From Gemmatimonadota bacterium (GTDB taxonomy: Bacteria > Gemmatimonadota > Gemmatimonadetes > Longimicrobiales > Gaopeijiaceae), in assembly GCA_021295815.1 (NCBI GenBank), contig JAGWBQ010000005.1, forward strand, positions 1-64,000: DNA of 64,000 bases, given 5' to 3'. The position numbers and the translations under genes were made by a program. The notes beneath the pieces were generated by a model that was not told the DNA's origin, made no database searches, and worked only from the letters and a program-made list of their open reading frames with translations. Position 1 is the first letter of the stretch. Each line of letters starts with the position of its first letter. This document shows, piece after piece, positions 1-64,000 of this stretch.

Positions 1-1561
1 CGCTCAAGTGTCGTACACGACGGTCGACCTGATCATCCCGGCTCACCGCGAGCTCGACGAAACGGACGGATATTCCTCCGCGGACGTCGCAGCCAACAGC
101 AGCGATATTACGATCACGGCAACCGATACAGCAGGCGGCAACCTTACGGTGGCGTTCAACGCAGGCGCCACTCCCGCCACCGGTCAAGGGCAGTGGAGAA
201 TCGACAACGCTCCCTCCGGCGGTGTCGTCATCAAGGCGGCGGGCACCGACGCGACCGAGGTGGTTTCGGCGGACTCGATCGCGCTAGACTACGGGCCGAC
301 AATACCTTGGACGACCGTGGACGGCGTTTCCGTAGCCTCAGCAAATACCTCGGCCAGCGCGTTCGCGTTCAAGAGGAGTGACGGGACAATCGAGGGCACG
401 GTGGGAACCCGGGTTGACAGCCTGTACGTGAACTCCATCGAAGTTGTCCTCATGGACGGGGCTGGAACGGTGATCGCTGACACTACGGCCGACGACGGCA
501 GCGACAATGGTCTGTACAAGTTCGAGGATCTGCTGGACGGCACCTACCCGATTGCGCTTCAGGTGGGAGCAGTCGGTGGTGTGAATTCCGTAACGGATGC
601 AGACACGACGGGTGTTTGGATGGCTGTCGATGAGATCGTCTGCAACTCCGGGATGGACGACCACGAGGCCGGCACAACGTGGGAATACGGTGATGGTGGA
701 TGGGCTTCGGTTGACGCCTGCAACTCCAACGCCTATATGGCTACCCGGACGCTCGCGAATACAGCCCAGGCGGGGGGCGAGGCGGAAGCCAACTTCCGCA
801 TGCAGCGCATGAACACCCAGATCCACGGTGTCGTGGCCAACGATCGGACTCCTAAGCAAACGGATGATTTCGGTACGCCGCTGTCACAGGTGTTCGAAGG
901 CTTGACCGTCAACCTCTACACCAGGGCCGATTCCGCGGCGGTTCCGGTGTCGGTGACCCAGACCGTCACTGATGCGGACGGCAGGTACTCCTTCGAGGGC
1001 CTGCCTGAAAGCGGTAACTATTGGGTGGGAGCCAACGCCGGCGGATACGATATCGTGCCGAGGTTCGCGCACGTGCCTACCGACGCTACGGCCGACGGCC
1101 ACATGAACGGTGATCCGACATCCACGGACCTGCCGGCCTGGGACTACGCTACTAGTCAGATCGGTGGAGCTAACCTCGCGGACGGCGACTTGGCATTCCT
1201 TTCCAACGGTAACAGTTTGAGGGTGAGGACAGCTGAAAACGACACCAGCTTCATCTATGGTGCGGAAGTCCGACTGGTCAAGTGCACGATGTCCAACAGC
1301 AATCTCACTGCCGACCAGGCGACGGGTATCATTACGGGTGACAATCCCTGCACCGAATATGAGATGATGGGTACGCCCGCTGAGACCAGGGTCTGGATCC
1401 CTGTTGTTTCGGCAGACCAACGCACGAGCACCTTCTCCAATCTGACAGAGGGCGTTTACCAGGTCCGCACCTATCACCGAAACCACAGTTTCGACAATAT
1501 TCAGATTATGATCAAGGGTCGCAACGCGCAGACGGTTTCGGTGATCCAGACTGAGAGTTAG
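1..1561 (+). CDS. Secreted modular protein with prealbumin-like/carboxypeptidase-regulatory-like repeats, 5' end missing
   Basis: The reading frame is open to the left edge, so the true start lies outside the window; about 519 residues are visible. At least three repeats resemble CarboxypepD_reg-like or SdrD B-like beta-sandwich modules. Examples are around residues 137-190 (ends GLYKFEDLLDGTYPIAL), 295-345 (DADGRYSFEGLPESGNYW) and 405-510 (ends NLTEGVYQVRTY). Such modules are typical of secreted or surface proteins and often carry adhesive or structural roles; no catalytic domain is visible in this part. The composition is rich in Asp, Thr, Ala and Gly and poor in Lys. GC looks clearly lower than in the rest of the window, and an IS21 remnant follows immediately, so acquisition by transfer is possible. 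No symbol or precise function can be assigned. Confidence 0.6.
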   Translation, partial: AQVSYTTVDLIIPAHRELDETDGYSSADVAANSSDITITATDTAGGNLTVAFNAGATPATGQGQWRIDNAPSGGVVIKAAGTDATEVVSADSIALDYGPTIPWTTVDGVSVASANTSASAFAFKRSDGTIEGTVGTRVDSLYVNSIEVVLMDGAGTVIADTTADDGSDNGLYKFEDLLDGTYPIALQVGAVGGVNSVTDADTTGVWMAVDEIVCNSGMDDHEAGTTWEYGDGGWASVDACNSNAYMATRTLANTAQAGGEAEANFRMQRMNTQIHGVVANDRTPKQTDDFGTPLSQVFEGLTVNLYTRADSAAVPVSVTQTVTDADGRYSFEGLPESGNYWVGANAGGYDIVPRFAHVPTDATADGHMNGDPTSTDLPAWDYATSQIGGANLADGDLAFLSNGNSLRVRTAENDTSFIYGAEVRLVKCTMSNSNLTADQATGIITGDNPCTEYEMMGTPAETRVWIPVVSADQRTSTFSNLTEGVYQVRTYHRNHSFDNIQIMIKGRNAQTVSVIQTES

Positions 1562-1856
1562 GGGAGGTAGCGGTATAGCCTGAACCTTTCAACTCTCCTC
1601 AAAGAGGGGACGGTGAACGGAGGCCCTCGCCGGTATTGGCTAAAGGTGGGTGTGCTCGGCTGTCCGGCGGAGGGTTCGGGCGGGAGGGTCGTCTTGCCCA
1701 CCACATTCCGCGAGGAGGTTGTCGTACTCGCTCCTGGTCCTTTCGGCGATCTTTTTTCATCGCCTTGATCACTTCGACCGAAACTTGGCGGAGCGTCCCG
1801 AAATCGATCGGGACGGCCACCCCGTCTCTCGCCCGAGGCAGACGTATCGGGCGCCG

Positions 1857-2102
1857 ATGGAACAAGAGGTTGCCAACGTGCGGGTCCACGGGACGCTCGG
1901 GGAACGCATCGGCGACCGCTTCGTGCGAGAACGGCCGCTGTTCGGCCCCTTGGCCCCGCATCCATACCGGCCGGTCGTGCCGAAGAGGCCTGGGCTTTCG
2001 GAGGCGCCGGCCCCGTCGCGGACCGCCTGCGCGGCCCCGAGGGTCGAAGTCGAGCATCGCCCACTGGGGAACTACGCACTTGTCGCGGAGAGGTCACCGT
2101 GA
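1857..2102 (+). pseudogene. istA fragment (C-terminal end of IS21-family transposase)
   Basis: In this frame the translation contains NVRVHGTLGERIGDRF followed by a Pro- and Arg-rich stretch with RPLFGPLAPHPYRPVV. This is the kind of sequence found after the DDE integrase core of IstA, where the family has an RxHGTTGE-like segment. The catalytic core (DDE residues) is absent; upstream in this frame only unrelated sequence is read. The frame ends at a TGA overlapping a GTG (2099-2102), the coupled istA/istB junction usual in the family. Called a 5'-truncated fragment. Confidence 0.55.
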
Positions 2103-2380
2103 AAAGGCCCCGTCGCGAAGGCGGCGCATCGTCGCCCAGCTGGCCGACCTGAAGATGCCGGGTGCGCTGGAGAGCCTCGACGAAGCGCTGGCCGGGGTGG
2201 ACGGCGGCGAGTTCATGGCGGCCGCTCTCCTCGACCGGCTGCTCCACCGGTGCCATATCCGTCAACATCCGGGGCAACAGCTTCCGGATGCGGAGGCGCA
2301 TGGAGCTGTCGAAGACCATCCACCCGACGGCGTCCGGGGCGGCGGACGCCGAGAGAGCCCGGGAGAGGGGCGAGTCGTGA
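2099..2380 (+). pseudogene. istB fragment with internal deletion and frameshifts
   Basis: The piece starting near 2130 reads VAQLADLKMPGALESLDEAL, which resembles the IstB N-terminal helical segment. After only about a dozen codons the sequence jumps to ALLDRLLHRCHI and then, one frame over, VNIRGNSFRMRRRMELSK; together these form the C-terminal end of an IstB protein. Normal IstB proteins are about 250 residues with a P-loop ATPase core, and that core is gone. Frameshifts occur just after the GTG start and between CHI and VNIRG near 2255-2260. The fragment is non-functional. Confidence 0.6.
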
Positions 2381-2499
2381 ACCGTCACCACCCGCAACCG
2401 GCCCCCGCTTCGGTCGCTACGCTCCCTCCGCAGGGGCCGGTCCGGAATGTGCCATTTTCGATGCCCATTTGACAGGGTGACCTGGTAGCGGTCGAGAAG

Positions 2500-2932
2500 C
2501 TGAAACGAACGACTTCTCCACAAGGAGATCCGGATCAAATTGGGGTTACGGCCGGCCGACGAGCGGATCGAGCGCGTGGAGATCGGCGGGAGATCTTGGT
2601 CGCGCTGGAGACCGGGATCGAGTCGGTTCGAACGAGTGCGACGGGACCGGCGGTGGCCGGTTCGTAACTCCGCCCTTGCGCTCTCCCGCTCTTCGCGTAA
2701 TGTTTCGTGGGGACAGACGTACAGGACCCGTATCACCGTCAAGAGAGGTTGGATGCAGCCGATGCCGCGGAGGGTTGCCCCGGTTTCCCGGACATGCCGC
2801 CCTTGCGTTATTCGGCTCGTCTCTCCAAATTTGATCGATGCGAACCTCGCGGGGCGCGGCCTACCCCGGCCCGCCGCCGCACCGTGGCGTCGCGGATCCC
2901 CCGTGCGCCATCACTTCCCACCAGGAGGTAGT
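2500..2932 (+). promoter_or_regulatory. Gene-free leader upstream of susC-like gene, with one candidate promoter
   Basis: No convincing gene was seen between the IS21 remnant and the SusC-like start. A sigma70-like pair TTGCGC (2676-2681) and TAATGT (2698-2703) with 16-bp spacing lies about 230 bp upstream of the start, which would give a long untranslated leader. A strong ribosome-binding site, AGGAGG, sits at 2922-2927, and its spacing to the ATG at 2933 fixes the start. The frame is open much further upstream (to 2540), but that part reads as low-complexity arginine-rich protein without a signal peptide. Confidence 0.3.
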
Positions 2933-5900
2933 ATGCAGAATTGGGGTAAGAACCTTGCGCCGCTCGCTACGAGTTTGGCGCTGCTCGCAGCGACGGCGGC
3001 GGGCGTCCAGGCCCAGACCGGAACGGTTACCGGAACGGTCATGGACGCGGTCAGCGAACAGACCCTCGAATCGGTCCACCTCTCGATTCCGGCCCTCCAG
3101 GACGACGGCTGGCTTTCGAACAACGACGGTCGGTTCGTCCTCGTCAACATCCCGGCGGGCACGCATGAGTTGCATGTGCGGCTCATCGGCTACCGGGATC
3201 ACACTCAGGAGATCACCGTCATCGCCGGTGAGACGAACAACGTCGAGGTGCGGTTGGAGGAGGGAGTCCTGACTCTCCAGGAGATCATCGCCACAGGAGT
3301 GGCGGGCGAGACCCCCCGCATCAAGCTCTCGTTCACCGTCGAGAAGGTGGACTTCGAGGAAGCTCCGGTGCCGGCTCCGTCGGCGGACGGACTTCTTCAG
3401 GGCCGCGTGGCCGGAGTCAAGGTGCAGAGTTCGTCCGGCAGGCCCGGAGAGCAGTCATCCACCTTGTTACGTGCGCCCACCGGCCTCGCCACGACCAACG
3501 CTCCGCTCATGATCATCGACGGCGTGGTCTCGGACAACACCATGGCCGACATCGACGCTCTCGACGTCGAGTCGATCGAGCTCGTCAAGGGTGCGGCGGC
3601 GGCCTCGCTCTACGGATCGCGCGCCGCCAATGGCGTCATCGAAATCAGGACCCGCAGAGGCGCCGGTCTGACCATCGACCAGGCCCGGGTCTCGGTTCGC
3701 AACGAGTACGGCCAGAACCAGCTCGAGGGCAGCATCGAACTGACCTCGTACCATCCGTACAAGGTCGACGGGAACGGCTTGTTCGTCAACAACGACGGCA
3801 CTCCCGTCGACTTCTTCGACCTCACCACCGGCAACCCGGTTCTCGACAACGAGTTCAATCCCGGCGAGGCAGGTACGCCGTTCACCTCGTTCCAGGACAA
3901 CCCTTACCCGGGGACGCTTTACGACCAGGTGGATCGCTTCTTCGATCCCGGTAACACTTATACCCAGTATGTCGCCGCTGAGGGACGAACCGGCTCGACC
4001 AACTATCGGGTGTCCTTTTCCAACTCGCGTGACGGCGGCATCCTGCCGGGCAACGAGCTCTTCTACGGAAACGACGGCTTCGGACGTCGCACCTTCCGGG
4101 TCAACCTCGACTCTCAGCTCAGGGACAACCTGGACCTCTCGATCAGCACCTACTATGCGAGGTCGATTCAAGACGACGCCGAAGGCTCGTTCTTCAACCT
4201 CACCTTCATGGGGCCGAACGTGGATCTGGCAGCGCGCAACGCCGAAGACATGGAGTGCCGCTACGCCGAGGAATTCGGCGGTTGCCTTTACCTGAACCCC
4301 GACCCGCGGGCCGGACAGAACAACCCGCTCTATCCGCTCGAGAACCTGGAGTACGACGAGCGCAGGCAGCGCTTCATGGCCTCGGCCAACGCGCGACTCT
4401 CACTGACGGACTGGTTCGAGCTCGAGGGAAGCCTCGCCATCGAACGCAACGACTTCCACGCTTTCGATCGGACTCCTCAGGGGTATGTGAATTCGCATTC
4501 CTACCCCACGGCTTCCGACTACAATCGGAGCGTCGGGTCCCTCTACCGCTACAACTCGAAGGACGACGACGTCAACGCCTATCTGACGGCGTCCTTCAAC
4601 CGCGCCTTCGGTGACCTCACCACGCGCACGAAGCTCCGGTACGTCCTCGAGGACGGCCATTTCGAGCAGTTCAGCGCCACGGGGTCGAACTTCACCGTAG
4701 CGGGTATTCCACAGTTCAACAACACCGATCCCGAGCAGCGCAGCGCCGCCTCGTTTATCTCCGACATCGTCGCCGAAGGCTACTTCTTCATCACCAACCT
4801 CGACTTCCAGGGCAAGTACCTGGGAGACTTCCTGGTGCGCCGCGACGGCTCTTCGCTCTTCGGGCCCGATGCCCGCTGGGCGACCTACTACCGGGCGTCC
4901 GGTGGTTGGAGGATGGCTGAGGAGGAGTGGTGGCCGATCGAGCAGCTCGACGAATTCAAGCTACGCTATTCCATCGGATCCGCCGGTGGCAGGCCCCGCT
5001 TCGCCTGGCAGTACGAGACCTACAGCGTCAGTGCCGTCAACGGAGCTATCCAGCCCGTGCAGCTGGGCAACAAGGCCTTGAAGCCGCAGCTCTCGGTCGA
5101 GCAGGAGATCGGACTCGAGATGCTCGTCATGGGCAAGGCTTTCGTACAGCTCGTCTACGCCGACAACTCCATCACCGACCAGCTCTTGAACGTGCCCCTG
5201 CCGGGGTACGCGGGCTTCACCGGTCAGTACCAGAACGCCGGCGCCCTGGAGAGCACCACCTACGAGGCGTCGATCGACTTCCCGATCATCGACCGCCCGG
5301 ACATGACCTGGACGACCGCGCTCAACTACGATCGCTCGCGTCAGACCATCACCGAGCTCAACCGTCCGCCGTGGCGGAGCGGCCCGCGGTACATCCGAGA
5401 GGGCGAGTCCATCGGCACTTTCTACGGTGATCGCTGGGCCACGAGCTGCGCCGATCTTCCCACGGGGACCGACTGCTCGCAGTTCGCGACCAACTCCGAC
5501 GGTTATTTCGTATATGTCGGTACCGGAAACTCGGCCACCGACGGAATCGCGAAGCAGCTCTGGGGCACGGCGTCGGACGACATGCCCGCCTGCGGAGGCG
5601 AGGGGGCGACCACGAGCTACGGCTGGGGTCGTCCGATCAAGGGGCTCGACGCCGAGAACAACTGTTCGCCCTTCCTGCGCATGGGCTACGGTCTTCCCGA
5701 ATACAACCTGAACTGGAACAACTCGTTCAGGTGGAACAACCTCACGTTAAACGTCCTCCTCGACGGGGAGTTCGGCACCGAGCGGTACAACGGAACCAGG
5801 CAGTGGGCGATGCGCGAGTGGCGCGGCGGCGAAGCGGACCAGTCCGGTCTGGCCGACGGCGACAAGAAGCCCGTCGGCTACTACTCCGACGTCTACAACG

Positions 5901-6172
5901 TCAACTCCGACAACTCGCACTACGTCGAGGACGCGACCTTCGTCAAGGTCCGCGAGCTCGGTCTGCGCTATTCGCTGGATAGCGACATGCTCAGCAACCT
6001 TGCGGGTCTGGGCCTGGAATCGGCCGCCGTCTCCCTCACCGGGCGCAACCTCTTCACGTTCACCAACTACCGAGGCTACGACCCCGAGGTGGGCGGGATT
6101 CTGAGCGGCGAGGACAACTACGAGTACCCGAACTTCAGGTCGCTGACGGCGGTCCTGGAAGTGGTCTTTTAG
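2933..6172 (+). CDS. SusC/RagA-type TonB-linked outer-membrane transporter
   Basis: This 1079-residue protein starts with a clear signal peptide (cleavage expected after VQA, before QTGTVTG). A CarboxypepD_reg-like beta-sandwich follows at about residues 27-110 (NNDGRFVLVNIPAGTHEL), then a plug domain at about 125-240 (LLQGRVAGVKV, APLMIIDGVV, YGSRAANGVIEI), and the rest is a TonB-dependent beta-barrel ending in a beta-strand (LTAVLEVVF). Family role: energy-dependent uptake of oligosaccharides or peptides across the outer membrane with a SusD partner. The partner lies 15 bp downstream in the same transcription unit. No glycoside hydrolase or peptidase is adjacent, so the substrate is unknown. 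The ATG at 2933 was chosen because it has a strong Shine-Dalgarno sequence and gives the signal peptide. Confidence 0.93.
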   Translation: MQNWGKNLAPLATSLALLAATAAGVQAQTGTVTGTVMDAVSEQTLESVHLSIPALQDDGWLSNNDGRFVLVNIPAGTHELHVRLIGYRDHTQEITVIAGETNNVEVRLEEGVLTLQEIIATGVAGETPRIKLSFTVEKVDFEEAPVPAPSADGLLQGRVAGVKVQSSSGRPGEQSSTLLRAPTGLATTNAPLMIIDGVVSDNTMADIDALDVESIELVKGAAAASLYGSRAANGVIEIRTRRGAGLTIDQARVSVRNEYGQNQLEGSIELTSYHPYKVDGNGLFVNNDGTPVDFFDLTTGNPVLDNEFNPGEAGTPFTSFQDNPYPGTLYDQVDRFFDPGNTYTQYVAAEGRTGSTNYRVSFSNSRDGGILPGNELFYGNDGFGRRTFRVNLDSQLRDNLDLSISTYYARSIQDDAEGSFFNLTFMGPNVDLAARNAEDMECRYAEEFGGCLYLNPDPRAGQNNPLYPLENLEYDERRQRFMASANARLSLTDWFELEGSLAIERNDFHAFDRTPQGYVNSHSYPTASDYNRSVGSLYRYNSKDDDVNAYLTASFNRAFGDLTTRTKLRYVLEDGHFEQFSATGSNFTVAGIPQFNNTDPEQRSAASFISDIVAEGYFFITNLDFQGKYLGDFLVRRDGSSLFGPDARWATYYRASGGWRMAEEEWWPIEQLDEFKLRYSIGSAGGRPRFAWQYETYSVSAVNGAIQPVQLGNKALKPQLSVEQEIGLEMLVMGKAFVQLVYADNSITDQLLNVPLPGYAGFTGQYQNAGALESTTYEASIDFPIIDRPDMTWTTALNYDRSRQTITELNRPPWRSGPRYIREGESIGTFYGDRWATSCADLPTGTDCSQFATNSDGYFVYVGTGNSATDGIAKQLWGTASDDMPACGGEGATTSYGWGRPIKGLDAENNCSPFLRMGYGLPEYNLNWNNSFRWNNLTLNVLLDGEFGTERYNGTRQWAMREWRGGEADQSGLADGDKKPVGYYSDVYNVNSDNSHYVEDATFVKVRELGLRYSLDSDMLSNLAGLGLESAAVSLTGRNLFTFTNYRGYDPEVGGILSGEDNYEYPNFRSLTAVLEVVF

Positions 6173-6187
6173 AGGAGGAACACACAC

Positions 6188-7834
6188 ATGAAGAACTACA
6201 TCAAGACGCTCGCGCTGGCGCTCGGCCTCGGCATGGCGGCGGCGTGCGGCGACCTTGCGGTCGAGAACCTCAACGCTCCCGACCGCACCAAGGCCATCAC
6301 CACTCCCAACGACGTGGAGGCTCTCATTTCCGGCGGATTCGCCAACTGGCACCGGGCGGGCAACTACAGCGTCGTCGCACTCACGATGACGTGCCTGGCC
6401 GACGGGATGACCTCCTCGTGGGGCAACTTCGGCTGGCGGCACGCCTGCTCGGAGCCCCGCGTTGCCTGGAACAACGAGCCCTCCTGGGGCTACGCCTACC
6501 TCACCGACAACACCTGGACCTACTCGTACCGTGCTCTCGCGGGAATGCGCGACGGGCTGGTCGCTATCGAAGGCGGAGTAACGCTCGACGAACAGCACCG
6601 CGCCCAGACCTATGCGGCGTTCACGCAAGGTCTCGTGCTGACCCGTCTGGCCAACACCTTCGATCAGGCGTTCATCATCACCGAGGAGACCGACCTCTCC
6701 GACCCGAACAACCTGCCGACCCTGGCTTCGTACATGGAGGTCCACCAGGCGGGAATGGCCAGGCTCGATCAGGCCATCTCCATGGCGGGTCAGGGAAGCT
6801 TCTCGATCCCCCAGGCCTGGGTGGGATTCGAGGGCGACTGGGACAACGCTCGCTTGATGGGTCTGGCGAACGGATACAAGGCGCGCAACATGATTTCGGT
6901 CGCGCGCGACGAGGCGTCCAGAACCGCCACCGACTGGAACGCGGTGCTGGCGGCGGTGGCAGCCGCTCACACCGACGATTACGACCCCTACTACGACGGC
7001 GACAACTGGGTTTGGAGCCGGCTCAAGCACCGCTCCGGAGGAGGCGGGTATCCGGGCTGGAACCGTCTCGACATGAACTTCGTCGGCGTGACGGATCAGT
7101 CCGGCAACTACCAAGCCTGGCTCAATACTCCGCTAGAGCAGAGGCAGGCGTTCCAGATCGACACGGACGACCGCCGCATCACCGACGGGACTCCGACCGG
7201 GGAGGGCCTGTACGCGCGTTACTGGGCGTCGATTCCATTCCGTCCCGAACGCGGCACCTACCACTTCTCCCACTACGGAGACAACCGGTGGAGGCCGCTC
7301 TGGGAGAACGACTGGATCGGCAACTACACCGAGTTCCCGGTCAAGGAGCTCGACTTCATCAAGGCCGAGGCCCTTTACCGGACCGGCGACATGCAGGGAG
7401 CGCTGGAAATCGTCAACAAGTACCGGACCATGAACGGGCAACTCCCGCCGGCCACTCTCGACGGCGTTTCCGGCCCCCGATGCACGCCGCGACGGCAGTA
7501 TTCGACCGGTGGCGAGTGCGCGGACTTCTGGGAGGTGCTCAAGTACGAAAAGGCTATGGAGATCTACAACTACGGCGCGGGTACGGCATTCTACGACGAC
7601 CGCGGCTGGGGCGATCTCATCACGGGCAGCCCCATTCACTTCCCGGTACCCGGTAGCGAGCTCGACCTCCTGCTTCTCGACATATATACCTTCGGCGGAG
7701 GAGGACCGGGCTCCGCGCCCAGGATCTTCAACAATTCGACGGACGATGCCACCATCCGTTGGAAGAGGGAGGCGCTCGAGGCCTTCGACCAGGCCATGGC
7801 CGAGGAGCGACTGCACCCCGGCGCCATCCGCTAG
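6188..7834 (+). CDS. SusD/RagB-type outer-membrane lipoprotein
   Basis: This 548-residue protein starts with MKNYIKTLALALG and has a lipoprotein-type signal with the acceptor cysteine at residue 20 (MAAAC-GD). It continues with the SusD/RagB pattern: an aspartate- and tryptophan-rich alpha-helical N-terminal half with TPR-like helices, and a C-terminal section that includes KELDFIKAEALYRTGD and a conserved-looking EKAMEIYNYG segment. Family role: substrate-binding lid that sits on the SusC barrel at the cell surface. It follows the SusC-like gene by 15 bp, with a strong Shine-Dalgarno (GAGGAGG) before the ATG. It ends close to a hairpin that may end the transcript. The substrate cannot be predicted from the sequence. 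Confidence 0.9.
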   Translation: MKNYIKTLALALGLGMAAACGDLAVENLNAPDRTKAITTPNDVEALISGGFANWHRAGNYSVVALTMTCLADGMTSSWGNFGWRHACSEPRVAWNNEPSWGYAYLTDNTWTYSYRALAGMRDGLVAIEGGVTLDEQHRAQTYAAFTQGLVLTRLANTFDQAFIITEETDLSDPNNLPTLASYMEVHQAGMARLDQAISMAGQGSFSIPQAWVGFEGDWDNARLMGLANGYKARNMISVARDEASRTATDWNAVLAAVAAAHTDDYDPYYDGDNWVWSRLKHRSGGGGYPGWNRLDMNFVGVTDQSGNYQAWLNTPLEQRQAFQIDTDDRRITDGTPTGEGLYARYWASIPFRPERGTYHFSHYGDNRWRPLWENDWIGNYTEFPVKELDFIKAEALYRTGDMQGALEIVNKYRTMNGQLPPATLDGVSGPRCTPRRQYSTGGECADFWEVLKYEKAMEIYNYGAGTAFYDDRGWGDLITGSPIHFPVPGSELDLLLLDIYTFGGGGPGSAPRIFNNSTDDATIRWKREALEAFDQAMAEERLHPGAIR

Positions 7835-7882
7835 CGAGGATCGGTACACCGGCATGAAGCCTTTCCAGGCTTCGTGATCGGA

Positions 7883-7915
7883 GGGGCCGTCGCGTCGAAA
7901 GGGCGCGGCGGCCCC
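7883..7915. terminator. GC-rich hairpin between convergent susD-like and MATE genes
   Basis: A 12-bp stem is formed by GGGGCCGTCGCG (7883-7894) and CGCGGCGGCCCC (7904-7915), with one wobble-type mismatch and a 9-nt loop. It lies about 50 bp after the SusD stop, in the 217-bp gap between two converging genes. No long T-run follows, so it may only contribute to termination. Nothing else was recognised in the rest of the gap (7916-8051). Confidence 0.45.
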
Positions 7916-8051
7916 GAATCGTATCGGGCAGTCTGCGGACGAAGCCTCCCGCAACCTTCGAGCGACTGACAGGGGCTGCGCAGCTCGAACAACTGATTTC
8001 ATATCGGCAAGCTGCGAGGTCGCGGCGAACTGGCTCGAGGATCCCGGGGGA

Positions 8052-9425
8052 CTAGCCCGCCTCGTCGATCACCAGCCTGCGCGGCGTCCGGGCGAACCGA
8101 AGCCGCATGCGGACCAGCAGGAGCAGCGCCACCACGGCTATCCCGACCGCGAGGCCCCACCAGATGCCCTCCGGACCGTGACCCCAGGTGAAGCCGAGCA
8201 GCCAGGAGACCGGGAGTCCGATAGCCCAGAAGGCCACAAGCGAGATCAGCATCGGGACCCGCGTGTCGGCTATCCCGCGCAAGGCTCCGGCAGCGACCAC
8301 CTGAATCCCGTCGAATACCTGGAAGACTCCGGCGATGGGAATGAGCAGCGCGGTGATCGCCACGACCTCGGGGTCATTGGTGAAAATCTCGGAGACGGTC
8401 CGGGGGAAGACGATGAACAGCGCGGCCGTCAAGGTCATGAACCCGGCTCCGGCCAGAAGTCCGGCCCCTGCGGCGCGGCGCGTTCCCCGCGGATTCCGGG
8501 CGCCCACGGCCCTGCCCACCAGCACGACGGTAGCCTGCGCGATGCCCACAGGGACCATGAAGGTCTGAGCGGCGAGCATGAGCGCCACCTGATGCGCGGA
8601 GACGGTGACCGCTCCCAGACTGCCCATCATGAAGAGGGCGGCTGCGAAGACGCCGAACTCGAGCCCCTGGTGGACTCCGATGGGTGCACCGACCTCGACG
8701 ATCCGACGTAGGGGCTTCAATCTCGAGACCTCCGGACGATATGCGGCGAGGAAGGGCCGAAGCTGTTTCCAGGCCAGAACCGTCAGGGTGACGAGCATGA
8801 ACCAGCGCGATATGCTGGTTCCCCACGACGATCCGACGGCGCCGAGCGCGGGTGAGCCCAGGTTGCCGAACACGAGTATCCAGTTGAGGAAGACGTTCAC
8901 GGCGTTGCCGAGGACGATGGTGATCACCACCGGGCGCACCAGGCCCATTCCCTGAAGGGACTGCCGCAAGACGATGAAGCCGTAGAATGCAAACATCCCC
9001 GGGATGAGCGCGCGGGCGTAGGCGCCGGCCAGGGGCACCACTTCAGGATCCTGACGAAGCAGGGGAATGCCGAGCAGGGCGTCGGCGGGGAAGAGCGCCA
9101 GCGAAGCCAGTATCGCAAGGGCGAGCGCGAGCACGATTCCTCTCTGGATGGCCCTGGCGATGCCCTCAGGGTCCCGGGCCCCGACAGCCTGGGATACGAT
9201 GGGGTCGAGCGCGAAGAGCAACCCCATCCCAAAGACGGCGATGGTGAAAAAGTAGCCGTTCCCGAGCGCCACCGCGCCCAGATCGACCGCCGACACCCGC
9301 CCCACCATGGCGGTATCGACCAAACCCATCGCCATTATCCCGACCTGAATGAAAGCCACGGGCAGAGCGAGCCCGAGGAGCTCCTTCATTACCTCCCGAG
9401 TCGGGAAAAACGTGACGAGACTCAT
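8052..9425 (-). CDS. MATE-family multidrug/metabolite efflux protein
   Basis: With the start at ATG 9425 (MSLVTFFPTREVMKEL) the product is 457 residues, the usual MATE length, with about twelve hydrophobic segments in two similar halves. Recognisable MATE features include the N-terminal LALPVAFIQVGIMAMGLVDTAMVGRVS segment (split here as LALPVAFIQ and GLVDTAMVGRV). The second half has a related start (VEVGAPIGVHQGLEFGV). Family role: Na+ or H+ driven export of cationic drugs or metabolites through the inner membrane. The frame is open 47 codons further upstream, but that part is not hydrophobic and lacks MATE similarity. The gene stands alone on the minus strand, divergent from secD. Confidence 0.88.
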   Translation of the reverse strand: MSLVTFFPTREVMKELLGLALPVAFIQVGIMAMGLVDTAMVGRVSAVDLGAVALGNGYFFTIAVFGMGLLFALDPIVSQAVGARDPEGIARAIQRGIVLALALAILASLALFPADALLGIPLLRQDPEVVPLAGAYARALIPGMFAFYGFIVLRQSLQGMGLVRPVVITIVLGNAVNVFLNWILVFGNLGSPALGAVGSSWGTSISRWFMLVTLTVLAWKQLRPFLAAYRPEVSRLKPLRRIVEVGAPIGVHQGLEFGVFAAALFMMGSLGAVTVSAHQVALMLAAQTFMVPVGIAQATVVLVGRAVGARNPRGTRRAAGAGLLAGAGFMTLTAALFIVFPRTVSEIFTNDPEVVAITALLIPIAGVFQVFDGIQVVAAGALRGIADTRVPMLISLVAFWAIGLPVSWLLGFTWGHGPEGIWWGLAVGIAVVALLLLVRMRLRFARTPRRLVIDEAG

Positions 9426-9681
9426 CGGCACCCGAACCCCCGCCGAACCCAGGAGTGCCGACGGCGCCGAGGCCGCCGGTAGGAGCGTTCGGTCCGCACT
9501 TCGGTCCCTAACCGGAAAGGAGACGCGGCGAGACCAGGGCTGTCCGACCCGGCCGGCGTCTTGCACCCGCCTCCTCGCACCGGCCGCTCACACCTTGACG
9601 ATTCGGGGCGCTTGAAAGAGTTTTGGCCTTCCGCACCGGGTACGCACCCCGCGCAACAGGTGCGCACTTCAGCATCATTCC
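9426..9681. promoter_or_regulatory. Divergent intergenic region MATE / secD
   Basis: This 256-bp non-coding gap must carry the promoters for the MATE gene (minus) and for the long secD operon (plus). A TTGACG hexamer at 9595-9600 could be a -35 element for secD, but no good -10 is seen at standard spacing. No hairpin or operator was recognised. Confidence 0.3.
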
Positions 9682-11328
9682 ATGTTCAAGACACTGATCG
9701 GCCGTTCCATCTTCCTGGCCTTCGTGACCGGCCTGGCCGCGTGGACCCTATACGACAACGGCCTCAAGCTGGGCCTCGACCTCCAGGGCGGCATGCATAT
9801 CGCGTTGGAGGTGGACGACCCCGAAGGCAACATGTCCGCGGAAGACAAGGCGGACGCCATCGACCAGGTGGACCGGGTGCTGCGCACGCGGATCGACGAA
9901 TTCGGGGTGGAGGAGCCGCTGATCCAGCAGGTCGGTCCCGAGCGCCTCATCGTCGAGCTCGCCGGCATCGACGACGAGGACCGCGCCAAGTCCATCGTTC
10001 AGCGCAACGCCTACCTCGAGTTCAAGCTCGTACAGCCCGTGACCGAGATCGCTTCCGCCTTTCCGCGCATCGACCGCGCCATCGTGGCCGAACTCGGTGT
10101 GGACTCGATCCGAGCCTTGGGTCGAGGCGTGACCACGGTCGAGGAGACCACGTCCAGCCTGGAGGATCTTCTGACCACTGCACCCGCCGAGCCCGACTCG
10201 GGCGCCGGAGCGACCGAGGAAGATCAGGAGGGAGCGGAAGCCGACGACGAGGGTGACGAGGACGAGGGAACCGCGCCGCTCAACCCGTTCCAGGTTCTTC
10301 TTAACCAGGGTGACACGGAAGGCGCCTTCCTCGTCGCCGAAGCCGACGTGGCGACGGTCGACGCCTACCTCGCCATCGACGACGTGCGCCGAGCCGTTCC
10401 CCGCAACCTCGCGCTCCACTGGGGCGACGAGCCGGTGGTGCTGGCCGCTCAGACCTATCGCAGGCTCTACGTCCTCGACGAAGACCCGTTCCTCACCGGC
10501 GAAGGCCTCGAAAGCGCGGTGGCCGGGCGCGACCCCCAGACCAACCAGCCCGAGGTCCAGTTCAAACTGACCCGTGCCGGAGGGCGTTCCTTCGGCGCCG
10601 CCACGGGGGCCAACGTCGGCAGACTCCTGGCCGTGGTGCTCGACGACGAGGTCATGAGCGCGCCGATCATCCAAGACCGGATCAGCCGGAACGGGCGAAT
10701 CGAGATGGGCGGCGGCGGGATGGCGGAGGCCGCGGACCTCGCCCTGGTGCTGCGCGCAGGTGCGCTTCCGGCCCGGATCAACATCGTGGAGGAGCGCACC
10801 GTCGGTCCCTCGCTGGGCCAGGACTCGGTGGATCAGGGGCGCGTCGCGGGCATCGTAGGCATCGCCTTCGTGATCGTCATCATGCTGGCCTACTACCGGG
10901 TGGCGGGGGCGCTGGCGATACTGGCGCTCGGCATCTACGTCCTACTTGTGCTAGGCGGACTCGCCGGATTCGAGGCCACCCTGACACTGCCGGGCATCGC
11001 CGGCCTCATCCTCTCCATCGGCATGGCGGTAGACGCCAACGTACTCATCTTCGAACGAATTCGCGAGGAGCTGGGGTCGGGCAGACCCGTTCACAAAGCG
11101 GTAGGCGAGGGATTCCGACAGGCCCTCTCCGCGATCGTCGACGCCAACATCACCACCCTGATCACCGCGCTCATTCTCTATCAGTTCGGTACAGGTCCGG
11201 TGCGAGGGTTCGCAGTCACGCTCTCGATCGGCATCATCGCCTCCTTCTTCTCGGCAATCTTCGTGAGCCGCACCTTCTTCATAGCCTACCTGAAGTATCG
11301 CAGGGCCGGCTCCTCGCTCGCGATCTGA
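9682..11328 (+). CDS. secD: Protein translocase subunit SecD
   Basis: This 548-residue inner-membrane protein is part of the SecDF-YajC complex, which uses the proton gradient to pull preproteins through SecYEG. It has an N-terminal membrane segment, the SecD hallmark GLDLQGGMHIALEV (about residues 32-45), a large periplasmic P1 domain, and five C-terminal membrane segments including GIAGLILSIGMAVDANVLIFERIREE (shown as GIAGLILSIGMAVDANV and FERIREE). An acidic, low-complexity stretch (about residues 153-200, rich in Glu, Asp, Ala and Gly) interrupts P1 and is not typical. secF follows after 4 bp. First gene of a seven-gene operon. Confidence 0.95.
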   Translation: MFKTLIGRSIFLAFVTGLAAWTLYDNGLKLGLDLQGGMHIALEVDDPEGNMSAEDKADAIDQVDRVLRTRIDEFGVEEPLIQQVGPERLIVELAGIDDEDRAKSIVQRNAYLEFKLVQPVTEIASAFPRIDRAIVAELGVDSIRALGRGVTTVEETTSSLEDLLTTAPAEPDSGAGATEEDQEGAEADDEGDEDEGTAPLNPFQVLLNQGDTEGAFLVAEADVATVDAYLAIDDVRRAVPRNLALHWGDEPVVLAAQTYRRLYVLDEDPFLTGEGLESAVAGRDPQTNQPEVQFKLTRAGGRSFGAATGANVGRLLAVVLDDEVMSAPIIQDRISRNGRIEMGGGGMAEAADLALVLRAGALPARINIVEERTVGPSLGQDSVDQGRVAGIVGIAFVIVIMLAYYRVAGALAILALGIYVLLVLGGLAGFEATLTLPGIAGLILSIGMAVDANVLIFERIREELGSGRPVHKAVGEGFRQALSAIVDANITTLITALILYQFGTGPVRGFAVTLSIGIIASFFSAIFVSRTFFIAYLKYRRAGSSLAI

Positions 11329-11332
11329 CACC

Positions 11333-12310
11333 ATGAGAATATTCTCCAACGCCAGCTTCCGCTTCATCGAAGGGCGGCGCATCGCCTACGTCGTCTCCGG
11401 CGTCATTCTCACCGCCGGCATCACGGCCATGGTGGTGAACGCATTTTCCATCGGGAGTTGGCAGAACTACGGCGTCGACTTCACCGGCGGATCGCTGGTC
11501 CAGGTGGCTTTCGACGAGGCCGGCGAAGGCAGGGACGCGGGCGGCCTTAGGGCCGCGCTCGGCGGAGCCGGCGCACCGGACATCACCCGCTTCGGAAGCG
11601 AGCTCGAGTTCGTGATTCGCACCCCGGTGCCCGAAGGCGCTTCCATCGCCGATGTCGCGAACGAACTGGAGGCGGAGCTCGCGGCCACCTACGGGGAAGG
11701 CGCGCCCGAGGTGGTGCGAACGGAGGCGGTCACCGCCAAGGTGGGCAGCGAACTTCAGACCAAGGCCCTCTCCGCCATCCTCTTCTCCTTCCTCCTCACG
11801 CTCGTCTATCTCGCCTTTCGTTTCGAGGTGCGCTTCGGACTCGCCGCAGTCATCGCCACCGCGCACGACATCCTTATCACCCTCGGCTTCCTGGCCATCT
11901 TCCGGGTCGAGATCGCTCTGGCGACCGTGGCCGCGATCCTAACCATCGTCGGCTACTCGCTCAACGACACCATCGTCGTCTTCGACCGCGTCCGCGAAAA
12001 TCTGAACAAGAAGGGGGGTGCGCGGCGCGATCCCGTCGAGCTGGTGAACGCCTCCATAAACGAGACCCTTCCAAGAACGGTGCTCACCTCGGGAACGACG
12101 CTGGTGGTGCTCCTCTCTCTCCTCCTTCTCGGCGGCAGCGTGATCCGCGACTTCACCCTCGTGCTCATTCTGGGTGTGATCGTAGGAACCTACTCTTCCA
12201 TATTCGTCGCCTCTCCGGCTCTCATCGAGATCCGCAGACGTTTCGGGGCGGGCAGGACCGCAGGCGCGAATCCCCGAATCGAGCCGAGGACGGCGAGGGC
12301 GAGAGCGTAG
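11333..12310 (+). CDS. secF: Protein translocase subunit SecF
   Basis: This 325-residue protein has the SecF pattern: N-terminal membrane helix, the motif YGVDFTGGSLVQV (about residues 43-55), a periplasmic P4 domain, and five closely spaced membrane segments with the conserved GYSLNDTIVVFDRVREN. It pairs with SecD to form the pseudo-symmetric RND-like proton-driven motor of Sec export. The ATG is 4 bp after the secD stop, implying co-translation. The last 25 residues are a basic and polar cytosolic tail. Length and motifs are normal for the family. Confidence 0.95.
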   Translation: MRIFSNASFRFIEGRRIAYVVSGVILTAGITAMVVNAFSIGSWQNYGVDFTGGSLVQVAFDEAGEGRDAGGLRAALGGAGAPDITRFGSELEFVIRTPVPEGASIADVANELEAELAATYGEGAPEVVRTEAVTAKVGSELQTKALSAILFSFLLTLVYLAFRFEVRFGLAAVIATAHDILITLGFLAIFRVEIALATVAAILTIVGYSLNDTIVVFDRVRENLNKKGGARRDPVELVNASINETLPRTVLTSGTTLVVLLSLLLLGGSVIRDFTLVLILGVIVGTYSSIFVASPALIEIRRRFGAGRTAGANPRIEPRTARARA

Positions 12311-12314
12311 CGCC

Positions 12315-13130
12315 GTGACCGACCGGCTGCCGGAGCTCTTCGACAGCCACTGTCACCTCACGGCTCCGGCATTCGCCCACGATCTCGAACACGTTCTGGA
12401 GCGGGCCCAGGCCGCAGGCGTCGGCCGCTGGGTGACGATCGGTTCGGATGTGGAGGACTCTCGGGCGGCGCTCGCCCTTGCGAGAAGGGCGGGCGGCTGG
12501 GCGACCGCCGGCTGCCATCCGCACGAGGCTGATAACTCCGACGCCTCCACCGTCGGCCGGATAAGGAAGTTGGCGACCGAGCCCGAGGTCGTGGCCGTCG
12601 GCGAGACCGGTCTCGACTATCATTACGGCCGTTCGTCCGGGAAAACGCAGCGCGAGCTCTTCACCAGGCATCTCGCGCTCGGCGCCGAACTCGGCCTTCC
12701 CGTCGTGGTACACGCGCGCGACGCGGACGCCGACGTCGCGGACGCCATTTCGAAGGCGCCGGTCCGGACGCTCGGCGTGCTGCACTGCTTCACCGGGGGA
12801 GCGCGCGCCTTCGAAGCGGCCATGGCGCGCGACTGGTATCTCTCGCTCTCGGGGATCGCCTCCTTCAAGAACTTCGCCGCCGCGGACCTGGTGCGAAAGG
12901 TCTCCCACGACCGTCTCCTGATCGAGACCGATTCGCCCTACCTGAGCCCGGTGCCGTTCAGGGGAAGGCGAAACGAGCCCGCGCATCTGCTCCATGTGGC
13001 CGAGGCGGTCGGCCGGCTGCTCGGGATGACGGTCGTCGAGGTCGCGCGCATGACGACCGGGAACGCTCTTCGTTTCTACGGTTTGAACGGCGATGCGGCC
13101 GGCGGAGGGATGGGGCCGTATGGCGGCTAG
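12315..13130 (+). CDS. tatD: TatD-family metal-dependent deoxyribonuclease
   Basis: This 271-residue protein starts at a GTG 4 bp after secF. It shows the TatD metal-binding signatures in order: FDSHCHL near the N-terminus, GETGLDYHY (about residues 96-104), VVHARDAD, LHCFTGG and ETDSPYLSP. The family is a TIM-barrel amidohydrolase fold with 3'-5' DNA exonuclease activity, linked to DNA quality control; it is not part of the Tat translocase. Length is typical. The 3' end overlaps mutL by 11 bp, so the two are probably translationally coupled. Confidence 0.93.
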   Translation: MTDRLPELFDSHCHLTAPAFAHDLEHVLERAQAAGVGRWVTIGSDVEDSRAALALARRAGGWATAGCHPHEADNSDASTVGRIRKLATEPEVVAVGETGLDYHYGRSSGKTQRELFTRHLALGAELGLPVVVHARDADADVADAISKAPVRTLGVLHCFTGGARAFEAAMARDWYLSLSGIASFKNFAAADLVRKVSHDRLLIETDSPYLSPVPFRGRRNEPAHLLHVAEAVGRLLGMTVVEVARMTTGNALRFYGLNGDAAGGGMGPYGG

Positions 13131-14958
13131 CGTCCGCCCGGGTGCGGTCCGGGTGCTCCCAGACTCGGTGGCGAACCAGATCGCCGCCGGAGAGGTGGTG
13201 GAAAGGCCGGCCTCGGTGGTTAAGGAACTGGTGGAAAACGCACTCGACGCCGGAGCCTCCAGGATCGATATCGATATCGAGGCGGGCGGTCGACGCCTGA
13301 TCCGGGTCGCCGACGACGGATGCGGCATGGTGCGTAGAGACGCCATCCTGGCGCTGGAGCGCCACGCCACCAGCAAGATCGAACACGCCTCCGACCTGGC
13401 AGGGGTGGCCACGCTCGGCTTTCGGGGCGAGGCGCTGCCCTCGGTGGTCGCGGTCTCCCGGACGGTCATCGACACCCGAGCCGAGGACGAAGCTGTCGGC
13501 ACCCGGGTCAAGGCGTCCGGCGGCGTGATAGCTTCGGTGGCGGACCACGCGCGCACCTGCGGCACCACGGTCGAGGTCCGTTCTCTCTTCTTCAACGCGC
13601 CTGCGCGGGCGAAGTTCATGAAGTCCGCAGCCGCCGAGGCGCGGGTGACGGCGGAGGTCGTGACCGGGCTGGCCGTGGCCAATCCCCCGATCGGCTTCGC
13701 GTTGCGCTCGGGCCGACGAGCGCTGCTCGACCTTGCTCCCGCCGAAAGCGCGCTCGAACGTGTGAAGGACCTCTGGGGCGAGAAGGCCGAGACCCTGATC
13801 GAGCTGGCGGCGGAGGCTGACGGCTACACCCTGCGCGGACTTGCGCAGCGCCCCGACGCCGCGCGTCCCGGCGGCAGACGCGCTTACCTGGTTGTGGGGG
13901 CGCGCCCGGTGCGCGAGCCCCGCCTGCTGCGCGCCGCCGAACGCGGATATCTCACGACCATCCCTGAAGGAGCCGTCCCCTGGGTCTTCCTCTACTTGGA
14001 GGCTCCTGCGGGATACGTGGATGTGAACGTGCATCCCGCGAAGGCCGAGGTTCGCTTCCGGGAGCTCCGACGAGTGGAGGAGCTTGTGGAGAGCGCGGTG
14101 CGCGATGCGATGAGGGGCGTGGCGAGCGGGGCCAGCTTCGCGGACGGCCGCACCGACGCCTACACCCCGGACGGCCGCCCGCGGACCGATCCGGGCGGCG
14201 TCGCCGAGGGCGGTGGACGGGGCTACCGCGGCGGCTTCGCGGAAGGCGGTCACGGGCGCCACCCGGACCCCGGAACCGGTGACCAGGCTGCGGCCGGGGA
14301 GCGGCGTCGGACGGACGCCGACCTCTTCGGCCCAGGTCGTCCGACCCACCTTACCGGCTCGCACCCGCCCGAGGCCGGACGCTCTCCTTCGCCGCGCATG
14401 TGGCAGGCGCTCAACACCTACATACTCGCCGAGGTCACCGAAGGGCTCCTGGTCGTGGATCAGCACTCCGCCCACGAAAGGGTCCTCTTCCACCGTCTTA
14501 TGGCCCGGTTCCGGAGGGGTGGGGCCGAGTCGCAGCGTCTCCTCTTCCCGGTGACAGCGCGACTGAGCAGAGCCGAGTTCGCGCAGGTGCTCGAACTGTC
14601 CTCGGTCCTCGCCGCCGCCGGGTTCGAAACCGACGTCTTCGGCGTCGACACCGTGATTCTGCGCGGCGCTCCCAACCCGCATCCCTACTTCGACGCCGAG
14701 CGCGCCTTCCTCGAAATGGTCGGAGAGCTCGCCGCCGGGTCGGAGCTCGTCCGTTCAGCGCGGAACCAGTACGAGAAGATCGCCATGACCTTCGCCTGCA
14801 AGGGGGCGATCAAGGCCGGGCAACCTCTCGCCGAGGCCGAGATGCGGGAGCTCTTCGACCAGCTCTTCGCCACCGACCTTCCGTACCACGACGTGCACGG
14901 CCGGCCGACCATCGTGCGGCTTCAGGCGAGCGAGATCGCGCGGCGCTTCGGCAGGTGA
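13120..14958 (+). CDS. mutL: DNA mismatch repair protein MutL
   Basis: This 612-residue protein has the GHKL ATPase motifs: NQIAAGEVVERPASVVKEL, DNA-binding DDGCGM, and LGFRGEALPSV. A Gly/Arg/Asp-rich linker (about residues 345-425) leads to the C-terminal dimerisation domain. The metal-binding signature of the endonuclease-type MutL C-domain is only partly kept: DQHSAHERVLFH (the final Glu of DQHA-x2-E-x4-E is His), FACKGAIKAGQ, and DVHGRPT where other nuclease-type proteins have C-P-H-G-R-P. Activity as a nicking enzyme is therefore uncertain. The ATG at 13120 was chosen over 13093 because GGAGGG at 13104-13109 precedes it and MutL proteins start shortly before the VLPDSVANQIAAG segment. 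Confidence 0.93.
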   Translation: MAASVRPGAVRVLPDSVANQIAAGEVVERPASVVKELVENALDAGASRIDIDIEAGGRRLIRVADDGCGMVRRDAILALERHATSKIEHASDLAGVATLGFRGEALPSVVAVSRTVIDTRAEDEAVGTRVKASGGVIASVADHARTCGTTVEVRSLFFNAPARAKFMKSAAAEARVTAEVVTGLAVANPPIGFALRSGRRALLDLAPAESALERVKDLWGEKAETLIELAAEADGYTLRGLAQRPDAARPGGRRAYLVVGARPVREPRLLRAAERGYLTTIPEGAVPWVFLYLEAPAGYVDVNVHPAKAEVRFRELRRVEELVESAVRDAMRGVASGASFADGRTDAYTPDGRPRTDPGGVAEGGGRGYRGGFAEGGHGRHPDPGTGDQAAAGERRRTDADLFGPGRPTHLTGSHPPEAGRSPSPRMWQALNTYILAEVTEGLLVVDQHSAHERVLFHRLMARFRRGGAESQRLLFPVTARLSRAEFAQVLELSSVLAAAGFETDVFGVDTVILRGAPNPHPYFDAERAFLEMVGELAAGSELVRSARNQYEKIAMTFACKGAIKAGQPLAEAEMRELFDQLFATDLPYHDVHGRPTIVRLQASEIARRFGR

Positions 14959-14993
14959 CCGAGGCTCTGGTCGGCAGGTGACCGAGGCTCTGG
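14948..14993 (+). repeat. Perfect 23-bp tandem duplication across mutL stop / miaA start
   Basis: Two identical adjacent 23-bp units, 14948-14970 and 14971-14993, each contain AGGTGACCGAGGCTCTGG. In the first copy the GTGA holds the mutL stop (TGA 14956-14958) overlapping a GTG. In the second copy the GTG (14978) is in frame with miaA. Because 23 is not a multiple of three, the first GTG now opens only an 8-codon frame ending in the TGA of the second copy. Confidence 0.95.
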
Positions 14994-15898
14994 CCATAGT
15001 CGGAGCCACCGCGACCGGCAAGACGGCCCTGTCGCTGGCGCTCGCTGAAACGATTCCGGCCGAGGTGATCTCGATGGATTCGCGCCAGATCTATCGCGGC
15101 ATGGACATCGGAACCGGAAAGGTCGAGCCGGCGGAGGCGACCGGCGTTCCCCACTGGGGCATCGACCTGGTCGAACCGACGGAGAGCTTTTCCGCCGGGG
15201 AGTTCGCCAGAGCGGCGCGCGGCTGGATCGGCGACATACGCGATCGCGGCCGGCTGCCGCTCCTCGTGGGCGGTACAGGGTTCTACCTGAGGGCGCTCGT
15301 TCATCCCGTCTTCCGAGAACCCGAGCTCGACCGCGAGAGGACCGCCCGACTGCGCAGCTATCTCGCGCAGGTGCCGCTCGAGCGGCTCGAAGACCTGGTG
15401 GGCGCGCTCGACCCGGTCCGCGCGGAGATGGCTGTCGCCGGCGGGCGGCAGAGAATGAGCCGCACGGTCGAGCTGGCGCTTCTGACCGGACGGCCGCTCT
15501 CCTGGTGGCACGCCTCCGCTCCGCCTGAAGCTCCGCCCGTCGCGGCTCGCACCGTCCACCTCATCCTGGATCGCGACGAGCTCCATCGGCGGATAGACGC
15601 CCGCGTGCGCTCCATGGTTGGGAAAGGCCTGGCCGACGAGGTGCGCGGGCTGCTCGACGCGGGCTGCTCGACCGAGTCGCCCGGGATGTCCGCAATGGGG
15701 TATCGGGAAATGGCCGAACACCTCGCCGGCAGGATTTCCCTGGAGGAGGCGATTGACCTGATGACCAGATCGACCCGACACTACGCCCGGCGCCAACTGA
15801 CCTGGTTCCGAAATCAGTTGCCCGCCGACACGGTCCAGGTGAGCGCCGCCCTCGCCCTCGACGCGCAGGTGGGCGCGGCCCTGGAGGCGATCCGGTGA
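14978..15898 (+). CDS. miaA: tRNA dimethylallyltransferase MiaA
   Basis: This 306-residue enzyme adds the dimethylallyl group from DMAPP to N6 of A37 in tRNAs reading UNN codons. Visible signatures are the P-loop GATATGKTALSLAL near residue 10, MDSRQIYRGMDIGTGK (about 33-48), GGTGFYLRAL (about 101-110), and a C-terminal TRHYARRQLTWFRNQ segment. Length is typical. The GTG start at 14978 lies in the second copy of a 23-bp duplication; the first copy carries an equivalent GTG that overlapped the mutL stop before the duplication. The 3' end overlaps bshA by 4 bp. DMAPP supply links it to dxs and ispA further along the window. Confidence 0.95.
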   Translation: MTEALAIVGATATGKTALSLALAETIPAEVISMDSRQIYRGMDIGTGKVEPAEATGVPHWGIDLVEPTESFSAGEFARAARGWIGDIRDRGRLPLLVGGTGFYLRALVHPVFREPELDRERTARLRSYLAQVPLERLEDLVGALDPVRAEMAVAGGRQRMSRTVELALLTGRPLSWWHASAPPEAPPVAARTVHLILDRDELHRRIDARVRSMVGKGLADEVRGLLDAGCSTESPGMSAMGYREMAEHLAGRISLEEAIDLMTRSTRHYARRQLTWFRNQLPADTVQVSAALALDAQVGAALEAIR

Positions 15899-17046
15899 AG
15901 ATCGGGATCACCTGCTATCCCACCTACGGCGGCTCGGGGGCCGTGGCGACCGAGCTCGGCATAGTCCTCGCGGAGCGGGGACACGACGTGCACTTCATCT
16001 CGTACGATCAGCCCTTCCGGCTCGATCGCTTCCGCGAGCGGGTCTACTTCCACGCCGTCGAGATGGAAGACTATCCGCTCTTCGAGCATCCTCCCTATGC
16101 GCTGGCGCTCGCTGTCGCACTCCACGACGTGGCGCTCAAGGCGGAGCTCGACCTGGTGCACGTGCACTACGCAATCCCACATGCCACTTCGGCGTGGATC
16201 GCCGCCGAGATGCTCGGTGAGACGCACGGCCTTCCCGTGGTTACCACGCTCCACGGCACCGACGTGACCCTGGTCGGCCTCCACCCCTCGTTCCACGCCA
16301 TCACGCGTTTTTCCATCGTCCGCTCCGCAGGTATCACGGCGGTTTCCGATTTCCTGAAGCGACAGACGGTTTCCGACTTCGCGGTACCCGGCGAGCGCAT
16401 CACCGTCGTCCCCAATTTCGTGGACACCGAGGTCTACCGACCCGACCGCGGCCGCCACCACCGCCAGGCCCTCGCGGAGGCCGACGAAAAGGTCGTCCTG
16501 CACGTCTCCAATTTCCGGCCGGTGAAGAGGGTGGTCGACGTGGTCGAGATCTTCGCGAATCTGCGGCGGGAGGTGGAGGCGAGGCTGGTTTTCGTCGGTG
16601 ACGGTCCCGAGCGGGCGCGGGCGATCCTGCGGGCCGAGGAGCTGGGGGTGGGCGAACGGGTGATCTTTCTTGGAAAACACATGGCGGTCCACGAAATCCT
16701 GCCCAGCGCCGATCTCTTTCTGCTCCCCTCGGAGAGCGAGTCGTTCGGGCTGGCCGCGCTTGAGGCGATGGCCTGCGGCGTACCGGTCGTGGCGAGCGAC
16801 GCGGGCGGCATTCCGGAGGTCGTCGAGCACGGAGAGACCGGCTACCTCTTCCCGCCCGGCGCGGTGGAGGCCATGACCGCAGGCGCGGTGGAGATCCTGG
16901 GGAAGCCCGGACGACGGGAGGAGTTCGGGCAGGCGGCGCGAGCGCTCGCGGCCGAGCGTTTTTCGAAGGAGAAGATCGCTCCGCGCTACGAAGCCTATTA
17001 CCGTACCGTCATGAACGGCGAGGTTCCGTCCGGTCGGGAGCCGTGA
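15895..17046 (+). CDS. bshA: N-acetyl-alpha-D-glucosaminyl L-malate synthase BshA
   Basis: This 383-residue GT4-type glycosyltransferase starts at a GTG overlapping the miaA stop. The N-terminus MKIGITCYPTYGGSGAVATE and the DLVHVHYAIPHATSAW segment are characteristic of BshA. It also has VPNFVDTEVY, a nucleotide-sugar binding half with LLPSESESFGLAALEAM, and GVPVVASDAGGIPEVV. BshA joins UDP-GlcNAc to L-malate, the first step of bacillithiol biosynthesis. The later genes bshB and bshC are not in the window. The family is close to other GT4 enzymes, but the N-terminal signature makes this assignment fairly specific. Confidence 0.88.
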   Translation: MKIGITCYPTYGGSGAVATELGIVLAERGHDVHFISYDQPFRLDRFRERVYFHAVEMEDYPLFEHPPYALALAVALHDVALKAELDLVHVHYAIPHATSAWIAAEMLGETHGLPVVTTLHGTDVTLVGLHPSFHAITRFSIVRSAGITAVSDFLKRQTVSDFAVPGERITVVPNFVDTEVYRPDRGRHHRQALAEADEKVVLHVSNFRPVKRVVDVVEIFANLRREVEARLVFVGDGPERARAILRAEELGVGERVIFLGKHMAVHEILPSADLFLLPSESESFGLAALEAMACGVPVVASDAGGIPEVVEHGETGYLFPPGAVEAMTAGAVEILGKPGRREEFGQAARALAAERFSKEKIAPRYEAYYRTVMNGEVPSGREP

Positions 17047-17852
17047 GCCTCTGGGAAGCGGCGCTGCTGGGGCTCGTCCAGGGGGCGACCGAGTTTCTGC
17101 CCGTGTCGAGTTCCGGCCATCTCGTACTGACGCAGAGCGCACTCGGACTCGCTCTTCCGGGTGTGGTCTTCGAGGTCGCGCTCCACGTCGCCACCCTCAT
17201 CTCGGTGGTCTGGGCCTACAACCGTCGGATCGCCTGGCTGATCCGCGGGATGTTTGCACTCGATGGCGCTGCGGTCCGGTACCTGGGCGCCCTCGTCCTG
17301 GCAACCCTGCCCGCCGCCCTCCTGGGCCTGCTCGCCGGCGACCGGCTGGCCGCGCTCTTCGAAGACGCCCAGGTCGCTGCCGGCTCCCTTCTCGTTACCG
17401 GCCTGGTACTCTGGTCGACCAGGCGAGCGAGGCGAGGCGAGGCCGACGGCGCGGACGTGCCCGGCTGGCGACAAGCCCTCCTGATCGGTCTGGCCCAGGC
17501 GCTCGCGCTCGTGCCCGGCATATCGCGCGCCGGGATGACGGTCGCGGCCGGACTCTTCCTGGGTTTGCGCGGCAGGGATTCGGCGCGCTTCTCCTTCCTG
17601 ATGGCGATTCCGGCCATCGCGGGAGCCGCGGTCCTCAGTCTGCCGGAGGCGATCCGCGGGACGAGAGCGGCCGGCGGTGACATGGCGCTACCGCTCGCCG
17701 TCGGATTCCTCGTTGCGGCGGTTACCGGCGTCGTCGCCATTCGCGCGCTTGTCGGCGCGCTGACCCGCGGCGGTCTGCACTGGTTCGCGCCTTACTGCTG
17801 GCTCGTCGGCGGCATCGGGCTGCTATGGCTTGTCGCCGGCGGCTGGGGCTAG
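17043..17852 (+). CDS. uppP: Undecaprenyl-diphosphatase UppP (BacA)
   Basis: This 269-residue polytopic membrane protein dephosphorylates undecaprenyl pyrophosphate to recycle the lipid carrier for peptidoglycan and other wall polymers; overexpression is known to give bacitracin resistance. Both family signatures are present: EFLPVSSSGHLVLTQ near residue 17 and VPGISRAGMT near residue 157, the latter with Ala in place of the more usual second Ser but the SR pair and Thr kept. The GTG start overlaps the bshA stop by 4 bp. Last gene of the secD operon; the SulP gene converges on it with a 15-bp gap. Confidence 0.94.
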   Translation: MSLWEAALLGLVQGATEFLPVSSSGHLVLTQSALGLALPGVVFEVALHVATLISVVWAYNRRIAWLIRGMFALDGAAVRYLGALVLATLPAALLGLLAGDRLAALFEDAQVAAGSLLVTGLVLWSTRRARRGEADGADVPGWRQALLIGLAQALALVPGISRAGMTVAAGLFLGLRGRDSARFSFLMAIPAIAGAAVLSLPEAIRGTRAAGGDMALPLAVGFLVAAVTGVVAIRALVGALTRGGLHWFAPYCWLVGGIGLLWLVAGGWG

Positions 17853-17867
17853 GCCGCGCCAGGGCCG

Positions 17868-19568
17868 CTACTCTCCCGAAAGCTCCATTGATCTGCCGCG
17901 TGCGTCCGCGAGCGCGCTTTCCGGGTCGGGATAGAAGCGGATGCCCTCCTTCTGAAGGATGCCCATCCGGGCCATCTCCTCGGCCACCTCGGGCTGCACG
18001 CCCCAGAAGTAACAGTGGGTGTCGGAGGCGAGAAGGTTCCTGGTCAGGTCCGCGAGCGCGATGCACGCGGTCGGATCGATATAGTAGACGTGCCTCATGC
18101 CGAAGACGCATCCCGCCAAACGCCTGTCTTTCAGCGACACGAGATCGGACACCGCGTTCACCGTCCCGTAGAAGAGGGCTCCCCGGAAACTGACGACCTC
18201 TACGTTGGGAGGGGGCTCCGACGGAAGCGGGCCGATCGGGACCAGAGGCTGGTAGTCGAGCATCGCCCGGTCTCCGCGCGTCACCTGGACGAAGTCGCGT
18301 ATGCGCCGGACGAGAAGGAGCGCCGAGACCCCGATCCCAAGCGGCAATACCCAGCGTATGTCCCAGAAGAGAGTCGCACCGAGCGTCAGAAGCAGTACGA
18401 ACCGCTCTCCCCAAGATGCCAGCCAGAACCGGCGGATGCGACCCACCTCGATCATCTGGAACGACACGAGCAGCAGCACGGCGGCCAGCGAGGTCAGCGG
18501 AACGTAGGAGAGCGCTCCCGCCAATGTGAGCACGAAAACGGCTACGATCACCGCATGGAAGATGCCGGCGAGCGACGAACGAGCGCCGCTGCCGAGGCAG
18601 ACCGCGGTTCTGGCCACGCAACCTCCAACCGGCAATCCGCCCCAGATGGCGGTCGCGACGTTGCCGGCGCCTAGAGCCAGGAACTCGCGGTCCACGTTGA
18701 CCGGGGTGCCGCGCTGCCTGCAAGCCATCAGAGACGAGAAGATCGACTCGGAGCTGGCGAGGAATGCGATGGCCACGGCGAAGAGCGAAAGGTCGCTCGC
18801 ATGTTCCCAGCTCGGGAGCTCGGGGAAGGGCAGGGAGTTCGGGATGGCGCCGAATACGGTTCCGACGGTGGACACTTGCAGATCTAGAGCCCGGACGAGC
18901 ACCGCCCCGACCAGGAGCGCAAGCGGATAGGCGGTCGCTTTCGGCAGAAAACGCCTGGCGAGGAAGATCGTGGCGAGCGTGGCGAGACCTACCGCGAAGG
19001 TGGTGGCATGGAAGCCGTCGAACCGATCCCACAGGCCTTCCATGATGAAGACGAAGTTGTGGGAGTGGGACGCCTCGCCGGGGCCGTGCTCATGGGCGCT
19101 GGCTCCGAGCCCCAGAAAGGGTACGATCTGGCCGGCGGCGATCACAAGCCCCATGCCGCTCACGAAACCGGTCACCACCGACTGCGGCATCGACTCCACC
19201 AGGAATCCGATGCGCATCGCGGCCACGATCAGCAGCAGCAGCCCGGCGGACAGGGTCGCCGTGAAAAGACCGCCAAGACCGAAGCCTTCGATCACGACAA
19301 CCGAGATCAGTATGCAGGACTCGGTGGGACCACCGATCTGGAATCGCGAAGGGCTGAGAAGCGATATCACCGCGCCCCCGACGATGATGCCGACGAGCCC
19401 GGTCTGCGGCGGGGCTCCTGCCGCGATAGCCACGACCAGCCCGAGGGGGACCGCGATGACCGCGACCGCGAGTCCCGAGGAGAGGTCGGCGCCCAGATCC
19501 TTGCCGGAGTAGCCGCGCGGGACGACGCGACCGTACTCGGAGGCGAGCAAGGACATGAATCTTGGCAT
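17868..19568 (-). CDS. SulP-family anion transporter with C-terminal STAS domain
   Basis: This 566-residue protein has the SulP/SLC26 layout: a short cytosolic N-terminus, about 10-14 membrane segments to about residue 420 (DLSSGLAVAVIAVPLGLVVA at the start and GLLGL-like helices after it), then a cytosolic STAS domain at about 435-555 with VVSFRGALFYGTV and YYIDPTACIALADL. Family substrates include sulfate, bicarbonate and dicarboxylates; the sequence does not decide between them. No carbonic anhydrase or sulfate-assimilation gene is adjacent. It lies 228 bp downstream of groL on the same strand and probably has its own promoter in that gap. Confidence 0.9.
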   Translation of the reverse strand: MPRFMSLLASEYGRVVPRGYSGKDLGADLSSGLAVAVIAVPLGLVVAIAAGAPPQTGLVGIIVGGAVISLLSPSRFQIGGPTESCILISVVVIEGFGLGGLFTATLSAGLLLLIVAAMRIGFLVESMPQSVVTGFVSGMGLVIAAGQIVPFLGLGASAHEHGPGEASHSHNFVFIMEGLWDRFDGFHATTFAVGLATLATIFLARRFLPKATAYPLALLVGAVLVRALDLQVSTVGTVFGAIPNSLPFPELPSWEHASDLSLFAVAIAFLASSESIFSSLMACRQRGTPVNVDREFLALGAGNVATAIWGGLPVGGCVARTAVCLGSGARSSLAGIFHAVIVAVFVLTLAGALSYVPLTSLAAVLLLVSFQMIEVGRIRRFWLASWGERFVLLLTLGATLFWDIRWVLPLGIGVSALLLVRRIRDFVQVTRGDRAMLDYQPLVPIGPLPSEPPPNVEVVSFRGALFYGTVNAVSDLVSLKDRRLAGCVFGMRHVYYIDPTACIALADLTRNLLASDTHCYFWGVQPEVAEEMARMGILQKEGIRFYPDPESALADARGRSMELSGE

Positions 19569-19672
19569 GGGGCCGAACCTACCCGGTCGGATCGACGCTT
19601 GTTCCTGACTCGCCGACGGCGCTCAAGACCGCGGCCTTCCGCCGAAGATCGGCTTCTCTACCGGTTAAGCGA

Positions 19673-19705
19673 GGGGCCGACCACCCCTGCAGGATGATCG
19701 GCCCC
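19673..19705 (-). terminator. Hairpin between groL and the SulP gene
   Basis: The perfect 8-bp stem GGGGCCGA (19673-19680) / TCGGCCCC (19698-19705) has a 17-nt loop and lies downstream of groL on the minus strand. A second imperfect stem (CCGTTCC with GGAACGG, near 19745-19785) is closer to the groL stop. Neither is followed by a T-run. The remainder of 19569-19796 shows no gene and must hold the SulP promoter. Confidence 0.35.
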
Positions 19706-19796
19706 GGGCCGCCGCACGACTCGAAAATCCTACGCGGCCCGCCCCGTTCCGAGGCTCGCGCGGCTCGGCCGGGAACGGCCGTCCGCTTGTGGGCCC

Positions 19797-21434
19797 CTAG
19801 TACATCCCGCCCATGTCGCCGGCCCCCGGAGGACCGCCCGCAGAAGCCTTCTCCTCCTCGGGAATCTCCACGACCACCGCTTCGGTGGTGAGAAGCAGGC
19901 CGGCGATGGACGAGGCGTTTTGAAGCGCCGTGCGCACGACCTTGGTCGGGTCGATCACGCCGGCGGAGGTCAGGTTCTCGTACTCGCCGGTGAGGGCGTT
20001 GTAGCCGTAGGCTCCCTCGCCGCCGCGAATCCGGTCCACCACGATGCTCCCGTCGACGCCGGCGTTCTCGGCGATCTGCCTGACGGGATGCTCGAGCGCC
20101 CGAGAGAGGATGTTGACCCCGACCACCTCGTCCTCACTTTCGGGAGTGACGGAATCGAGCACGGACTGCACCCGGAGCAGCGCGACGCCGCCGCCGGGAA
20201 CGATGCCCTCTTCGACGGCGGCACGGGTCGCGTGGAGCGCGTCCTCGACCAAAGCCTTCTTCTCCTTCATCTCGGTCTCGGTGGCCGCACCCACGTTGAT
20301 CACCGCGACGCCGCCGGCGAGCTTCGCCAGACGTTCCTGAAGCTTCTCGCGGTCGTAGTCGGAGGTGGACTTGTCGATGGCGACGCGGATCTCGTCGATG
20401 CGACCCTTGATCCTGTCGCCGTCACCGCCACCGTCGATGATGGTGGTGTCGTCCTTGTCGATCACCACCCTCTTGGCGTGGCCCAGATCGGAGGCCACGG
20501 CGTTTTCGAGCTTGAAGCCGACCTCCTCGGAGATCACCTGACCGCCGGTCAGGATCGCGATGTCCTGGAGCATGGCCTTGCGCCGGTCGCCGAATCCGGG
20601 GGCCTTGACCGCCGCGACCTTCAACGTGCCGCGCAGCTTGTTCACGACGAGGGTCGCCAGCGCCTCGCCCTCGACGTCCTCCGCGACGATGAGCAGCGGA
20701 CGCCCGGACTGCGCCACCTTCTCGAGGATGGGCAGCAGGTCCTTCATCGCACTGATCTTCTTGTCGTGGATGAGGATCATGGGCTCGTCGAGCACCGACT
20801 CCATCCGCTCCGGATCGGTGACGAAGTAGGGGGAGAGGTAGCCTCGGTCGAACTGCATGCCCTCGACGGTGTCGAGAGTGGTGTCGAGGCCGCGCGCCTC
20901 CTCCACTGTGATCACGCCGTCCTTGCCCACCTTCTCCATGGCGTCGGAGATGAGCTCGCCGATCTCGGCGTTGTTGTTGGCGGAGATGGCGCCTACCTGC
21001 GCGATCTCCCGCCTGCCCTTGGTCTCGACCGAGAGGCCCTGGAGCTCGGCCACCGCCCGCTCCACCGCCCTGTCGATGCCGCGCCGGATCCCCATGGGGT
21101 TGGTGCCGGCGGTGACGTTCTTGAGGCCCTCGCCGAATATGGCCTGCGCGAGGACGGTCGCGGTGGTGGTGCCGTCGCCGGCCACGTCCGAGGTCTTGGT
21201 GGCGACCTCCTTCACCATCTGGGCTCCCATGTTCTCGACGGGGTGCTCGAGCTCGACCTCCTTGGCCACGGACACGCCGTCCTTGGTGACGGTCGGGGAG
21301 CCGAACTTGCGATCCAGAACGACGTTACGACCCTTGGGGCCGAGCGTCACGCGGACCGCCTTCGCGAGCTTGTCGACGCCGGTCTTCAGGCGTGACCGCG
21401 CCTCGACATCAAACACCAGCTCTTTGGCTGCCAT
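19797..21434 (-). CDS. groL: Chaperonin GroEL, 60 kDa subunit
   Basis: This 545-residue protein is GroEL by its N-terminus ([31 protein letters not shown]), the ATP-binding [26 protein letters not shown], and [17 protein letters not shown]. It forms the double-ring chaperonin that folds cytosolic proteins with GroES and ATP. The C-terminal tail is short, ending GAGDMGGMY, rather than the long GGM repeat of E. coli. It follows groS by 28 bp and is transcribed from the CIRCE-associated promoter upstream of groS. It is the only GroEL copy in this window. Confidence 0.97.
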
Positions 21435-21462
21435 GCTTGTTTCTCCTTGTTTCTGTTGGGGG

Positions 21463-21753
21463 CTACGAGACGATGGCGAGGATGTCCGACTCGCGAAGAA
21501 TCAGATAGTCCTGGCCGTCGAGGGTGACTTCGGTGCCGCTGTACTTGCCGTACAGGACGCGATCGCCTTCGGACACGTCCATGTCGAGGCGGGTACCGTC
21601 GTCGGAGAGTCGGCCGGGGCCGACCGCGGTGACTTCGCCCTGCGAGGGCTTCTCCTTGGCGGTGTCGGGGATGTAGAGGCCTCCCCGCATCTGCTCGGCC
21701 TCGTCGAGCGGCTTCACGACCACTCGGTCGGCCAAGGGCCTGACGTTGCTCAT
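21463..21753 (-). CDS. groS: Co-chaperonin GroES
   Basis: This 96-residue protein starts [20 protein letters not shown], with the mobile loop around [20 protein letters not shown], the VGPG turn, and a C-terminal [12 protein letters not shown] strand. These are the usual GroES features. It forms the heptameric lid of the GroEL chamber. The ATG at 21753 was chosen because it gives the normal GroES length and a GGGAGGAACGC ribosome-binding site precedes it; the frame remains open much further upstream without similarity. First gene of the groS-groL operon under CIRCE control. Confidence 0.96.
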
Positions 21754-21824
21754 GCGCGTTCCTCCCGTTATGGGACAGTTGTTGGTGGGTGCGTACGCCG
21801 CGAGCGAGCGTGCGTCGCGGGTTG

Positions 21825-21851
21825 TTGGCACTCGCAGGCATCGAGTGCTAA
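21825..21851 (-). promoter_or_regulatory. CIRCE operator (HrcA binding site)
   Basis: Inverted repeat TTGGCACTC - N9 - GAGTGCTAA at 21825-21833 and 21843-21851. The consensus is TTAGCACTC-N9-GAGTGCTAA, so there is one difference in one arm. It lies just downstream of the -10 box, covering the predicted transcription start, about 70-100 bp before groS. HrcA repression with release on heat shock is expected; hrcA itself is not in the window. Confidence 0.95.
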
Positions 21852-21859
21852 CAGGGGGA

Positions 21860-21888
21860 AGATAACCAAGAACTCGAGGACGGGTCAA
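21860..21888 (-). promoter_or_regulatory. groSL sigma70-type promoter
   Basis: On the minus strand TTGACC (21888-21883) and TTATCT (21865-21860) are separated by 17 bp, a near-consensus vegetative promoter. The start of transcription would fall at about 21853, at the edge of the CIRCE element, which fits repression of a housekeeping promoter by HrcA. Confidence 0.75.
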
Positions 21889-21932
21889 GTCCCCACCGGC
21901 CGTCGCGGATGACGACGACCGGCGTCGAGAGG

Positions 21933-22715
21933 TCAACCGGTCAGCATCCCCCCCGCCGCCGCCAGGCCGTGGAGAGTGAGGTCGGGTTCGACCTGATCGA
22001 CGCAGGTCAGGCTCGGGGCCACCACTCCCGCGAGACCGCCGGTGGCCACCACGAACGGATCCCGCCGCCACTCGTCCTTGATCTGTCGCACGATCGTCTC
22101 CACCCCGGCGATCGCCGTCCAGAAGACGCCGCTCCGCATGCACTCCTCGGTGCGGGTCCCAATGATCTTCTTCGGCAGGCTCATCTCGATCACCGGCAGC
22201 TTGGCGGTCCTTTCGGCCAGCCACTCGAGTCCGGCGTTGAGGCCGGGTGCGATCACTCCGCCCACGAAGGTGCCGTCGCCCTCGATGCAGTCGAAGGTGG
22301 TCGCCGTCCCCAGGTCCACCACGATAGTGTCCTTGCGGTAGAGGACCTTGGCCGCCACGGTGTTCGCGACCCGGTCGGCTCCAACGGAGAGAGGCTCGTC
22401 CACCGCCAGCCTGATGGGCAGGGCGGATGCGGGACCGACCGCCAGCACCTCGCCCGCCACGAGCGACCTCAGAGTGTGCATCCAGACCTGATTCGCGGAC
22501 GGCACCACGGAGCCGACGACTCCGAGCTCGACCCGACCTCTTCCCACGCCGGCGCGGTCCAGGAAGGTGCCCACCAGCGCGGTCATCTCGTCGGCCGTCC
22601 TGCGGACAGAGGAGCTCACCCTCCAAGAAGCGGCGATCTTCCCCGGGCCGGTGGCCCATCCCACCACGGTCTCGGTATTGCCGACGTCGACAACCAGGCT
22701 CTCACGGAATTTCAT
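21933..22715 (-). CDS. coaX: Type III pantothenate kinase CoaX
   Basis: This 260-residue ASKHA-fold kinase catalyses the first step of coenzyme A synthesis from pantothenate, without CoA feedback inhibition. Motifs are [14 protein letters not shown] at the N-terminus (phosphate loop), [13 protein letters not shown] (about residues 103-115) and [14 protein letters not shown] (about 125-138), followed by [15 protein letters not shown]. The ATG at 22715 overlaps the birA stop in an ATGA, so it is translated as part of the apt-birA-coaX run. Length is typical. Confidence 0.94.
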
Positions 22716-23566
22716 CGGTCGCCTCCCGACACTGCGTGCACGCTTCCGCCCGCCACCAGTCTTCGCTGGCCGTCGGCCAGTTCGACTTCCAGCGAGCCTT
22801 GCTTGGAGATGCCCACGGCCCAACAGCCGCCCAGCGCCTCCGTCTCGACCTCGCAACCCCTTAAGATATCGATTCCCGCGATCTCGCGGTGGAGAGCCTC
22901 GGGCAGTTCGGTGCCCGCGAAGCCGACCAGCGTGCGCAGTTCGGAGACCAGAGCCTCCACCACGACCGGTTCGTCCACCCGTACCCGCCCCATTCCGCCC
23001 CGCACCTCCTCCACGGTGGTCGCCGTCGTCTCGATCTCGCTGGGGAAACCTGCGGTCGGTCTGCGTAAATTGATGCCGACACCTACCGCGACTAGTGCGG
23101 GGTCGAAGGCTCCGGGGACGACTTCGCACAGGATGCCGCCGACCTTGCGCCCGCCGAGGAAGAGGTCGTTCGGCCACTTGAGTCCCACCGAACCCACGCC
23201 TTCCGCGACCGCCTCGATGGCGCGGGCCGCCGCAATCCCGGCGAGGAGCGGCAGCGTGGTGGCCCCGACGACGGTCTCCACGAGCGCCGAGAAGCTTATG
23301 CCCGCCCCGGGAGGAGAGTGCCAGCGCCGGCCTCTCCGTCCTCTGCCGGCGGTCTGCTCGTCGGCAATGACCACGCTTCCCGGAGGCGCACCCCGACCTG
23401 CGAGAGCGAGCAGACGCGAGTTGGTCGAGCCGATGCTGGCGTAGGTCTCCAGATAGGGGAGCCCCCAGGTTCGCCGCCACTTCTCGCGGGCGACGCCGTG
23501 CCAGCTTTCGAGGCGGACGGCTCCGACGCCGCCTTGGCCCGAATTGAGACTCTCGCCTCGTTCCAA
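22712..23566 (-). CDS. birA: Biotin--[acetyl-CoA-carboxylase] ligase, BirA catalytic type without repressor domain
   Basis: This protein of about 284 residues has the biotin protein ligase signatures: IGSTNSRLLAL, GRGRRGRRWHSPPGAGISFS, LKWPNDLFLGGRKVGGIL and VGVGINLRRP, plus a small C-terminal SH3-like domain (GSLEVELADGQRRLVAGG). It activates biotin as biotinyl-AMP and attaches it to carboxylase carrier proteins. No N-terminal winged-helix repressor domain precedes the catalytic domain. No ATG or GTG lies between the apt stop and the catalytic core; the TTG at 23566, two bases after the apt stop, is the most sensible start, so the exact N-terminus is uncertain. Confidence 0.9.
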   Translation of the reverse strand: MERGESLNSGQGGVGAVRLESWHGVAREKWRRTWGLPYLETYASIGSTNSRLLALAGRGAPPGSVVIADEQTAGRGRRGRRWHSPPGAGISFSALVETVVGATTLPLLAGIAAARAIEAVAEGVGSVGLKWPNDLFLGGRKVGGILCEVVPGAFDPALVAVGVGINLRRPTAGFPSEIETTATTVEEVRGGMGRVRVDEPVVVEALVSELRTLVGFAGTELPEALHREIAGIDILRGCEVETEALGGCWAVGISKQGSLEVELADGQRRLVAGGSVHAVSGGDR

Positions 23567-23568
23567 CG

Positions 23569-24102
23569 TCAGAACTCGGTCAGGGCGGCGATCTCGACTC
23601 CGAGCCCGATGAGCCTTTCCGCACCCTCGAGGAAAGGCAGGTTCACGACGAACGAAGCGGCCTTCACCGACGCCCCCACCATGGCGATCAGTTCGATCGC
23701 GGCCTCCGCCGTTCCCCCGGTCGCCAGCACGTCGTCGATCAGCAGCACGCCGGATCCCGGAGCGACCACGTCCCTGCTGACCTCCAGCGCGTCGGTACCG
23801 TACTCCAGCTCGTAGCTCACCCGCTCGACAGGCGGCGGCAGCCGTCCCCGCTTGCGCAAAGGCACAAAGCCCACACCCAGTCGGACCGCGACCGGCGCGG
23901 CGAAGACGAATCCGCGCGCCTCGATGCCGGCCACGAAGTCGGGAGGACGGTTCCGCCACGGCGCGACGAGCTCTCCGACGACGCTTCGGAAGGCGTCGCC
24001 CTCCGCCATAAGGGGCGCCAGGTCCCGAAAGGCGACCCCCGGGGTCGGGAAGTCGGGTACGACCGGGATGAGGGATTTCCAATCCGGGCGGAACTGGCTC
24101 AT
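23569..24102 (-). CDS. apt: Adenine phosphoribosyltransferase
   Basis: This 177-residue enzyme makes AMP from adenine and PRPP in purine salvage. It has the N-terminal PDFPTPGVAFRDLAPLM segment typical of Apt, AGIEARGFVFAAPVA, and the PRPP-binding loop VLLIDDVLATGGTAEAAIEL (about residues 120-139). Length is normal. It is the first gene of apt-birA-coaX on the minus strand, diverging from the TonB-dependent receptor gene. The birA start lies two bases beyond its stop. Confidence 0.94.
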   Translation of the reverse strand: MSQFRPDWKSLIPVVPDFPTPGVAFRDLAPLMAEGDAFRSVVGELVAPWRNRPPDFVAGIEARGFVFAAPVAVRLGVGFVPLRKRGRLPPPVERVSYELEYGTDALEVSRDVVAPGSGVLLIDDVLATGGTAEAAIELIAMVGASVKAASFVVNLPFLEGAERLIGLGVEIAALTEF

Positions 24103-24298
24103 TGCGGGCTGTGGGCTGGGCGTTGGGACAGGCTGTCAACTCCGGGTCGACCAAACTTACACGGTCGGCCCGTCATGCGGGGTCGGCTTGCCGAACTCCC
24201 AGAGAACGTGTTGTTTATCAAAGTGCCTGCCGGCCAAGTCGCTTCGCCATGAAGCACCGGGACCGACCATTCCGGTAACGACTACGGAGACCAAACCC
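24103..24298. promoter_or_regulatory. Divergent intergenic region apt / TonB-dependent receptor
   Basis: This 196-bp gap should hold promoters in both directions. An AT-richer island (TTGTTTATCAAAG, 24211-24223) stands out in the high-GC background and could be part of the receptor promoter, but no well-spaced -35/-10 pair is convincing. GGAG at 24287-24290 may be the ribosome-binding site for the ATG at 24299. Confidence 0.3.
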
Positions 24299-27200
24299 AT
24301 GATCCGCTTCCATCCGGCGAAGACCCCGGTCCTTGCAGTTCTCGCCGCTGGGGCGGTCCTGTCGGCGCCGACCCTGGCGGCCCAGACCGGCGCGATCGAC
24401 GGCAGAGTCGTTCACCAGGCGAGCGGCAGATCGCTCGAGGCCGTCCAGATCGAGATCGCCGCTCTTGGCATCGGCAGGATTTCCAACACTCAGGGGCGCT
24501 TCTCATTCCAGTCGGTCCCCGTCGGCGTCCATGAGCTGCGGGCGAGGCTGATCGGCTACGAAGAGGTCGCCGTCGAGGTCGAGGTACGAGCCGGGGTCGC
24601 CACCGACGTCAGCCTGAATCTGAGCCTGAACGTGATCAACCTGGACGGCTTCACGGTCACGGGCACCGCGTTCGAGGAGCCGCCCATCACCCTGCCGACC
24701 GCGGTCGCGGTCTCGACCCGCGAGGTGCTGATCGAACAGGGCTCCCCGCGGATCACCGACTTCCTCAAGCGCCTGCCGGTGAGCCACGGGGTCGTCGGCG
24801 AGCTGAACAGTTGGTACAACTCCACCGGCAGCCTGGTCTCGGAATCCGCCGCGAACATCAATCTCCGGGGACTCGGAGCCTCCCGGACCCTGGTGCTCGT
24901 CAACGGTCGCAGACAGAGCTACCTTCCCTCCCGCCTCATCGGCGGGCGCTGGGTCGACGTGAACACCTTGCCGTCGATAGCGATCGAGCGGATCGAGGTG
25001 CTCAAGGAAGGCGCTTCGGCGGTCTACGGGTCCGATGCCGTCGCGGGCGTGGCCAACTTCGTGACCCGGGGCGACCTCAGCGGCATGGAGCTCTCCGCCT
25101 CGTACGATCGGTATGGGGGCGGCGGCGACACGGATCTGGGGGTGATCGTCGGCGGCAGGCTGGGCGACGACCTTCATGGCGTTCTCTCCGCCGAGTGGGC
25201 GCATCGGCTCGAGCTCGGCGCCCCCGAACGCTCGTGGACCTTGCGCGACTTCATCACCGGCGGAGGAGGCTGGTCGGGCACCGGCAATCCCGGAGTCTTC
25301 CTCAGACCCACCCTCGCCGGAACCGAGAAGGTCGACGAGTTCGTGGCCGCCCTTCTGGACTCTCACTGGGGAACCGACCCGAGCTGGCACCACGATCCGT
25401 CCTGCGCGGAATTCGGCGGATACGTGGAGAGCTGGACCTGCCGCTTCCGGTACGCTCCGTGGGACAACATCATCGACGATACCGACTTCTATCGCGCCTT
25501 GGGAGAGCTGAGCGGTTCGCTGGACGAAAACACCGATTTCCGCCTGGAGGGACTCTTCGCGCGCGCGGAAATACCGAATTGGCTGACGACGCCCTCCTTT
25601 CCACCGGTCTCGCCGTACGACGGCACCCAGCTGGTCACGCCGGAACATCCCGGACGCCGGGCCTTCTGCGCCGATCAGGCCGGATCGATAGGTCTCGGCG
25701 GCCCCGGATGTCTGGAGGACGACTGGTACTTCTTCGGGCGTCTGGTCGGGAACGCGGGCCCCGGCAGGCGGCTGCCCAGGTCCAACGACACCTACCGGTT
25801 GGCGGCCGAGCTGGAACGCGAGATCGAGCTCTTCGGGAACGACGCGCACCTGGATCTGGCGTTCTCCTACTCGGGCGCCAGGGGCAACGTGAACCAGCCG
25901 GCGGAGTACCATTACCGGAAATTCCTGGCCTACCGAGGCTTCGGCGGACCGAACTGCGGAGTCGGTGTGGTCGCCGATCCGACCTCGCCTTCGGGAATGC
26001 GACTCGGGCCGCTGAACGGAGCCCAGCCCGGCCAAGGCGACTGCATGTACTACAATCCGTTCAGCAACGCGATCGACTACTCGGCTCAGCCGGGATCGCA
26101 GTTCGAAGATTCGCCCAACCCGTTCTTCAGGCCAGAACTGGCCAACGCCTCCGAGCTCATCGACTGGATCAACGAGGAGGTCGATCTGGTGAGCGACGCG
26201 CAGCTTGTCGTCGCCGACGCCTCCGTGCACGGGTCGGTCATGGACGGCGCCCTCAACTACGCGCTCGGATACCAGTTCCGACGTTTCGGGGTGAACTCCG
26301 TACCGAACGCTCCAGGCGACGTGACCCGGAATCCGTGCCCGGTACCGGGAGACCGGTCCTGCCGGTACCGAACCGGACCTTTCACCTTCATCACCGGTTT
26401 CACGCCCTACGACGACGTGCAGACCGTGCACCGGCTCTTCGGGGAAATCCCCTTCCGGTTCGGCTCGCGGATAGAGGCCCAGATCGCCGCCAACTACGAG
26501 TACCATTCCCTGGCCAGCAGCTTCGATCCCAAGATCGCCGCCAGAGTGCGCGTGGCCGCTTCGGACTCTTACGTCCTCTCGCTGCGGGGCTCGCTCCAGA
26601 CCACCTTCCGCACACCTTCGGTGGACGATCTGAACGAAGACGTGGTCGTTTCGCTCCAGTACGTGCCGGAGTCCGACACCTACAAGGCGATAGACAGCTA
26701 CGGAAGCGCCGCCCTGATGCCGGAACGGGCCTTCACCTACAACGCCGGCGCCATCTTGCTTCTGAACCGGGCCAGGTTCACGGTCGACTACTGGTCCTAC
26801 GACTTCAACGACGTCATCAACTCCATGCCGTTCACGAGCATCACGGCCCTCTACGCGGAGGGAGGCGCTTCGCGGGACGCGGTGAAGGAGCTGGTCACCT
26901 GCCCGGGCGGGCGGACCGACGGAAGTTGCGACGTGACCCAGGTCGAGCGGATCGAGGTGCGGCTCGTCAACTGGCCCGGAATGGAGACCTCGGGGATCGA
27001 TCTCCACGGCGAATCCCGCTTTCCGCTGGGAGGCGGCGAATTCCACATCGGCGTGACCGGAACCTACACCGTCAAGTACGACGTTGCAGGCCTGGAGTAC
27101 AATGGATTCGAGGTCCAGTCGGCGATCGAAGGCGCGGGTGCGCTCAACTTCGGTCACCCTCTCGCCTGGCCTCTTCCCCGGATCAAGGGACGCTTCAATC

Positions 27201-27499
27201 TGGGCTACGAATGGGGCGAGACCGCGATCGGCGCGTACGTCAACAGCATCGGCTCCTATGTGGATCGGCGTTACGAGGGCGCCCCGGCTCCCTTCGACCG
27301 GTTCCGCGACATCGACAGCTTCACAACGCTCGATCTCAACCTGAGTCGTGAACTGGGCGGGATCCGAGCCGTGCTCACCGGCGTGAACCTCCTCGACACG
27401 CGGGCGCCGGCCGTCAACTGGGAGACGGGATACGACGGCTTCACTCACGATCCCAAGGGAAGACGAATCAAGTTGGCGCTGGCCTGGAGCGGCGGATAA
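24299..27499 (+). CDS. TonB-dependent outer-membrane receptor with N-terminal carboxypeptidase-regulatory-like domain
   Basis: This 1066-residue protein begins with a signal peptide (cleavage after LAA, before QTGAIDG). Then come a CarboxypepD_reg-like domain (about residues 27-110), a plug domain (about 125-260: SAANINLRGLGASRTLVLVNGRR, here cut to ANINLRGLGASRTLVLV; IERIEVLKEGASAVYGSDAV) and a TonB-dependent barrel ending in LKLALAWSGG-like residues (RRIKLALAWSGG). It belongs to the class of large receptors without a SusD partner. The ligand is unknown. It heads a co-directional run with DUF1592, DUF1552, ankyrin and sortilin-like genes, 54 bp apart from the next. The long upstream open frame (from 23852) overlaps apt and was not used. 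Confidence 0.92.
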   Translation: MIRFHPAKTPVLAVLAAGAVLSAPTLAAQTGAIDGRVVHQASGRSLEAVQIEIAALGIGRISNTQGRFSFQSVPVGVHELRARLIGYEEVAVEVEVRAGVATDVSLNLSLNVINLDGFTVTGTAFEEPPITLPTAVAVSTREVLIEQGSPRITDFLKRLPVSHGVVGELNSWYNSTGSLVSESAANINLRGLGASRTLVLVNGRRQSYLPSRLIGGRWVDVNTLPSIAIERIEVLKEGASAVYGSDAVAGVANFVTRGDLSGMELSASYDRYGGGGDTDLGVIVGGRLGDDLHGVLSAEWAHRLELGAPERSWTLRDFITGGGGWSGTGNPGVFLRPTLAGTEKVDEFVAALLDSHWGTDPSWHHDPSCAEFGGYVESWTCRFRYAPWDNIIDDTDFYRALGELSGSLDENTDFRLEGLFARAEIPNWLTTPSFPPVSPYDGTQLVTPEHPGRRAFCADQAGSIGLGGPGCLEDDWYFFGRLVGNAGPGRRLPRSNDTYRLAAELEREIELFGNDAHLDLAFSYSGARGNVNQPAEYHYRKFLAYRGFGGPNCGVGVVADPTSPSGMRLGPLNGAQPGQGDCMYYNPFSNAIDYSAQPGSQFEDSPNPFFRPELANASELIDWINEEVDLVSDAQLVVADASVHGSVMDGALNYALGYQFRRFGVNSVPNAPGDVTRNPCPVPGDRSCRYRTGPFTFITGFTPYDDVQTVHRLFGEIPFRFGSRIEAQIAANYEYHSLASSFDPKIAARVRVAASDSYVLSLRGSLQTTFRTPSVDDLNEDVVVSLQYVPESDTYKAIDSYGSAALMPERAFTYNAGAILLLNRARFTVDYWSYDFNDVINSMPFTSITALYAEGGASRDAVKELVTCPGGRTDGSCDVTQVERIEVRLVNWPGMETSGIDLHGESRFPLGGGEFHIGVTGTYTVKYDVAGLEYNGFEVQSAIEGAGALNFGHPLAWPLPRIKGRFNLGYEWGETAIGAYVNSIGSYVDRRYEGAPAPFDRFRDIDSFTTLDLNLSRELGGIRAVLTGVNLLDTRAPAVNWETGYDGFTHDPKGRRIKLALAWSGG

Positions 27500-27553
27500 G
27501 ACCCCGGCGGGCTCGGCTTGCCCTGATGGCCCGCTGAGCCTATCTTCAAGGGC

Positions 27554-30154
27554 ATGAAAGGTCCACTGCTCCTCCTCGTCGTGGCGACCGGCACGGCCTT
27601 GACGGCGCTCGGAGGCGAGTCGGGGTCCGAAGAGACGGTTTGGGGAGGCGACCACTCCTCCCGGGCGGAGATCCCGGTCACACCGCCGCTCGACTGGCCG
27701 CCGCCGACTTCGGCGCGTGCCGTGAACGAAATGCGCGGACCTGCATCGAAGTCGTCGTCCTCCTCCGGACCGGTCGGAGCGAGGTCGGCCGTCGAGCCTT
27801 CCGGGGCGGGCGCGGGCGTCGACGTCGAACACGGCGACGAGTCGGATCCCGAGGCCGCGAACCGACTGATCGGGCGCTACTGCGTCCGGTGCCACAACGG
27901 CGTCAGATTGCTCGGCAACATGTCGCTGGAGGAGTTCGATGCGGCGACCGTCGCCGACCGGGCCGAGCTCGGCGAGAAGATGGTGCGCAAGCTCCGTGCC
28001 GGCATGATGCCCCCTCCCAGACAGCGTCGGCCCGGCGGAGACTCGCTGGCGTGGCTGGCCGCCGTGCTGGAAGGGGAACTGGACGCCCTGGCCGCGGCCG
28101 ACCCCAACCCGGGTCATCGCACCTTCCAACGCCTGAACCGCTCCGAGTACGAGCGGGCCGTCTTCGACATGCTCGGCCTTCGCGTCGACGCCTCCGCCTT
28201 CCTCCCGCCCGAGACGATGAGCGGCGGGTTCGACAACGTGGCCGACGCCCAACGCATCTCGGCCACCCTTCTGGAAGGTTACCTGACGGCTGCGGCGGCT
28301 GTCGCGCGCATGGCGGTCGGCGATCCGAACGCCACCCCGAGCGAGACCACCTACCGGGTTCCTCGCTACGCCGAACAGCGAACCCGCGTGGAAGGCGCGC
28401 CGTTCGGCACTCGGGGCGGTATCAGCCTGGTACACAACTTCCCGGCGGACGGCTACTACCGATTCCGGCTGGGGCTCCAGCACGAGTCCACCGGCAACTT
28501 CTTCGGGCAGACGTCGCCCTTCGACGAAAAGGCGGAGCTTTCGGTCGACGGAGAGCGTCGCGCGCTCGTCCATCTCGACCGCTGGATTCACGTGCAGGAT
28601 CCGGATGGTCCGAACGTGCGCACCGAACCGATCTTCATAACGGCCGGGCCCCATCGCGTCACCGCCGCCTTCCTCGAGACCATGCAGGGACCGGTGGAGG
28701 ACCTGGTGTCGCCGCACGCATGGTCGCTCGCCGACAAGAAGATCGGCTACTCCTACGGCATCACCTCGGTCGCGCACCTGCGGGACTTCGCGATCACCGG
28801 ACCTTTCGAGGCCGACGGGGTTTCGGATTTCGCGGTCAGAGAGAAGATACTCACCTGTGCCGACGATGCGACGCCCGGTAGCGACGCCTGCGCCCGACAT
28901 ATCGTCGAAGGGCTCGCGAGTCGGGGCTTCAGACGTCCCGTAGGCGAAGCCGACGTCGAACCCCTCTTGGTTCTCTATCGGGAAGGGCGTGCGCGAGGGG
29001 GCTTCGAGGTCGGGGTAAGAACCGCGCTCCAAGCGGTTCTGGCGAGCCCGGAGTTCATCTTCCGCTTCGAGGAGCCGACGCTTGCGGAGGGTCCTTTCCC
29101 GCTGGCGCCGATCAGGCTCGCCACCCGCCTCGCCTTCTTCCTCTGGGCGACCGGCCCCGACGAGGAATTGCTGCAGGCGGCGGGCGAAGGCGAACTGGAA
29201 TCTTCGGAAGGACTGGCGGCGCAGGTCGAACGCATGCTCGCCGATCCACGCTCCGAGGCGCTCGCCACGCGTTTCGCGTCCCAGTGGCTCCGGCTCCAGG
29301 ATCTCGACAAGGTTCATCCCGACGCTCTTCGCTTCCCGGATTTCCACCAGCAGCTCGCCGACGCTATGAAGCGGGAAACCGAGCTCTTTTTCGCCCACCT
29401 GGTTCGGGAAGACCTGCCGCTATTCGAGGTCTTGACTGCGGATTACACCTTCCTCAACGAGAGGCTTGCTCGCCACTACGGGATCCCGGGCGTCGCCGGC
29501 GACCACTTCCGCAAGGTCGCCTACCCCGACGACGGGCGCAGGGGAGTTCTCTCGCACGGCAGCATCCTGACCAGCACCTCTCACGCCAACCGCACTTCTC
29601 CCGTCTTGCGCGGAAAATGGGTTATGGAGGTGCTGTTGGGCACGCCGCCGCCCCCCCCGCCCGCTGACGTTCCCGACCTCGAGGCGACCGAGGCCGTCCG
29701 GGAAGGGCGCAACCTCACCGTGCGCGAGCGGCTCGAGATGCACAGGGCATCGCCGCAGTGTACCTCCTGTCACCGTTTCATCGATCCCATCGGCCTCGCC
29801 CTGGAAGGCTTCGACGTGACCGGTGCGGTGAGAATCAAGGACGAGGGAGCCCCGATCGACCTGGAGGGAGAGCTCTACGACGGTACCCCGCTCACGAGTC
29901 CGAAGGACCTGACCGAGGCCCTGCTCAAGCGCCGGAGCTCCCTCGCCCGGACCTTCATCGAGAACCTGATGGCCTACGCGATCGGCCGCAGGATCGAGTA
30001 CTTCGACATGCCGGCGGTGCGCGAGATAGAGAGGACCGCGGCCGTCGAGGACTACCGGCTTGCCGCGTTCATCCAGGCGGTGGTGGCCAGCGACGCTTTT
30101 CGCATGGGGCGGATCGCCTCGGAAACCGATGGAGGATTCCAATGCATTTCGTAA
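27554..30154 (+). CDS. Secreted diheme c-type protein of the DUF1587/DUF1592/DUF1588/DUF1585 family
   Basis: This 866-residue protein has a hydrophobic N-terminal segment (MKGPLLLLVVATGTAL) and a disordered Ser/Pro/Gly-rich stretch. Then follow a cytochrome c-like haem site CVRCH (Cys110, Cys113, His114) and the domain string seen in Planctomycetota-type proteins: DUF1587 (FQRLNRSEYERAVFDMLGL), DUF1592 (central, EFIFRFEEP and TRLAFFLWATGPDEELL), DUF1588 (SILTSTSHANRTSPVLRGKW, ending in a second haem motif CTSCH at Cys736) and DUF1585 (FIENLMAYAIGRRIEYFD). Biochemical role is not established; haem binding suggests periplasmic redox chemistry. It overlaps the DUF1552 gene by 13 bp. Confidence 0.9.
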   Translation: MKGPLLLLVVATGTALTALGGESGSEETVWGGDHSSRAEIPVTPPLDWPPPTSARAVNEMRGPASKSSSSSGPVGARSAVEPSGAGAGVDVEHGDESDPEAANRLIGRYCVRCHNGVRLLGNMSLEEFDAATVADRAELGEKMVRKLRAGMMPPPRQRRPGGDSLAWLAAVLEGELDALAAADPNPGHRTFQRLNRSEYERAVFDMLGLRVDASAFLPPETMSGGFDNVADAQRISATLLEGYLTAAAAVARMAVGDPNATPSETTYRVPRYAEQRTRVEGAPFGTRGGISLVHNFPADGYYRFRLGLQHESTGNFFGQTSPFDEKAELSVDGERRALVHLDRWIHVQDPDGPNVRTEPIFITAGPHRVTAAFLETMQGPVEDLVSPHAWSLADKKIGYSYGITSVAHLRDFAITGPFEADGVSDFAVREKILTCADDATPGSDACARHIVEGLASRGFRRPVGEADVEPLLVLYREGRARGGFEVGVRTALQAVLASPEFIFRFEEPTLAEGPFPLAPIRLATRLAFFLWATGPDEELLQAAGEGELESSEGLAAQVERMLADPRSEALATRFASQWLRLQDLDKVHPDALRFPDFHQQLADAMKRETELFFAHLVREDLPLFEVLTADYTFLNERLARHYGIPGVAGDHFRKVAYPDDGRRGVLSHGSILTSTSHANRTSPVLRGKWVMEVLLGTPPPPPPADVPDLEATEAVREGRNLTVRERLEMHRASPQCTSCHRFIDPIGLALEGFDVTGAVRIKDEGAPIDLEGELYDGTPLTSPKDLTEALLKRRSSLARTFIENLMAYAIGRRIEYFDMPAVREIERTAAVEDYRLAAFIQAVVASDAFRMGRIASETDGGFQCIS

Positions 30155-31533
30155 CCGGAACCGCATTGCCGCGCCGGACATTCCTAAGAGGGGTCGGAGC
30201 CACCGTGGCCCTGCCCCTGCTCGACGCCATGAGGCCTGCGGGCAGACTGCTGGGCGCGACCGGAGCTGCGGACACGCCCACGAGGCTCGTATGCATCGAG
30301 ATGGTTCACGGAGCGGCGGGATCGAGCGAGTTCGGACGCCGGATGAACTTCTGGTCGCCAGCCGCCGCCGGGCGCGACTTCGACCTCGCCCCCACGGCCC
30401 TCGCTCCGCTGGAGCCCTACCGCGACTGTCTCACCATCGTGAGCGACACGGACGTGGAGAACGCGGAGGCGAAGACTCCCAAGGAGATCGGCGGGGATCA
30501 CTTCCGCTCGAGCGCCGTCTTCCTCACCCAGGCGCATCCGCACCAGACCGAGGGCTCGGACATCCGCGTCGGCGAGTCGATGGACCAGATCTACGCCAGG
30601 CGTTTCGGGCAGGACACGCCCATTCCCTCCATGCAGCTCTGCATCGAGAACGTGGACCAGGCGGGCGGGTGCGCCTACGGCTATGCCTGCGTCTATACCG
30701 ACACCATAAGCTGGAGCTCGCCCACCGAACCGCTGCCGATGGTGCGCGACCCGCGGGTAGCCTTCGATCAGCTCTTCGGGGCGGGCGGCACGGCCGCCGA
30801 GCGCGCCCTGAGAAGGAGCGAGAACCGGAGCATACTCGACTACGTTTCGGGTAGGGTGGCCGAGCTCAGACGCGAGCTGGGGCCCGCCGACAACCGACGA
30901 CTCGACCGCTACCTGGAGAACGTGCGCGAGATAGAGCGACGCATACAGCGCACCGAGGAGCAGAACCGGAGCGGTGAGGCCAGAGCTCTTCCCGAGGCCC
31001 CGGCGGGAGTTCCGGACTCGTTCGAGGATCACGCGCGCCTCATGTTCGATCTCCAGGCTCTGGCTTTCGCCTCGGACGTCACCCGCGTCTTCTCGTTCAA
31101 GATGGGGCGCGACTCGTCGGCGCGGGTCTTCCCCGAAAGCGGCATCGACAAGCCCTTCCACCCCGCCTCGCACCACGGAGGCAATGAAAACAATATCACG
31201 GACTTCGCCGCGATCAACCGCTATCACGTGGGCCAGCTCCCCTACTTCCTGGATCGACTGAAGAGCATCGCCGAGGGCGACGACAACCTGCTCGACAAGA
31301 CCATGATCGTTTACGGCTCCCCCATGGGCGACCCCAACGTCCACAACCACAAGCGCTGCCCTCTTTTCCTTCTCGGCGGCGCGAACGGGGCCCTGGCGAA
31401 GGGCGGCCTGCACTTGCGGGCGGACCCCGGAACGCCGATGGCCAACGTCATGCTCTCCATGCTGCACGGACTCGGTGTCGAAGACGTGGACAGCCTGGGC
31501 AACTCGAACGGCGACTTCAGTTTGAACGGATGA
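30142..31533 (+). CDS. DUF1552 protein with twin-arginine-like signal
   Basis: This 463-residue protein begins with a basic-hydrophobic leader, PRRTFLRGVGATVALPLL, which looks like a twin-arginine export signal. DUF1552 proteins are regularly encoded next to DUF1592 proteins; the function of the pair is unknown. Recognisable stretches include GGDHFRSSAVFLTQAHPHQT, SMDQIYARRFG, and a C-terminal MANVMLSMLHGLGVEDVDSLG, resembling the related DUF1501 (arylsulfatase-like) family. The gene starts inside the end of the DUF1592 gene (ATG 30142) and its stop overlaps the ankyrin gene start (ATGA), so tight co-expression is likely. Confidence 0.88.
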   Translation: MHFVTGTALPRRTFLRGVGATVALPLLDAMRPAGRLLGATGAADTPTRLVCIEMVHGAAGSSEFGRRMNFWSPAAAGRDFDLAPTALAPLEPYRDCLTIVSDTDVENAEAKTPKEIGGDHFRSSAVFLTQAHPHQTEGSDIRVGESMDQIYARRFGQDTPIPSMQLCIENVDQAGGCAYGYACVYTDTISWSSPTEPLPMVRDPRVAFDQLFGAGGTAAERALRRSENRSILDYVSGRVAELRRELGPADNRRLDRYLENVREIERRIQRTEEQNRSGEARALPEAPAGVPDSFEDHARLMFDLQALAFASDVTRVFSFKMGRDSSARVFPESGIDKPFHPASHHGGNENNITDFAAINRYHVGQLPYFLDRLKSIAEGDDNLLDKTMIVYGSPMGDPNVHNHKRCPLFLLGGANGALAKGGLHLRADPGTPMANVMLSMLHGLGVEDVDSLGNSNGDFSLNG

Positions 31534-33395
31534 CCGCCGTCCGCAGGCTTTTTCCACAGGCTGCCGGCCCGACCCGGCGCTTCGCCCCGGCCGCGTTTCC
31601 GGCGCTGGCGTTCCTGGCGGCCCTCCCGGGTGTCGGCGCACCGCTCGCCGCGCTCCAGGACGTGTCCGTGTCCGAAGCCGCAAGCCGGGGCGATCTCGCT
31701 AGCGTCGAGGAGCTGATCGCCGAGGGAGCCGACGTGGACGCGCCTCTGGGGGACGGCATGACCGCCCTGCACTGGGCCGCGCTCGCCGGCGACGGGGCCA
31801 TGGCGGCGACTCTTCTCGACGCGGGGGCCGGAACCGATCCCGTCACCCGCAACGGCAGCTACGCGCCGCTCCACCTCGCAGCGAGATCCGGCCACGGAGC
31901 GATGGTCCGTCTGCTGCTCGAGCGCGGAGCGTCGGCGGAGGCCCGAACCTCGGACGAGACCGGCGGCGCCGACGCCCTCCACTTCGCGGCGGCATCCGGA
32001 AACGAGGCTGCGGTCGGCGCGCTTCTCGACGCCGGAGCCGATCCCGACGCCCGCGAGGAGGCTTGGGGGCAGACCCCGCTCATGTTCGCGGCCGCTTCCG
32101 GGAGGGTCGGCGCGGTCCGCCTTCTGCTCAAACGCGGAGCGTCTGTCGCTCGCACGAGCAAGGTGATGGACGTGACCGCCCGCTACCTGGCCGATCAGGA
32201 GGACCGCCGTCGGCGGAACGCCCGGATGGGCCTGCGCGCCGACGCCTACGACGGCACGCCGGCTGTCGCTGTCGAGACGGTGGCCGAACGGGTGCTGCCC
32301 GGGTTTCTCGACCCGGGCGAGCGGCTGAGCGGCCTTACGGTCGAGGTCCCGAGCGAATTTTCCGACGCCGACTCCCTTAGAAGACCGGTGGAGGAACCGG
32401 AGCCGCTCAGCTACGCCGAGCTGGTGGGCGGGCACGGGGGGCTCACCGCGCTGCTCCATGCGGTGCGCGAAGGACATGGGGAGACGGCGTTCGCGCTGGT
32501 CGAGGGCGGCGCGGACATCGACCAGGCGAGTGCGGGAGACCGAACCACGCCGCTCCTGATGGCCATGGTCAACGGCCACTTCGACCTCGGTCTGGAGCTG
32601 CTCGAACTCGGGGCCGACCCGACGTTGGCGAGCGACGCCGGCACCACGCCCCTCTATGCCGCCATCAACACCCACTGGGCGCCCAAGTCGCGTTATCCGC
32701 AACAGCACGCCTACCGCAACCAGGTCGCCTCGTACCTCGATGTCGCCGAAGCGCTCCTCGATGCCGGAGCCGACCCTGGCGCCCGCCTCTCGAAGCACCT
32801 CTGGTACATGTCCTTCAACTTCGATCTTCTGCGCGTGGATACCCGGGGCGCGACACCATTCTGGCGGGCGGCCTACGCTCTCGACGTCGAGGCCATGGAG
32901 CTCCTGCGCAGCCGAGGGGCCGACCCGACGGTTCCCACCATGGTGGTTCCGAGCCGCCGCGGAGGCGAGAGCGACCGGAGCCCCGATCCCTCGGGACTCC
33001 CGCCGGTCCCGGTCGACGGACCGGCGGTCCATCCCATCCACGCGGCGGCCGGGGTCGGCTACGGCGAGGGTTTCGCCGCCAACTCCCACCGCCACGTTCC
33101 GGACGGCTGGCTTCCTGCGGTCAGGTATCTGGTGGAAGAGGTCGGGGCCGACGTGGACGCCCGCGACCACAACGGCTACTCCGCGCTCCATCACGCCGCG
33201 GCCCGGGGCGACACGGAGCTCATACTGTACCTGGTGGAGCACGGGGCCGACGTCACGTTCGTCAGCCGCCGGGGACAGACCACGGCCGACATGGCCAACG
33301 GTCCCTATCAGCGCACCCAGCCTTATCCCAAGGCGGTCGCGCTCCTCGAGAGCCTGGGCTCCAGGAACAACCGCAACTGCGTGAGCTGCCAGTAG
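31530..33395 (+). CDS. Exported ankyrin-repeat protein with C-terminal CxxC
   Basis: This 621-residue protein has an apparent signal peptide (hydrophobic core FPALAFLAALPGVGAPLAAL, residues about 22-41), then ankyrin repeats in two blocks: about residues 48-215 (GMTALHWAALAGDGAMAATLL, shown in part; YAPLHLAARSGHGAMVRLLL; QTPLMFAAASG) and about 305-600 (NGYSALHHAAARGDTELILYL near the end). A non-repeat insert of about 70 residues lies between. The very last residues are NCVSCQ, a CxxC at the C-terminus. Ankyrin repeats bind proteins; here they would act outside the cytoplasm. Gene order with DUF1592/DUF1552 suggests a scaffold or partner role (inference). Confidence 0.85.
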   Translation: MTAVRRLFPQAAGPTRRFAPAAFPALAFLAALPGVGAPLAALQDVSVSEAASRGDLASVEELIAEGADVDAPLGDGMTALHWAALAGDGAMAATLLDAGAGTDPVTRNGSYAPLHLAARSGHGAMVRLLLERGASAEARTSDETGGADALHFAAASGNEAAVGALLDAGADPDAREEAWGQTPLMFAAASGRVGAVRLLLKRGASVARTSKVMDVTARYLADQEDRRRRNARMGLRADAYDGTPAVAVETVAERVLPGFLDPGERLSGLTVEVPSEFSDADSLRRPVEEPEPLSYAELVGGHGGLTALLHAVREGHGETAFALVEGGADIDQASAGDRTTPLLMAMVNGHFDLGLELLELGADPTLASDAGTTPLYAAINTHWAPKSRYPQQHAYRNQVASYLDVAEALLDAGADPGARLSKHLWYMSFNFDLLRVDTRGATPFWRAAYALDVEAMELLRSRGADPTVPTMVVPSRRGGESDRSPDPSGLPPVPVDGPAVHPIHAAAGVGYGEGFAANSHRHVPDGWLPAVRYLVEEVGADVDARDHNGYSALHHAAARGDTELILYLVEHGADVTFVSRRGQTTADMANGPYQRTQPYPKAVALLESLGSRNNRNCVSCQ

Positions 33396-33396
33396 G

Positions 33397-36300
33397 ATGA
33401 TGCCAACGATGATACGCCTTTCCCCACTCCTCCTCGCGGTTTCGGCGTCGCTCGCCGCACCGCTTTCGGCCCAACTCGGCCAGGAGGCCTTCGACCGAGC
33501 CACCCGAACCCTCTCCTTCCGCGAAATCGGCCCGACCATCATGAGCGGCCGCGTAACCGACCTGGCGGTTGTCGAGAGCGATCCGCGCATATTCTATGTC
33601 GGCACGGCTTCGGCGGGCGTCTGGCGCACACGCAACGGCGGCATTTCCTTCGAGGCTCTCTTCACTGCGGAGTCGACCGCGTCGGTCGGCGACGTGACCC
33701 TCGCTCCCTCGAATTCCAACGTGATCTGGGTGGGCACCGGGGAGCCGCAGAACAGGCAGAGCTCTCCCTTCGGCAACGGCGTCTACCGCTCGCTCGACGG
33801 CGGCGATACCTGGACGCCGCTGGGGCTCGAGGCCACCCATCACATCTCCAGGATCGCGGTGCATCCCGCCGATCCGGATATCGCCTACGTGGCCGCGGTC
33901 GGAGAGCTCTGGGGGCCGAACCCCGAGCGCGGGGTCTACAAGACTGCGGATGGCGGTCTGACCTGGGAACACGTGCTGTCTGTGGACGACGACACCGGAG
34001 CCATCGACCTCGCGATGGATCCGACCGACCCCAACACCCTCTTCGCCGCCATGTATCAGAGGCGCAGGCGGGCCTGGGGCTTCAACGGGGGCGGACCGGG
34101 CAGCGGCATCTATCGCAGCTTCGACGGCGGCGCGAACTGGACCGAACTCACCGAGGGCCTGCCGGAGGGCGACAGGGGACGCATCGGACTCTCCATTTAC
34201 CGTCGCGACTCCGACTTCGTGTGCGCGCTGGTCGAGGCCGACGCCCGAGGCCCCGGCCGGGGCTTCGGGGGCGGGGGCGGCCGCGCACAGGAGAACGGCG
34301 TCTACTGTTCCACCGACCGCGGAGACACCTGGGAGCACCGGAGCACGACGAACAACCGCCCCATGTACTACTCGCAGATCCGCATCGACCCCAACGATCC
34401 GGAGCGCATCTATCTGGGCGGATCGAGCATGTACCGTTCCTCCGACGGAGGCCGCAACTTCACGGCCGACGCCGCGGAAGGGGTGCATCTCGATCACCAT
34501 GCCATCTGGATAAACCCCGCCGACTCCGACCACCTCCTTCTCGGGAGCGACGGGGGCGTCTCGGTAAGCTGGGATCGTTCCGACAACTGGTACCAGTTCC
34601 GAAATCTCCCCATCTCGCAGTTCTACGAGATCGGCGTCGACATGCGCAGACCCTACCACGTCTGCGGCGGGCTTCAGGACAACGGCTCCTGGTGCGCGCC
34701 CTCCGACACGCGCTCCAACCAGGGCATCCGCGCGCGAGACTGGTACAACGTCGGCGGCGGCGACGGCTTCTTCACCGTCATGCATCCCACCGACACGGGC
34801 GTCATGTTCGCCGAGTCGCAGGGAGGAAATCTGATGCGGGTGAACCTGCGCACCATGGAGCGCTCCCGCATCCGGCCGAGCCTGCGCCCGGACGCCGACG
34901 CCCCCGACACCGCCCAGGGACCTTCGCTGCGCTGGAACTGGGATACGCCGATCCTGCTCTCGACGCACGACTCGGACGTGGTCTACACGGGCGCCAACAT
35001 GGTATTCCGCTCGCCCGACCTGGGGCAGAGCTGGGAGGCGGTGAGCCCCGATCTCACCTACCAGGTGGACCGCGACACCCTCACGTTGATGGGCGTGCCG
35101 GGTTCCGAAGCGCAGATGTCGAGAAACGACGGTCAGTCGACCTACGGCAACCTGACCGCGCTGGCCGAGTCGCCCTTGGACGCCGACGTCCTGTGGGCGG
35201 GCGCCGACGACGGCGCCTTGAGCGTGACCCAGGACGGGGGCGAGAGCTGGACCGAACTCTCCGATCGCATCTCCGGCCTGCCGCCGTTCACATATGTCAC
35301 CCGCATAGTGGCCTCCCACGACGCGCCCGGGAGCGCCTTCGTGGCCTTCGACGGTCACCGTTCGGCCGATTTCGCCGCGTATCTCTACCGGACCGAGGAT
35401 TTCGGCGAGAGCTGGAACGAGATCACCGACGGACTGCCCCGGAGTCCGCTGAACGCGCTCGAGCAGCACCCGTCGCGGGCGGACCTGCTCTTCGTCGGCA
35501 ACGAAGTGGGCGTGTGGACGAGCATCGACCGCGGCGAATCCTGGGTCGAACTCAAAGGCGGTCTGCCCACCGTTCCCGTCGACGACATCGTGGTCCACCC
35601 GCGAGACAACGATCTCGTCATCGGGACTCACGGGCGCGGCATCTGGATCATGGACGACATCGGTCCGCTCCAGGAGCTGACTCCGGTGGTGGCGGCGGCC
35701 CCTGCGCATCTCGTACCGGTTCGGGAGGCCGAATCCTACAACCCGTACCGGCCCCAGGGTTGGACGCCCGGCATATTCGTCGCCGACAATCCCGAGTACG
35801 GCGCGCGCATCCGCTACCTGATCGGCGAACCCGAGGAGAGCGACGGCGACAACGGACCAGCGGACGAGACCGACATCGGCGACGAGGCCTCAGCCGACAC
35901 CTCGACCGAAGCCTCCGCCGAGATCACGATCCGCGACCTGCGCGGCAACACGGTGCGCACGCTCACCGGCTCGTCCGAACCGGGTCTGAACGAGGTCGTA
36001 TGGGATCTCGCCATGCGCAGCGACGACGAGCTCCCGACCGGTCCTCGCGTCCGGCCCGGGGCCTACCTGGTCGAGCTGGCTTGGGGCGACCAGGTCATCG
36101 AAGGTGAAATGCGCGTACGGGGTGACGACCGGGTGACGATGTCCGCCCGGGTCGCGAACGAGCGCTGGAGCGCGATGATGGATTCCTACCGTCTGAACGC
36201 TCCGGTTCGGGATGCGCAGAGAGCGCTGGGCGAGGTCGGGGAATTCCTGGACGGAATCGGCGAGATGCTCGAAGGCGCCGGCAGGGCGGACGACGAGACG

Positions 36301-36594
36301 GAGGGCTCTCTCGCTGCGGAGCTTCAGGCGGCGAGAGACGGTCTCGACGGCGTTCGACGCCACCTCCAGCGGGCTTCCGGAGGCAGCGGAATCTGGCGCT
36401 CCATCGAGTCCATGAGCTCACCTCCAACCGCCGACAATCTCTGGGCCGTGGATCGCTCATGGGAGGCGCTGCCAGCCGCGATCGAGGCGGTGAACGCGTT
36501 CGTGGCGGGACCGGTGACTGCACTCCTCGGTCGGGCCTACAACGACGAGACCCGTCCCGAGCCGCCGGAGCCGGTGGCCATGCCCGCGAGGTAG
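33397..36594 (+). CDS. Sortilin/VPS10-like secreted beta-propeller protein
   Basis: This 1065-residue protein has a signal peptide (about residues 1-26, ending LSAQ) and a string of Asp-box (BNR-like) motifs, e.g. DGGDTW, DGGLTW, DGGANW, DRGDTW, DLGQSW, DGGESW, DFGESW and DRGESW. These build one or two large beta-propellers, like VPS10/sortilin-type and xyloglucanase-type folds. A FlgD-like or Ig-like region (LRGNTVRTLTG, about residue 850) and a C-terminal helical region follow. Such proteins are often annotated as glycosyl hydrolases, but catalytic residues cannot be assigned here. It starts one base after the ankyrin stop. A paralogue lies at 54272-57421. Confidence 0.88.
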   Translation: MMPTMIRLSPLLLAVSASLAAPLSAQLGQEAFDRATRTLSFREIGPTIMSGRVTDLAVVESDPRIFYVGTASAGVWRTRNGGISFEALFTAESTASVGDVTLAPSNSNVIWVGTGEPQNRQSSPFGNGVYRSLDGGDTWTPLGLEATHHISRIAVHPADPDIAYVAAVGELWGPNPERGVYKTADGGLTWEHVLSVDDDTGAIDLAMDPTDPNTLFAAMYQRRRRAWGFNGGGPGSGIYRSFDGGANWTELTEGLPEGDRGRIGLSIYRRDSDFVCALVEADARGPGRGFGGGGGRAQENGVYCSTDRGDTWEHRSTTNNRPMYYSQIRIDPNDPERIYLGGSSMYRSSDGGRNFTADAAEGVHLDHHAIWINPADSDHLLLGSDGGVSVSWDRSDNWYQFRNLPISQFYEIGVDMRRPYHVCGGLQDNGSWCAPSDTRSNQGIRARDWYNVGGGDGFFTVMHPTDTGVMFAESQGGNLMRVNLRTMERSRIRPSLRPDADAPDTAQGPSLRWNWDTPILLSTHDSDVVYTGANMVFRSPDLGQSWEAVSPDLTYQVDRDTLTLMGVPGSEAQMSRNDGQSTYGNLTALAESPLDADVLWAGADDGALSVTQDGGESWTELSDRISGLPPFTYVTRIVASHDAPGSAFVAFDGHRSADFAAYLYRTEDFGESWNEITDGLPRSPLNALEQHPSRADLLFVGNEVGVWTSIDRGESWVELKGGLPTVPVDDIVVHPRDNDLVIGTHGRGIWIMDDIGPLQELTPVVAAAPAHLVPVREAESYNPYRPQGWTPGIFVADNPEYGARIRYLIGEPEESDGDNGPADETDIGDEASADTSTEASAEITIRDLRGNTVRTLTGSSEPGLNEVVWDLAMRSDDELPTGPRVRPGAYLVELAWGDQVIEGEMRVRGDDRVTMSARVANERWSAMMDSYRLNAPVRDAQRALGEVGEFLDGIGEMLEGAGRADDETEGSLAAELQAARDGLDGVRRHLQRASGGSGIWRSIESMSSPPTADNLWAVDRSWEALPAAIEAVNAFVAGPVTALLGRAYNDETRPEPPEPVAMPAR

Positions 36595-36596
36595 AC

Positions 36597-36797
36597 GTGG
36601 CTCGCTTCGTCGAGCCGGGACGTCTGCTCCCGTTCATCGCCTACTTCGCCTGCGCCGTCGCTACATTGCTTCTCGCGCGTTGGGGAATCGACGCGGCCGG
36701 CTGGGGCCGAAGGGCGACCACCTGGCTGGTCGTGGCATGGTTCCTGCTGGTGCCGAGCGGCGCGGCGTGGATGTGGGTGCGAAGGCGCCCGCGCTAG
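36597..36797 (+). CDS. Small two-helix membrane protein
   Basis: This 66-residue frame starts at a GTG two bases after the sortilin-like stop. It has two hydrophobic stretches, LPFIAYFACAVATLLLA and ATTWLVVAWFLLVPSGAAWM, separated by a short charged turn, and ends WVRRRPR. That pattern fits a small inner-membrane protein with positively charged ends. No family was recognised. It ends 41 bp before the thrS start. The close coupling and plausible topology support a real gene, but its size leaves room for chance. Confidence 0.5.
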   Translation: MARFVEPGRLLPFIAYFACAVATLLLARWGIDAAGWGRRATTWLVVAWFLLVPSGAAWMWVRRRPR

Positions 36798-36838
36798 CGC
36801 GCCCGAGAATCGCACTCATCCGACAACTGCGAGGCGGC

Positions 36839-38755
36839 GTGAACAAGGCAAGCGTGAATATCGTCCTCCCGAACGGGGATACGCTCCAGATCGAAGCTCC
36901 CACCAACGCTCGCGAAGTGGCTCGGGCCATCGGTCCCGGACTCGCCAAGGCCGCGCTGGCGGCCCGGGTCGACGGCGAGATCGTCGGACTAGGCGAGCCC
37001 ATCACCGACGACGCCCGGATCGAGATACTGACCGAGAGGAACGCCGACGCGCTCCCGGTCCTGCGTCACTCCGCGGCGCACGTGCTCGCCACTGCCGTCC
37101 GGGAACTCCGACCCGAGGCCGGCATCGGTTTCGGCCCGGCCATCGACGACGGCTTTTACTACGACTTCGAGGTGGATGAACCCTTCACCCCCGACGATCT
37201 CGCCGCCTTCGAGGCGAAGATGGCGGAGGTGGTCGCCGCCGACCAGCCTTTCGAACGGCGAAGGGTGACCAGGGAGGAGGCGCGCGAGCTCTTCGCCGAC
37301 GATCCGCTCAAGCTCGAACGGCTCGCGGAGATGGACGCCGACGAGGTCATCACCGTCTACGAGAACGGGACCTTTCTCGATCTCTGCAAAGGCCCTCACG
37401 TTCCCAGCACCGGGGCGCTTGCGCACTTCAAGCTTCTCTCGGCCGCAGGCGCCTACTGGAGAGGCGACGAGCGCCGGCAGATGCTCCAGCGCATCTACGG
37501 CACCGCCTTCTTCAGGAAGAAGGAGCTCAAGCGCCACGTACGGCGGCTCGAAGAGGCCCGGAAGCGCGATCATCGCAGGCTGGGCAAGGAGCTCGATCTC
37601 TATTCGATTCAAGACGTGGTGGGCCAGGGGTTCGTCCTCTGGCACCCGAAAGGCGCAATTCTGCGCCACACGATCGAGGAGTTTCTGAAGGGCGAACTGC
37701 TCGCCAACGGATACGACCTGGTCTACTCGCCTCACTTAGCCAACGAGGAACTCTATCGCCTCAGCGGCCACCTGGAGGTCTTCAGCGACGACATGTTCCC
37801 GGCGATGGAGGGGGACGGGCAGCGCTTCCGCATGAAGCCGATGAACTGCCCTCACCACTTCCAGATCTATCGTACCCGGACTCGCTCCTACCGGGACCTG
37901 CCGCTGCGCTTCGCCGAGCTCGGCACCTGTTACCGCCACGAGCGTTCCGGCGCCCTGCACGGCATGCTGCGCGTGCGCTGCTTCACCCAGGACGACGCGC
38001 ACATCTTCCTGCGCGCCGATCAGATAGCCGATGAGTACGACAAACTGCTCGAACTCGCCGACCGGATGCTTCGCGTCTTCGGCTACAAGTACTCCTTCGC
38101 GCTCTCGACCCGACCCGAAAAGGCCATCGGAGATCCGGCCCGTTACGACGACGCCACCGAGGTGCTGCGCGGGGTCCTCGAGCGCAGGGGAGCGGATTAC
38201 GAGCTCGATGAAGGCGGAGGCGCCTTCTACGGACCGAAGATCGACGTGAACGTGGTCGACGCGCTGGGCCGCAAGTGGCAGGGCGGCACTTTCCAGCTCG
38301 ACTTTCTCATGCCCGAACGCTTCGGCCTGGAATACGTGGGCGCGGACAACGCCCGCCACAAGGCGGTGGTGATCCACCGCACCCTCCTCGGTTCCATGGA
38401 ACGCTTCGTCGGCGGGCTTATCGAGCATTACGGCGGAGCCTTCCCGACCTGGCTGGCGCCGGAGCAAGTGCGCGTGCTGCCGGTCAGCGAGCCCTCGGCG
38501 AGCACTGCGCGCTCGTTCGCCGCCGAGCTCGGGGGCCGCGGAATACGGAGTTCGCTCGAGGAGCGCGAGACGCTGGGCTACCGGATCCGCGAGGCGGAGA
38601 AGATTAAGGTGCCGTTCATGGCCGTCGTCGGAGAGCGCGAAGCCGAGGACGGAACCGTGGCGGTGCGCAGGCGGGGCAAGGGCCGAAAGCAGGAGATCAT
38701 GAGCCGGGCGGAGTTTTTCGAGCTGGTGGAGAAGGAGATCGAGGAGCGGGTGTGA
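36839..38755 (+). CDS. thrS: Threonyl-tRNA synthetase
   Basis: This 638-residue class II synthetase charges tRNA-Thr. Domains in order: TGS (VNIVLPNGDTLQIEAP, residues 6-60), N2 editing domain with HSAAHVLATAV (HxxxH) and LDLCKGPHVPSTG, the catalytic core with KPMNCPHHFQIY (zinc-binding Cys and His), RFAELGTCYRHERSGALHG, HRTLLGSMERFVGGLIEHYGG, and the anticodon-binding domain (WLAPEQVRVLPVSE). The GTG at 36839 was chosen because the TGS domain begins five residues later; the frame is open to 36680 but that part overlaps the small membrane gene. Head of the translation gene cluster. Confidence 0.96.
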   Translation: MNKASVNIVLPNGDTLQIEAPTNAREVARAIGPGLAKAALAARVDGEIVGLGEPITDDARIEILTERNADALPVLRHSAAHVLATAVRELRPEAGIGFGPAIDDGFYYDFEVDEPFTPDDLAAFEAKMAEVVAADQPFERRRVTREEARELFADDPLKLERLAEMDADEVITVYENGTFLDLCKGPHVPSTGALAHFKLLSAAGAYWRGDERRQMLQRIYGTAFFRKKELKRHVRRLEEARKRDHRRLGKELDLYSIQDVVGQGFVLWHPKGAILRHTIEEFLKGELLANGYDLVYSPHLANEELYRLSGHLEVFSDDMFPAMEGDGQRFRMKPMNCPHHFQIYRTRTRSYRDLPLRFAELGTCYRHERSGALHGMLRVRCFTQDDAHIFLRADQIADEYDKLLELADRMLRVFGYKYSFALSTRPEKAIGDPARYDDATEVLRGVLERRGADYELDEGGGAFYGPKIDVNVVDALGRKWQGGTFQLDFLMPERFGLEYVGADNARHKAVVIHRTLLGSMERFVGGLIEHYGGAFPTWLAPEQVRVLPVSEPSASTARSFAAELGGRGIRSSLEERETLGYRIREAEKIKVPFMAVVGEREAEDGTVAVRRRGKGRKQEIMSRAEFFELVEKEIEERV

Positions 38756-38914
38756 AACGAAGATGCCGCGACGAGGAGGCGGACTCGGCGTTGACGCGAC
38801 TGCTCGCCGGGAACCCGGCTCGCACCTTGACGCCGGCCCGGCCTGCTACGACCTTTGGTGGCACTCGCGAGGCCCCAGGGTCTTCCCTTTCGCCCCACCG
38901 GAGAAAAGAGCCAA
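38756..38914 (+). promoter_or_regulatory. thrS-infC leader
   Basis: This 159-bp gap inside the cluster holds no gene. A short hairpin, GCCGG (38806-38810) / CCGGC (38815-38819), and two TTGACG hexamers (38790-38795, 38826-38831) are present, so an internal promoter for infC-rpmI-rplT is possible though no good -10 box follows. GGAG at 38900-38903 is the likely ribosome-binding site for the ATC start of infC. Confidence 0.35.
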
Positions 38915-39442
38915 ATCAAGAAGGATAGCGTCCGCGTCAACGATCAAATCAGGATCAGCCCAGTGCGCCTGATTCGGGATGACGGACACCAGATCGGGAT
39001 CGTCTCCATCGACGAAGCCCGGGAAAGAGCGAGTGAGAGGGGGATGGACTTGGTCGAGGTTGCGCCGATGGCGCGGCCTCCCGTCGTCAGGATGATGGAC
39101 TACGGCAAGCACATCTACGAACGTCAGCGCGCGGCTCGCGGAGCCCGCAAGAAACAGCACACGATCAGGGTCAAGGAGGTAAAGTTCCGCCCCGGAATCG
39201 AGGATCACGACTACGAATTCAAGGTCGGCCACGTCCGACGCTTCCTCGAAGAGGGAAACAAGGTCAAGCTCACCATGATGTTCCGAGGCCGGCAGATAGC
39301 TCACGCCGATATCGGACGGGAGGTTCTGGAGAGAGTGGTCAACGACGTCGGCGAACTCGCCAAGGTCGAGACCAACCCGGAATCGGCCGGACGGCTCATC
39401 TCCATGGTCCTGGCGCCCCAGAAGGCGGAACCCAAAGGTTAG
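38915..39442 (+). CDS. infC: Translation initiation factor IF-3, probable ATC start
   Basis: This protein of about 175 residues has [18 protein letters not shown] at its N-terminus, the IF3-N domain, then [19 protein letters not shown], and the IF3-C domain with [20 protein letters not shown] and [12 protein letters not shown]-3 binds the 30S subunit and checks initiation codons. No ATG or GTG lies at a sensible position. An ATC at 38915 gives the usual IF-3 length with GGAG 11 bp upstream, and non-AUG starts are a known feature of infC, used for autoregulation. Followed by rpmI after 2 bp. Confidence 0.93.
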
Positions 39443-39444
39443 AC

Positions 39445-39645
39445 ATGCCCAAGATGAAGACGCACCGAGGCCTGGCGAAGCGGGTCAAGCTCACCGGCAC
39501 CGGCAAATACAAGAGGATGAAGGCCTACAAGAGCCACATCCTTACCAAGAAGGACCGGAAGCGGAAGCGCCGCCTCCGCCACTCGGATCTGATAGCGCCC
39601 GCCGACACCAAGCAGGTGTCCCGGATGCTTCCTTACGGTTCGTAG
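39445..39645 (+). CDS. rpmI: Ribosomal protein bL35
   Basis: This 66-residue, very basic protein has the bL35 signature [20 protein letters not shown] and [11 protein letters not shown]. It is a structural component of the 50S subunit. It begins 2 bp after infC and is followed 9 bp later by rplT with a GAGAGCGAG ribosome-binding stretch between. The infC-rpmI-rplT order is conserved across bacteria, with L20 repression of the group known in several of them. Confidence 0.97.
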
Positions 39646-39654
39646 GAGAGCGAG

Positions 39655-40023
39655 ATGCCAAGGGCAACCGCCGCTGGAGCGCGCAAACGACGCAAGGCCA
39701 AGGTCCTACGCGCCGCCAAGGGATATTTCGGCGGGCGCAAGAATCTTTACCGCACCGCCAAGGACGCCGTCGAGAAAGGCTGGGAACACGCCTATCGCGA
39801 CCGGCGCAAGAAGAAGCGCAACTTCAGGCGTCTGTGGATCGCGCGCATCAACGCCGCCTCCCGCGAGCACGGACTGTCGTACTCCAGGTTCATGAACGGC
39901 CTCAAGGAGGCGGGTGTGAAGCTCGACCGCAAGGCCCTCGCGGACCTGGCCGTCCGCAGCCCGGACGCGTTCGCCGCGGTGGTGTCGAGAGCGAAGACCG
40001 CGCTCGAAGCACGGACCCGCTAA
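39655..40023 (+). CDS. rplT: Ribosomal protein bL20
   Basis: This 122-residue basic protein matches bL20: [20 protein letters not shown] near the N-terminus, [20 protein letters not shown], and [19 protein letters not shown]. It binds 23S rRNA early in 50S assembly and can repress its own mRNA. Length is typical. It lies between rpmI and pheS in the thrS-infC-rpmI-rplT-pheST cluster. The 52-bp gap to pheS contains no recognisable element. Confidence 0.97.
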
Positions 40024-40075
40024 CAGTAGGAGGGGTGGCGGTCAGGGCGGTGAGCCTAGGCGGCCCCCGCACGCC

Positions 40076-41200
40076 GTGAGCGACGGCGCACGGCATGATG
40101 GCGGTCGGGTGCCGACCGATGGGGCCGAGCTGCTCGAGCTCGAACGCGAGGCGCTGGAGCGGATCGGCAAAGCGTCGGACGAAACCGAGCTTGAGAGTCT
40201 CCGCGTCGGATATCTGGGAAGGAAGAGCGGAAGGGTCACGCGCGCCATGCGCGGGCTGGGCGGCATGGCTCCGGAAGCCCGGGCGGCATTCGGCAAGGCG
40301 GCGAACCAGGTCAAGCGCAGCGTAAGAGAGGCCATTGGAAAACGGGGCAGGGAGCTGACCGCGGTCGGCGCGCTCGCCCTCGCGGACGGCGTCGGGATTT
40401 CCGGCGCGCCCTCGCTAGCGCCGGCGTCCGACCGGACTCCCTCTCCTGCGGACCTCTCCCTTCCTCCACGCCACCCGTGGCGGGGGGGTCTCCACCCGGT
40501 CACGAGAACGGTACGGGAAATCTGCGCCATCTTCCGCGATCTCGGATTCACTCGCGCCCGAGGGCCGGAAGCCGACACGGAGTGGTACAATTTCGAGGCC
40601 CTCAACACCCCCCTCGACCATCCGGCGGCCGACGAGCAGGACACCCTTTACCTGGAAGGGGGACACCTCCTCCGCTCCCACACCTCGCCGGTGCAGATGC
40701 GCATCCTGGAGAAGCACGAACCTCCGGTCCGCATCGTGGCGCCGGGCTGGGTCTACCGGCGCGACACCTACGACGCCACCCACACCCCCGCCTTCATGCA
40801 GATCGAGGGGCTGGCGGTCGACGAGGGCATCACTTTCGTCGACTTCAAGGCGACCCTGGCCGAGTTCGCGCGTCGCTACTGGGGCCCCGACACGCGTATC
40901 CGCTTCCGCCCCTCCTATTTCCCGTTCACCGAACCCAGCGCGGAGGTGGACGTCAAGCGAATCGTCAGGAGGAAGGACGGCTCCGAACGCGCGACGGACT
41001 GGATTGAGGTCATGGGGGCCGGCATGGTCGATCCGGCCGTGATCGCCAACGCGGGGCTCGACCCCGAGCGCTTCACGGGCTTCGCGTTCGGGATGGGACC
41101 GGGGCGGATCGCCATGCTCAAGCACGGCGTCGACGACCTGCGCCGCTTCTTCGAGTGCGATGTCCGGTTTCTGGAGTCGCTCGTCGGGAGGCCGTGGTGA
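40076..41200 (+). CDS. pheS: Phenylalanyl-tRNA synthetase alpha subunit
   Basis: This 374-residue protein starts at a GTG and has an N-terminal coiled-coil (about residues 20-110, with VGYLGRKSGRVTRAMRGL). The class II catalytic core follows: HPVTRTVREICAIFRDLGF, SHTSPVQMRILEKHEPP, FMQIEGLAVDEGITF, RFRPSYFPFTEPSAEVDV, and motif 3 GFGMGPGRIAMLKHGVDDLR. It forms the catalytic half of the (alpha-beta)2 enzyme. Its stop overlaps the GTG start of pheT by 4 bp. A Ser/Pro/Arg-rich segment (about residues 110-135) between the coiled coil and core is somewhat longer than usual. Confidence 0.96.
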   Translation: MSDGARHDGGRVPTDGAELLELEREALERIGKASDETELESLRVGYLGRKSGRVTRAMRGLGGMAPEARAAFGKAANQVKRSVREAIGKRGRELTAVGALALADGVGISGAPSLAPASDRTPSPADLSLPPRHPWRGGLHPVTRTVREICAIFRDLGFTRARGPEADTEWYNFEALNTPLDHPAADEQDTLYLEGGHLLRSHTSPVQMRILEKHEPPVRIVAPGWVYRRDTYDATHTPAFMQIEGLAVDEGITFVDFKATLAEFARRYWGPDTRIRFRPSYFPFTEPSAEVDVKRIVRRKDGSERATDWIEVMGAGMVDPAVIANAGLDPERFTGFAFGMGPGRIAMLKHGVDDLRRFFECDVRFLESLVGRPW

Positions 41201-43695
41201 AGGTTTCCTACCGCTGGCTTCTCGACCTCCTGCCCGGCGCGGCGCTCGATCCGGACGAATTGGCCCGCAGACTCGCGCTCCGGGGAGCGCCCGTGGATGG
41301 CGTGTCGGAGCCCTGGGGAGCTCTCAAGGAGATAGTTGTCGGCCGGGTGACGGAGACCCGACCTCATCCTCGCGCGGACCGGCTCACGCTCTGCACGGTC
41401 GACGCCGGCTCCGGCGAGCCCCTGTCCGTGGTGTGCGGCGCCCCCAACGTGGAAGTCGACGCCTTCTTCCCGTTCGCTCCGGTGGGCTCGATTCTCCCCG
41501 GAGGCGTCAAGCTCAAGCGCGCCCGCATCCGAGGAGAGAGTTCGCACGGCATGCTCTGCTCCCGAAGGGAGCTTGGGCTTGGCGACGACCACTCGGGCAT
41601 CCTGCGCATGGAGGGCGAACACGAGCCCGGCGCCGGCTTCATCGAGGCGGCGGGGCTCGACGACCTGACTCTCGACGTCGAGATCACGGCCAACCGGGGC
41701 GACCTCCTCTCCCATCTGGGCATAGCCCGCGAGCTCGCCACCGACACTTCCGGGCCTCCCGAGCTCCCGCCTCTTTCCGGGGCCGGCGACCTCTCGTTGG
41801 AATGGAAACGCTCGCCGTCCGAGCCGTCGACTCGGCCGCGCCCGACGGAGGTGTCCGCCGCCGGCGTCAGCATCAGCGTCGAGGAGCCCGAGCTCTGCCC
41901 CCGGTACGTGGGCGCGGTGGTCCGCGGCGTCGAGGTCGGACCCTCCCCCGGCTGGCTGCGTCGCAGACTCGCTGCGGCGGGTTCGCGCCCTGTCAACAAC
42001 GTGGTCGACGCGACCAACTACGTTCTTCTGGAGCTCGGCCACCCCCTCCACGCCTTCGACCTGGGCAAGCTGCGCGGCTCGGCCGTACGCGTACGCACTC
42101 CCCGGATCGACACGGGCGCGGGCGCCGGAATCCCGGCCACCCGGGCGGGCGAGAGTCGCTTCACCACTCTCGATGGGGAGGAGCGGTCTCTCGACGACTC
42201 CATGCTCATGATCTGCGACGCCGAGGGACCGGTGGCGGTGGCCGGCGTCATCGGGGGGCGAGACTCCGCGGTCGGCGACGACACCACCGAGATTCTGCTG
42301 GAGTGCGCTCTCTTCGACCCCAGGTCGGTGCGCAGGACGCGCCGGGCGCTCGGTCTCTCCACCGACGCCTCCTACCGGTTCGAGCGCGGAGTCGATCCCA
42401 CCGGTGTCCGGGACGCGGTCGAACGCGCCCTCTCCCTGATACTGGCCGTCGCAGGGGGAGAGGTCACCGGGCCGGTCCTCGACTGTGCGCCGGTCCCCTT
42501 CGAGCCCACCTCCATCGAACTCAGGCCGGCGCGGATCGAGCGCTTGCTCGGTGTCCCGTTCGCGACGAACAAGGTCAGGAAGCTCCTCCATCCGCTCGGC
42601 TTCACGGTCGGCGAGGAGCGGAGCGGCCGGGTGGCGGTCGAGGTCCCGGGCTTCCGGAGCCACGATGTGACCCGCGAAGTGGACCTGATCGAGGAGATCG
42701 CCCGCACCTGGGGTTTCGACCGCTTTCCCGACGACCTGGGCAGCTTCCGTCCGAGCACGGTCCCCGACGATCCGTTCTTCCGGTTCGAAGACGAAATCCG
42801 CGACGAGCTCGACGCCCGCGGTCTCCTGGAAATCCAAACCCCCGCCTTCGTTTCCGAAGCCGAGGGCGAGGTTCGGCTGCAGAATCCGCTCACGGCCCCG
42901 GAGCCCGTGGTCAGAAGGGACATCCTGCCGTCGGTCTTGCGAACGGTCGAGCGCAACTTCGCGCTCGGCAATCGCGATCTGAGGCTCTTCGAGCTCGCGA
43001 CCTCGTTCTCGGCGCCGCCGCAGGAGGGCGCTCCGCCTCGCGAGGAGACCCGCCTGGCCGCGGTCGTCACCGGTCGAAAGTGTCCCACCCATTGGTCGAC
43101 GAGTTCGGCCCTCGACTTCGACTGCTGGGATCTCAAAGGGCTGCTCTTCGACTTGGCGCGCATGGTCTGGGGTGCGGAGGCAAGGGTCGAACCGGAAAAC
43201 CGGCTCCCGCCGAGCGGCTTCGCGGACCGTTTCGCTCCGGATCGGACCTTCGCGGTCCGGAGCGCGACCGACGTCAAGGACGTTCTCGGCGCAGGCGGAC
43301 TCGTAACCGGACTCGATGCGCCCGCCAAGGCCGGAGAGGTCTGGGCGTTCGAGCTTGCTCTTCCCGAGCGTCCCGTCCGTTCCGGAACGCCCGTCGCCGC
43401 CGAAATCTCGCCGTACCCGGCCAGCGAACGCGATCTGGCGCTCACGGTACCTGATGAGATAGACTTCGCCGCGGTCGAAGAGAGCATCTTGGGCTACGCC
43501 GGCGATCTCTTGGAGAGCCTGGTGCTCTTTGACCGTTACAAGGGTAGCAGTCTGACAGGGTCCGATCGCTCCTCGCTCGCATTCCGCCTGCGATTCCGCT
43601 CACCGAAGCGTACGCTGAAGGATCGGGAGGTGGATCGGTACGTCGCGCGAGTCCTCAAGGCACTGGAGAGATTGGACGTTGAGCAGCGAAGCTGA
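41197..43695 (+). CDS. pheT: Phenylalanyl-tRNA synthetase beta subunit
   Basis: This 832-residue protein starts at a GTG overlapping the pheS stop (VKVSYRWLLDLLPG). Domains in order: B1, an EMAP/tRNA-binding domain (VGRVTETRPHPRADRLTLC, VVCGAPNV), the B3/B4 editing domain (RPVNNVVDATNYVLLELGHP, LHAFDLGKL), B5 (about residues 430-500), a catalytic-like core, and the C-terminal ferredoxin-fold anticodon-binding domain (AEISPYPASERDLAL ... LAFRLRFRSPKRTL). The 17 last bases overlap the next small gene. Length and domains are normal for the bacterial enzyme. Confidence 0.95.
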   Translation: MKVSYRWLLDLLPGAALDPDELARRLALRGAPVDGVSEPWGALKEIVVGRVTETRPHPRADRLTLCTVDAGSGEPLSVVCGAPNVEVDAFFPFAPVGSILPGGVKLKRARIRGESSHGMLCSRRELGLGDDHSGILRMEGEHEPGAGFIEAAGLDDLTLDVEITANRGDLLSHLGIARELATDTSGPPELPPLSGAGDLSLEWKRSPSEPSTRPRPTEVSAAGVSISVEEPELCPRYVGAVVRGVEVGPSPGWLRRRLAAAGSRPVNNVVDATNYVLLELGHPLHAFDLGKLRGSAVRVRTPRIDTGAGAGIPATRAGESRFTTLDGEERSLDDSMLMICDAEGPVAVAGVIGGRDSAVGDDTTEILLECALFDPRSVRRTRRALGLSTDASYRFERGVDPTGVRDAVERALSLILAVAGGEVTGPVLDCAPVPFEPTSIELRPARIERLLGVPFATNKVRKLLHPLGFTVGEERSGRVAVEVPGFRSHDVTREVDLIEEIARTWGFDRFPDDLGSFRPSTVPDDPFFRFEDEIRDELDARGLLEIQTPAFVSEAEGEVRLQNPLTAPEPVVRRDILPSVLRTVERNFALGNRDLRLFELATSFSAPPQEGAPPREETRLAAVVTGRKCPTHWSTSSALDFDCWDLKGLLFDLARMVWGAEARVEPENRLPPSGFADRFAPDRTFAVRSATDVKDVLGAGGLVTGLDAPAKAGEVWAFELALPERPVRSGTPVAAEISPYPASERDLALTVPDEIDFAAVEESILGYAGDLLESLVLFDRYKGSSLTGSDRSSLAFRLRFRSPKRTLKDREVDRYVARVLKALERLDVEQRS

Positions 43696-43990
43696 ATTGG
43701 GGGGAGGATCCGCATCCGCGAACGAGGCGCTGGCGAACCTCGAGGACGCCGTAGCGTCGCTCGCGGACGCCCATACCGACCTCGTGGACCGTCTGGCCGC
43801 GGAGTTGAAGAACGCTTCCCGATTGAACCGCCTCCTGGAATCGCAAGTGGGAACCGAGGAGCCGGGTTCCGTGCTCCGGAACCTCGAGGAGCTGCAACGG
43901 GAGAACGGGGAACTTCGGGCCAGACTCGACGCGGGCAGAGCGGCCATCGAACGAACTCTGGCTCGTCTGCGTTTTCTGGAGGAGATCTGA
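43679..43990 (+). CDS. Small coiled-coil protein upstream of zapA
   Basis: This 103-residue protein starts at a TTG inside the end of pheT and overlaps the zapA start (TGATG). From about residue 15 to 100 it is almost entirely heptad-patterned helix (LANLEDAVASLADAHTDLVD, LNRLLESQVG, LRNLEELQRENGELRARL), with no Cys and few aromatics. The position directly before zapA, its size and the coiled coil recall small division-associated proteins such as ZapB, but there is no sequence signature to prove this. Translational coupling to zapA suggests a role with it (inference). Confidence 0.7.
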   Translation: MSSEAELGGGSASANEALANLEDAVASLADAHTDLVDRLAAELKNASRLNRLLESQVGTEEPGSVLRNLEELQRENGELRARLDAGRAAIERTLARLRFLEEI

Positions 43991-44292
43991 TGGCCTCGAC
44001 ACAGGCGGAAGTCACCGTACGCATGGGCGGACAGGATCACGTCATTCGAGCGGAGGGCGAACAGGCTCAGCTCGACGCCTGCCTCAAGGAGTTCACGGAC
44101 CGGTTGGAGACCTTCAAGTCGCAATCGCCCGGAATCGCCGAGCGTCGCGCGGTCATCCTGGCCGTACTCGCCATCGCCGACGATCTTCTCGCCGCCCGGC
44201 GCGAACAGCAAGTGCGCGAGGAGAAGCTGCGCCGCTGGGCCGAGAGTCTGCGCGCGCGCATCGAGTCCACACTCGATACCGACCCTGCCTGA
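43990..44292 (+). CDS. zapA: Cell division protein ZapA-like
   Basis: This 100-residue protein has the ZapA layout: a small N-terminal beta-alpha-beta globular part (ASTQAEVTVRMGGQDHVIRA, then LDACLKEFTDRLETFKSQSPG) and a C-terminal helix suited to coiled-coil tetramerisation (RAVILAVLAIADDLLAARRE). ZapA bundles FtsZ filaments at the division ring. The ATG overlaps the stop of the preceding coiled-coil gene. A gene order of pheT, zapA and rny is common in several phyla. No 6S RNA-like structure fits in the 75-bp gap before rny. Confidence 0.82.
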   Translation: MASTQAEVTVRMGGQDHVIRAEGEQAQLDACLKEFTDRLETFKSQSPGIAERRAVILAVLAIADDLLAARREQQVREEKLRRWAESLRARIESTLDTDPA

Positions 44293-44367
44293 ACGGCCCA
44301 TGGAGAGAACTCCCACGGCATTGGCACGGCACCGCATCCACTCCGGACCGCCGTCCGCGGAACACTA

Positions 44368-46038
44368 GTGCTCTCCTCCGCTCTCTTTGCGACGGCGGGC
44401 CTGCTGCTGGGCCTGATCGCCGGGATTCTCGTCGCCCGCAGGCGGGAACGGGCCGGAACGCTCGCCGTCCAGGTGGCCAGGGAGGAGGCCGACACCCTCC
44501 TCGCGCGGGCGACGCTGGAGGCGGAGAGCCTGAGGCGGGAGGGCGAGCTGGCCGGTCGCGAGGCGAGCTACCGGCTCCGCGAGGAGTGGGAGCACGAGGA
44601 GGGCCGGCGTCGCAAGGAGGTCGAGCGACTGGAACGCAGACAGGTGAACAGCGCCTCCGCCCTGAGCGATCGTGCCGAGCGGGCCGACCGCCGGGCCGAG
44701 CGGCTCCGCGAGCGGGAGTCGAGCCTCGACGGGCGCGCGCGATCGCTGGACGCACGCGAGAGCCAGGCGAATCGCACCGAGAGCGAACTCCGGGAACGCA
44801 CCGCCGAACTGGATCGGAAGCAGGTCGACCTCGACCGGCTCGTCATGGAGCACTTCGAACGTGGCACGCGACTCGAAGAACGCGAGGGGCGGGTGCGCAA
44901 GGCTCTCGAAGAGATCGCCGAGCTGAGCGCCGAGGAGGCCAAGCAGACCCTCGTCGAGATGATGCGCGAGGAGGCTCGTCTCGATGCGGAGCAGAGCCTG
45001 CGCGAGATCGTGGAGCAGGCCCGCGCCGACGGCGAGGACGAGGCCCGCAAGATCATTACCGCCGCCATCCAGAGAATGGCGGCCGAGTGCACCGCGGAGA
45101 GCACGGTCTCGGTCGTCGAGCTTCCGTCGGACGAGATGAAGGGACGGATCATCGGTCGCGAGGGCAGGAACATCCGCTCGTTCGAAAAGGAGACGGGCGT
45201 GAACGTGATCATCGACGACACCCCCGGTGCGGTCGTGCTCTCGTGTTTCGAACCACGTCGCCGAGAGGTGGCCCGGATCGCGCTCGAGCGTCTGGTCGAG
45301 GACGGCCGCATCCATCCGTCGCGCATCGAAGACCAGACCCGTCGTGCGCGGGTCGAGATCGAGAAGACCATGCGGGAGGCGGCGAGCGAGGTCATGCGCG
45401 ATCTCGGGATCACCGGCGTCCCGCACGAGATCCACCGGCGCCTGGGGATGCTGCACTTCCGCACTTCGTTCGGACAGAACCAACTCCAGCACAGCATGGA
45501 GGTCGCCTGGCTCGCGGGGACCATGGCCGCGGAGCTCGGTCTCAACGTCGAACTCGCCAAGCGGGCGGGGCTCCTGCACGACATCGGCAAGGGCTTCCCC
45601 CACCACAAGGAAGGAACGCACGTGGAGCTGGGCTATCGGCTCTGCAAACGCCAGAACGAGCACCCCATAGTGCTGAACGCCATCAAGGCCCACCACGATG
45701 AGGAAGACCACCTCTTCCCCGAAACCTTCCTCGTCACTGCGGCTGACGCCATCAGCGGCTCCCGGCCGGGTGCGCGGCGCGAGATGGCGGAGGACTACGT
45801 CAAGAGGATCGAGAAGCTGGAGGAGATCGCCATGACCCATGATGGGGTGGAACGGGCCTTCGCTCTCCACGCGGGACGTGAGATCAGGGTAATGGTTCAG
45901 CCTGATGCCGTGGGCGACGACGATATCGGACCGCTCTCGAAGAAGATAGCCAAGCGCCTGGAGGATGGGCTTCGCTTCCCCGGCAAGATCAAGGTCCTGA
46001 TCGTCCGCGAGACCAAGGCCGAGGAATACGCCCAATGA
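44368..46038 (+). CDS. rny: Ribonuclease Y
   Basis: This 556-residue endoribonuclease has an N-terminal membrane anchor (FATAGLLLGLIAGILVARRR), a long charged coiled coil (about residues 30-240), a KH RNA-binding domain (GRIIGREGRNIRSFEKETGV), and an HD metal-dependent domain (QNQLQHSMEVAWLAG, GLLHDIGKGFPHHKEG, HHDEEDHLFPET). It starts mRNA decay at the membrane in bacteria lacking or supplementing RNase E. Start is a GTG with only a weak ribosome-binding site. Length and domain order are typical. Confidence 0.95.
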   Translation: MLSSALFATAGLLLGLIAGILVARRRERAGTLAVQVAREEADTLLARATLEAESLRREGELAGREASYRLREEWEHEEGRRRKEVERLERRQVNSASALSDRAERADRRAERLRERESSLDGRARSLDARESQANRTESELRERTAELDRKQVDLDRLVMEHFERGTRLEEREGRVRKALEEIAELSAEEAKQTLVEMMREEARLDAEQSLREIVEQARADGEDEARKIITAAIQRMAAECTAESTVSVVELPSDEMKGRIIGREGRNIRSFEKETGVNVIIDDTPGAVVLSCFEPRRREVARIALERLVEDGRIHPSRIEDQTRRARVEIEKTMREAASEVMRDLGITGVPHEIHRRLGMLHFRTSFGQNQLQHSMEVAWLAGTMAAELGLNVELAKRAGLLHDIGKGFPHHKEGTHVELGYRLCKRQNEHPIVLNAIKAHHDEEDHLFPETFLVTAADAISGSRPGARREMAEDYVKRIEKLEEIAMTHDGVERAFALHAGREIRVMVQPDAVGDDDIGPLSKKIAKRLEDGLRFPGKIKVLIVRETKAEEYAQ

Positions 46039-46081
46039 CTCCTGCGGAATCGCCGTCCCGGGACCGACCTAGGAGAGCCTT

Positions 46082-46984
46082 ATGAGCGCCGAGATCATCT
46101 CGGGGAAGTCGATCGCCCAGGAGTTGCGATCGGAAATCGAAGACGGCATCGCCAGGTTGAAGGACGCGGGCGGGCCGACGCCGGGGCTCGCGACCGTGCT
46201 GGTGGGAGAAGATCCCGCCTCGCAGATGTACGTGGACATGAAGAACCGGACCGCCGCTGCGCTGGGCATATCGTCGCGCCAGATCACGCTCGACGCCGAT
46301 GCGACCCAGGACGAGCTTCTAGGTCTGGTGGCCGGCCTGAACGCCGATCCGGACGTCCACGGCATCCTGGTCCAGCTACCTCTGCCCCACGGAATCGACG
46401 AGGCTGCGGTGCTGGAGGCGGTCTCTCCTTCCAAGGACGTGGACGGCTTCCACCCGGTGAACGTCGGACGACTCTCCACGGGCTCCGGCTTCTTCTTCGC
46501 GCCGTGTACGCCGGTCGGGGTGATCGAGATGCTGGTACGCAGCGGCAACGACCCCTCGGGGAAGCACGTGGTGGTGGTGGGTCGCTCGAACATCGTCGGA
46601 CGGCCGCTGGTGAACCTCCTCTCCCGCAAGGGACGGGGCGGAAACGCGACCGTCACCGTATGCCACTCGCGAACTCCCGATCTGAGCCTCCACACCCGTC
46701 AGGCCGACATCCTGGCGGTTGCGATCGGCAGACCGGAGATGATAACCGGCGAGATGGTAAAGCCGGGCGCGGTCGTCATCGACGTGGGCACCAATCGGGT
46801 GAAGGCTCCGGGGCGGTCCAAGGGATACAGGGTATGTGGGGACGTGCTCTTCGACGAGGTGAGCGAGGTCGCTTCTGCGATCTCCCCGGTGCCGGGCGGC
46901 GTAGGCCCGATGACGATCACCATGCTGCTGGCCAACACGCTGCGCTCGGCGGAGATCGAGTTCGAGGCGAAACTTGGCGGTTAG
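46082..46984 (+). CDS. folD: Bifunctional methylene-THF dehydrogenase/cyclohydrolase FolD
   Basis: This 300-residue enzyme interconverts 5,10-methylene-, methenyl- and 10-formyl-tetrahydrofolate with NADP. Signatures: GLATVLVGEDPASQMYVDMK (with the catalytic Lys of the YVxxK motif), GILVQLPLPHGID, PSKDVDGFHPVNVGRL, PCTPVGVIEML, the nucleotide-binding VVVVGRSNIVGRPLVNLL, and VCGDVLFDEV then PVPGGVGPMTITML. A good ribosome-binding site (TAGGAGAG) precedes the ATG. It overlaps xseA by 11 bp. Length is typical. Confidence 0.96.
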   Translation: MSAEIISGKSIAQELRSEIEDGIARLKDAGGPTPGLATVLVGEDPASQMYVDMKNRTAAALGISSRQITLDADATQDELLGLVAGLNADPDVHGILVQLPLPHGIDEAAVLEAVSPSKDVDGFHPVNVGRLSTGSGFFFAPCTPVGVIEMLVRSGNDPSGKHVVVVGRSNIVGRPLVNLLSRKGRGGNATVTVCHSRTPDLSLHTRQADILAVAIGRPEMITGEMVKPGAVVIDVGTNRVKAPGRSKGYRVCGDVLFDEVSEVASAISPVPGGVGPMTITMLLANTLRSAEIEFEAKLGG

Positions 46985-48185
46985 GGTCCCCGGTCCCAAA
47001 GCCGTCTGGTCGGTCTGGAGGATCAACCAGGCCGCGAAACGGCTTCTCGAGAGCCAGACGCGCCTGCTCTGGGTGGCCGGCGAGGTCGGCAGTTGGACGA
47101 GGTCCCGGTCCGGCCACCGCTACTTCACTCTGATCGACGAGCGGGCGGAACTGCGTTGCGTGCTCTTCGCCGACGATGCCTGGCGGCTGCCCATGGAACC
47201 GGAAAGAGGCGCGAGCGTTCGCGTTTTCGGACAGCTCACCATCTACGAGGCCCGAGGCAGTTTCCAGCTCCGGGCGAAGAGGATCGAGGCCGAAGGCGGG
47301 GAAGGGCTCTGGCAGATAGCCTTCGACCGTCTACGCTCGCTCCTCGATTCCGAGGGGCTGCTCGACCCGGCCCGTAAGCGCCGGCTTCCCGCGCATCCGC
47401 AGACCGTCGCGGTGGTCACCTCCCCGGCGGGGGCGGCTGTCCACGACGTGCTGTCGGTGGTCGGGCGCAGGGCGCCTTGGGTGCGAGTGGTGGTGAGTCC
47501 CACCGTCGTCCAGGGCGAAGCCGCCGCCGAACAGATAGCCCGGGCCATGAAGAGGGCGACGGAACACGACCCGGCCGTTATCCTCCTGTGCAGGGGCGGC
47601 GGAGGACCCGAGGATCTCTTCGCCTTCAATCAGGAGCCGGTCGCGCGAGCCATAGTCGAGTCGCCGGTGCCGGTTCTCACCGGGATCGGTCACGAGGTCG
47701 ATCGGACCATCGCCGACCTCGTCGCCGACCGCGCGGCCCCGACGCCCTCCGCCGCCGCGGAGCTCGCGGTCTCCCACGCCGGCGACACGCTTTCCCAGCT
47801 GACGGCAACCGGGACCGTGCTGCGAGAGTGCCTGCGGGACGTGGCGCGGTCGCGTCGCCAGCTCTTCCGGGAGCGCTCGCTGGAGCTGGAGAGGGCGGGA
47901 ACGAAGATGATCGACCGGTTGCGCGGTCGCGTGGCGGGAACTCGCTCCGAAATGGAGAACGCCGTGCACGGCGTCACGGCCCGCCGAAGGCGGGAACTCT
48001 CCGAATCGGCCGCTCTTCTCGACTCCATATCCCCTCTTGCCACACTGGCCCGCGGCTACTCGGTCGCTCGCGATGCCCACGGCCGCGTTCTCAGCCGTCG
48101 CGCCGACTTCCCGACGGACTTCCGCTTTTCGCTGAGGGTGACGGACGGGGAAGTGGCGTGCCGCGCGTCCGGGGACGCCCTGTGA
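46974..48185 (+). CDS. xseA: Exodeoxyribonuclease VII large subunit
   Basis: This 403-residue protein has an OB-fold N-terminus (LLWVAGEVGSWTRSRSGHRYF, here in two parts: LLWVAGEVGSW and GHRYFTLIDERAELRCVLF) and the catalytic core with PQTVAVVTSPAGAAVHDVL, CRGGGGPEDLFAFNQEPVAR, PVLTGIGHEVDRTIADLVAD and RAAPTPSAAAELA. A coiled-coil C-terminal region ends in LARGYSVARDAHGRVL. It degrades single-stranded DNA with XseB. The start is a TTG inside folD, chosen because it precedes the conserved WSVWRINQAAKRLL. The stop overlaps xseB by 4 bp. Confidence 0.95.
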   Translation: MAVRVPGPKAVWSVWRINQAAKRLLESQTRLLWVAGEVGSWTRSRSGHRYFTLIDERAELRCVLFADDAWRLPMEPERGASVRVFGQLTIYEARGSFQLRAKRIEAEGGEGLWQIAFDRLRSLLDSEGLLDPARKRRLPAHPQTVAVVTSPAGAAVHDVLSVVGRRAPWVRVVVSPTVVQGEAAAEQIARAMKRATEHDPAVILLCRGGGGPEDLFAFNQEPVARAIVESPVPVLTGIGHEVDRTIADLVADRAAPTPSAAAELAVSHAGDTLSQLTATGTVLRECLRDVARSRRQLFRERSLELERAGTKMIDRLRGRVAGTRSEMENAVHGVTARRRRELSESAALLDSISPLATLARGYSVARDAHGRVLSRRADFPTDFRFSLRVTDGEVACRASGDAL

Positions 48186-48481
48186 GTCCGGAAGAGTCCG
48201 TGAACGTTCGGCAGAGCTCGCCGGCGGATCGGTCGGAAGGGGATGCGCGGAACGTCGAAAGCCACCTCGCCCGGCTCGCCGAGATCGTTTCCGAGATGCA
48301 GTCCGGGCGCTTGGGGCTCGACGAGACGCTCGCCCTCTTCGAGGAAGGTATCGAACACGTCAGGATCACCGAGCAGGTGCTCACCCGCGCCGAGCGCAAG
48401 GTCGAGGAGATCATCGAGGGTGGACGTACGCGACCGTTCGCCGAAGAGCGCACCGGCGACCGGGGCCCGAGCTCGAAGTAG
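48182..48481 (+). CDS. xseB: Exodeoxyribonuclease VII small subunit
   Basis: This 99-residue protein starts at a GTG overlapping the xseA stop. Its core, HLARLAEIVSEMQSGRLGLD followed by ETLALFEEGIEHVR, is the conserved XseB segment of two antiparallel helices that bind the large subunit's coiled coil. A polar N-terminal extension (about 25 residues) and a C-terminal tail surround it. Functions only in complex with XseA. ispA follows after 7 bp. Confidence 0.93.
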   Translation: MSPEESVNVRQSSPADRSEGDARNVESHLARLAEIVSEMQSGRLGLDETLALFEEGIEHVRITEQVLTRAERKVEEIIEGGRTRPFAEERTGDRGPSSK

Positions 48482-48488
48482 GGCAGCA

Positions 48489-49424
48489 ATGGCTCCGCCC
48501 GAAGACGCCGCCGGCATCGAGCTGGCCCACTACCTCCGTGAGGGGAGGGGCAAGGTGGACCGCGCTCTCGACCGCGCAGGGAGCTGGCTCGCGGAGGGGC
48601 TGGGGAATCTCGTCGCGGACAAGATCAATTCCGCCAGCGCCTACGCCGTCTCGGGCGGCGGCAAACGCATACGACCGCTTCTCTGCGCGGCGGCCTACCG
48701 GGCCTGCGGCGGGCAGGCTTCCGACGATGCCCTCTTCGACTTCGCCGCCTCCATCGAGCTCGTGCACGCATCCTCCCTCATGCACGACGACCTGCCCTGC
48801 ATGGACGACGCCGAGCTCCGGCGGGGGACACCGGTGCCGCATCTCGTCTACGGAGAACGCGCCACCATGCTCGCGGGTGCCATCCTGATTCCCGCCGCCG
48901 TTCTTCTGGCCTTCGAGTCCTCGGCGGCCCTCGAATGCGGAACCGACGGCGGCCGGAAGGCGGCCATCGCTCTGGCACGGGCCTCCGGCGCACCCGGCAT
49001 GGTCGGGGGGCAATGGCTCGACCTCATGGCCGAGAACCGGGTCCTGAGCATCGAGGAGCTCGACGACCTCCATCGCCGCAAGACGGGCGCCCTGCTCGCG
49101 GTCTCTCCGGAGATGGGGGCACGGGCCGCCGCCGCCTCGGCGGAGAGGATCGAGGCGCTTCACCGCTACGGAGCCTCTCTCGGACTGGCCTTCCAGATCG
49201 TGGACGACATCCTCGACGCGACCGGTGATGCGGCCACCTTGGGCAAGGAACCGAGCGATGCGGAACTCGGTAAGTCGACCTATGTTTCGCACTGGGGCGT
49301 GGAAGCGGCCAGGGCCAGGGCACGCGAGGAGGCCGAGCGAGCTCTCGCCGCCCTCGACGGGGCAGGCCTCGGCACGCCCGTCCTAAGCGCTCTCGCCGAG
49401 CTGGTCGTAAGCCGTCGGCGCTAA
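48489..49424 (+). CDS. ispA: Polyprenyl (farnesyl/geranylgeranyl) diphosphate synthase
   Basis: This 311-residue trans-isoprenyl diphosphate synthase has GGGKRIRPLLCAAAY, the first Asp-rich motif as MHDDLPCMDD (about residues 97-106), a KTGALL segment, and the second motif LAFQIVDDILDATGD. It condenses IPP with allylic diphosphates. The residues before the first motif (ASSLMHDDLPCMDD) are of the bacterial IspA type, suggesting farnesyl or geranylgeranyl product, but chain length cannot be fixed by eye. It lies between xseB and dxs, the usual neighbourhood. Confidence 0.92.
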   Translation: MAPPEDAAGIELAHYLREGRGKVDRALDRAGSWLAEGLGNLVADKINSASAYAVSGGGKRIRPLLCAAAYRACGGQASDDALFDFAASIELVHASSLMHDDLPCMDDAELRRGTPVPHLVYGERATMLAGAILIPAAVLLAFESSAALECGTDGGRKAAIALARASGAPGMVGGQWLDLMAENRVLSIEELDDLHRRKTGALLAVSPEMGARAAAASAERIEALHRYGASLGLAFQIVDDILDATGDAATLGKEPSDAELGKSTYVSHWGVEAARARAREEAERALAALDGAGLGTPVLSALAELVVSRRR

Positions 49425-49477
49425 CCGGCTTGCTCGCGAGACCAGCATGGCAAACCTAATGCCAGGAGGCATGCACC

Positions 49478-51394
49478 ATGTCAATACTTGATCGCATAAA
49501 CTCGCCGGAAGATCTGAGACGTCTCCCGGCGGAGAAGCTGGAAGAGGTCGTGTCGGCGGTTCGCGACCGCCATATCGACGTCGTGGCCAGCAAGGGCGGT
49601 CACTTCGGCGCCTCCTTGGGCGTGGCCGAGATCACCGTGGCGCTCCACTATGCCTTCGACACGCCTCGCGACCAGCTCGTGTGGGACACCGGGCACCAGG
49701 CCTACATCCACAAAGTGCTCACAGGCCGCAACGAGAAGTTGCCGACCATAAGGACCTTCAAGGGTTTGGCGCCATTCCTGAGACGCGACGAGTCCGAGTA
49801 CGACACTTTCGGCGCGGGCCATGCGGCCACCTCGATATCGGCGGCCTGGGGCATGGCGGTGGGGCGCGACCTCGGCGACGAGGACTTCGACGTGGTCGCG
49901 ATCATCGGGGACGGAGCCATGGGCTGCGGTCTGGCCTACGAGGCCCTCAACAACGCGGGCCATACCGACCGGGATTTCGTGGTCGTCCTGAACGACAACG
50001 ACATGTCCATCGCCCCAGCCGTCGGCGCACTCAACAAGTACCTCACCGGCGTCATGACCAGCCGGATCTACGACCGCGTGCGCGGGATCGTCGGAAGCGT
50101 GCTCAGACGCACTCCCACCTCCCTGGGCGACACCCTCGAGGAGGTGGCGGGCAAGATCGAGGACGGCGTCAAGCACGTATTCGGCCCCGGCATGCTCTTC
50201 GAGGAGCTGGGTTTCCGCTACGTCGGCCCCGTGGACGGCCACAACGTCGACGAGCTCGTGCGCACCTTCGAAAACGTCCGTCGAATGAAAGGGCCGATAC
50301 TGGTGCACGCGCTCACGACGAAGGGGAAGGGCTACTCCCTCGCCGAGGGCGACCCATGGACCTGGCACGCGTCCGGCCCCTTCGACCGCACCACGGGGGA
50401 GGGAAGCGCCTCGGGGCCGTCCTCCCGTCCGCGCTACCAGAAGATCTTCGGCAGAGGGCTCATCGAGCTGGCCGACCGAGACGAGCGCGTGGTGGGCATC
50501 ACAGCGGCAATGCCGGACGGCACCTCCACCGACATCTTCCAGAAGGCGCACCCGGACCGCTATTTCGATGTGGGGATAGCGGAGGGCCACGGCGTCACCT
50601 TCGCCGCCGGTCTGGCTACCAGGGGTGTCAAGCCGGTGGTGGCCATTTACTCCACCTTCCTACAACGCGCCTTCGACTCGATCGTCCACGACGTCGCTCT
50701 CCAGCGACTGCCCGTGGTTTTCGGCATGGACCGGGCGGGGATCGCCGGAGCCGACGGACCCACTCACCACGGCGCACTGGACATCGCATACATGCTCGCC
50801 GTCCCGGGGATGACGGTCACGGCGCCGAGGAGCGGCTCCGAGATGCTCGCCCTGCTTCGTCTGGCGCTCGATTCGAACGAGGGGCCGTGGAGCGTGCGCT
50901 GGCCGCGTGATCGGACCCCCGATGACGTACCGCCGCTCGCCAGGATCCCGAAGGTCGAGCCTTTCACATGGGAGATTCTGCGGGAGGGTTCGCGGTGCGC
51001 CATGCTCTGCGTCGGCACCATGGTCGAGACCGCCCTGGAGGTGGCCGGACGCCTCGACGAACGGGAGGTCGACGTCACGGTGGTCAACTGTCGTTTCCTC
51101 AAGCCCTACGACCGCGAGAAGTTCACCCGCCTCGCGCAAGGCCACGAACTCCTGGTCACGATGGAGGAGGGTACGGTGACCAACGGCTTCGGGGCGTTCA
51201 TGGCCAGGGAGTTGGCGGATCTCTCGTTGAGCCGCCCGCCGCGCACGATCTCGCTCGGCATGCCGGACGACTTCGTCGAGCACGGCTCACGGGAGGAGCT
51301 GCTCGCGGACATCGGGTTGGACGCGGGCAGCGTGGCGGACAAGGTGCTGGCGGCGCTGCAAGCCCCAATGAAGATGACCGTTGCCGCCGGGTAA
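49478..51394 (+). CDS. dxs: 1-deoxy-D-xylulose-5-phosphate synthase
   Basis: This 638-residue thiamine-diphosphate enzyme starts the MEP isoprenoid pathway from pyruvate and glyceraldehyde-3-phosphate. It has HFGASLGVAEITVALHY, WDTGHQAYIHKVLTGR, the ThDP site IIGDGAMGCGLAYEALNNAG, GPVDGHNVDELV, the transketolase-like pyrimidine domain (GRGLIELADRDERVVGITAA; ADGPTHHGALDIAYM) and the C-terminal domain. A strong AGGAGG lies 11 bp before the ATG. It follows ispA by 53 bp. Length is typical. Confidence 0.96.
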   Translation: MSILDRINSPEDLRRLPAEKLEEVVSAVRDRHIDVVASKGGHFGASLGVAEITVALHYAFDTPRDQLVWDTGHQAYIHKVLTGRNEKLPTIRTFKGLAPFLRRDESEYDTFGAGHAATSISAAWGMAVGRDLGDEDFDVVAIIGDGAMGCGLAYEALNNAGHTDRDFVVVLNDNDMSIAPAVGALNKYLTGVMTSRIYDRVRGIVGSVLRRTPTSLGDTLEEVAGKIEDGVKHVFGPGMLFEELGFRYVGPVDGHNVDELVRTFENVRRMKGPILVHALTTKGKGYSLAEGDPWTWHASGPFDRTTGEGSASGPSSRPRYQKIFGRGLIELADRDERVVGITAAMPDGTSTDIFQKAHPDRYFDVGIAEGHGVTFAAGLATRGVKPVVAIYSTFLQRAFDSIVHDVALQRLPVVFGMDRAGIAGADGPTHHGALDIAYMLAVPGMTVTAPRSGSEMLALLRLALDSNEGPWSVRWPRDRTPDDVPPLARIPKVEPFTWEILREGSRCAMLCVGTMVETALEVAGRLDEREVDVTVVNCRFLKPYDREKFTRLAQGHELLVTMEEGTVTNGFGAFMARELADLSLSRPPRTISLGMPDDFVEHGSREELLADIGLDAGSVADKVLAALQAPMKMTVAAG

Positions 51395-51430
51395 GCGGCA
51401 CCGAACGGCTACCGCGCTCGACGCCGGGAC

Positions 51431-52345
51431 GTGAGCAGGGTAGGCGGGTTCGGACCGGAGGTGCGCACCGCAGGCGTGGTGCTGCGGAAGAGACTCCCGG
51501 AGACTCCCGTCATCGGCCGTCTGGTCTCGTTCGCCGCCGAGCGCGACATCGCCCTCTCCTTCGAGCCGGACGAGGAACGGGCGCCGGAGCCGGACGGGCT
51601 GCTCGGAACTTCGATCCTTCGTCTGGGATCCGGCCCGAGTCCGGACCTGATCGTCTCCCTCGGAGGCGACGGGACCATGCTCAGGGCGGCGAGGCGAGCC
51701 ATGGACCTGGGCGTGCCCGTGCTGGGCGTGAATCTGGGCCGGCTGGGCTTCCTCACCTCCGCTTCGGAGGCCGAGATGGAGGAGGGGCTGGGCATGGTGC
51801 TCGCCGGGAAGGCAAGACTCGACAGACGGTTCACCCTCACTGCGGAGATCGACGGCGACGGCGGGGAGCTCGTGGAAGCGCTCAACGACATCGTCGTCCA
51901 CACCGTGGGCGCGGCTCGCGTGGCCGCCTTCGAGCTTGCGATGGCCGACGAGGGCGACGACCAGCTCATAGGCGACTTCACCGCCGACGGCGTAATCGTC
52001 ACCACTCCCACCGGATCGACGGCATATTCGCTCTCGGCCGGAGGGCCCATCATCTCGCCGGGCGTGGAGTGCCTGGTCGTGACGGCCATCTGCCCCCACT
52101 CCCTGACCGTGCGCCCGCTCGTGATCCCGGCCGACGCCGCGCTGCGGATTAGGACGCCCGACGCCGGCGAGGAACTGAACCTGACCGCCGACGGACGTTT
52201 CTCGGGCAAGCTTTCAGCCAACCGCGAGGTGCGCATCCGCAGAGGGAAACGCAGTTGCGAGCTCGTCCGCCTTCCGGGCCATACCTTCTTCCGCACAATG
52301 CGCAGGAAACTGAATTGGGCGGCTCGTCCTCCAGAGAGAGGATGA
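51431..52345 (+). CDS. nadK: NAD kinase
   Basis: This 304-residue enzyme phosphorylates NAD to NADP. Hallmarks are LIVSLGGDGTMLRAARRAMD (GGDGT, about residues 74-93), VLGVNLGRLGFLTSAS, DGVIVTTPTGSTAYSLSAGG and PICP-type residues with LTVRPLVIP. It starts at a GTG 36 bp after dxs. The N-terminal 45 residues before the GGDGT domain are poorly conserved and the start could be somewhat later. It ends one base before the recN start, consistent with one transcript. Confidence 0.94.
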   Translation: MSRVGGFGPEVRTAGVVLRKRLPETPVIGRLVSFAAERDIALSFEPDEERAPEPDGLLGTSILRLGSGPSPDLIVSLGGDGTMLRAARRAMDLGVPVLGVNLGRLGFLTSASEAEMEEGLGMVLAGKARLDRRFTLTAEIDGDGGELVEALNDIVVHTVGAARVAAFELAMADEGDDQLIGDFTADGVIVTTPTGSTAYSLSAGGPIISPGVECLVVTAICPHSLTVRPLVIPADAALRIRTPDAGEELNLTADGRFSGKLSANREVRIRRGKRSCELVRLPGHTFFRTMRRKLNWAARPPERG

Positions 52346-52346
52346 G

Positions 52347-54026
52347 GTGCTGATCGAGATCCGGGTCAGGAACTACGCCGTCATCTCGGAACTCATCGTC
52401 GAACTCCACCGAGGACTCAACGTTCTCACGGGAGAAACCGGTGCCGGCAAGTCGGTCATAGTCGGCGCGTTGGCGTTGATAATGGGTGCGCGCGGCTCCG
52501 TCGACGTGATTCGGGTCGGGGCGGAAAAGGCGATCGTCGAGGCGGTATTCGACGTGCACGGGAACGCCGAGATCGAACAGGCGCTGGAGACGGGGGGCTT
52601 CGAAATCGAAGAAGGTCTTCTCATTCTCCGTCGCGAGATCGCGGCCGCAGGACGCAACAGAGCCTGGGTGAACGGCTCGCCGGCCACGGTTTCCGTCTTA
52701 GCTTCCCTCGGTTCTCACCTGGTCGACATACACGGACAGCACGAACATCAGTCGCTTTCAAGGCCGGGTGCGAGGGCCGATCTCCTCGACGCCTTCGCCG
52801 GGGCCGGGCCGGCGGCGGCGCGCGTGCGTGATCTCCACCGCGAAAACCTGCTCGCCCGCGACGCTCTCACATCGCTGGAGAAGGGCCTGAAGGAGACGGC
52901 ACAGAGAGCCGGCTACCTCCGCTTCAAGCTGAGCGAGATCGAGAATGTGAATCCGACGCGAGACGAGGACGACGAGCTGCGCCGCCGCGCGAGCACGCTC
53001 GAACATTCCGAGGACCTGGCCCGAGGCGCCGCGCAAGCCTACGAGCTGCTCTACGAACAGGACGGCTCGCTCACCGAGCAGGTGGACGTCGTCCGCTCCG
53101 CGCTTGAAGGGCTCAGCCGCTTCGACCCGGCTCTGGCCGAAGAGGCGGCCCGCGTCGGAGAGGCCGGCATGGCCCTGGAGGAGGTCGGACGTGCGCTGGG
53201 CGACTACGCTTCCCGTATCGATCACGATCCCGCCGAGCTGGCAAGGTTGCGCTCGCGGTTGGACGAACTTCAGAGGATCGGACGCAAGTACGGGCCCGAC
53301 CTCGACGACGTGCTCGCCGCAGCCTCGGAAGCTCGCCGCGAACTCGAGGCGCTCGACTGCTCCGCGAGGGATCTCGCAGCTCTCACGGCGAGGTGCGAAG
53401 AGGCTTCGGCCGGTCTGGAGCGCGCTGCCGCAGGCTTGACCGAGCTCCGCGACGCCGGGAGCGCCCGCCTGGCGGAGGCGGTGGCGGGCATCCTGCCGGC
53501 GCTGGGCATGGAAGGGGCGCGCTTCGTGGTCGAACTCGCCGCTAGGGACGAAATTACCGACGACGGAGCCGAGCGCATCGACTTCCTGGCCACGGCGAAC
53601 CCCGGCTTCGACCCGGCGCCCCTGAGCCAGGTGACGAGCGGAGGAGAGCTTTCGCGCATCATGCTGGCCCTACGGGCCGCATTGGCGTCGGCTCACGGCA
53701 CTCCGGTCCTGGTCTTCGACGAGGTGGACGCGGGCGTGGGCGGAGCGGTGGCGAACAGCTTGGGAACCAAGCTTGCCGAAGTGGCGTCCGAACACCAGGT
53801 GATCGTGGTCACCCATCTCGCCCAGGTCGCCTCCAAGGCCCGGACTCACCTCGTCGTGGAGAAGGCGGTCGCCGCCGACACCGTCACCGTGTCGATCAGG
53901 CGGATCCGGGGGCGCGAACGGGTCGGAGAGATCGCCAGAATGCTGGGTGGCGATCCTCGGTCCGCAGCCTCTCGCCGGCACGCCCGCGAACTGCTGGGTA
54001 GGGGAAGGCGCGGCGATCGAGCCTGA
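52347..54026 (+). CDS. recN: DNA repair protein RecN
   Basis: This 559-residue SMC-like ATPase acts in double-strand break repair. It starts at a GTG (LIEIRVRNYAVISELIVEL) and has the Walker A GLNVLTGETGAGKSVIVGAL, DIHGQHEHQSLSRPGARADL, a central coiled coil (about residues 150-370), the ABC signature SQVTSGGELSRIMLALRAAL, the Walker B VLVFDEVDAGVGG, and VTHLAQVASKA. Length and order are typical. Last gene of the long thrS-recN run; the 245-bp gap after it has no clear terminator hairpin. Confidence 0.96.
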   Translation: MLIEIRVRNYAVISELIVELHRGLNVLTGETGAGKSVIVGALALIMGARGSVDVIRVGAEKAIVEAVFDVHGNAEIEQALETGGFEIEEGLLILRREIAAAGRNRAWVNGSPATVSVLASLGSHLVDIHGQHEHQSLSRPGARADLLDAFAGAGPAAARVRDLHRENLLARDALTSLEKGLKETAQRAGYLRFKLSEIENVNPTRDEDDELRRRASTLEHSEDLARGAAQAYELLYEQDGSLTEQVDVVRSALEGLSRFDPALAEEAARVGEAGMALEEVGRALGDYASRIDHDPAELARLRSRLDELQRIGRKYGPDLDDVLAAASEARRELEALDCSARDLAALTARCEEASAGLERAAAGLTELRDAGSARLAEAVAGILPALGMEGARFVVELAARDEITDDGAERIDFLATANPGFDPAPLSQVTSGGELSRIMLALRAALASAHGTPVLVFDEVDAGVGGAVANSLGTKLAEVASEHQVIVVTHLAQVASKARTHLVVEKAVAADTVTVSIRRIRGRERVGEIARMLGGDPRSAASRRHARELLGRGRRGDRA

Positions 54027-54268
54027 AGGAGTCTCGCCCTCGCTGGCTCGACTTCACGCATGTCGGCAGGTCACGGTTCCGCTCGCCGAGCGTACTGGAG
54101 CTTTGGCGGCCCGGGATCTTCCGGACCCGTTCGATCCGCGCTGACCGGTCGCGGCGACTGCGGCCTGCCCAGGTCGCACCGATCACGGCCTGGCGGGTAT
54201 CCGGAAAACGGTCCCTCGCGGCCGGCGCCTCGGCCTCCGGCGCCTCCGGAATATCGACTTCGCGTTCG
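54027..54268. other. Intergenic stretch between recN and the second sortilin-like gene
   Basis: No gene, tRNA or strong hairpin was recognised in these 242 bp. A minus-strand frame beginning MYEREVDIPEAPEAEAP (from 54273) runs into recN and looks like chance coding. Promoter elements for the downstream gene must lie here but no well-spaced pair stands out. Confidence 0.4.
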
Positions 54269-54310
54269 TACATGGAGCCCCCGTTGACGTATATGGAGCC
54301 CCCGTTGAAG
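54269..54310 (+). repeat. 21-bp tandem duplication at the start of a sortilin-like gene
   Basis: Units 54269-54289 and 54290-54310 differ at two positions; both contain ATGGAGCCCCCGTTGA. Each unit can be read either as an ATG start (54272, 54293; all in one frame) or as a GGAG ribosome-binding site placed 6 bp before a TTG (54284, 54305). Three or more alternative starts for the same protein result. Confidence 0.9.
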
Positions 54311-57300
54311 AGTCCTCACCCTCGCCCGCCCGCGCACCGCGCGGCCCCCGCTGCCCGAGCCCTGCTCGCTGGGCCGGTCCTGCTCGCCGCACTCGCGCTT
54401 ACCGGAGTCCCGCTCCCGCTGACCGGTCGGCAGGAGCCCGACCTCTTCTCCGCTCTCGAAGCCCGCCATATCGGACCTGCGGGCATGAGCGGACGGGTTT
54501 CGGACATCGAGGTCGTCCTGTCCGATCGGGACATCGTCTACGTGGGATCCGCCACCGGCGGCGTCTTCAAGTCGGTCGACGGCGGAATCACCTGGAACCC
54601 CGTCTTCGACGGGCAAAATGCGCTTTCCATCGGCGCGGTGGCGGTCTTCCAGCCCAATCCCGACGTGGTCTGGGTGGGAACCGGCGAAGGCAACCCGCGC
54701 AACAGTGCAGGTGTGGGTCGCGGTCTCTATCGCTCGCTCGACGGAGGCGAAACCTGGGAGAGTCTGGGGCTCGAAAACTCCGAGCGCATTCACCGGATCG
54801 TCACCCATCCCGTCGATCCCGACATCGCGTACGTCGCGGCCATGGGGCCTGCCTGGTCCGACGGCAGAGAGCGCGGCCTCTACCGCACTCGGGACGGAGG
54901 ACGAACCTGGGACAACGTGCTGCGGCGGGGCGAGCGTACCGGGGTGGGCGACGCGGTCATGGATCCGTCGAATCCCGATCGTCTCCTGGTCACTCTGTGG
55001 GAGTTCCGTAGAGAGCCCTGGTTTTTCGACTCGGGCGGTCCGGGTTCGGGGGTCTTCCTGACTGCGGACGGCGGCGACTCCTGGCGCGAACTGACCGCCG
55101 CCGACGGCATGCCCGAAGGCGACCTGGGCCGAAGCGGGGTGGCCTTCTCCGCCTCCGACCCCGACGTGGCCTATGCGCTCGTGGAAGCGGAGAAGTCGGC
55201 GCTACTGCGCTCCGACGACGGCGGAAGGAGCTGGCGAACGGTCTCGGACGCTCCGGGCATCAATCCGCGTCCGTTCTACTACGCGGACATCCGCATCGAC
55301 CCCAAGAACGAAAACCGCATCTACCGTCTCGCCTCGACGGTAGATGTGAGCGAGGACGGAGGTCGTTCCTGGAGGACCGTGGTGCCCAGCGCCATCGTTC
55401 ACGGCGACATCCACGAGCTCTGGATCGATCCCGACGACCCGGAGAGAATGATCCTGGGCGAAGACGGCGGAATCGCGTTCACCTACGACCGCGGCGACAA
55501 CTGGCGCTTCGTTGAGAATCTGCCTCTCGCGCAGTTCTACCGCATCGAGACCGACGACGCCGTGCCCTTCAACGTCTACGGCGGACTCCAGGACAACGGC
55601 TCCTGGTACGGTCCGAGCACGGTCTGGGAGAACAAGGGCGTCCTCAACGCACACTGGCGCAGGGTAGGCAGCGGCGACGGCTTCACCGTCATGCCGGATC
55701 GCTCCGACCCCGACCGCTACGGGTACTCGATGTCGCAGGGCGGCAACCTCCAGCACTTCGACAAGCTGACCGGGGCTCGACGCTCCATCCGTCCGGCTCA
55801 CCCCGACGGCATCGACCTCCGCTTCAACTGGAACGCCGGTCTCGCCTGGGATCCGCACGACCCCGAGACCATCTATCTGGGCAGCCAGTTCCTGCACCGA
55901 AGCCGCGACCGGGGGCGCACCTGGGAGATCATCTCGCCCGATCTCACCACCGACGACCCCCTCAAGCAGCGGGCCTGGGAGAGCGGCGGCCTCACCACCG
56001 ACGCCTCCGGAGCAGAACTGCACACGACGATTCTCTCGGTTGCTGTGAGCCCTCTGGAGCCTGGCGTCATCTGGGTGGGGACCGACGACGGCAACGTCCA
56101 GCTCACCATGGACGGCGGTGCGAGCTGGACCAACGTCGCTCCAGCCGTGCCCGGGCTTCCCACCGGCATCTGGATTCCCGACGTCCAGCCCTCCCGGCAC
56201 TTCCCGGGACGCGCATACCTGGTGGCGGAAGACCATCGACGGGGCGACTGGACCACCTACTTGTACGCGACCGAGGATTACGGGGTGACCTGGCGCCCGC
56301 TCGCCGGCGCCGACGTGGACGGCTTCGCTCACGCCATCGAGGAGGATCCGGTGGAGGAAAACCTCCTCTTCCTGGGGACCGAGTTCGGGCTCGAAGCGAG
56401 TCTCGACCGTGGCTCCAGTTGGGAACCCTTCAGGGCGGGCGTACCGGTCGTTCCGGTCCGTGACCTGCGCGTCCATCCTCGCGACGGGGACCTCGTGCTC
56501 GGCACGCACGGCAGGGCGGCGATCGTGATCGACGACGTGCGACCTCTCCGCGAACTTGCCGCCGCCCCCGAGATCGTCGGAGGTGGGATACACGTCTTCA
56601 AACCGCCACCTGCCCGACGCGTCACGGTCGCCGAGGCCATCGGATATCGTTCCACGGGACATGCCATGCAGCAGGGCGAGACCCGGCCGGTTGGAGCTCT
56701 GATCTCGTTCTGGACGCCCGAGGAAGGCGAGGTGGTGATCGAGATCGCCGACACCAGCGGCGCCCTCGTCTACTCCACGTCGGTCGAGACCGGGGCGGGC
56801 GTCAACCGAGAGGTTTGGAACCTTCGTCCCGGAGGCGATGCCGACGAGACCGTCTTTCCCTCGCAGCTCGCGGTCCTGCCCGGCAGCTATGCGGTTCGAG
56901 CGCTCGCCGGCGACGAGGTGTCCGAGGCGACTCTGGAGGTGGTCGCGGACCTGCGGACGGGTGTCGGCCCCGCCGAATTGATCGCCCAAAGGGAGGCCCT
57001 CAACGAGGCCAACGCAGCGGTCAGGGAGGTCGACGAGGCCAGGGAGCGGTTGACCGCCGTCGTCGAGGGCGTGGAGACGGTCCTGAACACGCTTCCTCAG
57101 GATTCGGTCGGCCTCGTCGAGATGGGTGAAGAGCTGCTCGGCGACCTCCGGGACACCGTGCGCCGGCTCTTCACGGGGCCGGAGTGTCAAGGCCTGTGCG
57201 GTCGCCGTACCGTCGCGCGCCTGGTGGGCGCGCCTGTCGGTCGGATCACCGGCGAGGAGGGATCGCCGTCGGCTAACACCCGGGTCATGATGAGGCAGGC

Positions 57301-57421
57301 CCGAGCGGCGGCCGATGAGATAGTCGAGACCGTCGAGACGATCATGGAGGGGCCGGTCGCCGCATACCGGGAGCGCCTGCGAGCGGCGGGCTACGTGCCC
57401 TTCCATGAAAGCGAGGTCTGA
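54272..57421 (+). CDS. Sortilin/VPS10-like secreted beta-propeller protein (second copy)
   Basis: This protein of up to 1049 residues has a hydrophobic export segment after a Pro/Arg-rich start (RALLAGPVLLAALALTGVPL, residues about 30-50) and Asp-box repeats (DGGITW, DGGETW, DGGRTW, DGGDSW, DDGGRSW, DRGDNW, DRGRTW, DGGASW, DYGVTW, DRGSSW) that form VPS10-like propellers. It then has a beta-sandwich region (LVYSTSVETG) and a C-terminal helical part with a Cys pair in CQGLCGR. Overall layout matches the protein at 33397-36594, so the two are paralogues. The start is uncertain because of the 21-bp duplication (ATG 54272 or 54293, or TTG 54305). Its stop overlaps the proline dehydrogenase start. 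Confidence 0.86.
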   Translation: MEPPLTYMEPPLKSPHPRPPAHRAAPAARALLAGPVLLAALALTGVPLPLTGRQEPDLFSALEARHIGPAGMSGRVSDIEVVLSDRDIVYVGSATGGVFKSVDGGITWNPVFDGQNALSIGAVAVFQPNPDVVWVGTGEGNPRNSAGVGRGLYRSLDGGETWESLGLENSERIHRIVTHPVDPDIAYVAAMGPAWSDGRERGLYRTRDGGRTWDNVLRRGERTGVGDAVMDPSNPDRLLVTLWEFRREPWFFDSGGPGSGVFLTADGGDSWRELTAADGMPEGDLGRSGVAFSASDPDVAYALVEAEKSALLRSDDGGRSWRTVSDAPGINPRPFYYADIRIDPKNENRIYRLASTVDVSEDGGRSWRTVVPSAIVHGDIHELWIDPDDPERMILGEDGGIAFTYDRGDNWRFVENLPLAQFYRIETDDAVPFNVYGGLQDNGSWYGPSTVWENKGVLNAHWRRVGSGDGFTVMPDRSDPDRYGYSMSQGGNLQHFDKLTGARRSIRPAHPDGIDLRFNWNAGLAWDPHDPETIYLGSQFLHRSRDRGRTWEIISPDLTTDDPLKQRAWESGGLTTDASGAELHTTILSVAVSPLEPGVIWVGTDDGNVQLTMDGGASWTNVAPAVPGLPTGIWIPDVQPSRHFPGRAYLVAEDHRRGDWTTYLYATEDYGVTWRPLAGADVDGFAHAIEEDPVEENLLFLGTEFGLEASLDRGSSWEPFRAGVPVVPVRDLRVHPRDGDLVLGTHGRAAIVIDDVRPLRELAAAPEIVGGGIHVFKPPPARRVTVAEAIGYRSTGHAMQQGETRPVGALISFWTPEEGEVVIEIADTSGALVYSTSVETGAGVNREVWNLRPGGDADETVFPSQLAVLPGSYAVRALAGDEVSEATLEVVADLRTGVGPAELIAQREALNEANAAVREVDEARERLTAVVEGVETVLNTLPQDSVGLVEMGEELLGDLRDTVRRLFTGPECQGLCGRRTVARLVGAPVGRITGEEGSPSANTRVMMRQARAAADEIVETVETIMEGPVAAYRERLRAAGYVPFHESEV

Positions 57422-58362
57422 TGTTCCGTTCCGTTCTGCTCTGGGCTTCCACGAATCACTTTCTTGCCAGTCGTCTCCCGCAATTCGGCCCGGTCAAGAG
57501 GGCGACCAAGCGGTTCATGCCTGGCGAGCGACTGGAGGACGCTCTCTGGGCGGCCGGTGTTCTGGCCGGGGAAGGCATCCGTACCACCATCACGCAGCTC
57601 GGCGAAAACCTCGACTCGCCCGACGACGCCGACGCGGTGCTGGAGCACTATCTTAAGGCCGTCGAGCTCATCCGGGCGTTCGAGCTCGATGTCGAGATTT
57701 CGGTAAAGCCCACACAGCTCGGTCTCGACTACTCCTTTCCCGACACGCTGGACCGGCTCGGACGACTGGCGCGCGCCGCGCGGCCTGTTCCGGTCTGGAT
57801 GGACATGGAGGGCTCCCCCTACGTCGATCGGACCCTCGATCTTCTCAAGGCCATGCGGGAGGAGGACGAGCACGTCGGGGTCTGCATCCAGGCCTACCTC
57901 AGGCGAGTCGAGGACGACCTGCGGAGCCTCTTGCCGCTTGGCACCTCTCTCCGACTGGTGAAGGGGGCATATCTCGAGTCCCCTGAGGTCGCGTTTCCCG
58001 ACAAGGCGGCGGTAGACGCCAACTTCCTGCACATCGCCCGTCTGATGCTCGAGGCGAAGGCGGCGGGAGGTGAGGGGCGGCCGGTAATCGCCACCCACGA
58101 CCCCCGGATGATCGCCGGAACCGAGGCTGCGGCCACCGAGCTGGGGCTATCGCCCGGAGATTACGAGTACGCCATGCTCTACGGGATCGAGCGGAACGAA
58201 CAGGCGCGACTCGCCGAAAAAGGCCACCAGGTGCGTGTCCTGATCAGTTACGGAGAGGAATGGTTTCCGTGGTACATGCGAAGACTGGCCGAGCGACCGG
58301 CGAATCTGTGGTTCGTTCTCAAGCAGATCGCAGGCAGCCAGCGTAAGCTTCCCGCCCGCTGA
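57421..58362 (+). CDS. Proline dehydrogenase (monofunctional, FAD-dependent)
   Basis: This 313-residue protein matches the short ProDH type: TTITQLGENLDSPDDADAVL, ELDVEISVKPTQLGLDYS, VPVWMDMEGSPYVDRTLDLL, GVCIQAYLRRVEDDLRSLL, LRLVKGAYLESPEVAFPDK and VATHDPRM-like residues (VIATHDPRMI). It oxidises proline to pyrroline-5-carboxylate, passing electrons to quinone; the fold is a TIM barrel at the inner face of the membrane. The ATG overlaps the preceding stop. The partner P5C dehydrogenase is not in the window. CopC- and CopD-like genes follow, with no obvious functional link. Confidence 0.92.
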   Translation: MFRSVLLWASTNHFLASRLPQFGPVKRATKRFMPGERLEDALWAAGVLAGEGIRTTITQLGENLDSPDDADAVLEHYLKAVELIRAFELDVEISVKPTQLGLDYSFPDTLDRLGRLARAARPVPVWMDMEGSPYVDRTLDLLKAMREEDEHVGVCIQAYLRRVEDDLRSLLPLGTSLRLVKGAYLESPEVAFPDKAAVDANFLHIARLMLEAKAAGGEGRPVIATHDPRMIAGTEAAATELGLSPGDYEYAMLYGIERNEQARLAEKGHQVRVLISYGEEWFPWYMRRLAERPANLWFVLKQIAGSQRKLPAR

Positions 58363-58363
58363 C

Positions 58364-58762
58364 ATGAAGAGCTTCCTTCTATCCGTTCTCGCACTGTCCG
58401 CCCTCCTCACGGCGGGTTCGATATCGGTAACGCCCTCGCCGCCGGAGAGCGCCTCGGCCGAACTCCATCTGAGGCTCGACTCCGCAGCGCCGTCGCCCGG
58501 TTCCGAGGTCGAGAGTCTGGAGCGGGTGCGACTCTGGTTTTCGCAGGCTCCGCAGGAGGGATCGGTGAGAGTGCGCCTGACCGCCGCCGCCGGCGAGGTC
58601 GAGCGAGCGACCGTGAACGTCAACCCGGAGGACGACACGGATTTCCTCGCCTCGCTCGAGGCTCCGGCGTCCCCCGGTGTCCATACCGTGGCCTGGCGCG
58701 CCATCGCCGACGACAACCATGTGGTCAGCGGAGACTTCACCGTTACGGTAGTCGGTCGCTGA
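58364..58762 (+). CDS. CopC-domain periplasmic protein
   Basis: This 132-residue protein has a signal peptide (MKSFLLSVLALSALLTAG) and a CopC-like beta-barrel: HLRLDSAAPSPGSEVESLER at the start and WRAIADDNHVVSGDFTVTV at the end. Both keep the histidines that flank the family's copper site (His near the mature N-terminus and in NHVVSG). CopC proteins carry copper in the periplasm and usually partner with CopD, which is encoded 81 bp downstream. Copper binding is inferred from the family, and some CopC-fold proteins have other roles. Confidence 0.8.
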   Translation: MKSFLLSVLALSALLTAGSISVTPSPPESASAELHLRLDSAAPSPGSEVESLERVRLWFSQAPQEGSVRVRLTAAAGEVERATVNVNPEDDTDFLASLEAPASPGVHTVAWRAIADDNHVVSGDFTVTVVGR

Positions 58763-58843
58763 CGGCCCGCCGGACTTGACGCACCGTTCGTTCGAGCCGA
58801 GGAGGAAGGCCGGGGAAGCCGAGAAGCGCGACGGCTGAGTCAT

Positions 58844-59791
58844 GTGACGGCCGCGCTCTCCAACTGGTTTCTCTTCACCGGCCTGGTTCTGCTGGTCGGT
58901 TCGGCGACGGCTCTCTGGCTCTTTAGCCCCAAGGTCGAGGCGGGCGCCGCGTCGGCAGAAGCCTCAGCTTTCATAGCCGACCGGGCCGTACGGACCGGTC
59001 GTTTCGCCGCCCTCGGTCTGGTCGCCGCGTTGCTCGCGGCGGCAGCGGTCAAGTTCTTCGAGTTCCGGGACCCCTTCGCGACCTGGCAGGAAGATGCTCG
59101 CTTCCTGATCGGTTCGAGTTGGGCCGGTTACTGGATGGCGGCTCTCGCCACGGCGATTCTCGCGGCAGCGACATTCCACGTCTCCATCTCCACCAGGTGC
59201 GACGCTCCGGGCCGACGGGCCGGAATCGTGGTCGCGAGCTTCCTCACCCTGATCCTGTGCGCGTTTCCGGCGACCACCGGCCACGCCATGATGGAGACCC
59301 CCGCTCCGCGCTGGCTGACGGTGGGCGGCGACGCTCTCCACCTGCTCGCCGCCGGCGTGTGGATGGGCGGACTCGCTCTAATGTTGATCTGCGAGTGGAG
59401 CTGGCGGAGGAGACGCGGCGCGGCCCGGCGCTCCCTCCTGCCGCTCACGGTCCCACGCTTCTCGCCCACGGCCCTTGCGGCGGCGGCGGTTCTCGTCCTC
59501 ACCGGATCGTTCGCGGCATATCTGCGGCTCGAGTCTCCTGCGGACCTGTTCGGAACGACGTACGGCCGTCTCCTTGCCGCCAAGATCGTCCTGGTCGTCG
59601 CTGCGCTCGGTGTCGGTGCGCTCAACTGGAGGCGGCTGCGTCCCCGTCTCCTGGCTGCCTGGGCCGAAGGTTCCCGGGACGCGGCTCCCGCACGCTCAGC
59701 TCTCCAGCGGGCTGCCTTTGCCGAGCTCTTGCTCGCGCAACTGGTAATCGCGGTCACGGCGGTACTGGTCAGGACGAGCCCTCCGGGTTAG
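58844..59791 (+). CDS. CopD-like inner-membrane protein
   Basis: This 315-residue protein starts at a GTG and has about eight membrane segments. CopD features include FPATTGHAMME, a GGDALHLLAAGVWMGGLALM segment (His and the WxGG-type turn), and FSPTALAAAAVLVLTGSFAAYLRL then TTYGRLLAAKIVLVVAALGVGALNWRR (in part). The family is proposed to bring copper into the cytoplasm with CopC as periplasmic donor. It converges on the MscS-type gene with a 59-bp gap. Last gene of the sortilin-ProDH-copC-copD run. Confidence 0.85.
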   Translation: MTAALSNWFLFTGLVLLVGSATALWLFSPKVEAGAASAEASAFIADRAVRTGRFAALGLVAALLAAAAVKFFEFRDPFATWQEDARFLIGSSWAGYWMAALATAILAAATFHVSISTRCDAPGRRAGIVVASFLTLILCAFPATTGHAMMETPAPRWLTVGGDALHLLAAGVWMGGLALMLICEWSWRRRRGAARRSLLPLTVPRFSPTALAAAAVLVLTGSFAAYLRLESPADLFGTTYGRLLAAKIVLVVAALGVGALNWRRLRPRLLAAWAEGSRDAAPARSALQRAAFAELLLAQLVIAVTAVLVRTSPPG

Positions 59792-59850
59792 AAGCCCGAG
59801 GACCGAGTTTCCTGCGGTGGCGCCGCTGCGTGGCATCCGCACCGGACCGA

Positions 59851-61236
59851 TCATCCCCGTACCGCCTGGACCAGCTCCTGGCCGCTCGGCTTCTGGAAGA
59901 CCCGAAGTCCGAACTCGGGCAGCATCGCGATCAGATGGTCGAAGATATCGGCCTGGAGTCCTTCGTATACCGCCCACGCGGTGTCGTTCGAGAAGCAGTA
60001 AATCTCGATAGGGATCCCTTGCGGGCCTGACGGGAGCTGTCGGGTCAGCAGGGTCATCTCCTTGTGCACGCTGGGGTGGTGACGCAGGTAGTGTTCCATG
60101 TAGGCACGGAACGTGCCGATGTTGGTCAGGCGACGACGCTCCGGAATCAGCTCTCCGTCCGGGCCGCCGTCGACCAGGCCGTCGGCGGTCAGCCCCTTGC
60201 CCGTGTTGTACTGGCCGATCTCCTCGAGCTTCCGCCGCATGTAGTCCCGGATGAACTCGTAACGCGAGAGGCGCGCGATCTCCTCACCTTCCAGGAAGTG
60301 CACCGAGTTCATGTCGATGTTGAGGGAGCGTTTTATGCGCCTGCCGCCCGACTCCGACATCCCTCGCCAGTTCTTGAAGGACTCGGTGATGAACTTGCTG
60401 GTGGGGATCGTCGAGATGGTCTTGTCCCAGTTCTGTACCTTGACCGTGTGCAGCGCGACATCGATCACGTCGCCGTCGGTGTTAGCCTGGGGCATGGAAA
60501 CCCAGTCGCCGATCCGGATCATGTCGTTCGACACCAGCTGCACGCTGGCCACGAGCGAAAGGATGGTGTCGCGGAAGACGAGAAGCAGGATCGCGGTCAG
60601 GGCGCCGAGGCCGGCGAACAGGGCGCCCGGTTCGATCCCCGCCAGCACGGCGACCACCGCAAGCGCCGCCGCGCCGTAGGCGATGATGGCGACGACCTGG
60701 AGATAGCCCTTGATCGGATGGCGTCTGGCGTCCCCATAGCTGTCGCTGTAGATGTTGTTGACGGTGGAGAGCAGCGACGGTACCGCCAGAGTCAGGGAGA
60801 TGATCACGAAGGCAAGTGCGATTCTTCTGACGATCTCCACTCCGAGAGCCGCCCGAGACTGCATGACGAGGTCTCCCACGTCGTTGAGCTGCACCGCGAA
60901 TACCGCTTGGACGCCGAAGTAGATGAGAATCCAGGGCACCGCTCGCGCCAGACGCGGGATGGCCTCGCTGTCGACGATTCGGTCGTCGATGGTGGTCCGG
61001 GTCCGTCCCGCGAGCTGCGCGAGCGTGGTGACCGACACGGTGCGGGCGGAGATCCCGGCGAGCCAGGCCATCGCAATCAGCACGCCTCCCGCCAGCGCGA
61101 GGTTCATCCACCGGGAGGGCAGCCAGTCCAGGGGAGAGATCAGAACGAGTGCCGCGGTGGCGGCGGTCGATGCCAGGAATCCCAGCACGGGCAGCGCGGT
61201 CGACCAGAGACTGAGCGGGCGAGACGAGTTTGTCAT
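59851..61236 (-). CDS. MscS-family mechanosensitive ion channel (YbdG/MscM-like)
   Basis: This 461-residue protein has four or five N-terminal membrane segments, the MscS pore-lining and beta-domain region (FRDTILSLVASVQLVSNDMI, RIGDWVSMPQANTDGDVIDV), TISTIPTSKFITESFKNW, and a long cytosolic part with RRIKRSLNIDMNSVHFL that is typical of the YbdG branch rather than of short MscS. It should release solutes during hypo-osmotic shock. The ATG at 61236 was chosen over further upstream codons because membrane segments start 12 residues later. It diverges from the YkvI-like gene. Confidence 0.9.
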   Translation of the reverse strand: MTNSSRPLSLWSTALPVLGFLASTAATAALVLISPLDWLPSRWMNLALAGGVLIAMAWLAGISARTVSVTTLAQLAGRTRTTIDDRIVDSEAIPRLARAVPWILIYFGVQAVFAVQLNDVGDLVMQSRAALGVEIVRRIALAFVIISLTLAVPSLLSTVNNIYSDSYGDARRHPIKGYLQVVAIIAYGAAALAVVAVLAGIEPGALFAGLGALTAILLLVFRDTILSLVASVQLVSNDMIRIGDWVSMPQANTDGDVIDVALHTVKVQNWDKTISTIPTSKFITESFKNWRGMSESGGRRIKRSLNIDMNSVHFLEGEEIARLSRYEFIRDYMRRKLEEIGQYNTGKGLTADGLVDGGPDGELIPERRRLTNIGTFRAYMEHYLRHHPSVHKEMTLLTRQLPSGPQGIPIEIYCFSNDTAWAVYEGLQADIFDHLIAMLPEFGLRVFQKPSGQELVQAVRG

Positions 61237-61411
61237 GGCGGTGTGGCGAGTGAAGAGGGAAGGGAAGGTAACCGCGGAGCCGCCCGGCCAGGAATCGCGC
61301 GGCGGAGGCGCAGCCTCGACTCCTCGTTTGCTCCCGGGTCCCGGGCGGCGTAAGGTTGACGCTACCGCAGAGCGCTTCGCGGTGCGAGTCCCACGCCGTC
61401 CGGGGAGAACC
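61237..61411. promoter_or_regulatory. Divergent intergenic region mscS-like / ykvI-like
   Basis: This 175-bp gap between two divergent genes must carry both promoters; none is clearly visible. GGGGAG at 61401-61406 is a ribosome-binding site for the YkvI-like ATG at 61412. Confidence 0.3.
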
Positions 61412-62527
61412 ATGTCCGGCAAGCTGGTCCGATATCTCCTGCCCGCTCTCGTGTTCCAGTCGGCGGTCATAGGCGGCGGTTACGGCACTGGTCGCGAGCT
61501 CGTCGAGTTCTTCCTGAGCCTGGGTCCTAGGGGCGGCCTTTTCGCGATCATCGCCTCCGCAGCGGTCTTCAGCACGGTGTCGATGGTGACCTTCGAGCTG
61601 GCGCGAGTATGGGGAGCCTACGACTACGGACGTTTCTTCCGCCGCCTGCTCGGCCCGGGCTGGTGGCTGTTCGAGCTTTGCTACCTGCTCCTTCTGCTAA
61701 TCGTGCTGGCCGTGATCGCCGCCGCCGCCGGTTCCATCGCCGACGAAGCGTTCGGCGTCAATCGCTGGGTCGGGGTCGGCCTGGCCGTCTCCGCCATAGC
61801 CTTGCTGGTGGCGGGTGGAAGCAAACCGCTCGAGCGCTTCTTCGCGGGCTGGTCCTTGGCCTTGTACGCGGTCTACGCGGTGTTCGTGGCGCTCTGCCTT
61901 CGGGAGTTCGGGTCCGAGATCGGGCAGGCGTTCGCGGACGACGAAGCCGACGGGACCGGGCTTGCGAGCGCCTGGGCGGGCATCCGCTACGCCGGATACA
62001 ATCTCGCGGTGATCACGCCCGTTCTCGCCACCATCAGGTTCCACAGGACTAGGAAGGAGACGCTGGTCGCGGGGGCTCTCACCGGTCCGGTGGCCATGGT
62101 TCCCGGGCTGCTCTTCTTCCTGGCGATGGCCGGGGCCTATCCGACGATTCTCGACGCCACCGTCCCTGCCAACGAACTGCTCGAAGCGCTCGGTTCGAGA
62201 ACCTTCCAAGTGATCTTTCAGGTGATACTCTTCGGCACTCTGATCGAGACCGGAGCGGCTCTTATCCACGGCCTCAACGAAAGGATCGCCGGATCTCGAG
62301 CCGAACGGGGCGGAAAGCTCCCCTTTCCCATCCGGCTGCGGGTAGCGGCCGTGCCGTTGGCCGCAGCCACCGCTCTGAGCGGGTTCGGCCTCACCGCGCT
62401 GATCGCGAGCGGCTACGGAACTCTGACGTTGGGGTTTATCGCGGTCTACGTCGTACCCGTCCTGACCGTGGGAATCTGGCGGCTGACGGCGGGGGTGAGG
62501 CCGGACCGACCTTCTGCGCAACGGTAG
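61412..62527 (+). CDS. YkvI-like membrane transporter family protein
   Basis: This 371-residue protein has about ten membrane segments and begins VRYLLPALVFQSAVIGGGYG followed by TGRELVEFFLSLGPRGG. That start is typical of the YkvI/COG3949 family of the APC-type transporter fold; it continues with AGYNLAVITPVLATI and GTLIETGAALIHGLNERI. The substrate is unknown. The ATG at 61412 has a good ribosome-binding site and starts just before the first helix; the longer upstream frame overlaps the divergent gene and was discarded. It converges on the selenoprotein gene. Confidence 0.85.
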   Translation: MSGKLVRYLLPALVFQSAVIGGGYGTGRELVEFFLSLGPRGGLFAIIASAAVFSTVSMVTFELARVWGAYDYGRFFRRLLGPGWWLFELCYLLLLLIVLAVIAAAAGSIADEAFGVNRWVGVGLAVSAIALLVAGGSKPLERFFAGWSLALYAVYAVFVALCLREFGSEIGQAFADDEADGTGLASAWAGIRYAGYNLAVITPVLATIRFHRTRKETLVAGALTGPVAMVPGLLFFLAMAGAYPTILDATVPANELLEALGSRTFQVIFQVILFGTLIETGAALIHGLNERIAGSRAERGGKLPFPIRLRVAAVPLAAATALSGFGLTALIASGYGTLTLGFIAVYVVPVLTVGIWRLTAGVRPDRPSAQR

Positions 62528-62680
62528 CGGCCGCCGCCGGCCCTGCGGCCCAAGGCCGAACGGTAGGGCGATTTGTATGAGAATCCCCGGCCGTGGACGA
62601 CCCGGAGGGCGTTCCAGACATCTCCACCGGAGACGGCCGCCGATCCAACTCGACCGCCCTCTTTCCGCCGCAGGCCTGGG
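62528..62680. other. Intergenic stretch between convergent ykvI-like and selenoprotein genes
   Basis: This 153-bp stretch has no recognised gene. Its GC-rich inverted pieces (e.g. GCCGCCGCCGGC near 62528-62540) may help termination, but no classical terminator is present. Confidence 0.3.
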
Positions 62681-63370
62681 TTACCGTCCCTTGCTGAGCG
62701 CTCCTCCCCAGGGGTGGATGAAATCCTCCGGCTCCACGCCGAGCCCCTCGGCGACCCGGGTTATGTAGTTGAAGTAGCCGACCACCTGTGTCGCGTCGTG
62801 GATGGCGCGATCGCTGAAACCGAGCCTTCGAAGCCGGTCGAGATCGGCGGCGTCGAGCTCGGAGGGCGTCAGCGTCATCTTCTCGGCGTACTCGCAGAGC
62901 GCGGCGTCGGCGACCGAGAGCCCCGGAGACCTTCCTTCGCGCGCGATCGAGTGCACGAAGTCGTCCAAGGCCTCATCCCTGGTCGCAGCGGCTCCGCCAC
63001 CCGAGCCTGTTCCATCCGCGTCGTCGTCTTCGTCGCCCTCCCGGCCGTGGCGGGTCAGGTCGATCTCGTGGTGATCGGCGGCTTCCTCGATCTCTTCCCG
63101 GAGATCATGCGCGTGCGCCTGAGTTCAGTAGAAGCAGTCCACTGCCCGGGCGGTGACCACCGCGAGCATCTCCCGCCGCCATCTGGAGAGAGGTGAGGAG
63201 CCGAACATCACCGCACGGTAGAAGTCCATCGAGCTTCTCAGCACGGGAGGATTCAGGCTCATGACGCGGACGATGCCCCAGACGCGCCCCGAACGCTGGA
63301 CGGCCTGGTCGAAGAGACGGCGCAGCAGGCCGGTGGCCTCGTCTGGCGGGATCTCCTGGATGTTCGACAT
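62681..63370 (-). CDS. Probable selenoprotein: AhpD/carboxymuconolactone-decarboxylase-type peroxidase with in-frame TGA (Sec82)
   Basis: Read through one TGA (63127-63125), the frame gives 229 residues. Both sides belong to one peroxidase-related AhpD-like protein: MSNIQEIPPDEATGLLRRLF and WRREMLAVVTARAVDCFY before it, TQAHAHDLREEIEEAADHHE and LTPSELDAADLDRLRRLGFS, then GYFNYITRVAEGLGVE after it. The TGA replaces the second Cys of the redox CxxC motif: Cys79-Phe-Tyr-Sec82. The other AhpD relay residues are in register: Glu67 is 12 before Cys79 (as Glu118/Cys130 in M. tuberculosis AhpD) and His86 is 4 after (as Cys133/His137). No other stop occurs. An acidic Gly-rich linker (about residues 113-132) is unusual. 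Expected role: thiol peroxidase. Alternative: nonsense mutation. Confidence 0.82.
63089..63127 (-). promoter_or_regulatory. Candidate bacterial SECIS element after the TGA codon
   Basis: Beginning 18 nt after the TGA, GATCTC (63106-63101) pairs perfectly with GAGATC (63094-63089) around the six-base loop CGGGAA (63100-63095). One U-G pair can extend it, and a lower GGCG/CGCC pairing is possible. Known bacterial SECIS hairpins have a G within the first two loop bases and a loop 16-37 nt from the UGA; both hold here (G second, loop about 24 nt away). SelB should bind it. The hairpin is also coding sequence. Confidence 0.7.
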
Positions 63371-63516
63371 CGGACGCTTTCCGCTTCAGCAGGGGTCGGG
63401 TCAAGTAGGGGTCTAGCTCAGGTGAGCCTGATCGGGGTCCAACTCAAGATAACCCGCGCATGGGCACGCCGCGCCCTCCAAGCGAGCACGGAAAACCCAG
63501 TGTCGACGGCCCGGCG
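63371..63516 (-). other. Short gap between dehydratase end and selenoprotein start
   Basis: This 146-bp stretch has no recognised gene. On the minus strand it must supply the selenoprotein promoter unless that gene is read through from the dehydratase-type gene. No well-spaced promoter pair is visible, and the ribosome-binding site (GGAAAG just before ATG 63370) is weak. Confidence 0.3.
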
Positions 63517-64000
63517 CTACCCGGTACAAAGTTCGGCGAGCGTTCGCGGGTCGATGTTGCCGCCGGTAAGGACCGCGACCACCGGTCGGTCGCCGGCGAC
63601 GGGGATTTTACCCGCGCGCAAGGCAGCGACCCCGGCCGCCCCGGAGGGTTCGACCACGAGCCTCTCCACGTTAAGTAGAAAACCCGCGGCGGAGAGGATT
63701 TCGTCCTCGGTCACGAGCGCGACTCCCTCGCAGGCCCGGTCCACGATCCGGAAGGTGAGCTTTCCGGCCATCGGCGGAGCCAGGCCGTCCGCGACCGACC
63801 GGGGCCTCGCGATCCGCACCGCTTCGCGAGCTCGCAGACTCGCCTCCATAGCCGCCGCCCCGACCGGCTCCACCCCCCAGACGCGCGCGCCGCCAGCTTC
63901 GGCCTTCGACTTCGCCGCCAGGGCCACACCCGACACGAGTCCGCCGCCTCCTACCGGCACGACGACGGCATCCGCCTCGGGAAGCTCCTCGAAGATCTCC
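63517..64000 (-). CDS. Threonine/serine dehydratase-type PLP enzyme, N-terminal part outside window
   Basis: The last 161 residues of a fold-type II PLP enzyme are visible: ADAVVVPVGGGGLVSGVALA (the glycine loop binding PLP phosphate), VWGVEPVGAAAMEASL, VADGLAPPMAGKLTF, VTEDEILSAAGFLLN, VEPSGAAGVAALRAGKI and VVAVLTGGNID. This is the C-terminal half of threonine ammonia-lyase/serine racemase-like proteins without an ACT domain. The catalytic lysine lies in the missing part. The frame is open to the right edge. Substrate (threonine, serine, hydroxyaspartate) cannot be decided. Confidence 0.88.
   Translation of the reverse strand, partial: EIFEELPEADAVVVPVGGGGLVSGVALAAKSKAEAGGARVWGVEPVGAAAMEASLRAREAVRIARPRSVADGLAPPMAGKLTFRIVDRACEGVALVTEDEILSAAGFLLNVERLVVEPSGAAGVAALRAGKIPVAGDRPVVAVLTGGNIDPRTLAELCTG

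Follow-up and report, generated by a model that had tools for sequence, protein, structure and literature searches.

The window, a stretch of 64,000 nucleotides from the genome of a Gemmatimonadota bacterium, contains a minus-strand gene for an AhpD-like protein whose frame is interrupted by a TGA codon at an expected catalytic position. The features assigned to the locus are the following:

62681..63370, minus strand: AhpD-like (TIGR01926) putative selenoprotein gene; ATG to TAA, 229 aa with Sec82 counted
63170..63172, minus strand: Glu67 codon, proton-relay glutamate; invariant, with the spacing of M. tuberculosis AhpD Glu118
63134..63136, minus strand: Cys79 codon, opening the CFYU motif; unchanged across 45 aligned sequences
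63125..63127, minus strand: in-frame TGA, codon 82, predicted to be read as Sec; aligns with the second Cys of the AhpD CxxC
63113..63115, minus strand: His86 codon, proton-relay histidine; invariant, with the spacing of M. tuberculosis AhpD His137
63089..63106, minus strand: candidate SECIS hairpin, GATCTC / loop CGGGAA / GAGATC; assigned from model constraints and comparative pairing
62987..63079, minus strand: 31-residue acidic, Gly-rich insert spanning residues 98-128; missing from 14 aligned relatives

The minus-strand frame begins with ATG at 63370, closes with a TAA ending at 62681, and comprises 229 codons, among which the TGA is the sole internal stop. The original prediction, which named no strand, described one continuous frame split by a single TGA, and this is borne out on the minus strand. 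With the TGA translated as selenocysteine (Sec, U), the protein reads MSNIQEIPP...AVDCFYUTQAHAHDLREEIEE...PWGGALSKGR, with the codon in the context CFYUTQAHAHDLR. Table 11 yields instead two fragments of 81 aa (63125..63370) and 95 aa (62681..62968), the truncated pair that standard gene calling was expected to report, and annotation software without selenoprotein rules would split the gene. Two short open reading frames in a window drawn from one assembled genome (2,470,721 bases, 35 contigs, 96% complete) could also point to a nonsense mutation, a pseudogene, or an assembly or base error in a gene that normally encodes Cys. Against such damage, codon usage is coding-like on both sides of the TGA: the window holds 572 in-frame TGAs flanked on each side by 15 or more open codons, codon 82 ranks second of these for coding-like usage of both flanks, and the first-ranked TGA has only 19 codons downstream.

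Conservation of the codon bears on this point. Of 146 relative genomes searched at the protein level, 84 had matches, and the orthologous loci read out from relatives have TGA at codon 82 in 30 of 30, the window's own included. A scan of named public genomes gave 80 loci, mostly with Gemmatimonadota, Chloroflexi, or Caldilineae titles, together with three from Planctomycetota and others; 71 of the 80 carry TGA in the strict motif, and the remaining nine, with a variant motif, carry it as well. Codon 82 is TGA in all 110 family loci examined (30 + 80), mostly Gemmatimonadota and Chloroflexi, and a Cys codon was found at the column in 0/110, though Cys codons were spelled out there in one of the two search patterns, which would have picked them up. 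The two sets partly overlap (L033 and L067, for example, are apparently the same place in one genome), and the independent species number fewer than 110; the distinct 45-base stretches from the TGA onward number 68. Because the TGA is present at codon 82 in every family locus examined, it is not there by chance. Its conservation across Gemmatimonadota, Chloroflexi, and Planctomycetota records refutes an error or pseudogene, and the conserved hairpin and complete Sec machinery described below also stand against that explanation, whose probability is close to nil.

Cysteine is found at column 82 among more distant homologues. A search for such forms had been proposed in the original prediction, and six carry TGC at this position (e.g., CDYCTMHH and CEYCTRHH). 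An in-frame TGA that is conserved in homologues or aligned with Cys is the general mark of a selenoprotein, and the locus has this pattern. Among the 56 relative genomes with a listed N-terminal half, selA was detected in 48 of the 50 with the TGA form and in none of the six with the Cys form. All six Cys forms fall among the eight selA-negative genomes (p ~9e-7, assuming 56 independent genomes), an association that can be taken as supportive only, given that the genomes are not independent and the Cys forms come from a more distant branch. The two TGA-form genomes in which selA was not detected, G002 (830 contigs) and G037 (560 contigs), are fragmented and 76-88% complete.

Two further observations concern copies in relatives. 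A second paralogue, ~43% identical, has TGA at the same column in many of them (e.g., L138, G066:C1:1807683, and G076:C94) and is absent from the source genome. In another relative, the N-terminal half (G024:C1:141590-141814) reads with two TGA and one TAA, possibly a decaying copy.

The source genome contains the four components needed for Sec insertion, selA, selB, selD, and tRNA-Sec, which is the general expectation for a bacterial selenoprotein and the check that had been suggested. The tRNA-Sec scores 70.6 bits against a gathering score of 47, and ARAGORN calls the same molecule tRNA-SeC with anticodon tca (UCA). SelB (309 bits, cut-off 242), SelA (487.5 bits, cut-off 267.9), and SelD (383 bits, cut-off 125) all score above their cut-offs. 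The SelD frame (L018, G000 contig C17, 14881-15801) has one in-frame TGA, GAGUACKLG, and SelD is probably itself a selenoprotein, a second candidate in this genome. An Rfam search of the window gave no match at gathering scores.

The machinery also bears on whether UGA could be recoded to another amino acid, either Cys through a variant tRNA or Trp. tRNA-Cys variants that decode UGA exist, and a functional enzyme would also result if UGA were read as Cys, the residue that distant homologues carry at column 82. Such recoding is nonetheless highly improbable, as the UCA-anticodon tRNA scores as tRNA-Sec, selA, selB, and selD are present, and conservation extends to the hairpin after the TGA. UGA also serves as a stop in this group, where many orthologues have TGA as their final codon. 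General reassignment of UGA was rejected on these grounds.

The RNA downstream of the TGA reads UGA ACUCAGGCGCACGCGCAU GAUCUC CGGGAA GAGAUC. The hairpin starts 18 nt after the UGA, its loop begins 24 nt after, and one extra U-G pair is possible. The published bacterial SECIS model calls for a 3-9 nt loop that has G in its first two positions, in most cases with G or U next, a 4-16 bp stem, a UGA-to-loop spacing of 16-37 nt, and an energy of -7.5 kcal/mol or lower (PMC13188914). The window hairpin conforms to it, with a 6-nt loop, a stem of 6-7 bp, G at loop position 2 and again at position 3, a spacing of 24 nt, and an energy, for the isolated hairpin, of -7.5 kcal/mol, exactly at the model limit. 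Taken alone, it is weak to modest evidence for a SECIS: a model-compliant 6-bp stem follows 125 of 1270 TGA trinucleotides in the window (9.8%) and arises in 3.9% of synonymous resamplings of the window sequence itself, and the 70-nt fold downstream of the TGA does not exceed shuffles in stability (z -0.20).

Comparison across the family makes the case stronger. All six pairs are kept in 63 of the 68 distinct sequences. Across 41 sequences 97.2% of cells are paired, and sliding the partners lowers this to 53% or less. At pair columns 24/37, C-G is replaced by U-A in eight of the 41, and none of 500 shuffles reaches as many cells. The coupled change recurs in Gemmatimonadota, Caldilineae, and Anaerolineales records, which makes a single event unlikely; two-sided change is seen at only one of the six pairs, though in separate lineages. 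A model-compliant hairpin is present in 81 of 83 distinct family sequences, compared with 17.6% (6-bp) after synonymous resampling, and the Leu90 codon is CTC in 65/65, although CTC accounts for 31% of Leu codons in the rest of these genes. The SECIS check requested downstream of the TGA has thus returned a SECIS-like hairpin with compensatory changes. In codon terms, columns 24/37 pair Asp GAC with Val GTC or Asp GAT with Ile ATC, so that a putative SECIS inside coding sequence couples a synonymous Asp position to a Val/Ile residue; this is a clear example of protein sequence held in check by an RNA element. Three Planctomycetota versions (L129, L130, and L131) keep the TGA with an altered 6-bp hairpin (GACTTC...), and in L130 and L131 a shifted GGACU/AGUCC stem can form instead.

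Insertion of Sec at codon 82 is the reading that we favor, at a probability of about 95%. That the organism decodes UGA as Sec, as first proposed, is supported by the machinery, the conservation of the TGA, the Cys homologues, and the hairpin. In the likely sequence of events, SelA and SelD would make Sec-tRNA(Sec), SelB carrying it would bind the downstream hairpin as the ribosome reaches the UGA, and Sec would be inserted at codon 82 in place of termination.

The protein matches Pfam CMD (27 bits, cut-off 23) and belongs to NCBIfam TIGR01926, ‘peroxidase-related enzyme’ (113.1 bits, cut-off 81.8). Membership in NF041238, AhpD_rel_CFYUT, was rejected at 51.2 bits, far below the cut-off of 175. 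Glu67, Cys79, Tyr81, Sec82, and His86 are all invariant in the 45-sequence alignment, and the placement of Glu67, Cys79, TGA82, and His86 at AhpD relay spacings had been correctly called. The relay consists of Glu118, Cys130, His132, Cys133, and His137 in M. tuberculosis AhpD and of Glu36, Cys48, Tyr50, Cys51, and His55 in P. aeruginosa PA0269 (PMC3141380). All five positions (E67, C79, Y81, U82, and H86) are found here at the AhpD spacing, so that Sec would be the second member of the redox pair. Human Sestrin2 carries out its chemistry at the first position and has Leu at the second (PMC4674687). In the window protein, the residue that attacks peroxide may be either Sec82 or Cys79.

A structure model built from the 45-sequence alignment has a pLDDT of 90 and a pTM of 0.87 and adopts the AhpD-like all-helical fold expected of TIGR01926. 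The closest solved sequences are the AhpD-like proteins 6k40, 3c1l, 2pfx, and 2oyo, and Foldseek returned the same four with the model, at TM-scores of 0.84-0.90 normalised by target. The insert at residues 98-128 lies between the active-site helix and the second half and is modeled with low confidence.

Judged by family and active-site layout, peroxidase activity is probably the main function. In the finished helical protein, Glu67, Tyr81, and His86 would prime the redox pair of Cys79-Phe-Tyr-Sec82 in the manner of AhpD. An organic hydroperoxide would most likely be reduced by Sec82 or Cys79, a Se-S bond would form between the two, and a cellular thiol system would regenerate the enzyme; this cycle, with its substrate and reductant, is drawn from the AhpD family. 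A Sec protein with another role, such as a thiol-disulfide adaptor or a Bmp8-like reductive dehalogenase, is rather unlikely but deserves weight. Functions within TIGR01926 are largely unassigned, and the fold search also matches the debrominase Bmp8 (6ohi/6ohj) at TM-scores of 0.78-0.79 by target length. M. tuberculosis AhpD, moreover, combines the role of AhpC adaptor with weak peroxidase activity (PMC3141380). The peroxidase assignment is favored over these roles by the retention of all five proton-relay positions and by 6k40 and 3c1l (E about 1e-9), which are far closer than Bmp8 (1e-4). Very improbable, by comparison, is a lineage-wide obligate-Sec AhpD-like branch that performs some other selenium-dependent reduction, for instance dehalogenation, with the insert adding partner or metal binding.

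The identities of the surrounding genes were read from the sequences. Upstream on the same strand lies a threonine/serine dehydratase-like gene, followed on the other strand by argininosuccinate synthase- and lyase-like genes; no ahpC partner was found beside the gene, its neighbors being this dehydratase-like gene and the arginine-biosynthesis-like pair. ThyX-like and SufE-like genes, also named from sequence, recur in subsets of the relatives' loci, and no conserved antioxidant neighbor was recognised in those neighborhoods.

AhpD-like selenoproteins were described from the Sargasso Sea in 2005, as 27 sequences with CxxU (PMC1088965), and from complete genomes in 2006 (PMC1794560). COG2128 / TIGR01926 with CxxU is listed in reviews of 2022 and 2026 (PMC9312934, PMC13188914), and in a marine survey AhpD-like genes accounted for 9.5% of selenoprotein genes. 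The original prediction treated such proteins as established; the TIGR01926 / COG2128 CxxU form has been catalogued since 2005. What is new here is minor and consists of the lineage, a clade that appears to be strictly Sec, and the 31-residue acidic, Gly-rich insert. The protein adds a probable Sec enzyme in Gemmatimonadota, a group on whose selenoproteins little was found in the literature. The branch appears to use Sec without exception, whereas more distant relatives use Cys, a division that lends itself to studying the advantage of Sec in AhpD-like enzymes.

Among known systems, M. tuberculosis AhpD and PA0269 share the Glu-x11-Cys-x-(His/Tyr)-Cys-x3-His relay at identical spacing; both positions of the pair are Cys in these proteins, which are remote in sequence, and the helices of the M. 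tuberculosis chain are arranged differently. Nearest in both sequence and fold among solved structures are D. radiodurans AhpD (6k40), M. loti mlr4105 (3c1l), and other peroxidase-related proteins, which have Cys at the Sec82 position and lack the insert. NF041238 (‘hypothetical protein 1’, Sargasso Sea) has the CFYUT motif region in common with the window protein, but its model spans 357 positions against 229 aa. A further counterpart is the AhpD-like CxxU family, a likeness drawn from descriptions of that family, whose reported sequences include MCB9421940.1. Like the window protein as interpreted here, that family has Sec at the second CxxC position, a downstream SECIS, and a predicted redox role, and the window protein is set apart from it by its Gemmatimonadota lineage and its 31-residue acidic insert.
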